Source of the DNA: Cobetia marina
GTDB lineage: Bacteria; Pseudomonadota; Gammaproteobacteria; Pseudomonadales; Halomonadaceae
Length of the DNA stretch: 64,000 nt
Reading direction: 5' to 3'
Assembly (NCBI RefSeq): GCF_001720485.1
Contig: NZ_CP017114.1
Span: 372,001 to 436,000 of the forward strand
The position numbers were made by a program, and so were the translations under genes. Shown here one piece after another: positions 1 to 64,000 of this stretch. A model generated the notes under the pieces. That model made no database searches. It saw only the letters and a list, made by a program, of their open reading frames with translations, and was not told the DNA's origin. How positions within the stretch are numbered: the stretch's first letter is position 1; each line of letters opens with the position of its first letter.

Positions 1-804
1 GGCGGTGGCATCAACTTCGGTTACCCGATCAACGAACTGTCGCGCCTGAATTTCGGTGCCGGTTACGAGTTCGTGCGCGTCAAGGACTTCGATGACAGCC
101 CCGCCGAGGTCACGCAGTACATCAGTGATGAGGGCGAGGATTTCAACCTCTACAAGCTGACCGCCAGCTGGTCGCGCAACAATCTCAACCGCGGCATCCT
201 GCCCACGGCGGGCAGCTCGCAGCTGCTGTCACTGGAAGTGGCAGTGCCCGGCTCCGATGCGGATTATTACAAGTTCCGCTACAAGGGGCAGAAGCTGTTC
301 GAACTGCATGATGACTGGTCGCTCAAGTTCCGGACCGAACTTGGCTATGCCAATTCGTTCTCCGGCGATACCTACCCGTTCTTCAAGAACTTCTATGCGG
401 GTGGTCTGGGCAGCGTGCGTGGTTACAGCTCCAACACCCTGGGTCAGGCATCCACCGAGGTCGATGACGGTGATGACGATACCCTGGGCGGCAACATTCT
501 GGTCGAGGGCGGGATCGACCTGATCTTCCCGATGCCCTTCGTCAAGGACAAGCGCAGCGTCCAGCCGTCGTTCTTCGTGGATGCGGGGAATACCTATCTG
601 ACGTCCTGCTACGATGTCGGCTCCAGCTATTCCAGTTCCTGTGAGAGTGGCGTGGACCTCGGCGATCTGAATTACAGCGCCGGTATCGGCCTGTCATGGA
701 TCACGCCGGTTGGCCCGCTGACCTTCAGTGTCGCGCAGCCCATCGGTGACGATGACGACGACGACACCGAGATCTTCCAGTTCTCACTGGGCCAGACCTT
801 CTAA
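1..804 (+). CDS. bamA: BamA, outer-membrane protein assembly factor (C-terminal part)
   Basis: The reading frame is open from the first base, so the gene begins outside the window. About 267 C-terminal residues are visible. They hold the end of the Omp85 16-stranded barrel, including a GGLGSVRGY segment near base 410 that matches the conserved VRGY/F motif of barrel loop 6. The protein ends in phenylalanine (GQTF), the usual C-terminal signature of outer-membrane barrels. BamA is the core of the BAM complex, which inserts beta-barrel proteins into the outer membrane. The next gene is the periplasmic chaperone skp, the standard order. A polyaspartate stretch near base 750 is a likely surface-loop or salt-adaptation feature (inference). 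Family assignment is confident. Confidence 0.93.
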   Translation, partial: GGGINFGYPINELSRLNFGAGYEFVRVKDFDDSPAEVTQYISDEGEDFNLYKLTASWSRNNLNRGILPTAGSSQLLSLEVAVPGSDADYYKFRYKGQKLFELHDDWSLKFRTELGYANSFSGDTYPFFKNFYAGGLGSVRGYSSNTLGQASTEVDDGDDDTLGGNILVEGGIDLIFPMPFVKDKRSVQPSFFVDAGNTYLTSCYDVGSSYSSSCESGVDLGDLNYSAGIGLSWITPVGPLTFSVAQPIGDDDDDDTEIFQFSLGQTF

Positions 805-807
805 GGC

Positions 808-852
808 GGACATGACGCCACACCGGTGGGCAACCGATGTGGCGTCATGTCC
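808..852 (+). promoter_or_regulatory. Large hairpin between bamA and skp
   Basis: A 15-bp perfect inverted repeat pairs 808-822 (GGACATGACGCCACA) with 838-852. A short inner CGGT/ACCG stem sits in the loop. It begins a few bases after the bamA stop. There is no U-tract on either strand, so it is more likely an mRNA processing or stability element that sets bamA/skp stoichiometry than an intrinsic terminator (inference). Confidence 0.5.
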
Positions 853-921
853 CCGCTGCCGGCGCCGCCGTTCCTGTTCTGGCGTCGGTCACCGAACAAC
901 AGGCCTACAAGGAGTTTTATG

Positions 922-1434
922 ATGCGTAAATTGACCCGCGCACTGTGTCTGGCAGGCGGCCTCGCAGCCTTTGCGACCCCGATGATGGCCCAGGCCACGG
1001 AAGTGGCGGTCATGGACTGGCGCCAGGCGCTGTTGAGCTCCGATGCTGCCCAGCGCTCCATGAATCAGCTCAAGAATCAGCTGGCTGGCAAGCAGGATCA
1101 GGCCAAGGCGCTGGCCAAGGAGCTTGAGACCATGCAGAACAAGCTGCAGAAGGATGGTGCGGTGATGTCGGATTCCGAGCGCCAGTCACTGCAGCAGCAA
1201 CTGCGCCAGAAGGGCGGGCAGTTCCAGCAGCTGCGCGGCCAGGTCCAGCAGCAGCAGCAGCAGGCCGAGCAGGCATTCCTCAAGCAATCCAAGCCCAAGC
1301 TGGACAAGGCCATTCAGCAGGTCGTCGACAAGCACGGTGTCGAGTTGCTGGTGGACCGCAGTGCCACGGTCTACAGCAAGGATGGTCTCGACCTGACCGA
1401 TGAGGTCACCCAGGTCTTCAACTCGCTCAACTGA
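922..1434 (+). CDS. skp: Skp/OmpH periplasmic chaperone
   Basis: This 170-residue protein has a cleavable signal peptide: basic MRKLTR, a hydrophobic core, and a predicted cut after AQA. A highly charged, Gln-rich coiled-coil middle (KNQLAGKQDQAKALAKEL... QQQQQQ, residues about 45-125) follows, then a compact C-terminal segment (KHGVELLVDRSATVY). Skp is a trimeric chaperone that holds unfolded outer-membrane proteins for BAM. Two adjacent ATGs exist at 919 and 922. AAGGAG at 909-914 gives spacings of 4 and 7, so 922 is preferred, though 919 is possible. Its stop overlaps an out-of-use ATG at 1434, and lpxD starts about 90 bases on. The order bamA-skp-lpxD is the conserved envelope cluster. 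Confidence 0.92.
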   Translation: MRKLTRALCLAGGLAAFATPMMAQATEVAVMDWRQALLSSDAAQRSMNQLKNQLAGKQDQAKALAKELETMQNKLQKDGAVMSDSERQSLQQQLRQKGGQFQQLRGQVQQQQQQAEQAFLKQSKPKLDKAIQQVVDKHGVELLVDRSATVYSKDGLDLTDEVTQVFNSLN

Positions 1435-1520
1435 TGTCGTCGCGCGTCACGGCGCGCGATGCCAGCATTGAGCATGCCTACGCGAATGCGAGCCAGCGGC
1501 GCCCGACGCCTAGAGACAGC

Positions 1521-2558
1521 ATGAAAAAGCAACAATTCTCCTACACTCTCGAGGATCTGGCTCAGCGGCTGGGTGCTCGACTCGTTGGCGACCCGAACGT
1601 TCGGGTCTCTGGTCTGTCGACGCTGGTGGACGCGGCGCCAGGCGATATCGCCTTCCTCGCCAATCGCGCCTACCTCAAGTATCTCGCGGACTCTCAGGCC
1701 ACGGCGGTGCTGCTGCACGAGAGTCATCTCGACGAGTGCAAGAGCCATGCGCTGGTGCTGGACAATCCTTACCTGGCCTATGCAGAGCTGTCACGGTTGT
1801 TCGATCCCATGGCACAGGCACCGCAGGCCAGCGTGCATCCCAGTGCGGTCGTCGATGAGACGGCCACGCTGGGCGCGAATGTCGAGATCGGCCCGCAGGT
1901 GGTGGTCGGCCCCGGTGTCAGTATCGGGGATGGCTCCCGTCTCCAGGCCGGGTGCGTCATTGGCGCTGACAGCGTGCTGGGCGAAGGGTGTCTGCTGCAT
2001 CCCAATGTCACGCTCTATCACGGGGTGGTCATCGGGGCGCGGGCAGTCCTGCACAGTGGCTGCGTGATCGGTGCCGACGGCTTCGGTTTCGCCCACGACG
2101 GCAAGGGCTGGCACAAGATCGCCCAGCTGGGTGGCGTGATGATCGGTGATGATGTCGAGGTCGGCAGCTGCACCAGCATTGACCGAGGAGCACTCGGCGA
2201 CACCATCATCGGCAATGACGTCAAGATCGACTCCCAGGTCCAGATCGCGCACAACGTGCAGATCGGAGATCACTCGGCGCTGGCCGGCTGTGTCGGCATC
2301 GCCGGTTCCACCAAGGTGGGTCGCTACTGTCTGATGGGCGGTGGCGTGGGGCTTGCCGGGCATCTGGAAATCTGTGATGGCGTGCAGGTCACCGGCATGA
2401 GTCTGGTGACCAATTCCATCACCAAGCCGGGCGTGTACTCGTCGGGTACCGGGGCGATGGACAATGGCCTGTGGCGCCGCAATGCCGTGCGTTTCAAGCA
2501 GCTGGATCAGCTCGCACGACGTCTGAACCAGGTCGAGAAGGACTTGAAGGACAGGTAG
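1521..2558 (+). CDS. lpxD: UDP-3-O-(3-hydroxyacyl)glucosamine N-acyltransferase
   Basis: LpxD adds the N-linked hydroxyacyl chain from ACP to UDP-3-O-acyl-glucosamine, the third step of lipid A synthesis, in the cytosol. The 345-residue length fits the family. An N-terminal uridine-binding domain (about 1-100) is followed by left-handed beta-helix hexapeptide repeats (about 105-310; many I/V-G-x4 units such as IGDGSRL and IGDDVEV). HNVQIGDHSALAG contains the catalytic histidine region. A short helical tail (LDQLARRLNQVEKDLKDR) packs the trimer. The ATG at 1521 gives the family N-terminus MKKQQFSYTLEDLAQRLGA. An in-frame ATG at 1434 would add 29 unrelated residues and is not used here. It lies between skp and fabZ. 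Confidence 0.95.
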   Translation: MKKQQFSYTLEDLAQRLGARLVGDPNVRVSGLSTLVDAAPGDIAFLANRAYLKYLADSQATAVLLHESHLDECKSHALVLDNPYLAYAELSRLFDPMAQAPQASVHPSAVVDETATLGANVEIGPQVVVGPGVSIGDGSRLQAGCVIGADSVLGEGCLLHPNVTLYHGVVIGARAVLHSGCVIGADGFGFAHDGKGWHKIAQLGGVMIGDDVEVGSCTSIDRGALGDTIIGNDVKIDSQVQIAHNVQIGDHSALAGCVGIAGSTKVGRYCLMGGGVGLAGHLEICDGVQVTGMSLVTNSITKPGVYSSGTGAMDNGLWRRNAVRFKQLDQLARRLNQVEKDLKDR

Positions 2559-2690
2559 CGCTGCTCTGGCACCGCGGCAGGTGCCAGCAGGCGTTGTCCA
2601 TGAGGCAGTGGTCGCTGGTTTTGTGCCTTGTGCCGAGCGCCTGTCCAGGCAGGTCATCTCGTCAGCCCGGCGACTCTGGGCAATGAGCGG

Positions 2691-2719
2691 CTGCCAGTCG
2701 CGCGCAAGGACGCTATAAT
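2691..2719 (+). promoter_or_regulatory. Sigma-70 promoter candidate for fabZ-lpxA-lpxB
   Basis: A perfect -10 hexamer TATAAT (2714-2719) lies 17 bases after CTGCCA (2691-2696, 4 of 6 matches to TTGACA). It sits in the 251-base gap between lpxD and fabZ and would give an internal promoter within the lipid A cluster, with a leader of about 85 bases. This is sequence inference only. Confidence 0.55.
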
Positions 2720-2809
2720 GCGCGCCATTGCCAGAACGGCGGTCCGGACCGTCATTACATGCCTGCCCGAGTGCGGCAGGCATTTCGTTATTTCAGAGGT
2801 TGCAAGCCA

Positions 2810-3253
2810 ATGGTTATGGACGTCAACGAGATCCGTGAGTATCTCCCGCACCGCTATCCTTTCCTGCTGATCGATCGGGTCATGGAACTGTCCCTTGGCG
2901 AGTTCATCGTCGCGCGCAAGAATGTGAGCATCAATGAGCCGTTCTTCAATGGCCACTTCCCGGGACACCCGATCATGCCGGGTGTGCTGATCGTTGAGGC
3001 CATGGCTCAGGCGGCAGGTATTCTGGGTTTCAAGACGGTCGACAAGCGTCCTGCCGATGGTTACATCTATTACCTCGTGGGCAGTGACAACGTGCGCTTC
3101 AAGCGTCCGGTCATGCCGGGCGACCAGCTCGAGATCAGCGCCCGCGTGCTGCGCGAGAAGCGTGGTATCTGGAAGTTCGCCTGTCAGGCCAAGGTCGACG
3201 GTGATGTGGTCTGTGAAGCCGAAATCATCTGTGCCGAGAGGAAGGTCGCTTGA
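2810..3253 (+). CDS. fabZ: 3-hydroxyacyl-[acyl-carrier-protein] dehydratase
   Basis: FabZ dehydrates 3-hydroxyacyl-ACP in fatty-acid elongation and competes with LpxA/LpxD for the hydroxyacyl-ACP pool. The 147-residue hot-dog fold shows the hallmark [13 protein letters not shown] near residue 13. The catalytic segment [23 protein letters not shown] carries the active-site His and Glu. The ATG at 2810 is chosen because AGAGG (2795-2799) is 10 bases upstream. The ATG at 2816 is the alternative. An upstream in-frame ATG at 2759 would add residues unlike the family. The stop codon overlaps the lpxA TTG start in the tetramer TTGA, implying translational coupling. Confidence 0.96.
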
Positions 3254-4017
3254 TACATCCTACTGCCATTGTCGATCCCGGCGCCCGCCTGGCCGACGAT
3301 GTCGAGGTCGGTCCGTTTTGCGTGATCGGTGCCGACGTCGAGATCGGCGCTGGCACGGTGGTGGGGCCGCACGTCGTCATCAAGGGTACGACGGTCATCG
3401 GTGAGCGTAACCGCATCTTCCAGTTCGCCTCGGTCGGTGAGGATTGCCAGGACAAGAAGTACGCCGGTGAGCCGACACGCCTGGAGATCGGGGATGACAA
3501 CGTCATTCGCGAGGGTGTGACCCTGCACCGGGGTACCGTCCAGGATGCCAGCCTGACACGCATCGGCAGTCGCAACCTGTTCATGGCCTACTCGCACGTG
3601 GGCCATGATTGCATCATCGGGGATGACTGCATCATGGCCAATCAGGCGACGCTGGGGGGGCATGTCCATCTGGGCAATCACGTCATTCTTGGCGGACTGT
3701 CGGCGGTGCACCAGTTCTGTCATGTCGGCGAGCACGCCATGGCGGGCGGTGGCTCCATCATCACCAAGGACATCGCGGCCTTCGTGATGGTCAATGGGCA
3801 CCCTGCCGAGGCGCATGGCCTCAACAGCGTCGGCCTCAAGCGCCGTGGTTTCAGTCGCGAGACCATCTCCGCCCTGAACGCGGCCTACAAGACGGTCTTC
3901 CGTCAGGGGCTGACACTGGCGCAGGCACTCGAGAAGCTGGAAGGTGAGCCGCCTCTCGCCGAGCGCGATGTCTTCATCGCCTCGCTCAAGGCGTCCACTC
4001 GTGGCCTGACACGCTGA
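3250..4017 (+). CDS. lpxA: Acyl-ACP:UDP-N-acetylglucosamine O-acyltransferase
   Basis: LpxA makes the first committed transfer of lipid A synthesis, putting a 3-hydroxyacyl group from ACP on UDP-GlcNAc. The 255 residues form a left-handed beta-helix (repeats such as [20 protein letters not shown]). [12 protein letters not shown] carries the catalytic histidine, and a C-terminal helical domain follows (about 190-255, with [12 protein letters not shown]). The start is TTG at 3250, overlapping the fabZ stop by four bases. The reading frame immediately gives [11 protein letters not shown], the family's true N-terminus, so TTG is well supported. LpxB follows after two bases. Confidence 0.96.
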
Positions 4018-4019
4018 GC

Positions 4020-5171
4020 ATGCGCATCTACCTGGTAGCCGGAGAGCTCTCCGGTGACATCCTCGGTGCCAGCTTGATGCGCGCGCTCAAGGCGCGTCAT
4101 CCCGATGTCGAGTTTCGTGGCATCGGGGGGCCGCGCATGCAGGCCGAAGGCTTCGACAGCCTCTATCCGCTGGAAACTCTCTCCATCATGGGGCTGGTCG
4201 AGGTGCTCAAGCATCTGCCGGAGTTGATCAAGGTGCGTCGCCATCTGTTGCGCGACGCGCTTGAGTGGCAGCCTGACGTGATGATCGGTATCGATGCTCC
4301 CGACTTCAATCTGGGGCTCGAGCTGCGCCTGCGCAAGCGGGGCATCACCACGGCGCACTATGTCAGTCCTTCCGTCTGGGCCTGGCGTCAGGGCAGGGTG
4401 AAGACCATCCGCCGTGCCGTCGATCGCATGCTGACCTTCCTGCCCTTCGAGGCGGCCTTCTATCGCGAACATCAGGTGCCGGTGACCTTCGTCGGCCATC
4501 CGCTGGCGGATGAGTTGCCGCTCGAGGATGATCGCGATGCTGCTCGCCTGCAGCTGGGGATTGCCCCCGACGTGCAGTTGCTGGCGGTGTTGCCGGGATC
4601 CCGTGGCAACGAGATTCGTTTCCTCGGCGAGACCTTCCTGGCCTCCATTGAGCGCCTTTGCCAGCGTTACCCTGCGCTTGAAGTGGTGATTCCGGCCGCC
4701 ACGTCGCTGCGGCGTAGCGAGCTTGAGTCACTGATGCAGGGGCGCGAGGCGCTGGATCGCAGTCGCATTCACCTCATCGATGGCCAGTCGCGTGAAGCGA
4801 TGACTGCCGCCGATGCCGTGCTGCTGGCCTCCGGTACGGCAGCGCTCGAATGTCTGCTGTGTCATCGTCCGATGGTGGTGGCCTATCGCATGGCGCCGAT
4901 GACCCACCGCATCGCACGGCACATGGTCAAGACCGAGTGGATTTCGCTGCCCAACCTGATTGCCCGCGAGACATTGGTGCCGGAGCTGATCCAGGACGCA
5001 GCCACGCCGGAGTCCATCGAGGAAAGCCTCGCTCCCTTGCTGTCGCGTGCCGCCGGCGATGTCTGTCGCCAGCGTGAGCTGCGTGAGCGCTTCGTCGCCA
5101 TGCATCGTGAGTTGACCTGTGATGCCAGCGCCGCGGCCGCCATTGCCATCGGTGAGCTGGCGGGGCGCTGA
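4020..5171 (+). CDS. lpxB: Lipid-A-disaccharide synthase
   Basis: LpxB is a GT19 glycosyltransferase that joins UDP-2,3-diacylglucosamine and lipid X to form the beta-1,6 disaccharide of lipid A at the inner face of the membrane. The 383 residues show the family N-terminus YLVAGELSGDILGASLMRAL, then YVSPSVWAWRQGRVKTI and FVGHPLADEL, and the nucleotide-binding VLPGSRGNEI. The late part has LLASGTAALECLL and MVVAYR. The ATG at 4020 is two bases after the lpxA stop, so the genes are co-translated or nearly so. About 90 bases follow before rnhB. Confidence 0.96.
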   Translation: MRIYLVAGELSGDILGASLMRALKARHPDVEFRGIGGPRMQAEGFDSLYPLETLSIMGLVEVLKHLPELIKVRRHLLRDALEWQPDVMIGIDAPDFNLGLELRLRKRGITTAHYVSPSVWAWRQGRVKTIRRAVDRMLTFLPFEAAFYREHQVPVTFVGHPLADELPLEDDRDAARLQLGIAPDVQLLAVLPGSRGNEIRFLGETFLASIERLCQRYPALEVVIPAATSLRRSELESLMQGREALDRSRIHLIDGQSREAMTAADAVLLASGTAALECLLCHRPMVVAYRMAPMTHRIARHMVKTEWISLPNLIARETLVPELIQDAATPESIEESLAPLLSRAAGDVCRQRELRERFVAMHRELTCDASAAAAIAIGELAGR

Positions 5172-5263
5172 TCACGACCGCCCGTGATGCCTTTACTGAC
5201 TGATACCCCCTGATCGGCAGGCCGCAACAGTGGTCTGTCGGTTGTCTGACGCCCCGAGATACC

Positions 5264-6133
5264 ATGACCGACTCTGCCGATCGACCCGCCACTCTGCCCG
5301 CCAGCCGCAAGCGCAAACCCGCCGATGATTTTCCGGCGCTGGTGATCCCCTATCACGGGGAGCTGCTGGCAGGTATCGATGAGGTCGGGCGTGGACCGCT
5401 GGTCGGGCCCGTGGTGGCGGCAGCGGTGATTCTTGACCCGAATGACCCCATCGAGGGCATCACCGACTCCAAGAAACTCAGCGAGAAGAAGCGCCTGGCA
5501 CTGTACGAGCAGATTCGTACGCGTGCCTGGGCCTGGGCGATCGCCGAGGCTACCAGTGAAGAGATCGATGAGCTGAACATCTATCAGGCCACGCACCTTG
5601 CGATGCGGCGTGCTGTCGATGCCCTGGGCGTACGCCCGGAATATCTGCTGGTGGATGGCAACCGCTTGCCGGGGCACGAGATTCCCGGCATGGCAGTGGT
5701 GAAGGGCGACCTGCGCCACGCCGCCATCGGCGCGGCTTCCATACTGGCCAAGGTATACCGCGATGCCCAGATGGCAGCGCTGGATGCCTGCTTCCCCGCC
5801 TACGGTTTCGCGCGTCACAAGGGCTACCCGACCCGCGAGCATCAGGCCGCCATCGAGACGCATGGCATCCTTACCCTGCATCGCAAGAGCTTCGGGCCGG
5901 TCAAGCGGCTTTACATGGCCGGGCATGTGCCGCAGGCCGTGCCGGAAGATGCATTGATCGCGCTGCCGGCCCCGGTTGAGCCAGCCGCTGAGCCGGACAA
6001 GGCTGTCGAGTCATCAGGGCATTCGTCGGGGCCGTCAGAGCAATCGTCGGGGCCGTCAGAGCAGGAAGCGGCCCTGTCGACGAGTGAGCCGAGCCAGTCT
6101 CCCGCTGCAAAAAAGCCGCCAGCCGTGGTCTGA
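5264..6133 (+). CDS. rnhB: Ribonuclease HII with disordered C-terminal tail
   Basis: RNase HII nicks 5' of ribonucleotides embedded in DNA and removes RNA from hybrids. The core (residues about 30-225) has [19 protein letters not shown] with the D-E-G-R-G catalytic motif, then [25 protein letters not shown] and HKGYPT. Typical family length is about 200. This 289-residue protein adds about 30 residues at the N-terminus. It also has a tail of about 60 residues rich in Ser, Pro, Glu and Ala, with a 21-base tandem duplication (6023-6064) coding SSGPSEQ twice. The last codons contain A AAA AAG (6109-6115) followed by a strong hairpin that spans the stop codon. In the -1 frame no stop occurs before dnaE, so a frameshift fusion is possible (see findings). 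Confidence 0.94.
6023..6064 (+). repeat. 21-bp tandem duplication in rnhB tail
   Basis: Two copies of a 21-base unit (6023-6043 and 6044-6064) differ at only the last base and encode SSGPSEQ twice. They sit in the low-complexity tail after the RNase HII fold, so they probably vary linker length rather than activity. Confidence 0.85.
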
Positions 6134-6155
6134 CTGATGCCAGTGAGACCACGGC
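6109..6155 (+). promoter_or_regulatory. Candidate programmed -1 frameshift signal, rnhB to dnaE
   Basis: The slippery heptamer A AAA AAG is at 6109-6115 with AAA and AAG as the actual zero-frame rnhB codons, the same heptamer and phase as E. coli dnaX. A 6-base spacer (6116-6121) follows. Then comes a perfect 10-bp stem, GCCGTGGTCT (6122-6131) with 6146-6155, extended past one G-G mismatch by ACTG/CAGT with loop ATGC. The rnhB TGA (6131-6133) is inside the stem. After a -1 slip the frame is open from 6115 through the dnaE ATG at 6337. No U-tract follows the stem, which argues against an ordinary terminator. Confidence 0.65.
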
Positions 6156-6336
6156 ATCCCCGTCAGTCGAGGTCGTCCTGACAGGCGAGGCGCCTTCAGA
6201 CGCTGCCCCCGACGCGCTATCCTTGGCAGCGGAGTCCCCGCCTTCAGCGTCCAAGGCGCCGGCAGCGTCAGCGCGGCCATCGTCACCCGCCGCGACTGAA
6301 TCCTTTACCGTCACGCAGACTTCACGAGCCGATTCC

Positions 6337-9837
<3,501 letters not shown>

Positions 9838-9947
9838 TTGTTGATCAAGGGGAAGGGACGCCATCCCTTCCCCTTGATGATGCAAGTGAAACCAGGTGGT
9901 GAAGGGCGTGGGGGAGAGGCAATCCCGCGCCGAACGGGCGGGCAAGG

Positions 9948-9976
9948 TTTGCACCTGTCGAACAGGGTGCGATAAT
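9948..9976 (+). promoter_or_regulatory. Sigma-70 promoter candidate for accA
   Basis: TTTGCA (9948-9953) and GATAAT (9971-9976) are separated by 17 bases in the 277-base gap between dnaE and accA. The spacer holds an imperfect palindrome, GCACCTGT...ACAGGGTGC (9951-9970), which could be an operator (inference). The leader to the accA ATG would be about 130 bases. The rest of the gap shows no gene. Confidence 0.5.
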
Positions 9977-10114
9977 GCCCCCCTATCTTTTCCGTACCCA
10001 ATTCCATGCCGACTGTGACCGCCGTGAGCCACAGATCGCCTGAGCGCTTGCTCAGGGGGAGTGACCCGGCCGACTCGCTTTCCTGGCTGCCCGAGACGAC
10101 GAACGAAACGCCTT

Positions 10115-11068
10115 ATGAATCCCAATTATCTGGACTTTGAACAGCCGATCGCCGAGCTGCAGGCCAAGATCGAGGAACTCCGTCTGGTCGGTAACGACTC
10201 CCAGGTCAACCTGTCTGACGAGATCGCTCGTCTGCAGGACAAGAGCACCAAGCTCACCGAGTCCATCTTCAAGGACCTCGGTGCCTGGCAGGTATCTCAG
10301 CTGGCGCGTCATCCGCAGCGTCCGTATACCCTCGACTACCTCGAGAACCTGTTCACGGATTTCGATGAGCTGCACGGCGACCGTCACTACGCGGACGATG
10401 AAGCCCTGGTCGGTGGCATCGCGCGTCTCGACGACAAGCCGGTGATGGTGATCGGTCACCAGAAAGGCCGTGACGTGAAGGAAAAGGTGCGTCGCAACTT
10501 CGGCATGCCGCGTCCGGAAGGCTACCGCAAGGCCTGCCGTCTGATGGAGATGGCCGAGCGCTTCAAGATGCCGATCCTGACCTTCATCGACACCCCGGGT
10601 GCCTATCCGGGCATCGGTGCCGAGGAGCGCGGTCAGTCCGAGGCCATCGCCTACAATCTGGCAGTGATGTCGCGTCTCAAGACCCCGATCATCTCCACCG
10701 TCATCGGTGAGGGCGGTTCCGGTGGTGCACTGGCCATCGGCGTGTGTGACGAGCTCAACATGCTGCAGTACTCCACCTACTCGGTGATCTCGCCGGAAGG
10801 GTGTGCCTCCATCCTGTGGAAGAGCGCAGAGCGTGCCGCCGATGCCGCTGATGCCATGGGCATCACGGCCTCGCGCCTCAAGGAGCTGGGCTTCGTCGAC
10901 AACTTGATCAAGGAGCCGCTGGGTGGCGCGCACCGCAATCCGCAAGCTGCTGCCGACAGCATCAAGGCCGCGCTGGGTGAAGGCCTGGAGCGTCTTGGCG
11001 CGCTGGATACCGACGCCCTGCTGGAGCGTCGTTACCAGCGCCTGATGAGCTACGGCGCACCGGCATGA
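10115..11068 (+). CDS. accA: Acetyl-CoA carboxylase carboxyltransferase subunit alpha
   Basis: AccA pairs with AccD to transfer the carboxyl group from biotin on AccB to acetyl-CoA, giving malonyl-CoA for fatty-acid synthesis. The 317 residues match the family. The N-terminus [22 protein letters not shown] is characteristic. The crotonase-like core has [39 protein letters not shown] and [20 protein letters not shown]. The ATG at 10115 was chosen over the more upstream in-frame codon at 10061 because it gives this conserved start. It follows dnaE, as in E. coli, and has its own promoter candidate and terminator. Confidence 0.97.
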
Positions 11069-11116
11069 TCTCTGCACATCACGCTTGATGCGCATGCAGT
11101 TCACGCCTGAGTGACC

Positions 11117-11148
11117 AGGACGCCTCCGGAATCTTCCGGGGGCGTCCT
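11117..11148 (+). terminator. accA terminator
   Basis: AGGACGCCTCCGGAA (11117-11131) pairs with 11134-11148 with one G-T wobble. The run after the stem is TGCGTT rather than a U-tract, a tail shared with several other hairpins in this window. Confidence 0.7.
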
Positions 11149-11211
11149 TGCGTTCAGGGCCGCTTTTTCTCCGCTCACTCCATCCATCTGCTTTCGCGAC
11201 GGGAGCTCGGC

Positions 11212-12744
11212 ATGTCTCTGTCTTCTTCACTGGACTCGATGTCCTCGTCTCCGCAGTCTCTTGGCGAGATGGCGGAATCGCGCGCACTCGTTGCCGTCCG
11301 TGCGGCGTTGGCAACAACGGATTCACGGCACACGGTATGGATCGCACTCTCGGGCGGACTGGATTCGGTGATGCTGGCGAGGCTGGCGGCACGAGCGACG
11401 CAGGAGTGCCCGCGGCGACTGCGGCTGGTGCATGTGCACCATGGCCTGCAGGCGGCCAATGATGATTTCGAGCGTCTGGCGCGCAGGCTGGCCTCGCGGT
11501 TGGGGTTGCCGTTGAGTGTGCGCCATCTGGCGCTGGATGAGGCGGCATTCAAGTCGCGAGGCGTGGAGGCTGCCGCACGTGAGGCGCGGCTGGCGGCACT
11601 GACGGCCTGTCTGGCGGCGGGCGATAGCCTGTGGCTGGCGCAGCATCAGGATGATCAGGCCGAGACATTGTTGCTCAACGCGCTGCGCGGCAGTGGCGGG
11701 CGCGGGCTGGCGGCCATGCCGCCTGAGCGGGCGCTGACTGTGGGCAACTCGCCCACTGGGCGAGATCTGCCCCCCCATGCGCGTGCACGACTGGTACGCC
11801 CGCTGCTGGATGTCTCTCGCCGTGATCTCGAGACTCTGGCGAGTCAGCAAGGGCTGTGTGTCTCACGAGACTGGTGCGAGGACCCCAGCAATCTCAGTCA
11901 GCGTTTCGATCGCAATTATCTGCGTCACACGGTGCTGCCGGCACTCGAAGGGCGTTGGCCACAGGCTGCGGGCAGCCTTGCGCGCTCGGCGCAGCAGCTC
12001 CAGGAAGAGCAGTCATTGCTGGATGAGCTGGCGGCCGAGCTGCTGGCGAAGGTACGGCTGTCAGGCGCGGAGCGCGTCACGCCGGGGCAGGAGCAAGAGC
12101 AAGAGCAAGAGCAAGAGCAAGAGCAAGAGCAAGAGCAAGAGCAAGAGCAAGAGCAAGAGCAAGAGCAAGAGCAAGAGCAAGAGCAGGAGCAGGAGGTGCA
12201 GCTGTCGTTGGCACGTCTGGGCGAGTTGAGTGAGCCACGCCAGCGTCTGGTGTTGCGTCACCTGTGCCAATCACGCGGCTGGCCGGTGCCGCCGCGCGGG
12301 CGCCTGGCCAGTCTGCAGCAGTGGATCGCCACGCCGCCGGACTCGGTGGCGGAGGTGCGCTGGCACAGTCCGGTCTCAAGTCTGGTGGTGCGCCTCTGGC
12401 GCGGTCAGCTGTGGTGGCAGGTGAGTGATACCGTTACAAGGCATGGTCTTGGTGATGGGGTCAGTGACTGCCAACGGCGTGAACTGGATGATCGGGCGAG
12501 ACAGAGCTGGCAGGCATTGGCCGCGCAGGAGGACGAAGTCGTGATCGGTCAGCGTCAGCCGGGTGATGTCATGCGTCTGGCTGACAGGGGCCGGCGGGAC
12601 CTCAAGCGCCTGCTGCAGGAAGCCGACATCCCACCCTGGCAGCGCCACCAGCTGCGGGTAGCGCGACGTGCCCGCGATCAAGCCATCGTGGCGCTATGGC
12701 ATCCCGCGTGCGGGTGGTGGTTGCGAGCAAAGCCGAGTGGCTGA
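11212..12744 (+). CDS. tilS: tRNA(Ile)-lysidine synthase with expanded Glu-Gln repeat
   Basis: TilS converts C34 of the CAU-anticodon tRNA-Ile to lysidine using ATP and lysine, so that the tRNA reads AUA. The P-loop-like LSGGLDSVML (SGGxDS motif) is near residue 45. HVHHGLQA and the QHQDDQAETLLLNALRGSGGRGLAAM segment are typical. The C-terminal TilS domain includes RQPGDVMRL and DLKRLLQEADIPPWQR. At 510 residues it is longer than usual (about 430-440). Part of the excess is an uninterrupted (Glu-Gln)17 tract at residues about 294-327 between the catalytic and C-terminal domains, encoded by 15 perfect GAGCAA units. GGGAG upstream supports the ATG at 11212. The gene follows accA, as in E. coli. 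Confidence 0.93.
   Translation: MSLSSSLDSMSSSPQSLGEMAESRALVAVRAALATTDSRHTVWIALSGGLDSVMLARLAARATQECPRRLRLVHVHHGLQAANDDFERLARRLASRLGLPLSVRHLALDEAAFKSRGVEAAAREARLAALTACLAAGDSLWLAQHQDDQAETLLLNALRGSGGRGLAAMPPERALTVGNSPTGRDLPPHARARLVRPLLDVSRRDLETLASQQGLCVSRDWCEDPSNLSQRFDRNYLRHTVLPALEGRWPQAAGSLARSAQQLQEEQSLLDELAAELLAKVRLSGAERVTPGQEQEQEQEQEQEQEQEQEQEQEQEQEQEQEQEQEQEVQLSLARLGELSEPRQRLVLRHLCQSRGWPVPPRGRLASLQQWIATPPDSVAEVRWHSPVSSLVVRLWRGQLWWQVSDTVTRHGLGDGVSDCQRRELDDRARQSWQALAAQEDEVVIGQRQPGDVMRLADRGRRDLKRLLQEADIPPWQRHQLRVARRARDQAIVALWHPACGWWLRAKPSG
12091..12192 (+). repeat. GAGCAA hexanucleotide microsatellite in tilS
   Basis: Fifteen perfect tandem copies of GAGCAA (12091-12180) are followed by two of GAGCAG (12181-12192). 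The unit is six bases, so copy-number slippage would change protein length by two residues without breaking the frame. The absence of synonymous drift among 15 copies suggests recent expansion. Confidence 0.97.
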
Positions 12745-12762
12745 CTGTGGGCCTCAGAAGTC

Positions 12763-12802
12763 GGCCCCGGGAGTCAGTCTCGACAGAGAGTCTCACGGGG
12801 CC
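12763..12802. terminator. Possible hairpin between convergent tilS and ppx
   Basis: GGCCCCG (12763-12769) pairs with CGGGGCC (12796-12802) around a 26-base loop. There is no clear U-tract. It sits in the 104-base convergent gap, where a bidirectional terminator would be expected. Weak call. Confidence 0.3.
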
Positions 12803-12848
12803 CTGGGCGTAGTGGCGGGACAGCACGAGGCCAGGGCGGCGTCCGTTC

Positions 12849-14411
12849 TCAGTCGACGTCTTCGAGGGTGAGCGTCATGTCGGCGGCCTTCTGCAGACTG
12901 CTTTCCTGGGTCAGGTCATCACAGATCAGACTGTGATCCCGATATTCTTCTGCCAGGCTCAGCCGCAATTCGTCGCCCTTGGCGCTCAATTGCGTGCCGA
13001 GGACAGGCTGTTCAGGGCGTGAATGATTGAGCATCACGGCGATGCGCAGCAGGCGTGCCAGACGGGCGAGGCGTGGCTGGAGCGTCAGCGGCAGATTGGC
13101 AAGCTCCCGGCTGGCGAACTTGCGACGATGGGCGCGTACCAGGAAGGCGAGCGCCTTCTGCTCCGGTCGCGAGAACCCCTGCAGGTCGGAATGCTCGATC
13201 AGGTAGGCGCCATGACGATGGAACTGGCTATGCGAGATGGCCAGCCCGACTTCATGCAGTTCGGCCCCCCAGGCCAGCATCTGACGGGAGGTTGCCCCCA
13301 GTGACCACGCATCCGCGACCTGGTCGAACAGCGCCAGCGCGGTATCGCGCACGTTGGCCGCATGGCGGGTGTCGATACCATAGCGACGGCGCAGCAGATC
13401 GATGGCCGCGATGCGCGAGTCTTCCGCCGTATTGCGACCGATCAGATCAAACAGCACGCCTTCGCGCAACGCGCCATCGGAGTAGCGGATCTGCTCGAGT
13501 TCCAGGGCTTCGAAGATACCGCACAGGATCGCGACCCCGGCCGGGAAGACGCTGGCGCGGTCACTTTTCAGGCCTGGCAGGCTGACCTTGTCGAGACGCT
13601 TGAATCCCAAGAGAGCGGTGCGCAGCCGATGGAGTCCCTCGCGAGTCACCAGGCCGTGTGCTGCCCAGCCATGGGCTTCCATCACGCTGGCGGCTGCCTT
13701 GATGGTGCCGGAGGAGCCGACGGGGTCGTCCCAGCCCAGCTCGCGATAGCTGCGCTGTATGCTGGCCAGCTCCGAGCGAGCGGCCAGTTCGGCACGGCGC
13801 ATGCGTTTCTCGCTGATCTCGCCGTCAGAGAAGAATGCCTTGGTATAGGCCACGCAGCCCATGTGCAGACTTTCCAGCAACAGCGGCTCGAACTGTTCAC
13901 CGATGATGAATTCCGTCGAGCCGCCGCCGATGTCGATGATGAGGCGCTTGCCATGCACATCGGCCAGGGCATGGGCGGCCCCCAGATAGATCAGGCGCGC
14001 TTCTTCACGGCCGGCGATGATCTCGATGGGATGCCCTAGCAATTCCTCGGCGCGATCGATCAATGTCTGGCTGTTGTGCGCGGCACGCAGCGCGTTGGTG
14101 CCGACGATGCGCAGATGCTCCGCCTCGATGCCATCCAGGAAGGGCGCGAACTGTGCGAGGCAGTTGAGCGCACGCTCCATGGCATCTTCACTGAGCATGC
14201 CGTCTTCATCCAGGCCAGCTGCCAGCTGGATCTTCTCGCCCTGCTTGGCCACGACCTGCAATTGTCCGGCCTGATGATTGGCCAGCAGCAGATGGAAACT
14301 GTTGGAGCCGAGATCGATGGCGGCCAGCTTCAACAGTGGTGCATCGTCACTGGTGTCCGTGGCAGCGGGGGAGCTGTCAGGTAGAGAGGAGGCTGAATCA
14401 CTCAAATGCAT
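12849..14411 (-). CDS. ppx: Exopolyphosphatase / pppGpp phosphohydrolase family
   Basis: Ppx/GppA enzymes release phosphate from the ends of polyphosphate and some hydrolyse pppGpp. The 520 residues begin with a variable leader of about 28. The actin-like ATPase fold follows: AAIDLGSNSFHLLLANHQAG (phosphate 1), then ALRAAHNSQTLIDRAEELLG, GREEARLIYLGAAHAL, and IDIGGGSTEFIIGE (phosphate 2). The C-terminal half has HD-like helical character (WGAELHEVGLAISH, RPEQKALAFLVRAHRR). Ppx and GppA are hard to separate by eye. Length and adjacency to trxA-rho, as in Pseudomonas ppx, favour Ppx. It is divergent from trxA and convergent with tilS. The ppk gene is about 12 kb away. Confidence 0.9.
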   Translation of the reverse strand: MHLSDSASSLPDSSPAATDTSDDAPLLKLAAIDLGSNSFHLLLANHQAGQLQVVAKQGEKIQLAAGLDEDGMLSEDAMERALNCLAQFAPFLDGIEAEHLRIVGTNALRAAHNSQTLIDRAEELLGHPIEIIAGREEARLIYLGAAHALADVHGKRLIIDIGGGSTEFIIGEQFEPLLLESLHMGCVAYTKAFFSDGEISEKRMRRAELAARSELASIQRSYRELGWDDPVGSSGTIKAAASVMEAHGWAAHGLVTREGLHRLRTALLGFKRLDKVSLPGLKSDRASVFPAGVAILCGIFEALELEQIRYSDGALREGVLFDLIGRNTAEDSRIAAIDLLRRRYGIDTRHAANVRDTALALFDQVADAWSLGATSRQMLAWGAELHEVGLAISHSQFHRHGAYLIEHSDLQGFSRPEQKALAFLVRAHRRKFASRELANLPLTLQPRLARLARLLRIAVMLNHSRPEQPVLGTQLSAKGDELRLSLAEEYRDHSLICDDLTQESSLQKAADMTLTLEDVD

Positions 14412-14822
14412 GGTCCTTGTGGCAGGTCCTGCTGGCAGGCCTTGCGCGAACGGGCGCTGCTACATGCGCTGTCCTCGAGGGCAGGGCGCCATGTGTCAAG
14501 CCGTCCACGCTGCGGAGTATCACGGTAAAGAATGCAATGTCAGTCTGGATCAAGGTTGCGGCGACTTGTGTGAGGTGTCAAACCTCATGGCATGTCGTCG
14601 GCAGGATCGGTCGAGAGTGGGGCATGTCAGAGACAGGGCGTGGTAGTCTACTGGTGCGACATGACAGTCGTGCGAAGCGCCAGAGAGCGATGCCTCTCGT
14701 GCAAGGCGCTCGCGTGACACCGCTCGTCCCGGGGCTTGCCGTCATCGTCGTCACGCTGAAGCATCATCATTTACCTGCAGGAAGATCAGCAAGGCCGATG
14801 TGGCCTGGGAGATAACGTCGCG
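14412..14822. other. Intergenic region between divergent ppx and trxA
   Basis: These 411 bases have no convincing coding frame. They should hold promoters for ppx (minus) and trxA (plus). I found no -35/-10 pair good enough to call. Confidence 0.6.
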
Positions 14823-15149
14823 ATGAGCGAACGTGTGGCACCGATTTCAGAAAGAGACTTTGAATCCGTGGTGTTGGAGAGCGAGCAGCCGGTACTGGTG
14901 GATTTCTGGGCCTCCTGGTGTGGGCCGTGCAAGACGGTGGCCCCGACACTCGAGTCGCTGGCGGAGGAATATGAAGGGCGGTTGAAGATCGTCAAGGTCG
15001 ATGTCGATGAGGCCCCTGAACTGGCGTCCCGTTTCGGCGTTCGTGGCGTGCCGACCCTGATGCTGTTCCTGTCCGGAAATGTCGAGGCCAGCAAGGTCGG
15101 GGCGATGCCTCGTGCGCAATTGGCCGCCTTCCTGGATGCCAACCTGTGA
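14823..15149 (+). CDS. trxA: Thioredoxin 1
   Basis: This 108-residue protein reduces cytosolic disulfides, including ribonucleotide reductase, using electrons from thioredoxin reductase. The active site WASWCGPCKTVAP is at residues about 28-40. The cis-proline segment GVRGVPTLMLF and the C-terminal helix are standard. The ATG at 14823 gives the normal family start. It lies upstream of rho, as in many gammaproteobacteria, but 528 bases separate them, so rho probably has its own promoter. Confidence 0.97.
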   Translation: MSERVAPISERDFESVVLESEQPVLVDFWASWCGPCKTVAPTLESLAEEYEGRLKIVKVDVDEAPELASRFGVRGVPTLMLFLSGNVEASKVGAMPRAQLAAFLDANL

Positions 15150-15677
15150 TGGGGGATGACGCCGTCAGTTGAGCGGCGGCCCCGTCCCCCGGGCTGCGCT
15201 GGCATGGCCTCTGAGCACGGGACTTGCGTTCGAGGTGAAGCTTGACTACCATCGAGGCGTTCGCCTGATTACACGCTCTCTGATTGCGTCATGTCGACCG
15301 TCCCACGGTCCCCCAGTTGTCAGCCAGCCCTCTGGTAATTCTGTCCTTATATTCACAGGTCAGCCACCAGGCGATTCATACCGCTAGATTCCATATCGAG
15401 AAGACTTTTACGTCAGGAAGCACGACGCCCCATGTCCTTGCGGACGGGCTGCAGTCGCTCGACACTCCGTTGCCGAATCCGTTGTACGGCCGTGGTGAGT
15501 GATCTTTCCTGAACCTTTGGCACCTGTATTCTTTCCACTCAGGCGCTTGCCCCCGGGAATGCTGTCGAGATCAGCCTGCACTCACACAGTACAGTGTCAG
15601 TCTCTGCCTCCTGCTCGTCTTCTCGATTCCCTTCTTATCTTCAGCCCTGCTGACACGAGCTACGTTCAAACAAGCCG
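15150..15677 (+). promoter_or_regulatory. Long rho leader with C-rich, G-poor segment
   Basis: These 528 bases between trxA and rho have no convincing ORF. The part just before rho is pyrimidine-rich. In 15601-15660 I count about 24 C against 9 G, unlike the flanking coding DNA. Rho binds C-rich, G-poor RNA (rut sites), and E. coli rho is known to be autoregulated by Rho-dependent termination in its leader, so this is a plausible rut region (inference). The rho ATG itself has only a weak ribosome site. Confidence 0.5.
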
Positions 15678-16937
15678 ATGAATCTTACCCAACTCAAGCA
15701 AAATACCGTCCCGGAACTGCTGGAACTCGCCCAGACCATGGGGATCGACAACCTGGCACGTTCGCGCAAGCAGGACATCATCTTCGCCATCCTCAAGAAG
15801 CACGCGAAAAGCGGCGAGGATATCTATGGTGATGGTGTGCTGGAAATCCTGCAGGACGGCTTCGGCTTCCTGCGCAGTGCGGATTCTTCCTACCTTGCTG
15901 GCCCCGACGACATCTACGTTTCCCCGTCCCAGATTCGCCGCTTCAATCTGCGCAAGGGCGATACCATTTCCGGCAAGATTCGTCCGCCGAAGGAAGGGGA
16001 ACGTTACTTCGCGCTGCTCAAGGTCAATCAGATCAACTTTGACCGTCCCGAGAACGCCAAGCACAAGATCCTGTTCGAGAACCTGACGCCGCTGTTCCCG
16101 CAATCGCGTCTGCTGATGGAAATCGGCAACGGTTCCACCGAGGACATCACCTCGCGCATCCTGGATCTCACGGCCCCGATCGGCAAGGGACAGCGTGGTC
16201 TGATCGTGTCACCGCCCAAGGCGGGCAAGACGATGATGCTGCAGAACATCGCCGCCTCCATCACTCGCAACAACCCCGAATGTCACCTCATCGTGCTGCT
16301 GATCGATGAGCGTCCTGAGGAAGTCACCGAAATGTCGCGCACCGTGCGCGGCGAAGTCGTGGCCTCCACCTTCGATGAGCCGCCGGCCCGTCACGTCCAG
16401 GTCGCCGAGATGGTGATCGAGAAGGCCAAGCGTCTGGTGGAGCACAAGAAGGATGTCGTCATCCTGCTCGATTCCATCACGCGTCTGGCGCGTGCCTACA
16501 ACACCGTGGTGCCGTCCTCCGGCAAGGTGTTGACCGGTGGTGTCGATGCGCATGCCCTCGAGAAGCCGAAGCGCTTCTTCGGTGCCGCGCGCAACATCGA
16601 GGAAGGCGGCAGTCTGACCATCCTCGCCACGGCACTGGTCGACACCGGTTCCAAGATGGACGAAGTCATCTTCGAGGAGTTCAAGGGCACCGGTAACATG
16701 GAAGCGCACCTCGACCGCAAGCTGGCCGAGCGTCGTGTCTTCCCGGCACTCAACATCCGTCGTTCCGGTACGCGTCGTGAAGACCTGATCGCGTCTGAAG
16801 ATGAAATGCAGCGCATGTGGATCCTGCGCAAGCTGCTCAATCCGATGGAAGACGTGGCCGCGACCGAATTCCTGATCGACCGCCTGAAAGATACCAAGAC
16901 CAACCTCGAGTTCTTCGAGGCCATGAAGCGCCGCTGA
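15678..16937 (+). CDS. rho: Transcription termination factor Rho
   Basis: Rho is a hexameric RNA-dependent ATPase that ends transcription of untranslated RNA. The 419 residues match E. coli Rho in length. The N-terminal domain [19 protein letters not shown] is followed by the primary RNA-binding OB fold ([30 protein letters not shown]). The Walker A segment [19 protein letters not shown], Walker B region [17 protein letters not shown]-loop and secondary site ([13 protein letters not shown]) are intact. The ATG at 15678 gives the canonical start. Two strong palindromes follow the stop. Confidence 0.98.
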
Positions 16938-16970
16938 GCCGATGTCCTGAGTTGACGAGGCAATGCCATG

Positions 16971-17016
16971 GATTCCCCACGTGATTCCGTTCAATGACGG
17001 AATCACGTGGGGAATC
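16971..17016 (+). repeat. Perfect 20-bp inverted repeat downstream of rho
   Basis: A 20-base arm (16971-16990, beginning GATTCCCCACGTG) is perfectly repeated inverted at 16997-17016 around the loop TCAATG. No U-tract follows. It stands directly before a second palindrome at 17028-17061, so the two form a tandem hairpin array in the rho-ubiD gap. Confidence 0.9.
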
Positions 17017-17027
17017 AGCACTTCCCG

Positions 17028-17061
17028 AGACGCCCATCTCCTGATCAGGAGATGGGCGTCT
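17028..17061 (+). terminator. rho terminator-like perfect palindrome
   Basis: A 34-base self-complementary sequence (17028-17061, centre CTGATCAG) begins AGACGCCCATC and ends in CTT followed by GCGTTG. In RNA the central bases form the loop. The TGCGTT tail matches the accA and aromatic-leader hairpins. Confidence 0.7.
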
Positions 17062-17134
17062 TGCGTTGTCGGCCTGCCGACTATCGGCTGGCAATGGTAT
17101 GCTCGGAACCTGATCAAGCCGACCGGAAACTCCC

Positions 17135-18604
17135 ATGCAGTATCGAGACTTGCGCGATTTCATCGCGGCGCTGGAAGAGAAGGGCGAACTCAAGCGCATT
17201 CGTGCCGAGGTGGACCCTTACCTGGAGATGACCGAGATCTGCGATCGCACCCTGAAGGCGGGTGGTCCGGCGTTGCTGTTCGAGAACGTCAAGGGCCACA
17301 GCATGCCGGTGCTGGGCAATCTGTTCGGCACACCGCGTCGTGTGGCGCTGGGCATGGGGCAGGAATCGGTCGAGGCGCTGCGCGAAGTCGGCGAGCTGCT
17401 CGCCTTCCTCAAGGAGCCGGAGCCGCCCAGAGGCTTCCGTGATGCCTGGGACAAGTTGCCGATCTTCAAGCAGGTGATGAGCATGGGCCCCAAGCGGGTC
17501 AAGCGTGCGCCCTGTCAGGAAGTCGTGCTGGAAGGGGATGATGTCGATCTCGACATGATTCCGATCCAGCACTGCTGGCCCGGAGATGCCGCGCCGCTGG
17601 TGACCTGGCCGCTGGTGATTACCCGCGGGCCGCACAAGGAGCGTCAGAACCTCGGCATCTACCGTCAGCAGAAGCTTGGCAAGAATCGGCTGATCATGCG
17701 CTGGCTGGCGCACCGTGGCGGGGCTCTGGATTTCCGTGAGTGGCAGAAGGCCCATCCGGGTGAGCCCTTCCCGGTCGCCGTGGCGCTGGGGGCTGACCCG
17801 GCGACGATTCTGGGCGCTGTCACTCCGGTGCCGGATACGCTGTCCGAGTATGCCTTCGCGGGGCTGCTGCGCGGCTCGCGCACCGAGCTGGTCAAATGTG
17901 GCCTGTCGGAGCTCGAGGTGCCGGCCAGCGCCGAGATCATCCTCGAGGGCTACCTGTATCCGGATGACATGGCACCGGAAGGCCCCTACGGCGATCACAC
18001 CGGCTATTACAACGAGGTCGAGACCTTCCCCGTCTTCACCATCGAGCGCATCACCCATCGGCGCGATCCGATCTATCACTCGACCTATACCGGGCGTCCA
18101 CCGGATGAGCCGGCGATTCTCGGTCTGGCCCTCAATGAGGTCTTCGTGCCGATTCTGCGCAAGCAGTTCCCGGAGATCGTCGACTTCTATCTGCCGCCGG
18201 AGGGATGCTCCTACCGCATGGCGGTGGTGACGATGAAGAAGCAGTACCCCGGCCACGCCAAGCGCGTGATGATGGGAGTCTGGAGCTTCCTGCGCCAGTT
18301 CATGTATACCAAGTTCGTGATCGTGCTGGATGATGATGTCGATGCCCGCAAGTGGGAAGATGTCATCTGGGCCATCACCACGCGGATGGACCCGAGCCGT
18401 GATACCGTTCTGGTCGACAATACGCCGATCGACTATCTCGATTTCGCCTCGCCAACGGCGGGGCTCGGCTCCAAGATGGGCATGGATGCCACCAACAAGT
18501 GGCCCGGCGAGACCGACCGCGAATGGGGCGAGCCCATCGTGATGAGCGACGAGATCGTCTCGCGGGTCGATGAGCGCTGGGACAGTCTGGGCATTCTGGA
18601 TTGA
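17135..18604 (+). CDS. ubiD: 4-hydroxy-3-polyprenylbenzoate decarboxylase
   Basis: UbiD removes the carboxyl group of 4-hydroxy-3-polyprenylbenzoate in ubiquinone synthesis, using the prenylated FMN made by UbiX. The 489 residues start [22 protein letters not shown], typical of UbiD. The active-site region [20 protein letters not shown] is near residue 290, and C-terminal [20 protein letters not shown] is conserved. The ATG at 17135 follows a short gap after the rho palindromes. The next gene is a Fre-like flavin reductase, the same neighbour as in E. coli (ubiD-fre). Confidence 0.95.
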
Positions 18605-18688
18605 GTCTCACCTGACCATCACCACTCATGCATTTACCCTGCCTCGGCGCCAGGCGTCGCGGCAGGCTTCAGACAACAAGAGGATACG

Positions 18689-19483
18689 ATGACGGCGCGG
18701 ACCCTGACCTGTCATGTCGAGAGTGTGGAAGACCTGACCCCGGACGTGTTTCGTGTGCGCTTTGCCGCACGTCCCGAGGCCCTGGCGCATGCGCCGGGCC
18801 AGTATCTCGAGATGAAGCTCGACGACACCACCTGGGTACCGTTCTCCATCGCCAACGCTGCCAAGGGAGATGGCGTGCTTGAGCTGCATATCCAGCACTG
18901 GCCGGAGCGCAGCAACTCGGCGCGTCTGCGCAGCCTGCTGGTCGCGGCCAATCAGCTGGAGTTGCGCCTGCCGAATGGCGAATGCGTGCTCGATCTCGAC
19001 GACCCCAGTCCCGTCGTGCTGATCTGTGCCGGTACCGGATTCTCGCAGATGCATGCCATGTTGCAGGCAGCGTTTGCACACGGCCTCAATCAGCCCATCG
19101 AACTGTGGTGGGCCGCGCGTGAGCGTCGGGATCTGTATCTGGAAAGCGCCGCGCTCCACTGGGCCGCCAGTCAGCCCAATTTCCGCTACGTGCCGGTACT
19201 GGAAGAAGCGCCTGAGGCGGGTGATGCTCACCATCAGGCACTGGAAGCGGCTGGGGTCGAGGCAAGCTTCAATGGCCATATCGGTCGTATCGATGATGCG
19301 CTGCGAGCGCATGCGGAGAGCATGGCAGGCAAGCGCGTCTATCTGTCGGGCTCGCCCGGCATGGTCTATGCCTGTGTCGATGCGCTGACGCCGTTGGGGG
19401 TCGAGGCCAGCGCGCTGAGCTCCGATGTCTTCAGTTATGCACCACGCGAGCCGCTGCTGGATCCGGCGCTGGTATCCGGCTGA
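18689..19483 (+). CDS. fre: NAD(P)H-flavin reductase, Fre-like
   Basis: The 264 residues have a ferredoxin-reductase fold. An N-terminal FAD/flavin beta-barrel carries PGQYLEMKL and PFSIANA (the RxxS-like flavin motif region). An NAD(P)-binding half follows with VLICAGTGFSQMHAMLQAA, WWAARERRDLY and a late YLSGSPGMVYACVDAL. Fre reduces free flavins and Fe(III) complexes. Adjacency to ubiD repeats the E. coli arrangement and fits supply of reduced flavin to UbiX/UbiD chemistry (inference). AGGAT precedes the ATG. A related CDP-6-deoxyhexose reductase-type function is less likely, since no 2Fe-2S ferredoxin domain is present. Confidence 0.85.
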   Translation: MTARTLTCHVESVEDLTPDVFRVRFAARPEALAHAPGQYLEMKLDDTTWVPFSIANAAKGDGVLELHIQHWPERSNSARLRSLLVAANQLELRLPNGECVLDLDDPSPVVLICAGTGFSQMHAMLQAAFAHGLNQPIELWWAARERRDLYLESAALHWAASQPNFRYVPVLEEAPEAGDAHHQALEAAGVEASFNGHIGRIDDALRAHAESMAGKRVYLSGSPGMVYACVDALTPLGVEASALSSDVFSYAPREPLLDPALVSG

Positions 19484-19516
19484 AGCTGCCTGACGTTGCC
19501 TGAAGGAGTCGAGTGA

Positions 19517-20230
19517 ATGAGTCAGTCCCCCATTCTGATCACCGGTGGCGCCCAGCGACTGGGGCGCTACTGCGCCGAACGTCTGGTGGATGATGGCCAT
19601 CCCGTCATCATCAGTTACCGACGTGAGCGCGAAGAGCTCGATGCCCTGCGGGCGTTGGGTATCCGCACCGTCCAGGCGGATTTCTCCAGTGAGGCGGGCA
19701 TCCAGGCCTTCATCGCGACGATTCGTGAGATGACGCCGACGTTGAGGGCCATCGTGCACAATGCCAGCGACTGGGCGCCGGATGGTGGGGCGGAGGAGCG
19801 CGGCGAGATGTTCGAGCATCTGTTTCGCGTCCACATGCAGGCGCCGTATCTGATCAATCTGGCGCTGCGTGATCTGCTGGAGGCAGGTATCGAGACTCAG
19901 GCCGACATCATTCACATGAGTGATTTCGTGGTCCAGAAAGGCTCGCGCAAGCATGCGGCCTACGCGGCCAGCAAGGCGGGGCTCGAGAATCTGACCTTGT
20001 CGTTCGCATCGATGTTCGCGCCACGCATCCAGGTCAACACCATCGCGCCGGCGCTGATCATGCTGCGCCCGGACGACGATGATGACTACGCCGAGCGAGC
20101 GCGGGCCAAGTCTGCGATGCAGAGTGTGCCGGGCCCAGGGGTGATCTGGCAGGCGCTGCGTTATCTGCTGGACAGTCCCTATGTCACGGGCACGACACTG
20201 CCGGTGGATGGCGGACGTCATCTCACGTGA
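19517..20230 (+). CDS. folM: Dihydromonapterin reductase, FolM-like SDR
   Basis: This 237-residue short-chain dehydrogenase has the cofactor motif ITGGAQRLGRYCAERL (TGGxxxxG, with Arg favouring NADPH), IVHNASDW in place of NNAG, and the catalytic YAASKAGLENL (YxxxK). IRTVQADFSSEAGIQAF and the HNAS motif closely resemble E. coli FolM, which reduces dihydromonapterin and, weakly, dihydrofolate. The C-terminal TGTTLPVDGGRHL is standard for SDRs. The ATG at 19517 follows a GGAGTCGAG ribosome site. It may be co-transcribed with ubiD-fre (34-base gap to fre). Confidence 0.85.
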   Translation: MSQSPILITGGAQRLGRYCAERLVDDGHPVIISYRREREELDALRALGIRTVQADFSSEAGIQAFIATIREMTPTLRAIVHNASDWAPDGGAEERGEMFEHLFRVHMQAPYLINLALRDLLEAGIETQADIIHMSDFVVQKGSRKHAAYAASKAGLENLTLSFASMFAPRIQVNTIAPALIMLRPDDDDDYAERARAKSAMQSVPGPGVIWQALRYLLDSPYVTGTTLPVDGGRHLT

Positions 20231-20291
20231 CGGGTGTTTCCTGCCGGTGTCCGGGTAGCCTCCAGGGATCGAGGCCCGGCAGGGCAGCATG

Positions 20292-20324
20292 AAAAAGGCC
20301 CCCGCTGAGAAGCGGGGGCTTTTT
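20292..20324. terminator. Bidirectional terminator, folM / anti-sigma
   Basis: AAAAAGGCCCCCGCT pairs with AGCGGGGGCTTTTT around GAGA. A-run and U-run on opposite sides make it a good intrinsic terminator on both strands between the convergent folM and anti-sigma genes. Confidence 0.9.
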
Positions 20325-20382
20325 CGTTGATGCGGCGTCGTGTGGTGACGCAGCGTTTGCCGCCAGTGCTTGCAGGCAGTGC

Positions 20383-21093
20383 CTACAGAATGTGGCGGCC
20401 TTCGACGGCGGTGAACTGGCCTTTCTTGAGCGTTGGCCCCATGTTCTGACCGGAGGGAGCGCCGCCCGGATTTTCCAGCGTGATCACCAGATCGCTGTCG
20501 GGGAAGGCGGCCAGATATTCCTTCGGCACCTCCACCTTCATGGTGCCGGAGTGCGGCAGGATGCCCAGTGACATCGGCTCCTTGCCATCCTTGGCCATCA
20601 GCCACAGCTCGCAGACCTTGCCGGGGGCCGGGGCGTTGGGGCTGACGGCCTGGACCATCATCTCACCCGAGTGGGAGGCATTGACGATCCAGCCGGGGCT
20701 GCTGTCAGGGTTGCTGACCACGAACACGTAGTCGCTCTCCATGCTCTCGTTCTGACCCAGACTGAAGGTCAGGCTGACGGCGAGTGCGAGGCTGAACGCC
20801 GTGGCCGTCATGCCTTGCCACAGGCCCAGGCGACGCCACCACGGCTGCCGGGCGGTGCCCGTCGCCTCGGCGATGCCTTGCCAGACATCGGCGGGCGGCG
20901 CGACAGGGGGCAGCTGTTCATTGAACACGTTCAGGTGTTCGCGCCAGCGCTCCACATCGCGCTGCAGGTCGTGACTCACGGAGAGCAGCGACTCGAAAGC
21001 GGCGCGCTCACTGCGTGTCAGGGTTCCGAGCGCGTACTCGCCCGCTGCGGTTTCACGCAGTTCGGGATCGCTCAGATCAAATGACTCATGCAT
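20383..21093 (-). CDS. Anti-sigma factor, RskA family
   Basis: The 236 residues have a cytosolic N-terminal part (about 1-95, with LRETAAGEYALGTLTRSERAAFESLL typical of the RskA/ChrR-like helical region). One membrane segment follows (about residues 97-120, GMTATAFSLALAVSLTFSLG). The extracytoplasmic RskA domain ends the protein (SPGWIVNASHSGEMMVQAV, CELWLMAKDGKEPMSLGILP). It should hold the neighbouring ECF sigma factor at the membrane and release it on a periplasmic signal. Its ATG overlaps the 3' end of the sigma gene by 22 bases, so the two are translationally coupled. The inducing signal cannot be read from sequence. Confidence 0.88.
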   Translation of the reverse strand: MHESFDLSDPELRETAAGEYALGTLTRSERAAFESLLSVSHDLQRDVERWREHLNVFNEQLPPVAPPADVWQGIAEATGTARQPWWRRLGLWQGMTATAFSLALAVSLTFSLGQNESMESDYVFVVSNPDSSPGWIVNASHSGEMMVQAVSPNAPAPGKVCELWLMAKDGKEPMSLGILPHSGTMKVEVPKEYLAAFPDSDLVITLENPGGAPSGQNMGPTLKKGQFTAVEGRHIL

Positions 21094-21626
21094 GTCTTTA
21101 ACCTCTCGAGTCCACGTCGGACCCAGCTCTTGACGGTGCCCAAGGGCTGGTCCAGTTGGTTGGCCAGATCCTGGTGGGTGAGGCCTTCGAAGTAGGCCAG
21201 TTCCAGGGCGCGGCGTTGATCGTCATTCAGCTCGGCCAGACACTGGTGGAGTTCACCACTGTGCTGGGCCAGGTCGACATCTGCCTCGATATCACTTCGA
21301 CCGGGCATGGCAGCGATCAATTCGTCGCTGTCGTGCTCGCTGGGTCGCTGTCGACGTATCCAGTCGATGGCGATGTTGCGGGTCATGGTGCCGAGCCAGG
21401 TCATCGGGCGGGCGCGGCCGGCGTCATACTGGCCGGCGGCGGCCCATACCCGGATGTAGACCTGCTGAAGACAATCCTGCGCGGATGCCTCATGTCTCAA
21501 GATACGCAGCAACTGAGCGTATAGATGCGCACTGGTTGCGCGATAAAGTCGATCCAGTGCCTTGGCATCCTGCCGGGCACATCCCGACAGATACTCTATC
21601 AGTGCATCATTTCGGGAATCCTGCAT
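21072..21626 (-). CDS. ECF sigma factor, SigK/RpoE-like
   Basis: From the ATG at 21626 this is 184 residues; a GTG at 21662 would add 12. Region 2 spans LYRATSAHLYAQLLRILRHEASAQDCLQQVYIRVW, with the core-binding and -10-recognition part MTWLGTMTRNIAIDWIRRQR. Region 4 has LELAYFEGLTHQDLANQL and the helix-turn-helix LGTVKSWVRRGLERLK. No region 3 is present, as expected for ECF factors. The downstream overlapping RskA-type anti-sigma fixes the partner. A target promoter consensus could not be recognised. Confidence 0.9.
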   Translation of the reverse strand: MQDSRNDALIEYLSGCARQDAKALDRLYRATSAHLYAQLLRILRHEASAQDCLQQVYIRVWAAAGQYDAGRARPMTWLGTMTRNIAIDWIRRQRPSEHDSDELIAAMPGRSDIEADVDLAQHSGELHQCLAELNDDQRRALELAYFEGLTHQDLANQLDQPLGTVKSWVRRGLERLKTCMSHLI

Positions 21627-21856
21627 GTATGCATTCCAAGCTGTGGGCGCGGTGTCAGGCACCGCTGGACGAATGCGCGTTGCCGATCATGTCGTTCGAC
21701 AACCAAAGGTTATACTGATGCCACTCCGGGCTGATAGTCCTTCTTTATACGTGCAGGCAACGGTTTGTTGCCCGATCACGCTTGCGTGCGACGTTTCGTA
21801 GTGCAAGGATAGAGTCATCGACGCTTCATCGTCATCACTGGACACCGGCCCGACCC

Positions 21857-21973
21857 ATGAATCAATCCTCAAGCTCCCGCCTTCGCACTGCCGCTGCCTG
21901 CCCTTCGGGTCAGCTGGCGTCGGCTGCGTGTGCGGCTGGCTATTGGTATTGGTTTACACAGGGGCGCGCCTGA
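21857..21973 (+). CDS. Candidate aromatic leader peptide 1
   Basis: A 38-codon ORF (ATG at 21857, TGA at 21971-21973) ends GYWYWFTQGRA, with consecutive Tyr-Trp-Tyr-Trp-Phe codons at 21941-21955. A 1:2-type hairpin (ACAGG 21958-21962 with CCTGT 21986-21990, plus inner pairs) follows. An intrinsic-terminator hairpin lies at 22015-22050. This is the architecture of ribosome-mediated attenuation, in front of the DAHP synthase gene. The ATG has no strong Shine-Dalgarno, so the exact start is uncertain. Confidence 0.65.
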   Translation: MNQSSSSRLRTAAACPSGQLASAACAAGYWYWFTQGRA

Positions 21974-22014
21974 GGTTACGGCGTGCCTGTCTCGTACGGG
22001 CTGCCACCACCTTG

Positions 22015-22050
22015 AAGAACCCCCGGTCGCAGCCACGACCGGGGGTTCTT
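22015..22050 (+). terminator. Attenuator-type terminator in DAHP synthase leader
   Basis: AAGAACCCCCGGTCG (22015-22029) pairs perfectly with 22036-22050 around CAGCCA. The tail is GCGTTTG. It stands 42 bases after the leader-peptide-1 stop. A competing pairing of GGCTGC (21999-22004) with GCAGCC (22029-22034) would disturb the stem base and loop and could serve as antiterminator (inference). Confidence 0.8.
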
Positions 22051-22142
22051 GCGTTTGGGCCCGGCAATCTCTCATGACGAGAGAGGCGTGCCACCCTAAC
22101 GTGCCAACGATGATTGCAGCATGAATGACTGGAGGAATGACC

Positions 22143-22310
22143 ATGCGTACCACGATCCCGACTACCCGCTTCTCTTTCGCTTCCGCTCGGGTCGTGCATG
22201 GTTATTGGCGCTGGCGATTTAGCGGCGTCCTGCCTCTTTCCGCTGTCACCGCGGGGCAGGGCGAGCAACATCGGGGTGACGATTCGCGAAGTCCCTGTCT
22301 GTCAGAGTGA
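22143..22310 (+). CDS. Candidate aromatic leader peptide 2
   Basis: A 55-codon ORF starts at ATG 22143 with a strong GGAGGA (22131-22136) six bases upstream. Residues 20-27 are GYWRWRFS, a second Tyr-Trp-x-Trp-x-Phe cluster (22203-22220). A hairpin follows six bases later: CGTCCTGCC 22226-22234 with GGCAGGGCG 22255-22263, one wobble. The ORF ends 44 bases before the DAHP synthase ATG. It shares the GYWxW core with leader 1. No U-tract follows this hairpin, so it may act on Rho access, on translation of the next gene, or together with the first attenuator. Confidence 0.65.
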   Translation: MRTTIPTTRFSFASARVVHGYWRWRFSGVLPLSAVTAGQGEQHRGDDSRSPCLSE

Positions 22311-22354
22311 ATATTGCGTGATGAAGCCGAAGCTTCGTCACAGGAGAGAAGACC

Positions 22355-23515
22355 ATGAACGCCAGCCTTGAACGCGTGTTGACGAATGACCCGCACACAG
22401 CCGATACCACTGTCGACACCATGACCGCCGAGACTACCCCCGTGACCCGCTTCGATGCCGCCCAGACACCGACCACTCCCGGACGCATCAGTCGTGAAGC
22501 CCTGCCCAGCGCCAGCGAATTGCGCGCGCAGCTGCCGGTGGATGCTGACCTGGCCGGCCAGATTCGCCAGCACCGCGCTGAGATCAACGCGATTCTTGCC
22601 GGGGAGGATGATCGCCTGCTGGTGGTAGTCGGCCCGTGTTCCATCCATGATCTCAAGGCCGCGCGTGAATACGCCCAGCGCCTTGCGGTGATCGAACCGC
22701 AGGTCCGTGATCGCCTCAAGCTGGTGATGCGTGTCTATGTCGAGAAGCCGCGCACGACGGTGGGCTGGAAGGGGCTGGCCTATGATCCGCATCTGGATGG
22801 CAGTGATGACATGGCCAGCGGCCTGCGTCAGGCGCGCGAGCTGATGCGCGAGATCAACCAGATGGGCCTGCCGGTGGCGACGGAGCTGCTGCAGCCGCTG
22901 ACCGCCGCCTACCTGGAAGACCTGCTCGGCTGGGCGGCCATCGGGGCACGCACCACCGAGTCACAGATCCACCGCGAGATGGCCTCCGGCCTTGGCTGCG
23001 CCGTAGGCTTCAAGAATGGAACCGATGGTGGGGTCGAGGTCGCCGTGCAGGCGATCGGTGCGGCAGCTCACGGGCATCGCCACTTCGGCATGGATGACAG
23101 CGGGCGCCCGGCGCTGATCGAGACCGCGGGCAATCCCCACACCCACGTGGTGCTGCGGGGCGGCCATGGTCAGCCCAACTACGATGCAGACTCGGTGGCC
23201 GCCTGCCGGCGAGAGCTGGAAGGGGCCGGTCTGACACCGCGACTGATGGTCGACTGCAGTCATGCCAACTCGCGCAAGGACCACCGTCGTCAGAGCGAAG
23301 TGATGCTGGATGTGCTCTCCCAGCGTCTGGCCGGTGATGACGCCTTGATCGGCGTGATGCTGGAAAGCCATCTCAACGAGGGCAAGCAGGCATTGCCGGC
23401 AGCGGACAAGCTCTCGCAGCTGCGCCATGGCGTTTCCGTGACCGATGCCTGTCTCGGGTGGGAGACGACGGAGCATCTGTTGAGTCTGGCGGCAGAGCGT
23501 CTGCGAGACGCCTGA
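22355..23515 (+). CDS. aroF: 3-deoxy-7-phosphoheptulonate (DAHP) synthase, class I
   Basis: It condenses phosphoenolpyruvate and erythrose 4-phosphate, the first step of the shikimate pathway. The class I (AroFGH) signature motifs are present: VVVGPCSIHD, VMRVYVEKPRTTVGWKGL, ATELLQP, IGARTTESQIHREMASGL, VGFKNGTDGG, MVDCSHANSRKDHRRQ and GVSVTDACLGWE. At 386 residues it is about 30 longer than E. coli AroF/G/H because of an N-terminal extension rich in Thr and Asp. The ATG at 22355 has AGGAGA upstream. The paralogue type (Phe-, Tyr- or Trp-sensitive) cannot be settled by eye; CAVGFKNGTDGG and MVDCSH lean toward AroH-like. The two Tyr/Trp/Phe leader peptides upstream suggest control by aromatic amino acid charging. 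Confidence 0.93.
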   Translation: MNASLERVLTNDPHTADTTVDTMTAETTPVTRFDAAQTPTTPGRISREALPSASELRAQLPVDADLAGQIRQHRAEINAILAGEDDRLLVVVGPCSIHDLKAAREYAQRLAVIEPQVRDRLKLVMRVYVEKPRTTVGWKGLAYDPHLDGSDDMASGLRQARELMREINQMGLPVATELLQPLTAAYLEDLLGWAAIGARTTESQIHREMASGLGCAVGFKNGTDGGVEVAVQAIGAAAHGHRHFGMDDSGRPALIETAGNPHTHVVLRGGHGQPNYDADSVAACRRELEGAGLTPRLMVDCSHANSRKDHRRQSEVMLDVLSQRLAGDDALIGVMLESHLNEGKQALPAADKLSQLRHGVSVTDACLGWETTEHLLSLAAERLRDA

Positions 23516-23646
23516 CCCAGACACCACCCTGCTGGTGAAGCCCTCTTTCCTCACGGCTGACGGAGCAGGTCTCGCGCTTGTGAATTCCCCGCGTCCGATG
23601 GTCATGCGACCGTCGGGCGCTGTCGTTTGCATGAGGCGTATCGTTC

Positions 23647-23680
23647 GCGTCATACGACTGTCATTTGGTTCGCGTATCAC
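23647..23680 (+). promoter_or_regulatory. Pho box and -10 for phoX
   Basis: GCGTCAT-ACGA-CTGTCAT (23647-23664) fits the 7-4-7 PhoB box (second half perfect, first 5 of 7). Ten bases later TATCAC (23675-23680) serves as -10, the spacing expected for PhoB-activated promoters lacking a -35. The downstream phoX gene is a classic Pho regulon member. Confidence 0.75.
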
Positions 23681-23755
23681 TCTTGTTGCCCTTGGCGGCC
23701 CCACAGGGGCCAGGCCTGAAAAGAACAACCCGCAACCTGACTACGGGGAAGCAGC

Positions 23756-25906
23756 ATGAGCAAGGAAATTGAAGATCATCGCCTACTGAATGCCAGTCAC
23801 AACGAGACATTCTCTTCCATCATCGACAAGCACCTTTCCCGTCGTCGCGTGTTGCAGGGTGGTCTGGGCATGGCGGCTGCCAGCATGCTGGGCGGCTTCG
23901 GGCTGGCGGGCCTGAGCGGTGCGGCCAATGCCGACAGCGGCAAGACCACAGGGACTCCGGCGAAGACACCGCTGGCGCTGGCCTTCGAGTCCATCAAGGG
24001 CTCTCGCACGGATGCCTTCGTGGTACCTGCAGGGTATACCGCCCATGTCCTGGCACCGTGGGGCACTCCGCTCAACGACAAGGCACCGCAGTGGAGTGAA
24101 TCGCTGGCGATGACGCCGGAGGCCCAGCTCAACAGCATCGGCATGCATCACGACGGCATGCACAACTTCGCGCTGAGCGAAGACACCGCCTCCAGCAATT
24201 TCCTGCTGGTGATGAACAATGAGTACATCGATCAGGATGCCCTGTGGGCGCCCAAGGGCGGCGCGACCAATGCGGAGTCCGGCAAGCGCCCGGCCGATGA
24301 AGTGCGTACCGAGATCAATGCCCACGGCGTGACCGTCGTCGAAGTCAAGAAGGATGCCGGCGGCAAGTGGGATGTGGTGAGCAACTCCGGCTACAACCGT
24401 CGCTATACCAGCGCCAGCGAGATGGTGTTGAGTGGCCCGGTGGCAGGCAGTGATTACGTCAAGACTGCCTTCTCTCCGGAGGGCACGCGCACGCGTGGTA
24501 CCAACAACAACTGCGCCAACGGCTATACCCCCTGGGGCACCTACCTGACCTGTGAGGAGAACTGGCCGGGGTACTTCGTCAAGCGCAGTGATCGTCAGAG
24601 CGATGATGATCGCATCGGCATCGAGACCGAGCGTGGCCGCTACGGCTGGGAAACCGCCGCGGGAGATGCCAGCGAAGTCGATGGCGAATTCGCGCGCTTC
24701 GACAATACGCCGACGGCGGACAGTGCCGACAAGGATTATCGCAATGAGCCGCGTACCTTCGGCTACATCGTCGAGATCGACCCCTACACCGGTGAGAAGG
24801 CCGTCAAGCGCACCGCGCTGGGACGTTTCCGCCATGAAGGCTGCTGGCCTGGCAAGCTGGTCGAAGGCGAGCCGGTGGTGTTCTATTCAGGCCATGACTC
24901 GCGCAACGAATACATCTACAAGTTCGTCTCCGATGCCAGATGGGAGGCCGCCGATGCGCACGTGCCGGGAGCCGACAAGAATCGCCTGACGATCGGTGAC
25001 AAGTATCTGGACAAGGGCACGTTGTATGTTGCCCAGTTCTCCGCCGACGGTACTGGCAAGTGGCTGAAGCTGACGCCGGATGCCGTGACCAGGGATGGCC
25101 GGACGCTGGCCGCTGCACTGGGCCTGGCGGCCGATGATCTGGCCGGTGTCATCATCCATACCGCGGACGCGGCGGATCTGTTGGGCGCCACGCCGATGGA
25201 CCGCCCGGAGTGGGGTGCCGTCGACCCGGCTTCCGGTGAGGTCTACATGACACTGACCAACAACTCCAAGCGCACCGAAGAGGGTACCGCGGCGGCCTTC
25301 ACCAATGACGGCAAGGCCATCGAGGAGCCGGGAGTCGGTTACAAGACGGCGCCGACCAATGCCGCCAACCCGCGCGGTGACAACGAGGCTGGGCAGATCA
25401 TCCGCTGGCGTGAGGCGGGAGATCACACCGCCTTCGATTGGGAGATCTTCGTGTTCGGCGCGGCGGCCAGTGATGCCGACAACCTGTCCGGCCTGACTGA
25501 GATGAATGAATTCGCCAGTCCGGATGGCCTCTACTTCGACGAACGTGAGGACGAGCAGGGTATCCTGTGGATCCAGACGGACAACGGCTACGCCGGTGTG
25601 GCGGACGCCACCAATGACCAGCTACTGGCGGTCGTGCCGGCCGCGCTTCAGCAGGCCGAAGGGGATGCTGCCGTGATCGGTGCCGATAACCAGGCACAGC
25701 TCAAGCGCTTCGCGGTTGGCCCGAACGGCTGTGAAGTGACCGGCATCTTCGCGACACCTGACAGGACGGCGTTGTTCGTCAATATCCAGCATCCCGGCAA
25801 CTGGCCGCAGAGTGTGGATGCGACTGCCGAAACTGACGGCAGTGTGCGCCCGCGCGCCGCGACCGTCGTCATCCAGCGTGAAGATGGTGGTCAGATCGGT
25901 GTCTGA
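23756..25906 (+). CDS. phoX: PhoX-family alkaline phosphatase, Tat-exported
   Basis: The 716 residues carry a twin-arginine signal (SRRRVLQGG at about residues 28-36, then a hydrophobic stretch and a likely cut after ANA). The PhoX/DUF839 domain follows: GMHHDGMHNFAL, LLVMNNEYID, GTYLTCEENWPGYF, FGYIVEIDPYTGEKAVKRTALGRF, HEGCWPGKLVEGEPVVFYSGHD and NIQHPGNWP. PhoX is a Ca/Fe-dependent periplasmic phosphomonoesterase that scavenges phosphate, common in marine bacteria. The folded, metal-loaded enzyme uses the Tat pathway, encoded in this window at 30.8-32.2 kb. A PhoB box lies upstream. The nearby ppk and ppx make a loose phosphate theme. Confidence 0.92.
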   Translation: MSKEIEDHRLLNASHNETFSSIIDKHLSRRRVLQGGLGMAAASMLGGFGLAGLSGAANADSGKTTGTPAKTPLALAFESIKGSRTDAFVVPAGYTAHVLAPWGTPLNDKAPQWSESLAMTPEAQLNSIGMHHDGMHNFALSEDTASSNFLLVMNNEYIDQDALWAPKGGATNAESGKRPADEVRTEINAHGVTVVEVKKDAGGKWDVVSNSGYNRRYTSASEMVLSGPVAGSDYVKTAFSPEGTRTRGTNNNCANGYTPWGTYLTCEENWPGYFVKRSDRQSDDDRIGIETERGRYGWETAAGDASEVDGEFARFDNTPTADSADKDYRNEPRTFGYIVEIDPYTGEKAVKRTALGRFRHEGCWPGKLVEGEPVVFYSGHDSRNEYIYKFVSDARWEAADAHVPGADKNRLTIGDKYLDKGTLYVAQFSADGTGKWLKLTPDAVTRDGRTLAAALGLAADDLAGVIIHTADAADLLGATPMDRPEWGAVDPASGEVYMTLTNNSKRTEEGTAAAFTNDGKAIEEPGVGYKTAPTNAANPRGDNEAGQIIRWREAGDHTAFDWEIFVFGAAASDADNLSGLTEMNEFASPDGLYFDEREDEQGILWIQTDNGYAGVADATNDQLLAVVPAALQQAEGDAAVIGADNQAQLKRFAVGPNGCEVTGIFATPDRTALFVNIQHPGNWPQSVDATAETDGSVRPRAATVVIQREDGGQIGV

Positions 25907-25940
25907 TCCGTTGAGCGCTTGATCCGATCGTCAGCTGCCA

Positions 25941-25971
25941 GGCCCCCGCATCCAGGATGCGGGGGCCTTTT
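25941..25971 (+). terminator. phoX terminator
   Basis: GGCCCCCGCATCC (25941-25953) pairs with 25955-25967, followed by TTTT. The inner base pairs open to form the loop. Good intrinsic terminator. Confidence 0.9.
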
Positions 25972-26111
25972 CATTGTCTGGTGGGGGCAGGCGTCATGGG
26001 CGGCTGATGTCGGCAATCAGGCGAAGGTAGAAGGGGGAGCGCAGAAGGAAAAAGTGGGGCAGAAGGATCGGGACAGGAGGACTGGGACAAGGCTTGTCTG
26101 CTCAACGCAGA

Positions 26112-26137
26112 CGGCCCCCACGCAAGCGTGAGGGCCG
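26112..26137 (-). terminator. ppk terminator
   Basis: On the minus strand GGCCCTCACGC pairs with GCGTGGGGGCC (one mismatch) around two bases, followed by GTCTGCGTTG. It is the expected terminator of the hemB-ppk unit and another hairpin with the TGCGTT tail. Confidence 0.65.
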
Positions 26138-26189
26138 AGAGTCAGGTGAATGGACTGCGCCGGATGAGGCGGGCCCGAGCGGGGCGCGA

Positions 26190-28487
26190 TCAGGCCTTGG
26201 CAGCGTAGGCGAACAGCAGGGTTTCCTGCACGCTGATCGGCTCTGCATCGCCGGCATCCAGCTGGGTGTAGTGACCATCGCTTTCCAGGCGCCAGCTCTG
26301 GCAGTTGTCGACCAGATAGGTGTCCAGGTCCTTGCGGATGCGCTGCGCCAGCTTCTTGTCGAGCAACGGGAAGCAGGTCTCGACGCGATGGAACATGTTG
26401 CGCTCCATGAAGTCCGCGCTGGAACACCAGGTCTCCGGCTGGCCGGCATTGTGGAAGTGGAAGGTGCGAGTATGTTCCAGGAAGCGACCGATCACCGAGC
26501 GGACGCGGATATTGTCGGAGATGCCCGGAACGCCCGGACGCAGACAGCAGACCCCGCGGATGATCAGATCGCACTGCACGCCCGCGCGTGAGGCGCGATA
26601 CAGCGCGCGGATCAGCTTGGGTTCGGTCAGTGAGTTGCACTTGATGATGATGTGGGCGCGCTTGCCCTTCTCGGCGTTGCGCGCTTCCCGGTCGATCATC
26701 TCCACCAGTCGCTCATGCAGTGTGAAGGGGGCATGCAGCAACTTCTCGATATTGCGTTGCTTGCCCATGCCGGTCAGCTGCTGGAAGACCTTGTGGACGT
26801 CCTCGCACAAGGTCTCATTGGACGTCAGCAGGCTGTAATCGGTGTACAGGCGCGCCGTCTTGGCGTGGTAGTTGCCGGTGCCGAGGTGCGCATAGTGGCG
26901 CAGCTCGCCATTTTCTCGCCGCACGATGTGCAGCATCTTGGCATGGGTCTTGTAGGCCATCACCCCGTAGATGACGATGGCGCCTGCCTCCTGAAGGCGG
27001 GAGGCCAGCTGCAGGTTGTCGGCTTCATCGAAGCGGGCACGCAGCTCGATCACCACGGTGATCTCCTTGCCCTGGCGTGCAGCTTCCACCAGCGAGGAGA
27101 CGATGTTGGAATCGGCTCCGGTGCGATAGAGCGTCTGCTTGATGGCCAGCACGTTCGGGTCGCGCGCTGCCTCGGCCAGCAGACTCTCGACCGGCGAGAA
27201 CGACTGGAAGGGGTGATGCAGCAGGATGTCCTCGCGGCGAATGGCATCGAACAGGCTGTTGTCACTCTTGAGTGCCTTGGGCGTGCCGGGAGTGAACGGT
27301 GCGTAGAGCAGGTCCTCGCGGCCCACGTCGCCGATGACTTCCATCAGGCGATTGAGGTTGACCGGTCCCTTCACCTGATACAGGTCTCGCTTCTCCAGCT
27401 CGAACTGCTTGAGCAGGAAGGTGTAGAGCGCCTCTGGACAGTTGTCCGCCACTTCCAGGCGCACGCCATCGCCGTAACGCCGCGCCAGCAGCTCGCCGCG
27501 CAGCGCCGAGGCCAGATCCGAGACATCCTCGGCATCCACCGAGAGGTCGGCGTTGCGCGTCAGCCGGAACTGGTAGCAGCCCTTGATCTTCATCCCTGGG
27601 AACAGCTCCTGGGCATGGGCATGAATCATCGAGGACAGGAAGACGTACTCGGTATAGCCGCTCTCTGCGAGCGCTTCCGGCACGCGAATCAAGCGCGGCA
27701 GCGAGCGTGGAGCCGGAAGAATGGCCAGGCCGCCCTCGCGCCCGAAGGCGTCCTTGCCTTCCAGCTCGACGATGAAGTTGAGGCTCTTGTTGACCAGGCG
27801 CGGGAAGGGATGTGATGGATCAAGCCCGATCGGGCTGATGACCGGCTGAATCTCTTCCTCGAAGTATTCGCGAACCCAGGCTTTCTGGGCGTCGTTCCAC
27901 TGATTGCGGCGACGGAAGCGGATGTGTTGCTCTTCAAGCGCCGGAATCAGTTCTTCGTTGAGGATGCGGTACTGGCGCTCCACTTGCTCGTGGGTGATGC
28001 GCGAGATCTCGTCGAGCACCTTGCCGGGCAGCATGCCATCCGGGCCGGGCTCGGTGCGGTCGAAGGCGATCTGATGCTTGAGACCCGCCACGCGGATCTC
28101 GAAGAACTCGTCCATGTTGGACGTGAAGATCAGCAGGAACATCAGCCGGTTGAGCAGCGGATGCGAAGTGTCCTGCGCCTGCTCCAGTACCCGGATGTTG
28201 AACTGCAGATTCGACAGCTCACGGTTGAAATACAGGGCGGGGTCGGCCAGGTCGGCTTCGGGGGAGGGCGTGACCTTGGCGTGAATGCCCTTGCGCGTGC
28301 GATTGACGCGCAGGGGCGGAGGTTCAAGGGCTGGCGGCTCGTCGGTGACCAGCTCCATGTCGCCCTCTTTCCCCCGGGACGCCGCCGGGGCGGCAGCGTC
28401 CTGATGCGGTTGGGGAGCGGTGTCCAGCGAGGTGTCTGACGCGTCATCTATGGCGTTCTTGTGGGTCTGTTCCATCATCAACTCCAT
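26190..28487 (-). CDS. ppk: Polyphosphate kinase 1
   Basis: PPK1 reversibly makes polyphosphate from ATP at the inner membrane. The family core starts at about residue 75 with DPALYFNRELSNLQFNIRVLEQA. IKQTLYRTGADSNIVSSLVEAARQGKEITVVIELRARFDEADN, YKTHAKMLHIVRREN (the phosphorylated histidine region) and FHNAGQPETWCSSADFMERNMFHRVE (second HKD-like motif) are present. The 765 residues exceed the usual 690 because of a low-complexity, acidic N-terminal extension of about 75. The start could be ATG 28487 or the ATG at 28475, which has GGAG at better spacing. It follows hemB by 30 bases on the same strand, the order seen in Pseudomonas, suggesting a hemB-ppk operon. Confidence 0.95.
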   Translation of the reverse strand: MELMMEQTHKNAIDDASDTSLDTAPQPHQDAAAPAASRGKEGDMELVTDEPPALEPPPLRVNRTRKGIHAKVTPSPEADLADPALYFNRELSNLQFNIRVLEQAQDTSHPLLNRLMFLLIFTSNMDEFFEIRVAGLKHQIAFDRTEPGPDGMLPGKVLDEISRITHEQVERQYRILNEELIPALEEQHIRFRRRNQWNDAQKAWVREYFEEEIQPVISPIGLDPSHPFPRLVNKSLNFIVELEGKDAFGREGGLAILPAPRSLPRLIRVPEALAESGYTEYVFLSSMIHAHAQELFPGMKIKGCYQFRLTRNADLSVDAEDVSDLASALRGELLARRYGDGVRLEVADNCPEALYTFLLKQFELEKRDLYQVKGPVNLNRLMEVIGDVGREDLLYAPFTPGTPKALKSDNSLFDAIRREDILLHHPFQSFSPVESLLAEAARDPNVLAIKQTLYRTGADSNIVSSLVEAARQGKEITVVIELRARFDEADNLQLASRLQEAGAIVIYGVMAYKTHAKMLHIVRRENGELRHYAHLGTGNYHAKTARLYTDYSLLTSNETLCEDVHKVFQQLTGMGKQRNIEKLLHAPFTLHERLVEMIDREARNAEKGKRAHIIIKCNSLTEPKLIRALYRASRAGVQCDLIIRGVCCLRPGVPGISDNIRVRSVIGRFLEHTRTFHFHNAGQPETWCSSADFMERNMFHRVETCFPLLDKKLAQRIRKDLDTYLVDNCQSWRLESDGHYTQLDAGDAEPISVQETLLFAYAAKA

Positions 28488-28517
28488 GACCCCGGTCAGA
28501 CACGGTCGCCGGGGTAG

Positions 28518-29984
<1,467 letters not shown>

Positions 29985-30671
29985 ATGACCAAGCAGGTAG
30001 CCCTGATCCTATCCGGTTGCGGTGTCTATGATGGCTCCGAGATCTACGAAACGACCCTGACCATGCTTCGGCTTGATCAGCTGGGCATCCGCTACGAGTG
30101 CTTCGCTCCGGACATCGATCAGCATCATGTGCTCAACCACGCCACCGGCGAGGAAATGGACGAGACACGCAATGTGCTGACCGAGTCGGCTCGCCTGGCG
30201 CGTGGCAAGGTGCGTCCGTTGCCGGAGCTGTCCGCCGAGGACTTCGACGCGCTGATTCTGCCCGGTGGCTTCGGTGCCGCCAAGAATCTCAGCAACTTTG
30301 CCGTCAAGGGCGCGGATCTGACGCTGGTGGATGGTCTGCGCGAGGTGGTGCAGCCCTTCCATGCGGCCGGCAAGCCGATCGGCGTGATGTGCATCGCGCC
30401 GGTGATGATGCCGAAGCTGCTGGGCGAGGGGATCTCGGTCACCATCGGCACGGACCCTGAAGTCTCCGGCGCCATCAGTGCCCAGGGCGGTCTGCACAAG
30501 AGCTGTGAGGTGACGGATATCGTGATTGATGCCGCCAATCGCGTGATCACGACGCCAGCCTACATGCAGGCAGAGCGCATCTCCGAGGCTGCCGAAGGCA
30601 TCTTCAAGCTGGTGGAGCGTCTGAACGGCTGGATCGAGGAAGACCAGGCCAAGGCCAGTCAACAGGATTGA
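29985..30671 (+). CDS. elbB: ElbB, glyoxalase III-like DJ-1/PfpI family protein
   Basis: The 228 residues match the isoprenoid-biosynthesis-associated ElbB family: VALILSGCGVYDGSEIYETTLTML at the start, LILPGGFGAAKNLSNFA with the elbow region, and GVMCIAPVMMPKLLG, where the nucleophilic-cysteine motif lies. E. coli ElbB (SCRP-27A) has weak glyoxalase activity and affects lycopene yield; its true role is unknown. Start ATG 29985 has GGAG ten bases ahead. It is monocistronic, ending at a large shared terminator with tatC on the other strand. Confidence 0.9.
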   Translation: MTKQVALILSGCGVYDGSEIYETTLTMLRLDQLGIRYECFAPDIDQHHVLNHATGEEMDETRNVLTESARLARGKVRPLPELSAEDFDALILPGGFGAAKNLSNFAVKGADLTLVDGLREVVQPFHAAGKPIGVMCIAPVMMPKLLGEGISVTIGTDPEVSGAISAQGGLHKSCEVTDIVIDAANRVITTPAYMQAERISEAAEGIFKLVERLNGWIEEDQAKASQQD

Positions 30672-30690
30672 CACGGTCGCACGGCACCCA

Positions 30691-30741
30691 GCAGGAAACG
30701 ACGAAGCCCCCGCCATTGGCGGGGGCTTCGTCGTTTCCTGC
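30691..30741. terminator. Bidirectional terminator, elbB / tatC
   Basis: A 24-bp perfect stem pairs 30691-30714 (core GACGAAGCCCCCGCC) with 30718-30741 around ATT. It carries GTTTCC and GGAAAC at the base, between convergent genes. Confidence 0.9.
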
Positions 30742-30793
30742 GTCATGATTCTTGCGCGTCATCGTTCAGGCGCTGTCTGCTCGAGTCTTCGCG

Positions 30794-31585
30794 TCAGGGG
30801 GCCTGCTGCGAGGCCTCATCATCGCTCGCCGGACGGCGGCGCTTGAAGGCGCGTGCGGCGAGAATCCCGACCTCGAACAGCAGCCACATCGGAATCGCCA
30901 GCAATGACTGCGAGATGACGTCAGGCGGTGTCAGCAGCATGCCGACCACGAAGCAGGCGATCACGATGTAGGGGCGTTTCTTGCTCAGCACCTCCACGGA
31001 CGTGGCCCCCGTCCAGATCAGCAGGAAGGTGGCGATGGGAATCTCGAAGGCCACACCGAAGGCGAAGAACAGCTTGAGGACAAAATTCAGGTACTGATTG
31101 ATGTCCGTCATGATCGCCACGTTCTCGGGGCCCGTGGTGGTGAAGAACTGGAACAGCAGCGGGAAGACGACATAGTAGGCAAACGCCGCGCCCGCATAGA
31201 ACAGCAGGATGCTGGAGGCCAGCAGCGGCAACGCCAACGCCTTCTCGTTCTCGTAGAGTCCCGGCGCGATGAAGGCCCAGGCCTGATAGAGCACCGCCGG
31301 AATCGCCAGGAACAGCGCCACCACCAGTGTCAGCTTGAAGGGGGCCAGGAAGGGCGAGGCCACCTCGGTGGCGATCATCTGAGAGCCGGGAGGCAGCAGG
31401 GCCATCAGCGGCTCGGCCACATACAGATAGATCTGATTGGAGAAGCCATACAGCGCCGCGAATACCACGAGGACCACGACAGTCGCACGCAGCAGGCGGG
31501 AGCGCAGTTCGATCAGATGCTCGATGAGCGGGGCGTGGGCAGCCTCGCCGGAGGCGGAGGGCTGCGGGTCATGCGGATCACTCAT
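30794..31585 (-). CDS. tatC: Twin-arginine translocase subunit TatC
   Basis: TatC recognises the twin-arginine signal of folded proteins. The 263 residues have the N-terminal HLIELRSRLLRATVVVLVVFAALYGF motif and six hydrophobic segments. The conserved FLAPFKLTLVVALFLAIPAVLYQAWAFIAPGLYENEK and FAFGVAFEIPIATFLLIW are present. The start ATG (31585) overlaps the tatB stop by one base (TGATG on the minus strand). The phoX signal in this window would be a substrate. Confidence 0.97.
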   Translation of the reverse strand: MSDPHDPQPSASGEAAHAPLIEHLIELRSRLLRATVVVLVVFAALYGFSNQIYLYVAEPLMALLPPGSQMIATEVASPFLAPFKLTLVVALFLAIPAVLYQAWAFIAPGLYENEKALALPLLASSILLFYAGAAFAYYVVFPLLFQFFTTTGPENVAIMTDINQYLNFVLKLFFAFGVAFEIPIATFLLIWTGATSVEVLSKKRPYIVIACFVVGMLLTPPDVISQSLLAIPMWLLFEVGILAARAFKRRRPASDDEASQQAP

Positions 31586-31989
31586 CAGGAACGCGGCTCC
31601 CGTGACTCACTGGTGGGGGTGGCGGAGGTCTCTTGCTCGCCTGAGGTCGTCTCCGTGGTCGAGCGAGCACTGTCGGCGGCAGGCGAGGCGTTGGCATCCT
31701 CCTGTGACGCGGGCGAGGAACGCGTGATGGTGGTTTCCACCTCACGCGCCTCATTGCGGGCATGTGCCAGGGTCTCGTCGAGCTGCTTCTTCTGCTCATT
31801 GAGCGTCTGACGCAGTTCTTCGGCTTCCAGCTGGGCGCTGATTTCCTGCTGGATCCCCGAGACGCTGCGCTTGATGCGCCCCAGCCACAATCCCGCCGTA
31901 CGCGCCGCCCGGGGCAGACGCTCCGGGCCGAGCACGATCAATGCCAGCAGCGAGATCAGTGCCAGTTCAAAAAAGCCGATGTCGAACAT
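31585..31989 (-). CDS. tatB: Sec-independent translocase subunit TatB
   Basis: The 134 residues have one N-terminal membrane helix with the family start MFDIGFFELALISLLALIVLGPERLPRAARTAGLWLGRIKR, followed by an amphipathic helix and a charged coiled-coil (LEAEELRQTLNEQKKQLDETLAHARNEAREVE). The tail is disordered and Ser/Thr/Glu-rich. TatB with TatC forms the signal-receptor complex. It lies five bases after tatA. Confidence 0.95.
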   Translation of the reverse strand: MFDIGFFELALISLLALIVLGPERLPRAARTAGLWLGRIKRSVSGIQQEISAQLEAEELRQTLNEQKKQLDETLAHARNEAREVETTITRSSPASQEDANASPAADSARSTTETTSGEQETSATPTSESREPRS

Positions 31990-31994
31990 GCGGC

Positions 31995-32249
31995 TTACGA
32001 GCGCTTGTCAGCGGTATCGCGGCGCTCGGCCTCGACATCGATGGTATCGCCGCGGGATTCACCGTGGGAGACCTTCTGCTGAGGAGCCGTGTCTTCGGGG
32101 GCCTTTTCCTCTTCCTTCATGGCGCCCTTGAAGCCTTTGACCGCGCCACCGAGGTCTGATCCGACGTTGCGGAGCTTCTTGGTGCCGAAGATCAGGATGA
32201 TGATGCCGAGCACGATGAGGAGCTGCCAGATACTGATGCCACCTAACAT
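31995..32249 (-). CDS. tatA: Sec-independent translocase subunit TatA
   Basis: TatA oligomerises to make the translocation pore. The 84-residue protein begins [41 protein letters not shown], the standard membrane helix, FGTKKL hinge and amphipathic helix. An acidic tail follows. GGAG precedes the ATG. It is the first of tatABC, downstream of hisE, the order seen in Pseudomonas. Confidence 0.96.
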
Positions 32250-32362
32250 GGGAAGTTCTCCATTTTGGCCGATGGGACTAGGTCACGAGGCCTTGAGTCT
32301 TGCAGGGTGAGAGCACCACTGCCAGGGAAATCGGCTTGCGCTGCAAGTCGTCTGCTTGATCA

Positions 32363-32698
32363 TCACTGACCGCGAGCGGCCTTTTCATCATGGCCGGAGA
32401 CGCCGAAGCGTCGCGCCAGCTCATCCAGCACGTCCTGATGGTCCAGCCCGAGGTGAGAAAGCATCACCAGCGAGTGGAACCACAGGTCGGCGGTCTCACC
32501 GATCACTGCACGGTGGGAGTCCACGTCGTCCTGAGTGAAATCCTTGGCGGCCAGTACCGTTTCCGTGGCCTCTTCGCCAATCTTCTCCAATACCTTGTTG
32601 AGGCCCTTGTGATGCAGGCTCGCGACATAGGAGGACGTCGGATCAGCGTCGCGCCGCTCTGCCAGTACGTCTGACAGGCGGTTGAGAATATCACTCAT
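32363..32698 (-). CDS. hisE: Phosphoribosyl-ATP pyrophosphatase
   Basis: HisE hydrolyses phosphoribosyl-ATP to phosphoribosyl-AMP in the second step of histidine synthesis. The 111 residues form a MazG-like all-alpha domain: [32 protein letters not shown] and [15 protein letters not shown], with the EExxE and D metal ligands. It is a stand-alone HisE, not the HisIE fusion of enterics. In Pseudomonas hisI normally sits directly upstream. Here the 287 bases between ubiB and hisE hold no hisI. Confidence 0.94.
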
Positions 32699-32745
32699 GA
32701 ATCATCATTCCTGAAAGCATGGGGTCTGGCATGAAAACCTTATCT

Positions 32746-32796
32746 GCATGAGAACCGTTGCATGAGAGCCGTTGCATGAGAGCCGTTGCAGGAGCG
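32746..32796. repeat. 14-bp tandem repeat upstream of hisE
   Basis: GCATGAGAACCGTT (32746-32759) is followed by two identical copies of GCATGAGAGCCGTT (32760-32773, 32774-32787) and the start of a fourth. It lies in the 287-base hisE-ubiB gap, which otherwise shows no gene. The unit length is not a multiple of three and no ORF uses it. Confidence 0.85.
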
Positions 32797-32985
32797 TCGC
32801 GGCCAGCCGGACAACCGGGCCCGAGCGAAGGCAGCGAGTCCAGCCCGAGGCTCCTGCCTCATCGAGCACCGCCGCGAGGCAAGGCCCGGCGACTCAGGAT
32901 GCAAGGGTTACATGACAATCATATTGCACTGCGCCCCGAGGGGCGGCAAGTTTCGGTCAGCGCCGCGAGCGAAGCAGGGGCGCGG

Positions 32986-34626
32986 CTAGCGCCACAGCAA
33001 CAGCACGATGCCCAGCCCCGCGCCGACCAGCACCATCATCGGTTGCGTCTCGGCCCAGGCGATCAGCGGTTGCCAGCCGAAGGCCACGGCGATCAGCAGT
33101 CCACCTGCGCGCAAGCGCCAGCCGGTGCTGGACGCATGATTGACACGATCGCGCAGCGTGGCGAGTGCCTCGGTCTGACGCTGTCGAGCGCGGTGTTCAT
33201 CATCGATGCGCTGCATGGCCTGGAAGGCCATCACCGGCAGCTGCGGCAGCTGATGTGACAGCTCCGGAGCCTGCTTGACCATCTCGGCCCAGAACGCCTT
33301 GGGGCCGGCGCGCTCCTTCATCCAGCGCTCCAGATAGGGGCGGGCGGTGGCCCACAGGTCGAGATCCGGATACAGCTGACGGCCGAGGCCCTCGATGTTG
33401 AGCAGCGTCTTCTGCAGCAGGACCAGCTGCGGCTGGACTTCCATGTTGAAGCGGCGCGCGGTCTGGAACAGGCCCAGCAGCACCTGGCCGAAGCTGATGT
33501 CCTTGAGCGGCTTCTCGAGAATCGGCTCGCAGACGGCCCGGATGGCCGCGGCGAACTCGTTGGCGCGCGTGCCCTCCCCGACCCAGCCGGACTCGATGTG
33601 CAGCGCCGCGACCTCGTAGTAATCCTGACGGAAGAAGGCCAGCAGATTGCGCGCCAGATAGTCCTGGTCCTCGCGGGTCAGGCTGCCGACGATACCGCAG
33701 TCGATGGCGATGAACTGCGGGTCATGGGCGTTCTCTCGCGAGACGAAGATGTTGCCGGGGTGCATGTCGGCGTGGAAGAAGTTGTCGCGGAACACCTGGG
33801 TGAAGAAGATCTCCACGCCGCGCTCGGCCAGCTTCTTCAAGTCGGTGCCCTGGGCTTCCAGCTCGTCGATGTCGGCGACCGGGATGCCGCGGATGCGCTC
33901 CTGCACCATTACCCGGCGCCGCGTCAGCGGCCAGTGGATGGTCGGCACGTAGAGCAGGGGCGAATCGAGGAAGTTGCGCTTGAGCTGGGAGGTGTTGGCG
34001 GCCTCCTTGTGCATGTCCAGCTCGTCGAACAGCGTGGCCTCGTAATCGGAGACCACTTCCACGGGGCGCAGACGCCGTGCTTCCGGCGAGAGCTTCATCA
34101 GCAGACGCGCGAGCAGATACAGCAGGCCGATATCCTTGCGCATCACCTCTTCGATGCGCGGGCGGATCACCTTGACCACCACGTCGGCACCATCGTGCAG
34201 GCGTGCCGCATGGACCTGGGCGATGGAAGCCGAGGCCAGCGGTTGCGCCTCGAATTCGGCGAAGGCTTCCTCGACCGGCATGCCCAGCTCCTGCTCGACC
34301 AGTTCGCGCGCCACCTCGTTCTCGAAGGGCGGCACCTGGTCCTGCAGGCGCTTGAGCTCATCGGCGACGTCCGGTGGCAGCAGGTCACGACGAGTCGAGA
34401 GCATCTGGCCGAACTTGATGAAGATCGGGCCCAGCGCTTCGAGTGCCAGCCGCAGGCGCTCACCACGCGAGCGCTTGCCGACAGGCAGCAGGCGCAGCGG
34501 TGAGAGCTTGACCAGCGGCCGCAGCAGCGCAGGTACGCGAGACAGCGGGATCAGATCATCCAGTCGATAGCGGGCGATGACCCACAGGATGCTCAGCAGG
34601 CGATAGAGTCTCACGACGGCTGGCAC
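32986..34626 (-). CDS. ubiB: UbiB, atypical kinase/ATPase of ubiquinone biosynthesis
   Basis: The 546 residues match UbiB/ABC1/ADCK: the KxGQ motif in [23 protein letters not shown], the Ala/Ser-rich loop [15 protein letters not shown] in place of a glycine-rich loop, [12 protein letters not shown] for the catalytic loop and IDCGIVGSL for the DFG-like site. Two C-terminal membrane segments ([15 protein letters not shown] and [16 protein letters not shown]) anchor it. UbiB is needed for ubiquinone synthesis, probably extracting intermediates from the membrane. Its start overlaps the ubiJ stop by 16 bases, and ubiE-ubiJ-ubiB forms an operon as in E. coli. Confidence 0.96.
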
Positions 34627-35279
34627 TCCCGATCAGCGGACCGTGGCGTGGTGACGGCCTCCAGATGGCGTCGCAGGCGCGCCAGGCGTGCCTCGGTGCG
34701 ATCCAGGCACTGGGTCAGCTCGGTCAGCTCGTCCCGCGCGACCTGCAGCTGGGCATGGCCGGGCAGCCAGCGTGCTTCCTCGGTCAGATACTCGCGCAGA
34801 TCCAGCTCCAGCTCACGACGGCTGGTCAGCCCGAAGCGACCGAGGCTGCGCAGGCCGGTGGCCAGACTATGACCGGGGGTCTCGCCGAACCATTCGCTCA
34901 AGGCCCCTTCCCAGTCGAGATCGAGATCCATCACCAGGTCCCGTGCGCTTTCCAGCAGGTGCAGACGGCCACGCACGGCCAGGCGGCCCTCGAACATCAA
35001 GCGCTCGATGGGCTCACCGGACAGCAGTGCCGCGGCAGTTTCCATGTCCAGCTCCACCACCACGTCGCCGTCGCTCTCGTTGGCCTCGGGCAGGCGCAGC
35101 AGATGCAGCCCCTGCAGGTCGAAGTGCACCAGCAGGTCGAAGGCGGGGCGCTCCAGGCGCAGCAGCAGGCGTCTGCCGGCAAGCGCATTCAGGCGCATGG
35201 CGGAGGCGGGGTCACGGGCGAGCAGGCGGTTGAGCGTGCGTTCCGCCGTCGCCACCAGCAGGGGGGTCAGCAATGCCAT
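34611..35279 (-). CDS. ubiJ: UbiJ, SCP2-domain ubiquinone biosynthesis accessory factor
   Basis: From the ATG at 35279 ([20 protein letters not shown]) the protein has 222 residues. An N-terminal SCP2-like lipid-binding domain ([66 protein letters not shown]) is followed by a C-terminal coiled-coil ([26 protein letters not shown]). UbiJ with UbiK forms a lipid-binding scaffold of the cytosolic Ubi complex. An upstream in-frame codon would extend it into the ubiE gene by 23 residues and is rejected. It lies between ubiE and ubiB. Confidence 0.92.
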
Positions 35280-35286
35280 GACAGCC

Positions 35287-36033
35287 TCAAAGCTTGATAC
35301 CACGGTGCAGCGCGACGATGCCACCGGTGAGATTGGTGAACTCGACACGCTCGAGACCTGCCTCTTCCATCATGCCGGCCAGGGTCTTCTGGTCGGGGTG
35401 CATGCGAATGGATTCGGCCAGATAGCGGTAGGAATCGGCGTCGCCGGCGACCATCTCGCCCATCTTCGGCAGCAGGCGGAAGCTGTACTGATCGTAGGCG
35501 GTGGAGAGCAGCGGATTGACCGGCTTGGAGAACTCCAGCACCAGCAGACGGCCTCCGGGCTTGAGGATGCGCTGCATGGAGCGCAGGGCCTTGGCCTGGT
35601 CGGTGACGTTGCGCAGCCCGAAGGCGATGGTGATGATGTCGAAGGTGTTGTCAGGGAAGGGCAGCGCCTCGGCATTGGCCTGCACATACTCGACATTGCC
35701 ACCCACACCGCGGTCGAGCAGCTTGTCACGCCCGACGTTGAGCATCGAGGCGTTGATATCGGCGAGCACCACGCGACCCTTCGGCCCGACCAGGCGCGAG
35801 AACTTCAGCGTCAGATCCCCGGTGCCACCGGCAATGTCCAGCACCGTCTGGCCCGGACGGGCACCGGCACGCTCCAGGGTAATGCGCTTCCACAGACGGT
35901 GGATGCCGAAGGACATCAGGTCATTCATCACGTCGTACTTGGCGGCGACACTGTGGAAGACATCCGCGACGCGGCCTGCCTTCTCGTCCACGGCAACTTC
36001 CTGATAACCGAAGTGAGTCGTACGCTTGTCCAT
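35287..36033 (-). CDS. ubiE: Ubiquinone/menaquinone C-methyltransferase
   Basis: UbiE methylates the quinol ring with S-adenosylmethionine. The 248-residue protein starts [43 protein letters not shown]. Motif I is [15 protein letters not shown], and [26 protein letters not shown] is the signature post-I region. The ATG at 36033 has AGGGGAAG upstream and gives the family N-terminus. The longer reading from 36138 is rejected. It leads the ubiE-ubiJ-ubiB operon. Confidence 0.97.
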
Positions 36034-36183
36034 GACTTCCCCTGTTGTGACGCCACCCATGGGGGACGTCAGCGCAATATGGTGAGCTTTCGCAGTGGCT
36101 CGATTGTAACCGCTGGCCAGCGGGCTGTCTTTTGACAAGACGTCGAGTCGGACATCTTGCCGCGCCCCATTGGCATCAGTGGC

Positions 36184-36666
36184 TTACAGCTGATTGAGCG
36201 GAATGCCCAGCGGCTCACGCGAGGCACCGGCCTCTTCCAGCTGGCGCAGGTAGTAGGCCCACATGGCATCGCGGCGGTTGGCCAGTTCCCACAGGTATTC
36301 CCAGGTGTAGAGGCCGCTGTCGTGGCCATCATCGAAATGCAGCTTCAGCGCATAGCGACCGCTCTGGGTGATGTTGGCCAGACCGACGTGGCGCATGCCG
36401 ACCTGCAGCGTTTCCTGGCCGACACCGTGACCGCGCACTTCCGCGGAGGGGGACATCACGCGCAGGAATTCGGTGCTGAGGCGGAAAGTCTGGCCATCCG
36501 CATAGCCCAGTTCCAGTTCACGCTCCGACTTGTGATAGTGCACGCGCGTCGGTACCGGGGCCTCGTCGGCGTCACGGGCATGGCGCTCATTGAGGCGGTA
36601 GTCGCGCTGCTGGCTGCGAGGTTCGTCCTGCTCGGCAGCGTGGTCTTCAGGTGTGTCGTGGCTCAT
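36184..36666 (-). CDS. DUF971 (GBBH-like N-terminal domain) protein
   Basis: The 160 residues hold one DUF971 domain (about residues 40-140: VHYHKSERELELGYADGQTFRLSTEFLRVMSPSAEVRGHG and MRHVGLANITQSGRYALKLHFDDGHDSGLYTWEYLWEL) with an acidic, disordered N-terminal 38 residues. The domain is also found at the N-terminus of gamma-butyrobetaine hydroxylase and has been linked to iron-sulfur or metal binding, but no function is proven for stand-alone forms. Its place near hslVU and ubiE is conserved in Pseudomonas. Confidence 0.85.
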   Translation of the reverse strand: MSHDTPEDHAAEQDEPRSQQRDYRLNERHARDADEAPVPTRVHYHKSERELELGYADGQTFRLSTEFLRVMSPSAEVRGHGVGQETLQVGMRHVGLANITQSGRYALKLHFDDGHDSGLYTWEYLWELANRRDAMWAYYLRQLEEAGASREPLGIPLNQL

Positions 36667-36782
36667 CAGGGCATCCTCGTGTCAGCCCGCCGTCCAGCAT
36701 GACACCACGCTGTAAGGCGACCGAAGGAACAGGAGCGTCGAGCGACATCTCGGGCGCGTCGACGTATCTATGTCGCATGATG

Positions 36783-36824
36783 CACTGACGCCCGAACCGG
36801 GCCAAGCCGGATCGGGCGTCAGTG
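36783..36824 (-). terminator. Hairpin downstream of hslU
   Basis: CACTGACGCCCGA (36783-36795) pairs with 36812-36824, with an inner CCGG/CCGG pairing. There is no U-tract on either strand. Position suggests the end of the hslVU transcript. Confidence 0.5.
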
Positions 36825-36889
36825 GCATCTCTCAGGGTGGCGATTGCCGCCATGAGGGCTTCTCGCGGGTCAGGCGCTGACGCCAGACG

Positions 36890-38215
36890 TCAGAGAATGT
36901 AGCGCGACAGGTCTTCGTCACACGCTAGGTCGCCCAGGCGAGCATCGACATAGGCGGCATCGACCTTGAGCTCACCCGCCTGATCGGCACCTTCGTAGGA
37001 AATCTCTTCCAGCAGGCGTTCCATCACGGTATGCAGACGACGCGCGCCGATGTTCTCGGTGCCTTCGTTGACCTGATAGGCGATCTGGGCGATACGCTCG
37101 ATGGCGTCATCCGCGAAGCTCAGCTCGACGCCTTCGGTGGCCAGCAGCGCCTTGTACTGACGGATCAATGCCGCGGACGGCTCGGTCAGGATGCGCTTGA
37201 AGTCGTCCGGGGTCAGGGCATTGAGCTCGACGCGGATCGGCAGACGGCCCTGAAGCTCCGGAATCATGTCCGAGGGCTTGGACAGGTGGAAGGCGCCGGA
37301 AGCGATGAACAGGATGTGGTCCGTCTTGACCATGCCGTGCTTGGTGGAGACGGTGGAGCCCTCGATCAGCGGCAGCAGATCGCGCTGCACGCCTTCACGG
37401 GACACGTCGCCACCACTGCCGGACTCGCCACGCTTGGCGACCTTGTCGATCTCGTCGAGGAAGACGATACCGTTCTGTTCGACGGCCTCGATGGCACGGC
37501 TCTTGAGGTCTTCATCGCTGACCATTCTGGCCGCTTCTTCCTCGTGAACCAGCTTGAGGGCTTCCTTGACGCTGATGCGACGGCTTTCCTTCTGCTGCTT
37601 GCCCATGCTGGAGAACATGGACTGCAGCTGACTGGTCATCTCTTCCATCCCCGGCGGGGTGGCGAAATCCAGGCTCTGGCTGGCCGGGCTCAGCTCGATG
37701 TCGATTTCCTTGTCATCCAGCTGACCTTCGCGCAGCTTCTTGCGGAACATCTGACGCGTGCTGCTGTTGTTGGCCGCCGCATCATATTCCTCGCCACGGG
37801 CGCGCGGCAGCAGCGCATCGAGGATGCGATCCTCGGCGGCATCCTCGGCCTTGTCGCGCACTTCCTTCATGGCCTCTTCACGCACCAGCTTCATGGCGAC
37901 CTCGACCAGGTCACGGATGATCGATTCCACGTCACGTCCGACGTAGCCGACCTCGGTGAACTTGGTCGCCTCGATCTTCAGGAAGGGCGCGCCGGCCAGC
38001 TTGGCCAGACGACGAGCGATCTCGGTCTTGCCGACACCGGTCGGGCCGATCATCAGGATGTTCTTCGGGGTGACTTCCGGGCGCAGATCATCGTTGAGCT
38101 GCATGCGACGCCAGCGATTGCGCATGGCCACGGCCACGGCACGCTTGGCTTCCGGCTGACCGACGATGTGCTGATCGAGGGCGTTGACGATTTCCTTCGG
38201 GGTCATCTGGGACAT
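36890..38215 (-). CDS. hslU: HslU, ATPase subunit of the HslUV protease
   Basis: HslU is the AAA+ unfoldase that feeds HslV. The 441 residues from ATG 38215 begin [37 protein letters not shown]. Walker A is [15 protein letters not shown], the pore loop lies around [14 protein letters not shown], Walker B is [14 protein letters not shown], and the C-terminus DLSRYIL inserts into HslV. An I domain (about 115-230) is present. A longer reading from 38242 is rejected because it would overlap the hslV coding end. It is one base from hslV. Confidence 0.98.
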
Positions 38216-38216
38216 C

Positions 38217-38738
38217 TCAGGACAGCTCCTCGATGATGGCATTGTGGTTGGTGAAGACGCAGATGTCGGCCGCGATGGAGATGGACTTCTCGGTGATCTC
38301 GCGGGCGGACAGCTCGGTGTTCTCGATCAGGGCGCGGGCGGCGGCTTCGGCGAAGTTGCCGCCCGAGCCGATGGCCAGCACGCCGTGTTCGGGCTCGACC
38401 ACGTCACCGTTGCCGGTGATGATCAGCGAGGCATGCTTGTCGGCCACCACCAGCATGGCTTCCAGCTTGCGCAGGGCGCGGTCGGAGCGCCACTCCTTGG
38501 CCAGTTCCACGGCGGATTTCACCAGCTGGCCCTGATACTTCTCGAGCTGCGCTTCGAAGCGTTCGAACAGCGTGAAGGCATCGGCGGTACCGCCAGCGAA
38601 GCCGGCCAGCACCTGATTGCGATACAGGCGACGCACCTTGGCTGCGTTGCCTTTCATGACAGTGTTGCCAAGGGATACCTGGCCGTCACCAGCCAGGGCG
38701 ACCTGGCCGTTGCGACGCACGGAGACGATCGTGGTCAT
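38217..38738 (-). CDS. hslV: HslV, peptidase subunit of the HslUV protease
   Basis: HslV is a proteasome-beta-like threonine peptidase. The 173 residues begin [39 protein letters not shown]. After removal of Met, Thr1 is the nucleophile, and Lys in the conserved KGNAAKVR region completes the site. [17 protein letters not shown] is typical. The ATG at 38738 is fixed by the need for Thr as residue 2; the longer frame from 38795 is rejected. It has a near-perfect sigma-32 promoter about 200 bases upstream. Confidence 0.98.
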
Positions 38739-38809
38739 GGATAACTCCTGAGAGAGCATGCCGGCGATTGGAATAAGGTGAACGGGGCCGGGCATGGCAT
38801 TTCGGGGCA

Positions 38810-38829
38810 GACGAGGCCAGGGCCTCGTC
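38810..38829 (-). promoter_or_regulatory. Stem-loop in hslVU 5' leader
   Basis: GACGAGGCC (38810-38818) pairs with GGCCTCGTC (38821-38829). It lies in the transcribed leader between the heat-shock promoter and hslV. The E. coli hslVU leader is known to carry a stabilising stem-loop, so a similar role is plausible. Confidence 0.55.
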
Positions 38830-38934
38830 GCGTAAAACGGGTGGTGGTCGTCAGTCTGGCAATTGCCACTGCTTGCCGCGACGTGTCACCGCCACCGTGG
38901 CGGATCGCGGTCTGATATCTCACCGGAATGCTGT

Positions 38935-38962
38935 AAATGGGGGCGCTGATGCGGGTTTCAAG
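38935..38962 (-). promoter_or_regulatory. Sigma-32 heat-shock promoter of hslVU
   Basis: On the minus strand CTTGAAA (38956-38962) is followed after 13 bases by CCCCATTT (38935-38942), matching the RpoH consensus CTTGAAA / CCCCATnT. The leader to hslV is about 190 bases. The wider gap 38739-39072 otherwise holds a stem-loop and the ftsN terminator. Confidence 0.88.
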
Positions 38963-39016
38963 TCATCGGCGACTTAGCGTTGACGCCCGTTGTGCAGAGG
39001 GCTGGCGCCCTTTACG

Positions 39017-39051
39017 CAACGGGCCCGCTCAACTTGTGAGCGGGCCCGTTG
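39017..39051 (-). terminator. ftsN terminator
   Basis: CAACGGGCCCGCTCA (39017-39031) pairs perfectly with 39037-39051 around ACTTG. On the minus strand the stem ends in GTTGCGTAAA, again a TTGCGT tail. It is just past the stop of the FtsN-like gene. Confidence 0.75.
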
Positions 39052-39072
39052 ACCTGTGGCGTCATGCCGAGG

Positions 39073-39726
39073 TCATTGCAGCTTGATCAGCAGAGGCTCG
39101 ATGCCCTGGGTGTTCATCAGATCCTGTGCGCGGTTGAGCTCGCGGGTGTCCTTGTACGGGCCGACCTGAACGCGGTGCCAGACGGTACCGCCAGAAGCAT
39201 TGACGTCACTGACCTTGGCCAGCAGGCCGAGATCCTTGAGCTTGCCGGCCAGTTTCCTGGCATCGGACATCTCGCGGAAGGAGGCCGCCTGCAGCATGTA
39301 GTTGGTCAGCGAAGCCTCGGACTTCTTGGTGCTCTCGGCGCTGCCCGGACGCGGAGTGGACTTGTACTCATCCACCTTGGGGGCGATCACCTCGGTTTCC
39401 GGCAACAGAGTGTAGAACTCGAAGGTCGGCATGCTGCCGCCGCTCTCTTCGGGAGTGTCCTTCTGCGATGCCTTGTCCTGCTGGCTACCCTGTTGTGCGG
39501 CCTGCTGACCATTCTGCTGAGTGTTGGCCTTGGGCACGATGGCAGCCACCGGCAGACGCGGCGCCTGTTGCTGGAAATACTGAGCCAGCACGAAGCCGGC
39601 GACCAGACCGACGATCCCCCACAGCCACCCCGGGAAGCCGCGGCTCTGACTGGCGGCGGGCTGCCGGCGGGGGCTGGCTCCCTGACGGGAAGCGGGCTTC
39701 TTGCTGGCGGGGCGGCGAGCAGCCAT
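39073..39726 (-). CDS. FtsN-like SPOR-domain cell division protein
   Basis: The 217 residues have a basic cytosolic N-terminus (MAARRPASKKPASRQG), one membrane helix (about 33-52, WLWGIVGLVAGFVLAQYF), a Gln/Ser-rich periplasmic linker, and a C-terminal SPOR domain (about 140-217: YMLQAASFREMSDARKLAGKLKDLGL, VWHRVQVGPYKDTRELNRAQDLM). SPOR domains bind denuded septal peptidoglycan. The position between argS and hslV matches the FtsN homologue of Pseudomonas, but assignment as the essential FtsN rather than another SPOR protein rests on context. It is three bases from argS. Confidence 0.85.
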   Translation of the reverse strand: MAARRPASKKPASRQGASPRRQPAASQSRGFPGWLWGIVGLVAGFVLAQYFQQQAPRLPVAAIVPKANTQQNGQQAAQQGSQQDKASQKDTPEESGGSMPTFEFYTLLPETEVIAPKVDEYKSTPRPGSAESTKKSEASLTNYMLQAASFREMSDARKLAGKLKDLGLLAKVSDVNASGGTVWHRVQVGPYKDTRELNRAQDLMNTQGIEPLLIKLQ

Positions 39727-39729
39727 GGC

Positions 39730-41415
39730 TTACATCTCCTCGGGAGCGCTGACACCCAGCAGGGCCAGGCCGTTGCGGATGACCTGAGCGGTCGCCAGAC
39801 CCAGCGCCAGGCGCGCGTTGCGGGTCGCGTCGTCCTCGACCATCACCTTCACCGCGTTGTAGCAGGTGTGGAAGTCAGAGGAGAGGTCCTGCAGATACTG
39901 AGCGACCTGCTGCGGTTCCCGCACCTTGGCGGCGTGGGTGACGACGTCCGGGAACTGGGCCATGCGATTCATCACGGCCTTTTCCTGATCGCTGGTCAGC
40001 AAGGACAGTTGCGCCATGGCCAGAGATTCATCGAAGGCCTTGTCTTCACGGCTGGCCTTGCGCAGCACGCTGTGCACGCGGGCGTGGGCATACTGGATGT
40101 AGTAGACCGGGTTGTCGTTGGACTGGGAGCGGGCCAGGTCAATGTCGAAGGTCAGCTGGGAGTCGGCACGTCGCGCCGCCAGGAAGTAGCGGGTCGCGTC
40201 GCGGCCGACTTCCTCGATCAGGTCACGCAGGGTCACGTAGCTGCCGGCACGCTTGGAGAGCTTCACTTCCTCACCGGAGCGCATCACGGTGACCATCTGG
40301 TGCAGCACGTAGTCCGGCCAGCCTTCCGGGATGCCGGCCTTGAGGGCCTGCAGGCCCGCACGCACGCGAGTCACGGTGGAGTGGTGGTCGGCACCCTGTT
40401 CATTGATGACCTGGGTGAAACCGCGCTGCCACTTGTCCAGGTGGTAGGCGACATCTGGCAGGAAGTAGGTGTAACCGCCGTCACGCTTGCGCATCACGCG
40501 GTCCTTGTCATCCCCGAAGTCGGTGGTGCGCAGCCACATGGCGCCATCGTCTTCGTAGGTATAGCCGTTGTCGACCAGGCGCTTGACGGTGTCTTCGACC
40601 TTGCCGTCACGGTAGAGCGAGGATTCGAGGAAGTAGACGTCGAACTCGACGCCGAAGGCCTTGAGGTCCAGATCCTGTTCATGGCGCAGGTAGGCGACGG
40701 CGAAGACGCGGATGGCGTCGAGATCGTCAGGTTCTGCGGCGCCCGTGACCTGCTTGCCATCGGCTTCGACGGTATCGCCGGCCATGTAGGAGGCGGCCAG
40801 TTCGCGGATGTAGTCACCGCGATAGCCATCAGCCGGCCAGCTGGCGTCATCCGGGCCCAGGCCCTTGGCGCGTGCCTGAACGGAGAGCGCCAGATTGTTG
40901 ATCTGGGCGCCGGCGTCGTTGTAGTAGAACTCGCGCGTGACGTCGTGGCCGGTGGCGGCCAGCAGGCGGCACAGCACGTCGCCGACCGCGGCGCCACGCC
41001 CGTGACCGACATGCAGCGGCCCGGTCGGATTGGCGGAGACGAACTCGACCTGGACCTTCTCACCGGCGCCCACGTCGCTGTGCCCGAAGCGGTCGCCTTC
41101 GCTGAAGACGCGGCGCACGATGTCGGCCACCGCCCCGGTCTCGGCGAAGAAGTTCAGGAAGCCGGGGCCGGCGATCTCGACCTTGGAGACCGCGTCGGAG
41201 GCCGGCAGGGCGGCGACCAGCTTCTCGGCCAGCTCACGCGGCTTCATGCCGGCAGCCTTGGACGTCATCATCGCCAGGTTGCTGGCGTAGTCGCCGTGGG
41301 TCTTGTCCTTGGTCGGGTCGACCTTGATCTGCGGGCTGGCGTCGGCGGGCAGGGTGCCGTCGGCCTTGAGGGAATCCAGGGCCTGGCCCAGCAGTTCGAT
41401 GATCGTCTCTTTCAT
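39730..41415 (-). CDS. argS: Arginyl-tRNA synthetase
   Basis: Class I synthetase charging tRNA-Arg, 561 residues. The HIGH motif is in [23 protein letters not shown]. The KMSKS-equivalent is [21 protein letters not shown]. An N-terminal Add1 domain begins [16 protein letters not shown], and the C-terminal anticodon domain of the DALR type ends [17 protein letters not shown]. The downstream neighbour is the FtsN-like gene, three bases away, so they are co-transcribed. The 240-base gap upstream toward priA shows no gene. Confidence 0.97.
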
Positions 41416-41634
41416 GGAATATCGGTCTCTTCACGGCTCAGGTCGCACCGCGTGCTCTGGAGCAGGCGGTTGCAGGCATCAGGCCTGCGGGCAATGGGGG
41501 AGTGCGGATGTCGCTGCACGATGGCGGGCATTATCACCGATCCTGCGGCTTGCATAAACCGTCGTGATCAATCACGGCGCAATCCGTGTCCTGGCGGGAT
41601 AGTGGTCAGTTCAGTATCGGAGCTGGCGACACCT

Positions 41635-41661
41635 GCCTGAGTCCCCCTGCCAGACTCAGGC
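41635..41661 (-). terminator. Hairpin at the priA stop
   Basis: GCCTGAGTC (41635-41643) pairs with GACTCAGGC (41653-41661), overlapping the priA stop codon. There is no U-tract, so termination would need Rho or another mechanism. Confidence 0.35.
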
Positions 41662-43923
41662 CATGCCGATGGGATCGACATCCAGTGACCAGCGCAGGCG
41701 GCGCGCGTCACGATCCTGCTCGCAGAGCGTCACCAGCCAGGCGGCGGCTTCATGCAGCGGGCCGCGTTTCGCCGCGCGCAACAGCAATTGGGCGTGATAG
41801 CGATTCTGGCGGCGCTCCATCGGCGCCGGTACCGGGCCGAGGCAGTCCACCTTGAGGTCGGCACTGTCGATGTGCTGACGCAGGGCGCTTCCTACCTTCA
41901 ACAGCCACTGCTCGACCTGCTGCTGATCGGTGGCTTCGGCGCGCAGCAAGGCCAGATGGCTGAACGGCGGCAACTGCGCGATGCGGCGCTCCTCCAGCAG
42001 CTCGCCGGCCAGCTGTGGGTAGCCGGCCTGGATCAGTGTCAGCAGGTTGGGGTCTTCCGGATGGCGGGTCTGGATCAGCACCTCACCGGGGCGCTCGGCG
42101 CGTCCGGCTCGCCCGGCGACCTGCACCAGCAGCTGGGCGGATTGCTCCAGCGCACGGAAGTCGGCGGCGTAGAGTCCGCTGTCGGCATTGACCACCACCA
42201 CCAGCGTGACGTGGGGGAAGTGGTGGCCCTTGGCCAGCATCTGGGTGCCGACCAGCAGGCAGGGTTCGCCACGGCGGATCACTGCCAGCGCTTCACTCAT
42301 GGCGTCCTTGCGCTGGGTACTGTCGCGGTCGATGCGCAGCACCGGCACGTCGGGGAATTTCTCGCCGAGCAGCTCTTCGGTGCGCTCGGTGCCCGCGCCT
42401 TGTGGACGAACATCGCCGCTGCCGCAGGCCGGGCAGGCATCCGGCAGCGGGCGGGTGCGTTCGCAGTGATGGCAGGTCAGCTGCGGGGGATGGCGATGCA
42501 GGGTCATGCGTGCGTCGCAGTTGTCACATTCGGCGATCCAGCCGCAGGCATGGCAGGTCAGCGTCGGAGCGAAGCCGCGCCGATTGATGAATACCAGCAC
42601 CTGATCGCCCTGGGCGAGGCGCTTCTCGATGGCGTCCAGACTCTGGGTGGAGAGTCCGCCCAGCGTCATGCGGCCGCGCAGGTCGATCGGGTGCAGGCGT
42701 GCCGGTTGGCTGCGCCCGGCACGCTGATGCAGATGCAGGTGAGTGAAGCGCCCTTCGCGGGCATGGCGCAGGCTTTCCAGAGACGGCGTGGCGCTGCCGA
42801 GCACTACCGGGATGCCTTCCTGCTTGCCACGTACCAGCGCCAGATCGCGGGCGTGATAGCGCAGGCCATCCTGTTGCTTGAAGGAGCCGTCGTGCTCCTC
42901 GTCGACGATGATCACCCCGAGCTTTGCCATCGGCGTGAAGATGGCAGAGCGCGTGCCGATCACGATGCGCGCGCGGCCGCTGCGTGCCGCCTCGAAGCCA
43001 TCGAGGCGCTCGCCATCGCTGACGCCGGAATGCAGCATCACCTGGGGGACGCGGAAACGTCTGCGGAAGCGCTCCAGCGTCTGGGGCGTCAGGCCGATCT
43101 CGGGCACCAGCACCAGAGCCTGGCCGCCGCGATCCAGCACCGCCTCGATCAGTTGCAGGTAGACCTCGGTCTTGCCGGAGCCGGTCACGCCCTCCAGCAG
43201 CGTGGGGGAGAAGCGACTCAGGCCTTCATGCAGGCGCGAGAGCGCGCGGCCCTGCTCGTCATTGAGTGCCAGGCTGGGCTCGGCCAGCACGCCCTTGCTG
43301 GCCTGCTCCGGGGTGGCGCCGGTGACAGGCTCTTCACGTGATTCGATGAAGCCACGACTGCGCAGGGTTTCCAGCTGCTGGCGGGTGAAGCCCTGGGCGG
43401 TGATCGCGCTGTGTACCAGGCCATGACGGTGCTGAGCGAGCAGCTCGAGCAATGCGATCTGGCGGGTCGCGCGGCCGAGGCTGGCCGGCTCCGTGATACG
43501 CCCCTTGTCGGTGAGTGACCAGCGCTCACGGGTGCGTGCCTCGAGGGCACGTCCCTGGCGCAGCAGTGATGGCATCGCCTGCGCGAAGGTGTCGCCGAGT
43601 GAGTGCTGGTAATAGCGTGCGGTGAACTGACATATCCACAGCCAGTCGGCCGGCAATGGCGCTTCGTCGATCACCTCGCTGACGGGCTTGAGCTTCTCGA
43701 TGGGAAAGGCTGAGTCGCTGCGCAGCTCCGCGATCACCCCGACCAGCTGGCGACGGCCGAACTCGACGCGCACGCGCAGACCGACCTGCCAGCCATGGCG
43801 AGGTGGCTGGCGTGCTGGCAGATAGTCAAACAGGTCGCGCAGGGGGCCGGGAATCGCGATGCCCAGTACACGTCCGGGCAGGTGAGTCGCAGTCTTGTCG
43901 CTGGTGTCAGGCACGCAAGGCAT
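41656..43923 (-). CDS. priA: Primosomal protein N' (PriA helicase)
   Basis: PriA restarts stalled replication forks and loads the DnaB helicase. The 755 residues have the N-terminal 3'-DNA-binding domain (GRVLGIAIPGPLRDLFDYLP), Walker A GVTGSGKTEVYLQLIEA, the DEEH box VIIVDEEHDGSFKQQDGLRYH, and a zinc-binding cluster with eight cysteines (CHACGWIAECDNC, CHHCERTRPLPDACPACG). C-terminal helicase motifs follow (VAGRAGRAERPG). The ATG at 43923 has no clear Shine-Dalgarno, so the exact start is uncertain by some residues. It is divergent from rpmE. Confidence 0.96.
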   Translation of the reverse strand: MPCVPDTSDKTATHLPGRVLGIAIPGPLRDLFDYLPARQPPRHGWQVGLRVRVEFGRRQLVGVIAELRSDSAFPIEKLKPVSEVIDEAPLPADWLWICQFTARYYQHSLGDTFAQAMPSLLRQGRALEARTRERWSLTDKGRITEPASLGRATRQIALLELLAQHRHGLVHSAITAQGFTRQQLETLRSRGFIESREEPVTGATPEQASKGVLAEPSLALNDEQGRALSRLHEGLSRFSPTLLEGVTGSGKTEVYLQLIEAVLDRGGQALVLVPEIGLTPQTLERFRRRFRVPQVMLHSGVSDGERLDGFEAARSGRARIVIGTRSAIFTPMAKLGVIIVDEEHDGSFKQQDGLRYHARDLALVRGKQEGIPVVLGSATPSLESLRHAREGRFTHLHLHQRAGRSQPARLHPIDLRGRMTLGGLSTQSLDAIEKRLAQGDQVLVFINRRGFAPTLTCHACGWIAECDNCDARMTLHRHPPQLTCHHCERTRPLPDACPACGSGDVRPQGAGTERTEELLGEKFPDVPVLRIDRDSTQRKDAMSEALAVIRRGEPCLLVGTQMLAKGHHFPHVTLVVVVNADSGLYAADFRALEQSAQLLVQVAGRAGRAERPGEVLIQTRHPEDPNLLTLIQAGYPQLAGELLEERRIAQLPPFSHLALLRAEATDQQQVEQWLLKVGSALRQHIDSADLKVDCLGPVPAPMERRQNRYHAQLLLRAAKRGPLHEAAAWLVTLCEQDRDARRLRWSLDVDPIGMA

Positions 43924-44003
43924 CCGAGGAAGAGAGAATGAGATGACGAGAGGAAAACGCCACGCAGTCTACAGAGTGTTGCCGGCAATAAACGCCACAA
44001 AGT

Positions 44004-44032
44004 TTGGTCTTGTCGCAGATGGCTGGTAAAAT
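44004..44032 (+). promoter_or_regulatory. rpmE promoter
   Basis: TTGGTC (44004-44009) and TAAAAT (44027-44032) are 17 bases apart, with an extended -10 TGG immediately before the hexamer. Leader to rpmE is about 105 bases. Confidence 0.6.
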
Positions 44033-44141
44033 GCGTCGCCTTCCGTCGGAGTCGGCGGAATGACCGGTTACATCCAAAACCCGTGTACGGTGCCTGGCAA
44101 TCGATCAGGTGGCGGTGCACAGCGACCTGAGGTTACACACC

Positions 44142-44354
44142 ATGAAACAGGGTATCCATCCGGACTACCAGCGCCAGACCGCAACCTGCTCCTGCGGCGC
44201 GCAGCACGAAATCGGTTCCACTTCCAAGCAGACCTTCGCGCTGGACGTGTGCTCCGAGTGCCACCCGTTCTACACCGGCAAGCAGAAGCAGGCTACCACC
44301 GGTGGCCGCGTCGAGCGCTTCAACAAGCGTTTCGGTGCTGCCATCAAGCGCTGA
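44142..44354 (+). CDS. rpmE: 50S ribosomal protein bL31
   Basis: This 70-residue protein starts [27 protein letters not shown] and has [13 protein letters not shown]. Together these give the four-cysteine/His zinc-binding (C+) form of bL31, as opposed to the zinc-free paralogue RpmE2. The ATG at 44142 gives the family start; a longer in-frame reading from 44109 is rejected. It is divergent from priA, as in many gammaproteobacteria, and ends at a strong terminator. Confidence 0.97.
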
Positions 44355-44791
44355 TACCTTCAGCTGCTTGTCGCTTGCATGGCGCTGTGCATCGCGCAGC
44401 GCCATCAACGAAAAAACCCGCTTGCGAGCGGGTTTTTTTGTGCCTGTCATTCGATGCAGGTGAGGGGATTGGTGCCGAGCTGGCACTATTCCAGCGCCAC
44501 CAACGCATCACCCCTCTGCGCAGGAGGCATTTCATTTCCGGCGCCGGATGCGCGCGGTCATTGCGCGGATTTTCATGAGATACGCGGGGCGAAACGCCAC
44601 GCCGACCCGTCAGTGATAAGGAAAGGTTTATGACTGAGTGGGGCATCCATAACGTTAGACGAATGGCTAAAACAGTTTTTAAACATCCGTATTAATTCCT
44701 TTTATAACAACAAGTTGCGTTGGTTGTTCGCGAGGGGGTTTTTCTATATTCTGGTCACAGCCAACCCCCGCTAAAATACCGGATGACACGC
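44355..44791 (+). other. rpmE to malic enzyme intergenic region
   Basis: These 437 bases hold the rpmE terminator and an AT-rich stretch at 44640-44760 that includes TATATT (44745-44750) close to the malic enzyme start. This could be a -10, but a good -35 at normal spacing is lacking. No gene seen. Confidence 0.55.
44411..44439 (+). terminator. rpmE terminator
   Basis: AAAAAACCCGCT pairs with AGCGGGTTTTTT around TTGCG-type loop bases, with a full U-tract. Strong intrinsic terminator. Confidence 0.92.
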
Positions 44792-46060
44792 ATGTCTGAT
44801 GCCATGAAGAAAGCAGCACTGCAATATCACGCCGAACCGATTCCCGGAAAGCTGTCCATCGAGCTGACCAAGCCGACAGAAACTGCCAAGGACCTCGCGC
44901 TGGCCTACAGCCCGGGTGTAGCCGAGCCGTGCCGCGAGATTGCTGCCGATCCGGAAAATGCCTACCTGTATACCGGCAAGGGCAACCTGGTCGCCGTCAT
45001 CTCCGATGGCACCGCCATCCTGGGGCTGGGCAATCTCGGGCCGCTGGCTTCCAAGCCGGTCATGGAAGGCAAGGGCGTGCTGTTCAAGCGCTTCGCTGGC
45101 ATCAACTCCGTCGACGTCGAGATCGATGCGGAAAGCCCGCAGGCCTTCATCGATACCGTGCGTCGCATCCACACCACCTACGGTGGCATCAACCTGGAAG
45201 ACATCAAGGCACCGGAGTGCTTCGAAGTCGAGCAGGCGTTGATCGAACAGTGCAACATCCCGGTCTTCCATGATGACCAGCACGGCACGGCCATCGTCAC
45301 CGCTGCCGGCATGCTCAACGCACTCGATATCGCCGGCAAGTCCCTGGAAGACGCGCGTATCGTCTGCCTGGGCGCCGGTGCTGCCGCGATTGCCTGCATG
45401 AAGCTGCTGGTCTCCAGTGGTGCCAAGGTCGAGAACATCTTCATGCTCGATCGCAAGGGCGTGATCCACAGCGGCCGTGATGACCTGAACCAGTACAAGG
45501 CGATGTTCGCCACCGAGACCGAGCTGCGTACGCTGGATGATGTCATCGAAGGTGCGGATGTCTTCGTCGGCCTGTCCGGCCCCAACCTCTTGAAGGCCGA
45601 GCAGCTCAAGAAGATGGCTGACACGCCGATCGTGTTCGCGTGCTCCAACCCGGATCCGGAAATCCATCCGGATACTGCTCGCGAAGCGCGTCCGGACGTC
45701 ATCATGGCGACAGGTCGCTCCGATTACCCGAACCAGGTCAACAACGTGCTGGGCTTCCCGTTCATCTTCCGCGGTGCGCTGGACGTGCGAGCCACACGCA
45801 TCAATGAAGAGATGAAGCTGGCGGCCGTTCACGCGCTGAAGGACCTTGCTCGCGAGCCGGTCAGCCAGGACGTGCTGGATGCCTACGAGATCGACAGCCT
45901 CGAATTCGGTCCGGGGTACATCATCCCGACGCCGATGGATGCGCGTCTGCTCGAGCGTCTGCCGGCTGCCGTGGCGCAAGCCGCCATCGATTCCGGTGTC
46001 GCGCGCAAGCCCTATCCGGCGCATTACCCGCTGACCAATGCGGATCAGGTCTACGGTTAA
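44792..46060 (+). CDS. maeB: NAD(P)-dependent malic enzyme, short form
   Basis: It decarboxylates malate to pyruvate. The 422 residues from ATG 44792 begin MSDAMKKAALQYHAEPIPGKLSIELTKPTETAKDLALAYSPGVAEPC. Catalytic and metal segments are AVISDGTAILGLGNLGPLASKPVMEGKGVLFKRFAGI and FHDDQHGTAIVTAAGMLNAL. The NAD(P) site is VCLGAGAAAIACMKLL. It lacks the C-terminal phosphotransacetylase-like domain of E. coli MaeB, which is about 760 residues, and resembles the shorter Pseudomonas enzyme in the same position. In-frame starts at 44720 and 44783 are possible but add non-conserved residues. Cofactor preference is not determined here. Confidence 0.93.
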   Translation: MSDAMKKAALQYHAEPIPGKLSIELTKPTETAKDLALAYSPGVAEPCREIAADPENAYLYTGKGNLVAVISDGTAILGLGNLGPLASKPVMEGKGVLFKRFAGINSVDVEIDAESPQAFIDTVRRIHTTYGGINLEDIKAPECFEVEQALIEQCNIPVFHDDQHGTAIVTAAGMLNALDIAGKSLEDARIVCLGAGAAAIACMKLLVSSGAKVENIFMLDRKGVIHSGRDDLNQYKAMFATETELRTLDDVIEGADVFVGLSGPNLLKAEQLKKMADTPIVFACSNPDPEIHPDTAREARPDVIMATGRSDYPNQVNNVLGFPFIFRGALDVRATRINEEMKLAAVHALKDLAREPVSQDVLDAYEIDSLEFGPGYIIPTPMDARLLERLPAAVAQAAIDSGVARKPYPAHYPLTNADQVYG

Positions 46061-46093
46061 GCGTCATCGGGCCCCGCTTGCGGGGTGCTGAAG

Positions 46094-46131
46094 AAAAAGC
46101 CCTCGTCGGAGATGTCCGGCGAGGGCTTTTT
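46094..46131. terminator. Bidirectional terminator, malic enzyme / DUF481
   Basis: AAAAAGCCCTCG pairs with CGAGGGCTTTTT around a 14-base loop, with A- and U-runs serving both convergent genes. Confidence 0.9.
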
Positions 46132-46161
46132 GCTGTCTGTCCAACAACTTTCAGTGGCGTA

Positions 46162-46926
46162 CTAGAAGCTGTAGAGAATCGAGGCGGCGGTGGTGGTGTC
46201 GGTCTTGGCGTCCGTGTCATCCGGCGGGCTGGTGTTGTTCTTGATCTCGTGGGAGAGCTTCAAGGCCAGGCTGGAATTGATGGAGACGGTCAGTGCGGTA
46301 TAGCTGCGGCTGATGATGTTGTCCCGGGTACCTTCCACCGAGAACTGCTGCTCGAAATTCGAGGTATCAGACAGCTGCCAACGATAGTCCATGGCCGTGT
46401 AGCCGAGGAGGTAGTTCTCGTGATCCCCCTCGGTGATATTGTCGTAGCGATAGCCCGGACCCGCCTCGACAGAGAGGTTGTGCTCAGGGCCTGACAGCAG
46501 GCGAATCCCGTACCCCCCGATGGAGGTGACTTGATCGTCATAGCCGGAGAAGCGCTCCTTCTCCCAGCGCAGCAGCCCGAAGGCATAGCGATCACGCCCC
46601 AGGTCATAGCGCTCACGCTGACCGATCAGGTACTGCTCGGTGGTGGTCTCGCCGCTGCTGGACACATGCTTGGCTTCCATGCGGAAGGTGTGGGTCCAGG
46701 GCTTGAGGTGCCAGGACAGGCGGGCCTTGCCCAGCAAGGTTTCGCTGTTCGAGTTGCCGGAGAGCTTGGTAAAGCCCAGCTCGGCCTGACCGCTGAATGG
46801 CTCGGAATCCTCGCTGGCGGCGGGGGGAGCGTAGAAGAGGTCATCATCGGCACTGGCCTCGCGAAGCGGGCTCAGGGCCAGACACAGCAGCAGGGTCATG
46901 CGCAGTGTGGGCAATGGGTGAAGCAT
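46162..46926 (-). CDS. DUF481 outer-membrane beta-barrel protein
   Basis: From ATG 46926 the protein has 254 residues with a signal peptide (MLHPLPTLRMTLLLCLALSPLREASA). A DUF481 barrel follows: AELGFTKLSGNSNSETLLGKARLSWHLKPWTHTFRMEAKH, RYDLGRDRYAFGLLRWEKERFSGYDDQVTSIGGYGIRLL, ending AASILYSF with the terminal Phe of outer-membrane proteins. The family (YdiY-like) has no firm function and is described as salt-induced in some bacteria. A longer in-frame reading to 47016 is rejected, since it lacks signal-peptide character at its start. Confidence 0.87.
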   Translation of the reverse strand: MLHPLPTLRMTLLLCLALSPLREASADDDLFYAPPAASEDSEPFSGQAELGFTKLSGNSNSETLLGKARLSWHLKPWTHTFRMEAKHVSSSGETTTEQYLIGQRERYDLGRDRYAFGLLRWEKERFSGYDDQVTSIGGYGIRLLSGPEHNLSVEAGPGYRYDNITEGDHENYLLGYTAMDYRWQLSDTSNFEQQFSVEGTRDNIISRSYTALTVSINSSLALKLSHEIKNNTSPPDDTDAKTDTTTAASILYSF

Positions 46927-46980
46927 GCAGACTCCGGGCATGGTGAAAGGGGGCATTGAAGGACAGCGAGGCCAGATGGA

Positions 46981-47015
46981 TGAAAGAAGAGCGACCATGG
47001 GTCGCTCTTCTTTCA
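46981..47015 (-). terminator. mrcA terminator
   Basis: TGAAAGAAGAGCGACC (46981-46996) pairs perfectly with 47000-47015 around ATG. On the minus strand the 3' arm is pyrimidine-rich (CTCTTCTTTCA). It lies just past the mrcA stop. Confidence 0.7.
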
Positions 47016-47060
47016 CCTCACTGCGCGCGGTGTGGACGGGCGCAGGTGACCTGCTTCAGA

Positions 47061-49577
47061 TCAGAAGATGGCCTCGAAAGTTCCGGTGCCTTCTGAGCCG
47101 CTCTGTTGCTCCAGCTCCTTGCGGATGGTGCGTTCCTTGTAGGGCGGCAGATTGTCCTTGCGGAACAGCTCGCTGACGCCGCCGGATTGACCACTGTGCA
47201 GGCGCTTGCCGGACTCCGGGTCGATGGTCGCGCTCACGATGTCATCGGGGCGCTCCATCCTGGCGGATGGCATGCCCTTGAGGGCGCCACGCATGTAGTC
47301 GACCCAGATGGGCAGCGCGGCCTGGGCACCGTACTCGGCGAGGGTGTCATTGGAGTCCTTGCCGACCCAGACGGTCGCGACCAGCTTGCTGTTGAAGCCG
47401 GAGAACCAGGCATCACGCTGGTCATTGGTGGTCCCTGTCTTGCCAGCCAGGTCATCGCGACCAAGCGTCAGGGCCCCACGGCCGGTGCCGCGCTTGATGA
47501 CGTCTTCCATCATGTCACGGATCAGGTACATGGATTCCGGCGAGGCGATGCGCTCGGCCAGCGGATACTGACGGCCATCACGATTGACGGTCACCATGCC
47601 CGGCGTGCAGTTGGCGCAGGCGACGGCCGGATGAGCTTCGTAGTCGGTCTCGTCGTCACCGCGCGTGACGGTGTCGATGTACCAGGGTTCGACACGGAAG
47701 CCGCCGTTCGAGAGTACGGCGTAGGCACGGGCCATTTCCAGCGGTGTCAGCGAGGCGCTGCCCAGTGCCAGTGACAGACCGTTGGGCAGCTCTTCGCGCT
47801 TGAAGCCCACCTTGACGAGGAAGTCGAGCGTCTTCTCGAGACCGACGGTCTGCAGCAGTCGCACGGACACCAGGTTCAGGGAGCGATAGAGACCAACGCG
47901 GATCCGGGTCGGACCAGTGAACTTGCCGCCGGCGTTCTCCGGGCGCCATACCTTGTTGCCATCCTGCATGACCACCGGAGCATTGTTGATGATGGTCGCC
48001 GGTGACATGCCGCCCTGCTCGAGCCCCGAGAGGTAGATGAACGGCTTGAAGATGGAGCCGGCCTGACGACGTGCCTGTATCGCTCGATTGAACTTGCTGG
48101 CGGAATAGCTGAAGCCGCCCTGGAGTGCGAGGATGGCGCCATTTTCCGGGTCCAGTGAAACGATGGCCGACTGGGCATCCGGCAGCTGACCCAGGCGATA
48201 GCCATCATCTTCCTTGATGACGCGCACCAGATCGCCGACCTTGGCAATCTCGGCGGCAGAGCCGGGTACACCACCGCGCCAGCGGGAGCTCTTGTACTCG
48301 CGCGCCCATTTCAGACCGTCCCAGCCAATCGTGGCCAGGCTGGCGTCTGCCAGCAGGACCTTCATCTGCTTGCCATCATTTTCCACCACGATGGCGGCTT
48401 CGAGCGGGCCATAGTCCGGCGTGCGATCCAGCACTTTCAGCCAGTTGGAGACATCGCGGTCGATGCCCTCGATGCGCTTCTCGCTCTTCTGGGCGGCCTG
48501 TCTGGCCGTTTCCAGCACTTCGGGAGAGCGAGAGATCTCTTCTTCGAGGCCGGCCTGATCGGTCTGGTCCTGAGCTTCCGCCAGTGACGCCGCGATACCG
48601 GATTCCTCCACGCCACGCCAGCCATGGCGGGTGTCATAGTCGATCAGGCCCTTGATCAAGGCATCGCGAGCCTGCGGCTGCAGCTTGCTGTCCAGCGTCG
48701 TGGTGATGCGCACATTGTCGGTATATGCCTTGTCACCGAAACGATCGACCGCGAAGCTTCTGGCCATCTCTGCGACGTAGGGCGCCTCGACTTCCGGGCG
48801 CGTGTAATGGCGTGCCGCGGTGATCGGTGCCTTGACGGCCTCGTCATAGGCCTGAGGCTCGATATAGCCCAGTTCCTTCATGCGCAGCAGGATCCAGTTG
48901 CGACGGATCAGGGCGCGCTGAGGGTTGGTGAGCGGGTTGAAGCTGGAGGGGGCCTTGGGCAGGCCTGCCAGCATGGCCTGCTCGGCCAGGGTCAGTTCAT
49001 CGAGAGACTTGTCATAGTAGGTGCGTGCCGCAGCCGCGATCCCGTAGGCGCGATGGCCCAGGAAGATCTTGTTGACGTAGAGCTCGAGGATCTCCTGCTT
49101 GGAGAGGATCTGCTCCATCTGCAGTGACAGCAGGATTTCGCGAATCTTGCGCGTGAACGTCTGATCCAGCGTCAGCAGGTAGTTGCGCGCGACCTGCATG
49201 GTGATGGTGCTGCCGCCCGATTGGATGCTGCCGCTGGAAGCCAGCTGGACGGCGGCACGCGCGAGGCCCTTGGGGTCGATGCCCGGGTGCGAGAAGAAAT
49301 TGCTGTCCTCGGCCGCGAGCAGGGCGTCCACAAACGTCTCGGGGATCTCGTCGAAGGTGACCGGGATGCGGCGCTGGTCACCGTATTCGCCGATCAGCTT
49401 GCCGTCACGGGTGTAGATGCGCAGCGGCGTCTGCAGCTTGGTATCCTGCAATTGATGAACATCGGGCAGGCCAGGTGCGAAATACAGGGAGGCGCCGACG
49501 ATGGCCAGCAATCCCGCAGCACACAGTGACAGCAGCAGCCAGAACACTGGCGAAAGTAGTCGTCTCAATAGCTTCAT
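47061..49577 (-). CDS. mrcA: Penicillin-binding protein 1A, bifunctional
   Basis: This class A PBP polymerises and cross-links peptidoglycan. The 838 residues have an N-terminal membrane anchor (LLSPVFWLLLSLCAAGLLAIVGASLYF). The GT51 domain includes AAEDSNFFSHPGIDPKGLARA and GGSTITMQVARNYLL. An OB-like insertion (about 330-420) follows. The transpeptidase has the catalytic Ser-x-x-Lys in AGSIFKPFIYLSG, SLN in the second motif, and KTGTTNDQRDAWFSG as the KTG motif. The start ATG 49577 is preferred over a TTG two codons upstream. It is divergent from the pilM operon, as in Pseudomonas. Confidence 0.96.
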   Translation of the reverse strand: MKLLRRLLSPVFWLLLSLCAAGLLAIVGASLYFAPGLPDVHQLQDTKLQTPLRIYTRDGKLIGEYGDQRRIPVTFDEIPETFVDALLAAEDSNFFSHPGIDPKGLARAAVQLASSGSIQSGGSTITMQVARNYLLTLDQTFTRKIREILLSLQMEQILSKQEILELYVNKIFLGHRAYGIAAAARTYYDKSLDELTLAEQAMLAGLPKAPSSFNPLTNPQRALIRRNWILLRMKELGYIEPQAYDEAVKAPITAARHYTRPEVEAPYVAEMARSFAVDRFGDKAYTDNVRITTTLDSKLQPQARDALIKGLIDYDTRHGWRGVEESGIAASLAEAQDQTDQAGLEEEISRSPEVLETARQAAQKSEKRIEGIDRDVSNWLKVLDRTPDYGPLEAAIVVENDGKQMKVLLADASLATIGWDGLKWAREYKSSRWRGGVPGSAAEIAKVGDLVRVIKEDDGYRLGQLPDAQSAIVSLDPENGAILALQGGFSYSASKFNRAIQARRQAGSIFKPFIYLSGLEQGGMSPATIINNAPVVMQDGNKVWRPENAGGKFTGPTRIRVGLYRSLNLVSVRLLQTVGLEKTLDFLVKVGFKREELPNGLSLALGSASLTPLEMARAYAVLSNGGFRVEPWYIDTVTRGDDETDYEAHPAVACANCTPGMVTVNRDGRQYPLAERIASPESMYLIRDMMEDVIKRGTGRGALTLGRDDLAGKTGTTNDQRDAWFSGFNSKLVATVWVGKDSNDTLAEYGAQAALPIWVDYMRGALKGMPSARMERPDDIVSATIDPESGKRLHSGQSGGVSELFRKDNLPPYKERTIRKELEQQSGSEGTGTFEAIF

Positions 49578-49824
49578 GGGCAAGACAGGGTCCGTGGGTA
49601 ATGAAAGGCGGGTGGCTGCGGGGGGATTGGCAATTCCATTGCTGGGGCATTATAAGTAGCGGGTCCAGATGCGGCCAGCGTTGAACCCTGTCTTGCGCGT
49701 CTGTTGTGTTATTCTGCGAAACATAATGTAACCTCTCAGCAGAAGAGGATGCCGCGGCGGTGCCGCACGGGAAGCGGCGGCCCGCCAGTCAGACGGGGTC
49801 GTCATCAGAGCAGGGGAATGCCAA

Positions 49825-50889
49825 TTGCTGGGACTCAAATCCGCCGGCAAGGGACTGATTGGCGTCGATATCACATCGGCGACCGTCAAGCTCCTGGAGC
49901 TGTCCAGACACGGAAATCGATACCAGATCGATAGCTACGCGGTGCGCCCCTTGAAGGAAGGCGCAGTCGTCGAGCGGCGCATCCGCGACATGGATGAAGT
50001 CGTGCTGGCGATCAAGCGCGCGGTCGAGCAGGCCCAGCCGCGCTCGCGACGAGCCGTCGTGGCGGTGCCGGCCAGTGCCGCCATCACCAAGACATTGAGT
50101 TTTCCGACCAATCTGGCCGATGACGAGATCGAGCAGCGCATCGCGCTCGAATCCGAGAAGCATTTTCCCTTCCCGCTCAATGACGTGGCGTTCGACTTCC
50201 AGCATCTGGGGGTCAATGCCCGCAATCCTGATCAGCAGGATCTGCTGCTGGTGGCCTGTCGCAGCCTGGATGTCGATCAGCTCACCTCCGCGCTCGAGCA
50301 GGCCGGCCTTGAGCCGTCAGCGGTCGATGTCGAGACCTTTTCGCTGGAGCGTGCCTTCGGTGAATTGCGCCACCAGCTCCCCCCTACCTACGACAATGAA
50401 GAGTGCGTCGCGGTCGTCGATATCGGTGCCACCATGACGGCTTTTCATGTCATCCAGAATGGTCGCATCGTCTACAGCCGGGATGCCGTGTTCGGGGGGC
50501 GTCAGCTGACCGACGAGATAATGAACCGTTTCGATCTTTCCAATGACGAAGCGGGCCTGGCCAAGAAGCGTGGTGGTCTGCCGGACACCTATGACAGTGA
50601 AGTGCTGGATCCGTTCCGTGACACGCTCGTGCAGCAGATCGCGCGCTCCCTGCAGCTCTATTACACCGCCGGCAAGCGTCGTGAGGTCCAGCGCATTCTG
50701 CTGGGAGGAGGGACAGCCGCCATTCCCGGATTACGTGAGTCGCTGGCAGGGCACACCGGACTGGAAGTGATCATGGCCAATCCCTTCACGCACATGAGCG
50801 TCAACCCTCGAGTCGACATCCAGGCGCTGGCCGGTGATGCCCCTGCGATGTTGACGGCCTGCGGGCTTGCGATGAGGAAGCGCTCATGA
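49825..50889 (+). CDS. pilM: Type IV pilus assembly ATPase-like protein PilM
   Basis: PilM is a cytosolic actin-like protein (FtsA fold) that binds the PilN N-terminus and links the inner-membrane alignment complex to the pilus motor. The 354 residues include GVDITSATVKLLELS (phosphate 1), AVVDIGATMTAFHVIQNG (phosphate 2) and ILLGGGTAAIPGLRESL (adenosine). The start is TTG at 49825, set by AGGGGA at 49812-49817, seven bases upstream. An ATG at 49818 is out of frame and stops at 49934. First gene of pilMNOPQ, divergent from mrcA; the stop overlaps pilN. Confidence 0.95.
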   Translation: MLGLKSAGKGLIGVDITSATVKLLELSRHGNRYQIDSYAVRPLKEGAVVERRIRDMDEVVLAIKRAVEQAQPRSRRAVVAVPASAAITKTLSFPTNLADDEIEQRIALESEKHFPFPLNDVAFDFQHLGVNARNPDQQDLLLVACRSLDVDQLTSALEQAGLEPSAVDVETFSLERAFGELRHQLPPTYDNEECVAVVDIGATMTAFHVIQNGRIVYSRDAVFGGRQLTDEIMNRFDLSNDEAGLAKKRGGLPDTYDSEVLDPFRDTLVQQIARSLQLYYTAGKRREVQRILLGGGTAAIPGLRESLAGHTGLEVIMANPFTHMSVNPRVDIQALAGDAPAMLTACGLAMRKRS

Positions 50890-51476
50890 CCATCGAGATC
50901 AATCTGCTGTCGTGGCGTGAGGAGCGTCGCGAGAAACGCAGCAAGCGCTTCTTCGGCATCCTGGCGCTGGCCGCCGTGGTGGGGGTGGGAGCCGGGTTTG
51001 GCATGAGCGAGTATTACCAGAGCCAGCTCGAGGCGCAGAAGCAGCGGCATGCCTTCATCGAGAAGGAAATGGCGCGACTGAATCGCGATATCAAGGAAGT
51101 CGAGGATATCGAGAGTCGGCGTGATCAGATGCTGGCGCAGATCGAGCTGATTCGCAGTCTGCAGTTCTCGCGCCCGGAAACGGTACGTGTCTTCAATCAG
51201 CTCGTTGCGACGCTGGTCGAGGGTGCCTGGTACCAGAGCATCAGTCGCAGCGGACGTCAGATCAAGGCCAACGGCATCGCGGAGAATACGCGTCAGGTGT
51301 CCGGTCTGATGCGCACGCTTGCGGCATCGGATGTCTTCGGTACGCCGACACTGTCCGACGTACAGAGCAGCGACGATGATCGTCGCAGCTTCAATATCAT
51401 GATTCCCGAGACACCGACGGCTGTCGCTTCCAGTGCTGCCGATACGAAGGCCGCCAGGCAGGGAGGTCGGAAATGA
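50886..51476 (+). CDS. pilN: Type IV pilus inner-membrane protein PilN
   Basis: The 196 residues begin with the cytosolic INLLSWREERREKRSKRF motif, which docks into PilM. One membrane helix (about 19-42) follows, then a periplasmic coiled-coil and ferredoxin-like domain. PilN pairs with PilO. The ATG at 50886 overlaps the pilM stop by four bases (ATGA). Confidence 0.95.
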   Translation: MTIEINLLSWREERREKRSKRFFGILALAAVVGVGAGFGMSEYYQSQLEAQKQRHAFIEKEMARLNRDIKEVEDIESRRDQMLAQIELIRSLQFSRPETVRVFNQLVATLVEGAWYQSISRSGRQIKANGIAENTRQVSGLMRTLAASDVFGTPTLSDVQSSDDDRRSFNIMIPETPTAVASSAADTKAARQGGRK

Positions 51477-52105
51477 GTTTCCTCAATGCCGAAGTGCGTC
51501 GTCTCAAGTCGACGGACTTCCAGGATCTCGACCTCAAGGAGGCGGGTATCTGGCCCGTCACCTTGCAGGTGGTGTTGGTGCTGATCGTCTTTGGTGCCCT
51601 GTTCTGGGCGTCCCACTGGTTCCTTGCGGCGCCCAAGGCCGAGGATCTTGAGCGCCTGCAAGCCAAGGAGCGTCAGCTGCTGAGCCAGTTCGAGACCAAG
51701 GCCTTCAAGGCGGCCAATCTGCCCGTGATGCGTGAGCAGATGGCCGAGCTGGAGACGCGCATGGAACAGCTGCTCGAGATGCTCCCGACCGATGCCGAAG
51801 TGCCGGCTCTGCTCGATGACATCAGCGAGACGGCCATCAACAACCAGCTGGAGGTGGAATACATTCGCCTCAAGCCGGCCCAGAATCGCGATTTCTACGT
51901 CGAGCAGCCCTTCGATATCAAGGTGCGCGGCGATTACCACCGCATTGCCGCCTTCGTGTCTGGGGTCGCCGGGCTTTCGCGTATCGTGACGTTGCATGAC
52001 TTCGTGCTGACACCGGTCTCGCAGGGTGAAGACCTGGAGTTGTCGCTGCTGGCCAAGACTTACAACTACCGCCAAGGCGCACCGTTGCCATCGGGAGGTA
52101 AATGA
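51473..52105 (+). CDS. pilO: Type IV pilus inner-membrane protein PilO
   Basis: The 210 residues have a short cytosolic start, one membrane helix (about 26-46, LQVVLVLIVFGALFWASHWF), a coiled-coil (AKERQLLSQFETKAFKAANLPVMREQMAELE) and the PilO periplasmic fold (DISETAINNQLEVEYIRL, FDIKVRGDYHRIAAFVSGVAGLSRI). It forms a heterodimer with PilN that reaches toward PilP/PilQ. The ATG overlaps the pilN stop by four bases. Confidence 0.95.
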   Translation: MSFLNAEVRRLKSTDFQDLDLKEAGIWPVTLQVVLVLIVFGALFWASHWFLAAPKAEDLERLQAKERQLLSQFETKAFKAANLPVMREQMAELETRMEQLLEMLPTDAEVPALLDDISETAINNQLEVEYIRLKPAQNRDFYVEQPFDIKVRGDYHRIAAFVSGVAGLSRIVTLHDFVLTPVSQGEDLELSLLAKTYNYRQGAPLPSGGK

Positions 52106-52659
52106 TGAGTCTGACGACACGTCGCAAGCATGTCGTGCTGGGTGGTGCGATGTTGCTGACACTGCTGGCCGGTTGTGGTGACCCGCAGCTGCCTGCGCTG
52201 GAGAGCGAGCTCGAGTCGCTCAGAGGGCGGCCGACGGGGCAGGTCAAGGACCTGCCGCCTCAGCCCGAGTATCATCCCGTGACGTACGACATGGCGGATG
52301 CTCGCAGTCCTTTCCAGTCGCGACTGCCGGAGCCGGAGGAGGAGCTCGCCATGGTGGACAATGGCGTGCGGCCGGATCTGGATCGCCCCCGCGAGCCTCT
52401 TGAGGCCTGGCCGATGGAGCAGCTCAGCATGGTGGGGACCCTGGATGTGGACGGCAGTCGCTCGGCGTTGATCTTGACGCCGGAGCAGGAGGTGCAGCGT
52501 GTGAGTGTCGGCGGACACATGGGGAGCAATTTCGGCCGCATCATTCGCATCGGTGATACTCAGCTGGACCTGGTGGAAATCGTGCCCAACGGTCAGGGCG
52601 GTTGGATCGAACGAACCCGCGCCATGGCATTGACTCAACCGGCAGATGCCAGCGGTTAG
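52102..52659 (+). CDS. pilP: Type IV pilus lipoprotein PilP
   Basis: The 185 residues have a lipoprotein signal with lipobox LLAG-C (acylated Cys at about residue 25), a disordered linker that binds PilNO, and a C-terminal HR domain (PMEQLSMVGTLDVDGSRSALILTPEQEVQRVSVGGHMG, FGRIIRIGDTQLDLVEIV) that contacts the secretin PilQ. The ATG at 52102 overlaps the pilO stop. The 140-base gap to pilQ shows no gene. Confidence 0.95.
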   Translation: MMSLTTRRKHVVLGGAMLLTLLAGCGDPQLPALESELESLRGRPTGQVKDLPPQPEYHPVTYDMADARSPFQSRLPEPEEELAMVDNGVRPDLDRPREPLEAWPMEQLSMVGTLDVDGSRSALILTPEQEVQRVSVGGHMGSNFGRIIRIGDTQLDLVEIVPNGQGGWIERTRAMALTQPADASG

Positions 52660-52799
52660 CGCGTGCTGGCGGCGCTGTCTGCAGAATCGTCACGGAAGAT
52701 GAGCGGTCGATGACCGACACCATAATGCTTCGACAAGAATAAGGCGCGATCAGCTTCAATGGCTGGGCGGAGCCGCAGCGAGACAGGGGACAAGGGAAC

Positions 52800-54845
52800 A
52801 TGACGCGATTGCAACGAATGAGTCTGCTGGGGTTGGCGGCTTTCGGCAGCCTGATGGCGAGTGTGGCGCAGGCGGCCTCCACGCTGCAGGATCTGGAATT
52901 CACTTCGCTGGGTGGCGATCGGATGGAGCTCAAGCTCGATTTCGCCGGCGGGGTGCCTGAGGTCAAGGGATACCGGATCGAGACACCGCCGCGTATCACC
53001 ATCGATCTCATGGATACCAGCAGTCAGCTGGACAAGCGCCGCTTCGAGCTCGGCCTCAATGGGGTCGAGGAGCTGGTGGCGCTGGAGGCCGGCTCGCGTA
53101 CGCGCCTGGTCATGAAGCTCAGCCAGACCCGTCCCTATGTGACGCGTACCGAAGGCAATAGCCTCTATGTCATCGTCGGTGAGCAGGGCGGTCCGGTGGC
53201 CGCCGCCGCGTCAGGCCAGTCCGCGCAGCCGCAGCAGCAGGGTGGCGGACTGGAAGTCGCGGCGGAGCCTTCCGTCAGTGGTATCGATTTCCGTCGGGGC
53301 AGTGAGGGGGAAGGGCGTGTCGTGGTCAACTTCAATCGCGCCAATGTCGAGTCTCGTGTGACCGAGCGTGGCCGCAAGATCTATATCGATCTCAAGGGTG
53401 TCGCCCTGCCGCCAGAGCTGAATCAGGTGCTGGATGTCGGTGATTTCGCGACTCCGGTCTCGAGGATCGACCCGCAGCGTACTCGTGATGGTGTGCGCCT
53501 GGTGGTGGATGCCAATGGCTACTACACCCAGTTGGCCACCCAGGCCGGCAACGAGCTGGTGCTTGAGGTCAAGCCGCTGACACGGGAAGAGCAGGCGGAG
53601 CGGATCAAGGACAAGTTCCCGTACACCGGCAAGAAGATCTCGCTGAACTTCCAGAATATCGAAGTGCGCTCGGTGCTGCAGATCATCGCGGACTTCACTG
53701 GGCTCAATCTGGTGGCCAGTGACAACGTCACCGGCAACGTGACCCTGAACCTCAAGGAAGTGCCCTGGGATCAGGCGCTGGACCTGGTGCTCAAGTCGAA
53801 TGGCCTGGCCAGTCGCCGCATGGGCAACGTGCTGATGGTCGCGCCGGCGGAAGAGCTGGCGGCACTTGAGCGCAAGGAGCTGGAAGCCAATCAGCAGGTC
53901 AAGGAGCTGGCGCCCCTGACGACGGAGTACATTCAGGTGCGATATGCCAAGGCGGCGGACCTGGCGGCATTGCTGCGCGGTGAAGGCGGTATCGGCCTGC
54001 TCTCCGAGCGCGGTCGTGTCATGGTGGATGAGCGTACCAACACCATGTTGATCCAGGACACGCGCGACACTCTGGAGTCCATTCGCGGTACCCTCGAGTA
54101 TCTCGACATTCCGGTGCGTCAGGTCCAGATCGAGGCGCGCATCGTGATCGCGCGCAGCAGCGTGTCGAGTGAAATCGGTGTCAACTGGGGGCTTTCCAAC
54201 AGCAGCAACGGCAAGTTCGGCCTGGAAGGTGCGTCGACCGGCACGACCAGTGACGGTGGCCTGAGCGTCAATCTGGGTGACGACAGTGATCCGGGCAGCA
54301 CCTTCAGCTTCGGTTACCTGTCCGGCGACATCCTGCTGGATCTGGAGCTTTCGGCGCTGGAAAGCGAAGGCAAGAGCCAGACCATCTCCCAGCCCAAGAT
54401 CATCACCGCCAACCAGAAGAAGGCCGTCATCAAGCAGGGTCAGGAAATTCCCTACGAGGAGGCGACCTCCAGCGGCGCGACCAACATCGAGTTCAAGGAG
54501 GCGGTGCTGGCGCTGGAGGTCACGCCGCAGATCACCCCGGACAACCGCATCATCATGGATCTGTTGATCAACAATGACGACGTGTCCGATGACAGCTTCA
54601 ATGGCGAGCCGGCCATCGATACCAATGAAATCGAGACTCAGGTGCTGGTCAATGATGGCGAGACGGTGGTGCTGGGCGGTATTCTGACCTCCGAACAGAT
54701 ACGCAGCGTCTTCAAGACACCTTTCCTGGGGGATCTGCCGGTGATCGGGAATCTCTTCCGCTATACCGAAGAGTCCAACGAGAAGGTAGAATTGCTGGTA
54801 TTCATTACCCCGAAGATCATCGAGGACGGCCTGGCGGTGCGCTGA
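52800..54845 (+). CDS. pilQ: Type IV pilus secretin PilQ
   Basis: PilQ forms the outer-membrane gate for the pilus. The 681 residues have a signal peptide ending AQA, one or two AMIN domains (about 30-280) that bind peptidoglycan, STN and N domains ([52 protein letters not shown]), and the secretin core. The core ends in the family signature [21 protein letters not shown] [36 protein letters not shown] (split here only for reading). The aroK ATG overlaps the stop by one base. Confidence 0.96.
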
Positions 54846-55387
54846 TGCATGTGATTCCCAACGTATTCCTTGTCGGCCCCATGGGGGCCGGCAAGAGCAC
54901 TATCGGCCGCCTGCTGGCGGCCGACTTGCATCGTGAATTTTGCGATAGCGACCACGTGATCGAAGATCGCTGCGGTGCCAGCATCCCCTGGATCTTCGAT
55001 GTCGAGGGCGAGGCGGGCTTTCGCGGGCGCGAGCAGGCCGTGATTGACGAGCTGACCTCGCTGTCCGATGTCGTGATGGCCACCGGTGGCGGTGCCATCA
55101 TGGCCGAAGCCAACCGGCGCGTGCTGCGAGAGCGCGGCACGGTGGTCTATCTCTATGCTCCGGTCGAGCAGCAGCTCAAGCGTGCCGGACGTGACCGCAA
55201 TCGTCCTCTGCTCCAGCAGGATGACCCGGGGCGGGTGCTCAAGCGTCTCTTCGAGCTGCGAGACCCTCTCTATCGCGACACCGCGGATATCATCGTGCGT
55301 ACCGATCGACGCAGCCCGCGTGCGGTCACCAACGAGATCCGGCGCCGGCTCAAGGCATTGTCAGACCCGCTCCACGTGCATGGCTAG
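54845..55387 (+). CDS. aroK: Shikimate kinase I
   Basis: AroK phosphorylates shikimate at the 3-hydroxyl. The 180 residues have the P-loop [17 protein letters not shown], the shikimate-binding [36 protein letters not shown], and the lid [11 protein letters not shown]. The ATG overlaps the pilQ stop by one base (TGATG). The order pilQ-aroK-aroB is typical of gammaproteobacteria. Confidence 0.97.
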
Positions 55388-55458
55388 ACTCCCCTGGGGA
55401 GTCTGGCTCTCGCTTACATTCAGGCGCCGTCATTCGTTTCGCCGCAAGGAGAATCATC

Positions 55459-56565
55459 ATGTCCCTGGCTCCCGCTCATCGTCTCGATGTCGCACTTGGC
55501 GAGCGTAGTTACCCCATTCACATCGGCCCGGGCCTGACGGCGCGAGGAGACCTCATTCGTGAGCATCTCGCCGGTCGTCAGGTGATGATCGTCACCAACA
55601 CCGTGGTGGCGCCACTGTATCTGGAGGCGCTCAAGGCATCACTTGGCGATGGTCTGGATATTCGAGAGGTGATTCTCGAGGATGGCGAACAGACCAAGCA
55701 CATGGCCAGTATCGGTCTGATCTGGGATGCCCTGCTCGAGGCCGGCTTCAATCGTCGTTGCACCTTGATCGCCCTCGGTGGGGGAGTCATCGGCGACATG
55801 ACCGGTTTTGCCGCCGCCTGTTATCAGCGGGGGGCGGCCTTCATCCAGGTGCCGACCACGCTGCTGTCGCAGGTGGATTCCTCGGTGGGTGGCAAGACCG
55901 GCGTCAATCATCCGCGCGGCAAGAACATGCTGGGTGCCTTCTGGCAGCCGAGACTGGTGTTGATCGATACCTCAAGCCTCAGGACATTGCCGCAGCGTGA
56001 GCTGTCGGCGGGCATGGCCGAGGTCATCAAGTATGGCCTGCTGTGGGATGAAAGCTTCCTGAGCTGGCTGGAAGACAACATGCAGGCCTTGATGGCGCTG
56101 GATGAAACCTTGCTCGGAGAGGCCATCCGCCGCAGTTGTGCGATCAAGGCGGATGTCGTGGCGCAGGACGAGACCGAGCAGGGCGTGCGCGCACTGCTCA
56201 ACCTCGGCCACACCTTCGGGCATGCCATCGAGACGGACCAGGGCTATGGCGTCTGGCTGCACGGTGAAGCCGTCGGCACCGGCATGCTGATGGCCGCTGA
56301 ACTTTCGGCGCGCATGGGGTGGCTGTCGAGTGCCGATGTCGAGCGTATCGCCAAGGTGATCGGCAAGGCCGGTCTGCCGCTGCAAGCGCCGGAGGACATG
56401 GGGGTCGAGGACTTCCTGCGTCACATGCAGCTGGACAAGAAGAATGTCGATGGCCGTCTGCGTCTGATCCTGCTCGAGCGTATCGGGCGTGCGGTGATTA
56501 CCGAAGAGGCGCCTGCCGGCCTGCTGGCGGACATGCTGGAGCACTGGCCGCGCAGCAGCCACTGA
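55459..56565 (+). CDS. aroB: 3-dehydroquinate synthase
   Basis: AroB converts DAHP, the product of the synthase at 22.4 kb, to 3-dehydroquinate using bound NAD and zinc. The 368 residues include [52 protein letters not shown], the strongly conserved core, and the zinc ligands in [20 protein letters not shown] precedes the ATG at 55459. In Pseudomonas a damX-like gene follows; here a terminator and the gltB leader follow instead. Confidence 0.97.
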
Positions 56566-56607
56566 TCCCTCGACCAGCCGTTGGCTGGTGCACGGAATCT
56601 GCCGCAG

Positions 56608-56643
56608 AAGAAAAGCCGTCACCTCAGGGTGGCGGCTTTTCTT
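56608..56643 (+). terminator. aroB terminator
   Basis: AAAAGCCGTCACC (56611-56623) pairs with GGTGGCGGCTTTT (56628-56640) with one wobble, followed by CTTTTT. Confidence 0.88.
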
Positions 56644-56846
56644 TTTGTCGAGCGTCAGTGGGCACTTCAGGTGGACGTGCCCAGGGCGCATATCCGATGT
56701 ACGGGTCGGGTGTGCCGGTGAGTGTGCAGGACAAGTGCATTAGCGGGGCGTGATTCCTGAATTGGTATGCCGTATGCGTAATCGGTATGGGGAGAATTGA
56801 ATAAAAACGCTGTTTTTTATTCATCCAAGACTAAAGTTGCAAGGCG

Positions 56847-56898
56847 AAACCCGCGAGGCATGTCTACCCGCTAAGCGCTTGAGCCTACAGGGTTTTTT
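56847..56898 (+). terminator. Terminator-like hairpin in the gltB leader
   Basis: AAACCC (56847-56852) pairs with GGGTTT (56890-56895) and AGGC (56856-56859) with GCCT (56883-56886), with an inner AAGCGCTT, and a T6 run at 56893-56898. It could end a small RNA or attenuate transcription into gltBD. Confidence 0.45.
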
Positions 56899-57134
56899 GG
56901 AATGAGGTGTCTCTAACCTTCGGTTTTGTCAGGTTTTTTTGCCCGATGGGCGACCTGTGGAGAATTGCGCGGTGGGGAAGCGCGGGGATATGCTCGAGGG
57001 AAATCTGGCGTCGTGTTGCGACACTGATGGCGCCACTATCGGCAGGCATAAAAATAAAGATAACCGATAACTATAACCTCGAAAATGCTTGTTGAAAAGC
57101 ATCTGGACACATGATTTCTCCGTGAGGCACGCCC

Positions 57135-61586
<4,452 letters not shown>

Positions 61587-61618
61587 TCGCATCCCTCACC
61601 CTGGCAAGCCCCGGGTGA

Positions 61619-63079
<1,461 letters not shown>

Positions 63080-63094
63080 AGAGATCGCAGTATC

Positions 63095-63128
63095 ACGTAT
63101 CAGGCCCGCCACGGCGGGCCTGATACGT
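63095..63128 (+). terminator. gltBD terminator
   Basis: CGTATCAGGCCCGCC (63096-63110) pairs perfectly with 63113-63127, one further A-T pair outside. The tail TTGGG is U-poor. Confidence 0.75.
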
Positions 63129-63180
63129 TGGGCGGGTGCCCGTGGCGGCGTCACCAAGGATGGATGGAGTGGCAATCAAA

Positions 63181-63209
63181 TTGAGCCGGAGCAGCCTTTC
63201 CGCTAGACT
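63181..63209 (+). promoter_or_regulatory. pyrG promoter candidate
   Basis: TTGAGC (63181-63186) and TAGACT (63204-63209) are separated by 17 bases; four of six matches each. The leader to pyrG is about 55 bases. Confidence 0.55.
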
Positions 63210-63224
63210 GGCGACCCATCCTGA

Positions 63225-64000
<776 letters not shown>

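Follow-up and report, generated by a model that had tools for sequence, protein, structure and literature searches.

The question raised by the rnhB-dnaE locus of Cobetia marina is whether all ribosomes translating rnhB terminate at its stop codon, or whether a fraction of them shifts into the -1 frame and continues through dnaE, joining ribonuclease HII covalently to the alpha subunit of DNA polymerase III. The analysed stretch of 64,000 nucleotides (the window) comes from a genome of 4.18 Mb in a single contig. The open reading frames observed around the locus form a run which we take to be lpxD, fabZ, lpxA, lpxB, rnhB, dnaE, accA and tilS, the names other than rnhB and dnaE being assumed. 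The following features of the window are relevant.

5264..6133, + strand: rnhB (ribonuclease HII), zero-frame open reading frame, 289 aa
5909..6130, + strand: C-terminal tail of RnhB, hypervariable, Ser/Ala/Pro/Glu-rich, ending KKPPAVV (six-species comparison, protein clusters P0097-P0099)
6085..6087, + strand: TGA, the final stop of the -1 (dnaE) frame upstream of the slip site, leaving a 46-nt open overlap with rnhB
6109..6115, + strand: slippery heptamer A AAA AAG, in the rnhB frame within the codons GCA AAA AAG
6116..6121, + strand: spacer CCGCCA, 6 nt, read directly; length constant in 6/6 Cobetia species
6122..6155, + strand: presumed stimulatory stem-loop, outer 10-bp stem 6122-6131/6146-6155, inner stem 6133-6136/6141-6144
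6131..6133, + strand: TGA, zero-frame stop of rnhB, inside the stem-loop
6115..6336, + strand: linker in the -1 frame, 74 codons from the translation (ESFTVTQTSRADS is the end of the translation given), open in 6/6 species
6316..6336, + strand: the 21 nt before the dnaE ATG, 20/21 columns invariant in six species; probable initiation region with a weak GAG
6337..9837, + strand: dnaE, encoding DNA polymerase III alpha (1166 aa when counted from the dnaE ATG); its frame is -1 with respect to rnhB

The catalytic domain of RnhB covers residues 36-211 (Pfam RNase_HII, 2.4e-39), and DnaE carries the PHP, DNA_pol3_alpha, finger, HHH_6, OB and C-terminal domains. One rnhB match and one full-length DnaE match were found per genome in six Cobetia species, thus any fusion would involve the sole full-length DnaE of the cell.

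The arrangement described in the initial annotation, with the heptamer followed by a 6-nt spacer and a 10-bp stem extending to 14 pairs that encloses the rnhB stop, could be read directly in the sequence. The hairpin consists of a perfect 10-bp outer stem and four inner pairs. The signal region folds with -30.3 kcal/mol (z -4.6, none of 200 shuffles being as good) and the isolated hairpin with -27.9 kcal/mol (z -8.2). The usual distance of the downstream structure from the slip site is 5-8 nt (PMC4066793, in part). The proposed likeness to E. coli dnaX is in agreement with the literature, since A AAA AAG together with a hairpin drives the slippage of tRNA-Lys in that organism (PMC5009743 and PMC4066793, both in part). 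As a chance sample, 20 stretches of 20 kb and the window (464 kb, approx. 11% of the genome) were taken, in which AAAAAAG occurs in 19 copies on both strands, 18 of them scorable. A hairpin of -20 kcal/mol or better follows only one of the 18, the rnhB site, and the combination of a long open reading frame, a nearby zero-frame stop and a long open -1 frame was likewise found only there. No Rfam match was obtained in 5900-6500 up to E = 10, which speaks neither for nor against another role of the hairpin.

On the basis of these sequence features and the model built on them, we consider it highly probable that programmed -1 frameshifting of the dnaX type yields both RnhB and an RnhB-linker-DnaE fusion of about 1524 residues. 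With the ribosome on A AAA AAG, the hairpin ahead of it would impede translocation, and tRNA-Lys (UUU) would re-pair one base back. The shifted fraction would pass the rnhB stop and translate first the 74-codon linker, probably a flexible one, and then all of dnaE, giving RNase HII tethered to Pol III alpha (about 1524 aa); unshifted ribosomes would terminate and release the RnhB of 289 aa.

The comparison was made on six Cobetia species, the window included, which fall into two clades, so that the independent evidence is below six. In all of them the heptamer is identical, its first base lies exactly 22 nt ahead of the rnhB stop, and dnaE occupies the -1 frame with respect to rnhB. These observations bear on the suggestion of the initial annotation that a homopolymer error may conceal a permanent gene fusion. 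A single base would indeed join both frames; however, six assemblies agree in having the heptamer, a stop in the zero frame and the offset between the frames, and the RnhB clusters P0097, P0098 and P0099 (80-98% identity) share the ending KK(P/L)PAVV. The probability of a sequencing error or a permanently fused gene is therefore practically negligible, and that suggestion was abandoned. The tail of P0098 matches none of the six Cobetia genomes.

Within the 47-nt element 41 columns are invariant in the six species, and 8/48 columns are invariant in the flank on each side by ungapped comparison; the best 47-nt windows elsewhere have 41 invariant columns in the rnhB core and 42 in early dnaE. Between genomes G000 and G005, 54 nt of the element are identical despite a synonymous divergence of 0.41 in both genes. 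The codon holding the first A of the heptamer differs, being GCA (Ala) in four species and GAA (Glu) in two, yet that A is kept. A TGA of the -1 frame directly adjoins the heptamer in G002 and G003, thus the frame opens exactly at the slip site there. Four distinct hairpin variants were aligned and three hairpin types were folded, giving -27.9, -20.2 and -22.3 kcal/mol with z values of -4 to -8. The stem is complete, with 14 pairs, in the G000 and G004 types and has 13 pairs in G002 and G003, where one pair is changed to U-G and one to a U.C mismatch; in G002 an inner G-C pair has also become G-U. Two-sided compensatory changes in stem pairs were not found among the Cobetia variants, which vary too little to be informative in this respect. 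Since double compensation is lacking, the argument for the stem rests on conservation and not on covariation.

The A run of the slip site has six A in four of the species and seven in two, and this raises the question whether RNA polymerase, rather than the ribosome, slips and thereby yields the fusion. Both mechanisms are known at poly-A sites, and it has been argued that dnaX genes split into two ORFs may also use transcriptional slippage, even on a run of only seven A (PMC3711429, in part). Nevertheless, its sites are often homopolymers of at least 8 (PMC3711429, in part), longer than the run in Cobetia, and a hairpin that is conserved at the distance typical of ribosomal shifting favours the ribosome. 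We consider the transcriptional mechanism very unlikely.

Ribosomal slippage would depend on tRNA-Lys. In the genome of the window three tRNA-Lys genes with the anticodon UUU were found and confirmed by ARAGORN, and motif search at 0-1 mismatch detected no CUU-type tRNA-Lys there. The sole match with two mismatches, CTCTTAA, was ruled out as a CUU tRNA-Lys since there is no tRNA at that position. Among the matches listed, UUU tRNA-Lys is represented by four genes in G001 and three in G003, and the draft genome G002 has no perfect match. In genomes where UUU is the only lysine tRNA, motifs of this type should shift as readily as they do in E. coli (PMC4066793, in part). Upstream of the heptamer, a Shine-Dalgarno-like stimulator is strong in G002 (-9.5), moderate in G003 (-5.7) and absent in the other four species, thus no conserved one was found among the six. 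This element is a helper and not a requirement, as cso2 appears to lack one (PMC5009743, in part).

Outside the genus the cassette was not detected. A DNA search with 6100-6175 gave matches in 6 of the 275 family genomes, all of them Cobetia with one match each, and none in the other 269. The rnhB-dnaE junction was surveyed in 197 loci (79 from genome contigs and 118 from family genomes, the fragment G140 having been left out of 119 family matches). Thirty-eight loci lacked a recognised rnhB or dnaE motif and were set aside, leaving 159 analysable junctions in a partly redundant set, as L009 and L116 look identical. In 36 of the 159, dnaE lies in the -1 frame with an open overlap. These 36 junctions were scanned for an in-frame heptamer X XXY YYZ with Y = A or T; it was present in six, the Cobetia ones, and missing from 30. 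Hence the combination of an in-frame heptamer and an open -1 frame occurs in none of the other 153 analysable junctions. The expectation that the cassette is kept in relatives was correct for the six Cobetia species, whereas it was not found in the other Halomonadaceae surveyed; a family-wide trait is ruled out, and, judged from these genomes, the cassette looks like a genus-level innovation of Cobetia.

In nine of the ten sampled species of a separate genus of the survey, g5, the open overlap in the -1 frame measures 46 or 85 nt and contains no heptamer. The rnhB-dnaE gap is of equal length in L120, L121, L128, L131, L132, L133, L135, L142 and L154, and the tenth species sampled, L105, has a different frame offset.

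The Ser/Ala/Pro/Glu-rich tail of RnhB is absent from most of the other Halomonadaceae RnhB proteins read, which stop soon after the domain, and the Halomonadaceae RnhB among the best 120 of 4085 protein matches likewise end shortly after the catalytic domain. In Cobetia the tail preceding the signal is hypervariable; measured from a constant position behind the domain, it has 30-70 codons. Its conservation is confined to the final RnhB residues, which overlap the frameshift signal.

As the initial annotation had claimed, and as translation confirmed, no stop interrupts the -1 frame between 6115 and the dnaE ATG at 6337, a distance of 74 codons, nor within dnaE before its own stop at 9837. In the six species the linker has 74-111 codons, whole codons in all cases, and contains no stop in the 507 codons of the -1 frame, compared with 13/501 and 25/501 in the other frames. 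Base-shuffled linkers stay open with a probability of 0.025-0.22 per species (product 3e-6, relatedness ignored). These values have to be weighed against the explanation that the hairpin serves RNA processing, attenuation or termination alone and that the frame is open by chance. A strong hairpin between adjacent genes would suit such a role, and so would the lack of codon-position bias in the linker described below. On the other hand, the sequence 3' of the hairpin, read directly, has no U-run, the heptamer is conserved together with the hairpin, and chance openness agrees poorly with the stop counts and the shuffled linkers; consequently this explanation is highly unlikely.

The composition of the linker counts against the frameshift reading. 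In the window, the linker has a GC by codon position of 0.65/0.73/0.65, unlike dnaE with 0.66/0.40/0.85, and also looks less like a gene than the RnhB tail in its zero frame (0.73/0.58/0.71); third-position GC is lower in the linker than in dnaE in 6/6 species, and a codon-position bias like that of the neighbours was not found. The lack of this bias lowers our confidence both in the frameshift and in the tether. The dN/dS of the linker is 0.23-0.79 in 15 pairs and 0.15-0.99 after the element, computed on an amino-acid alignment, which favours the frame; in the rnhB core and early dnaE it is 0.02-0.13. In DNA alignments of six pairs the third-position excess of differences is only slight in the linker; of the 10 gap runs that they contain, 8 have a length divisible by three, and the pair G000-G001 shows runs of 1 and 8. 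The linker is perhaps lightly translated or recently recruited. We read it as a tether required to stay open and otherwise nearly free of constraint.

EP-repeat expansions are found in the hypervariable tail/linker of G004 and G005. The lengths of the tail and the linker compensate each other in the six species (r = -0.72, totals 119-150 aa), and an equally small variance of the totals was obtained in 36 of 720 permutations, relatedness ignored. This hints at a protein-level constraint and is suggestive only, as there are six related points from two clades.

Within the variable linker there is an invariant spot at 6211-6225 in the six species (DNA GCTATCCTT, peptide D[A/R]LS[L/F]), possibly a short binding motif. 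Another side observation concerns the tilS-like gene, in which an 18-copy GCAAGA tandem repeat (12087-12195 of the window) encodes an EQEQEQ stretch; these hexamer repeats could vary in-frame in length between strains.

The initial annotation saw no Shine-Dalgarno sequence before the dnaE ATG; a strong one is indeed absent, but a weak GAG is located 8 nt upstream. The Shine-Dalgarno energies are -2.2 kcal/mol for dnaE, -2.6 for lpxB and -3.0 for rnhB, and the median of random 17-mers of the window is -3.0. One may therefore ask whether all or most DnaE is made as the fusion, with the internal ATG unused. The dnaE Shine-Dalgarno is very weak, slightly below that median in strength, and the dnaX signal of E. 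coli reaches about 50% (PMC5009743, in part). However, 20 of the 21 nt before the ATG are invariant, as expected for an initiation region, and rnhB and lpxB alongside also have weak Shine-Dalgarno sequences. Since such weak sequences are common in this gene run, the absence of a strong one is poor evidence against DnaE having its own start. From the near-invariant 21 nt and the weak sequences at rnhB and lpxB we infer that a stand-alone DnaE is also made: it is probably started at its own ATG as well, and exclusive production as a fusion is very unlikely.

A word-based search, which can miss distant cases, found 87 proteins of 580-953 aa that carry an RnhB region, and no genuine RnhB-DnaE gene fusion was recognised among them by precomputed Pfam domains, six being read fully. 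P0085 (RNase_HII + PHP), the only one of the 87 with a DnaE-type domain, was rejected as a natural fusion, because in its full sequence a frame-shifted rnhB runs into dnaE, probably as a draft-assembly artefact. A query of 110 residues comprising the linker and the start of DnaE matched 8 DnaE proteins, over only 33% of its length.

The same search brought up other long proteins. P0002-P0005, P0077 and P0084 contain PF02684, presumably the LpxB family, and RNase HII in one long protein, thus neighbouring genes of the run are apparently fused in some lineages. P0006-P0075 are RNase HII proteins of 651-913 aa, of which P0006, P0018 and P0073 have low-complexity N-terminal extensions of several hundred residues.

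The frameshift may be real and the fusion still a by-product, the signal mainly setting the flow of ribosomes into dnaE (ratio control or coupling) and the tethering having no selected role. The weak Shine-Dalgarno at the dnaE ATG, the poor conservation and missing codon-position bias of the linker, and the lack of a recognised natural fusion among the 87 long RnhB proteins are all consistent with this. Ratio control alone, however, has no obvious need for a stop-free linker of 74-111 codons in 6/6 species, and the compensating tail and linker lengths hint at a constraint on the protein, albeit from six related points. We regard the by-product explanation as a tentative possibility, clearly short of an even chance.

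Returning to a fusion with a function of its own, RNase HII would sit at the PHP-domain end of alpha, and the tether might reach the nascent DNA behind the polymerase. The fusion could serve in removing misincorporated ribonucleotides or RNA near the fork, or simply set the dose of DnaE. The slippage itself, its rate, and the benefit of the fusion for ribonucleotide or RNA removal behind the replisome are what we infer. The stronger proposal, that a sizeable share of the Cobetia replicase catalytic subunits is born covalently tied to RNase HII by a flexible tether of approx. 119-150 residues, the removal of ribonucleotides thus moving along with the fork at a dose set by ribosomal frameshifting and not by gene fusion, has in our view a chance that falls just below even. 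RnhB and DnaE exist elsewhere as separate complete gene products. If true, this would represent a new type of protein architecture and a novel application of recoding, in which a frameshift links ribonucleotide repair to the replicative polymerase in an optional manner. It would also provide a naturally occurring, tunable means of examining whether excision repair of ribonucleotides acts at the fork.

The initial annotation knew of no described rnhB-dnaE frameshift, and neither a frameshift nor a fusion of these genes was found among the papers listed from the open-licence PMC literature, covered by titles and the starts of abstracts. In the main texts of PMC3711429 (146 recoding clusters) and PMC4066793 (69 clusters) rnhB and dnaE do not appear, and the first 300,000 of the 475,107 characters of the review PMC5009743 do not mention them. 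RnhB is listed among the proteins co-evolving with DnaE, and rnhB also appears in the PolC table (PMC3814617, in part).

Among the known systems, E. coli dnaX shares with rnhB-dnaE the A AAA AAG heptamer, a strong simple downstream hairpin and the involvement of a DNA polymerase III gene (PMC5009743 and PMC3711429, both in part). A sole tRNA-Lys would be a further likeness, UUU being the only type found in the genome of the window. The shift in dnaX shortens the product within one gene, whereas that in rnhB-dnaE would lengthen it by joining two, and dnaX is helped by an upstream Shine-Dalgarno-like stimulator, whereas none is conserved in Cobetia rnhB. The dnaX genes of the six Cobetia species (L218-L223), intended as a positive control, contain no in-frame X XXY YYZ heptamer, so this control failed; the gamma subunit, if made in Cobetia, is thus not produced via an E. 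coli-type signal.

In orfA/orfB of the IS3 family a zero-frame open reading frame also continues in the -1 frame at a slippery motif, often with a structure (PMC4066793, in part). Those are mobile elements, whereas rnhB and dnaE are chromosomal housekeeping genes with one match per genome, and the repeated genomic copies characteristic of IS elements were not found, as the element has a single match in each Cobetia genome. In the GeneTack clusters, for example those of magnesium chelatase and of a spore germination protein, a programmed frameshift joins adjacent annotated genes into a long protein (PMC3711429, in part). Fused versions of the magnesium chelatase genes, and of those in several further clusters, occur elsewhere; the spore germination cluster is like rnhB-dnaE in that no fused gene was found. 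In retroviral Gag-Pol (PMC5009743, in part) the polymerase is borne and positioned by the protein domain upstream of it, as it would be in the RnhB-DnaE fusion. Gag-Pol is viral and has other stimulators and proteins, thus the likeness between the two systems is one of logic only.
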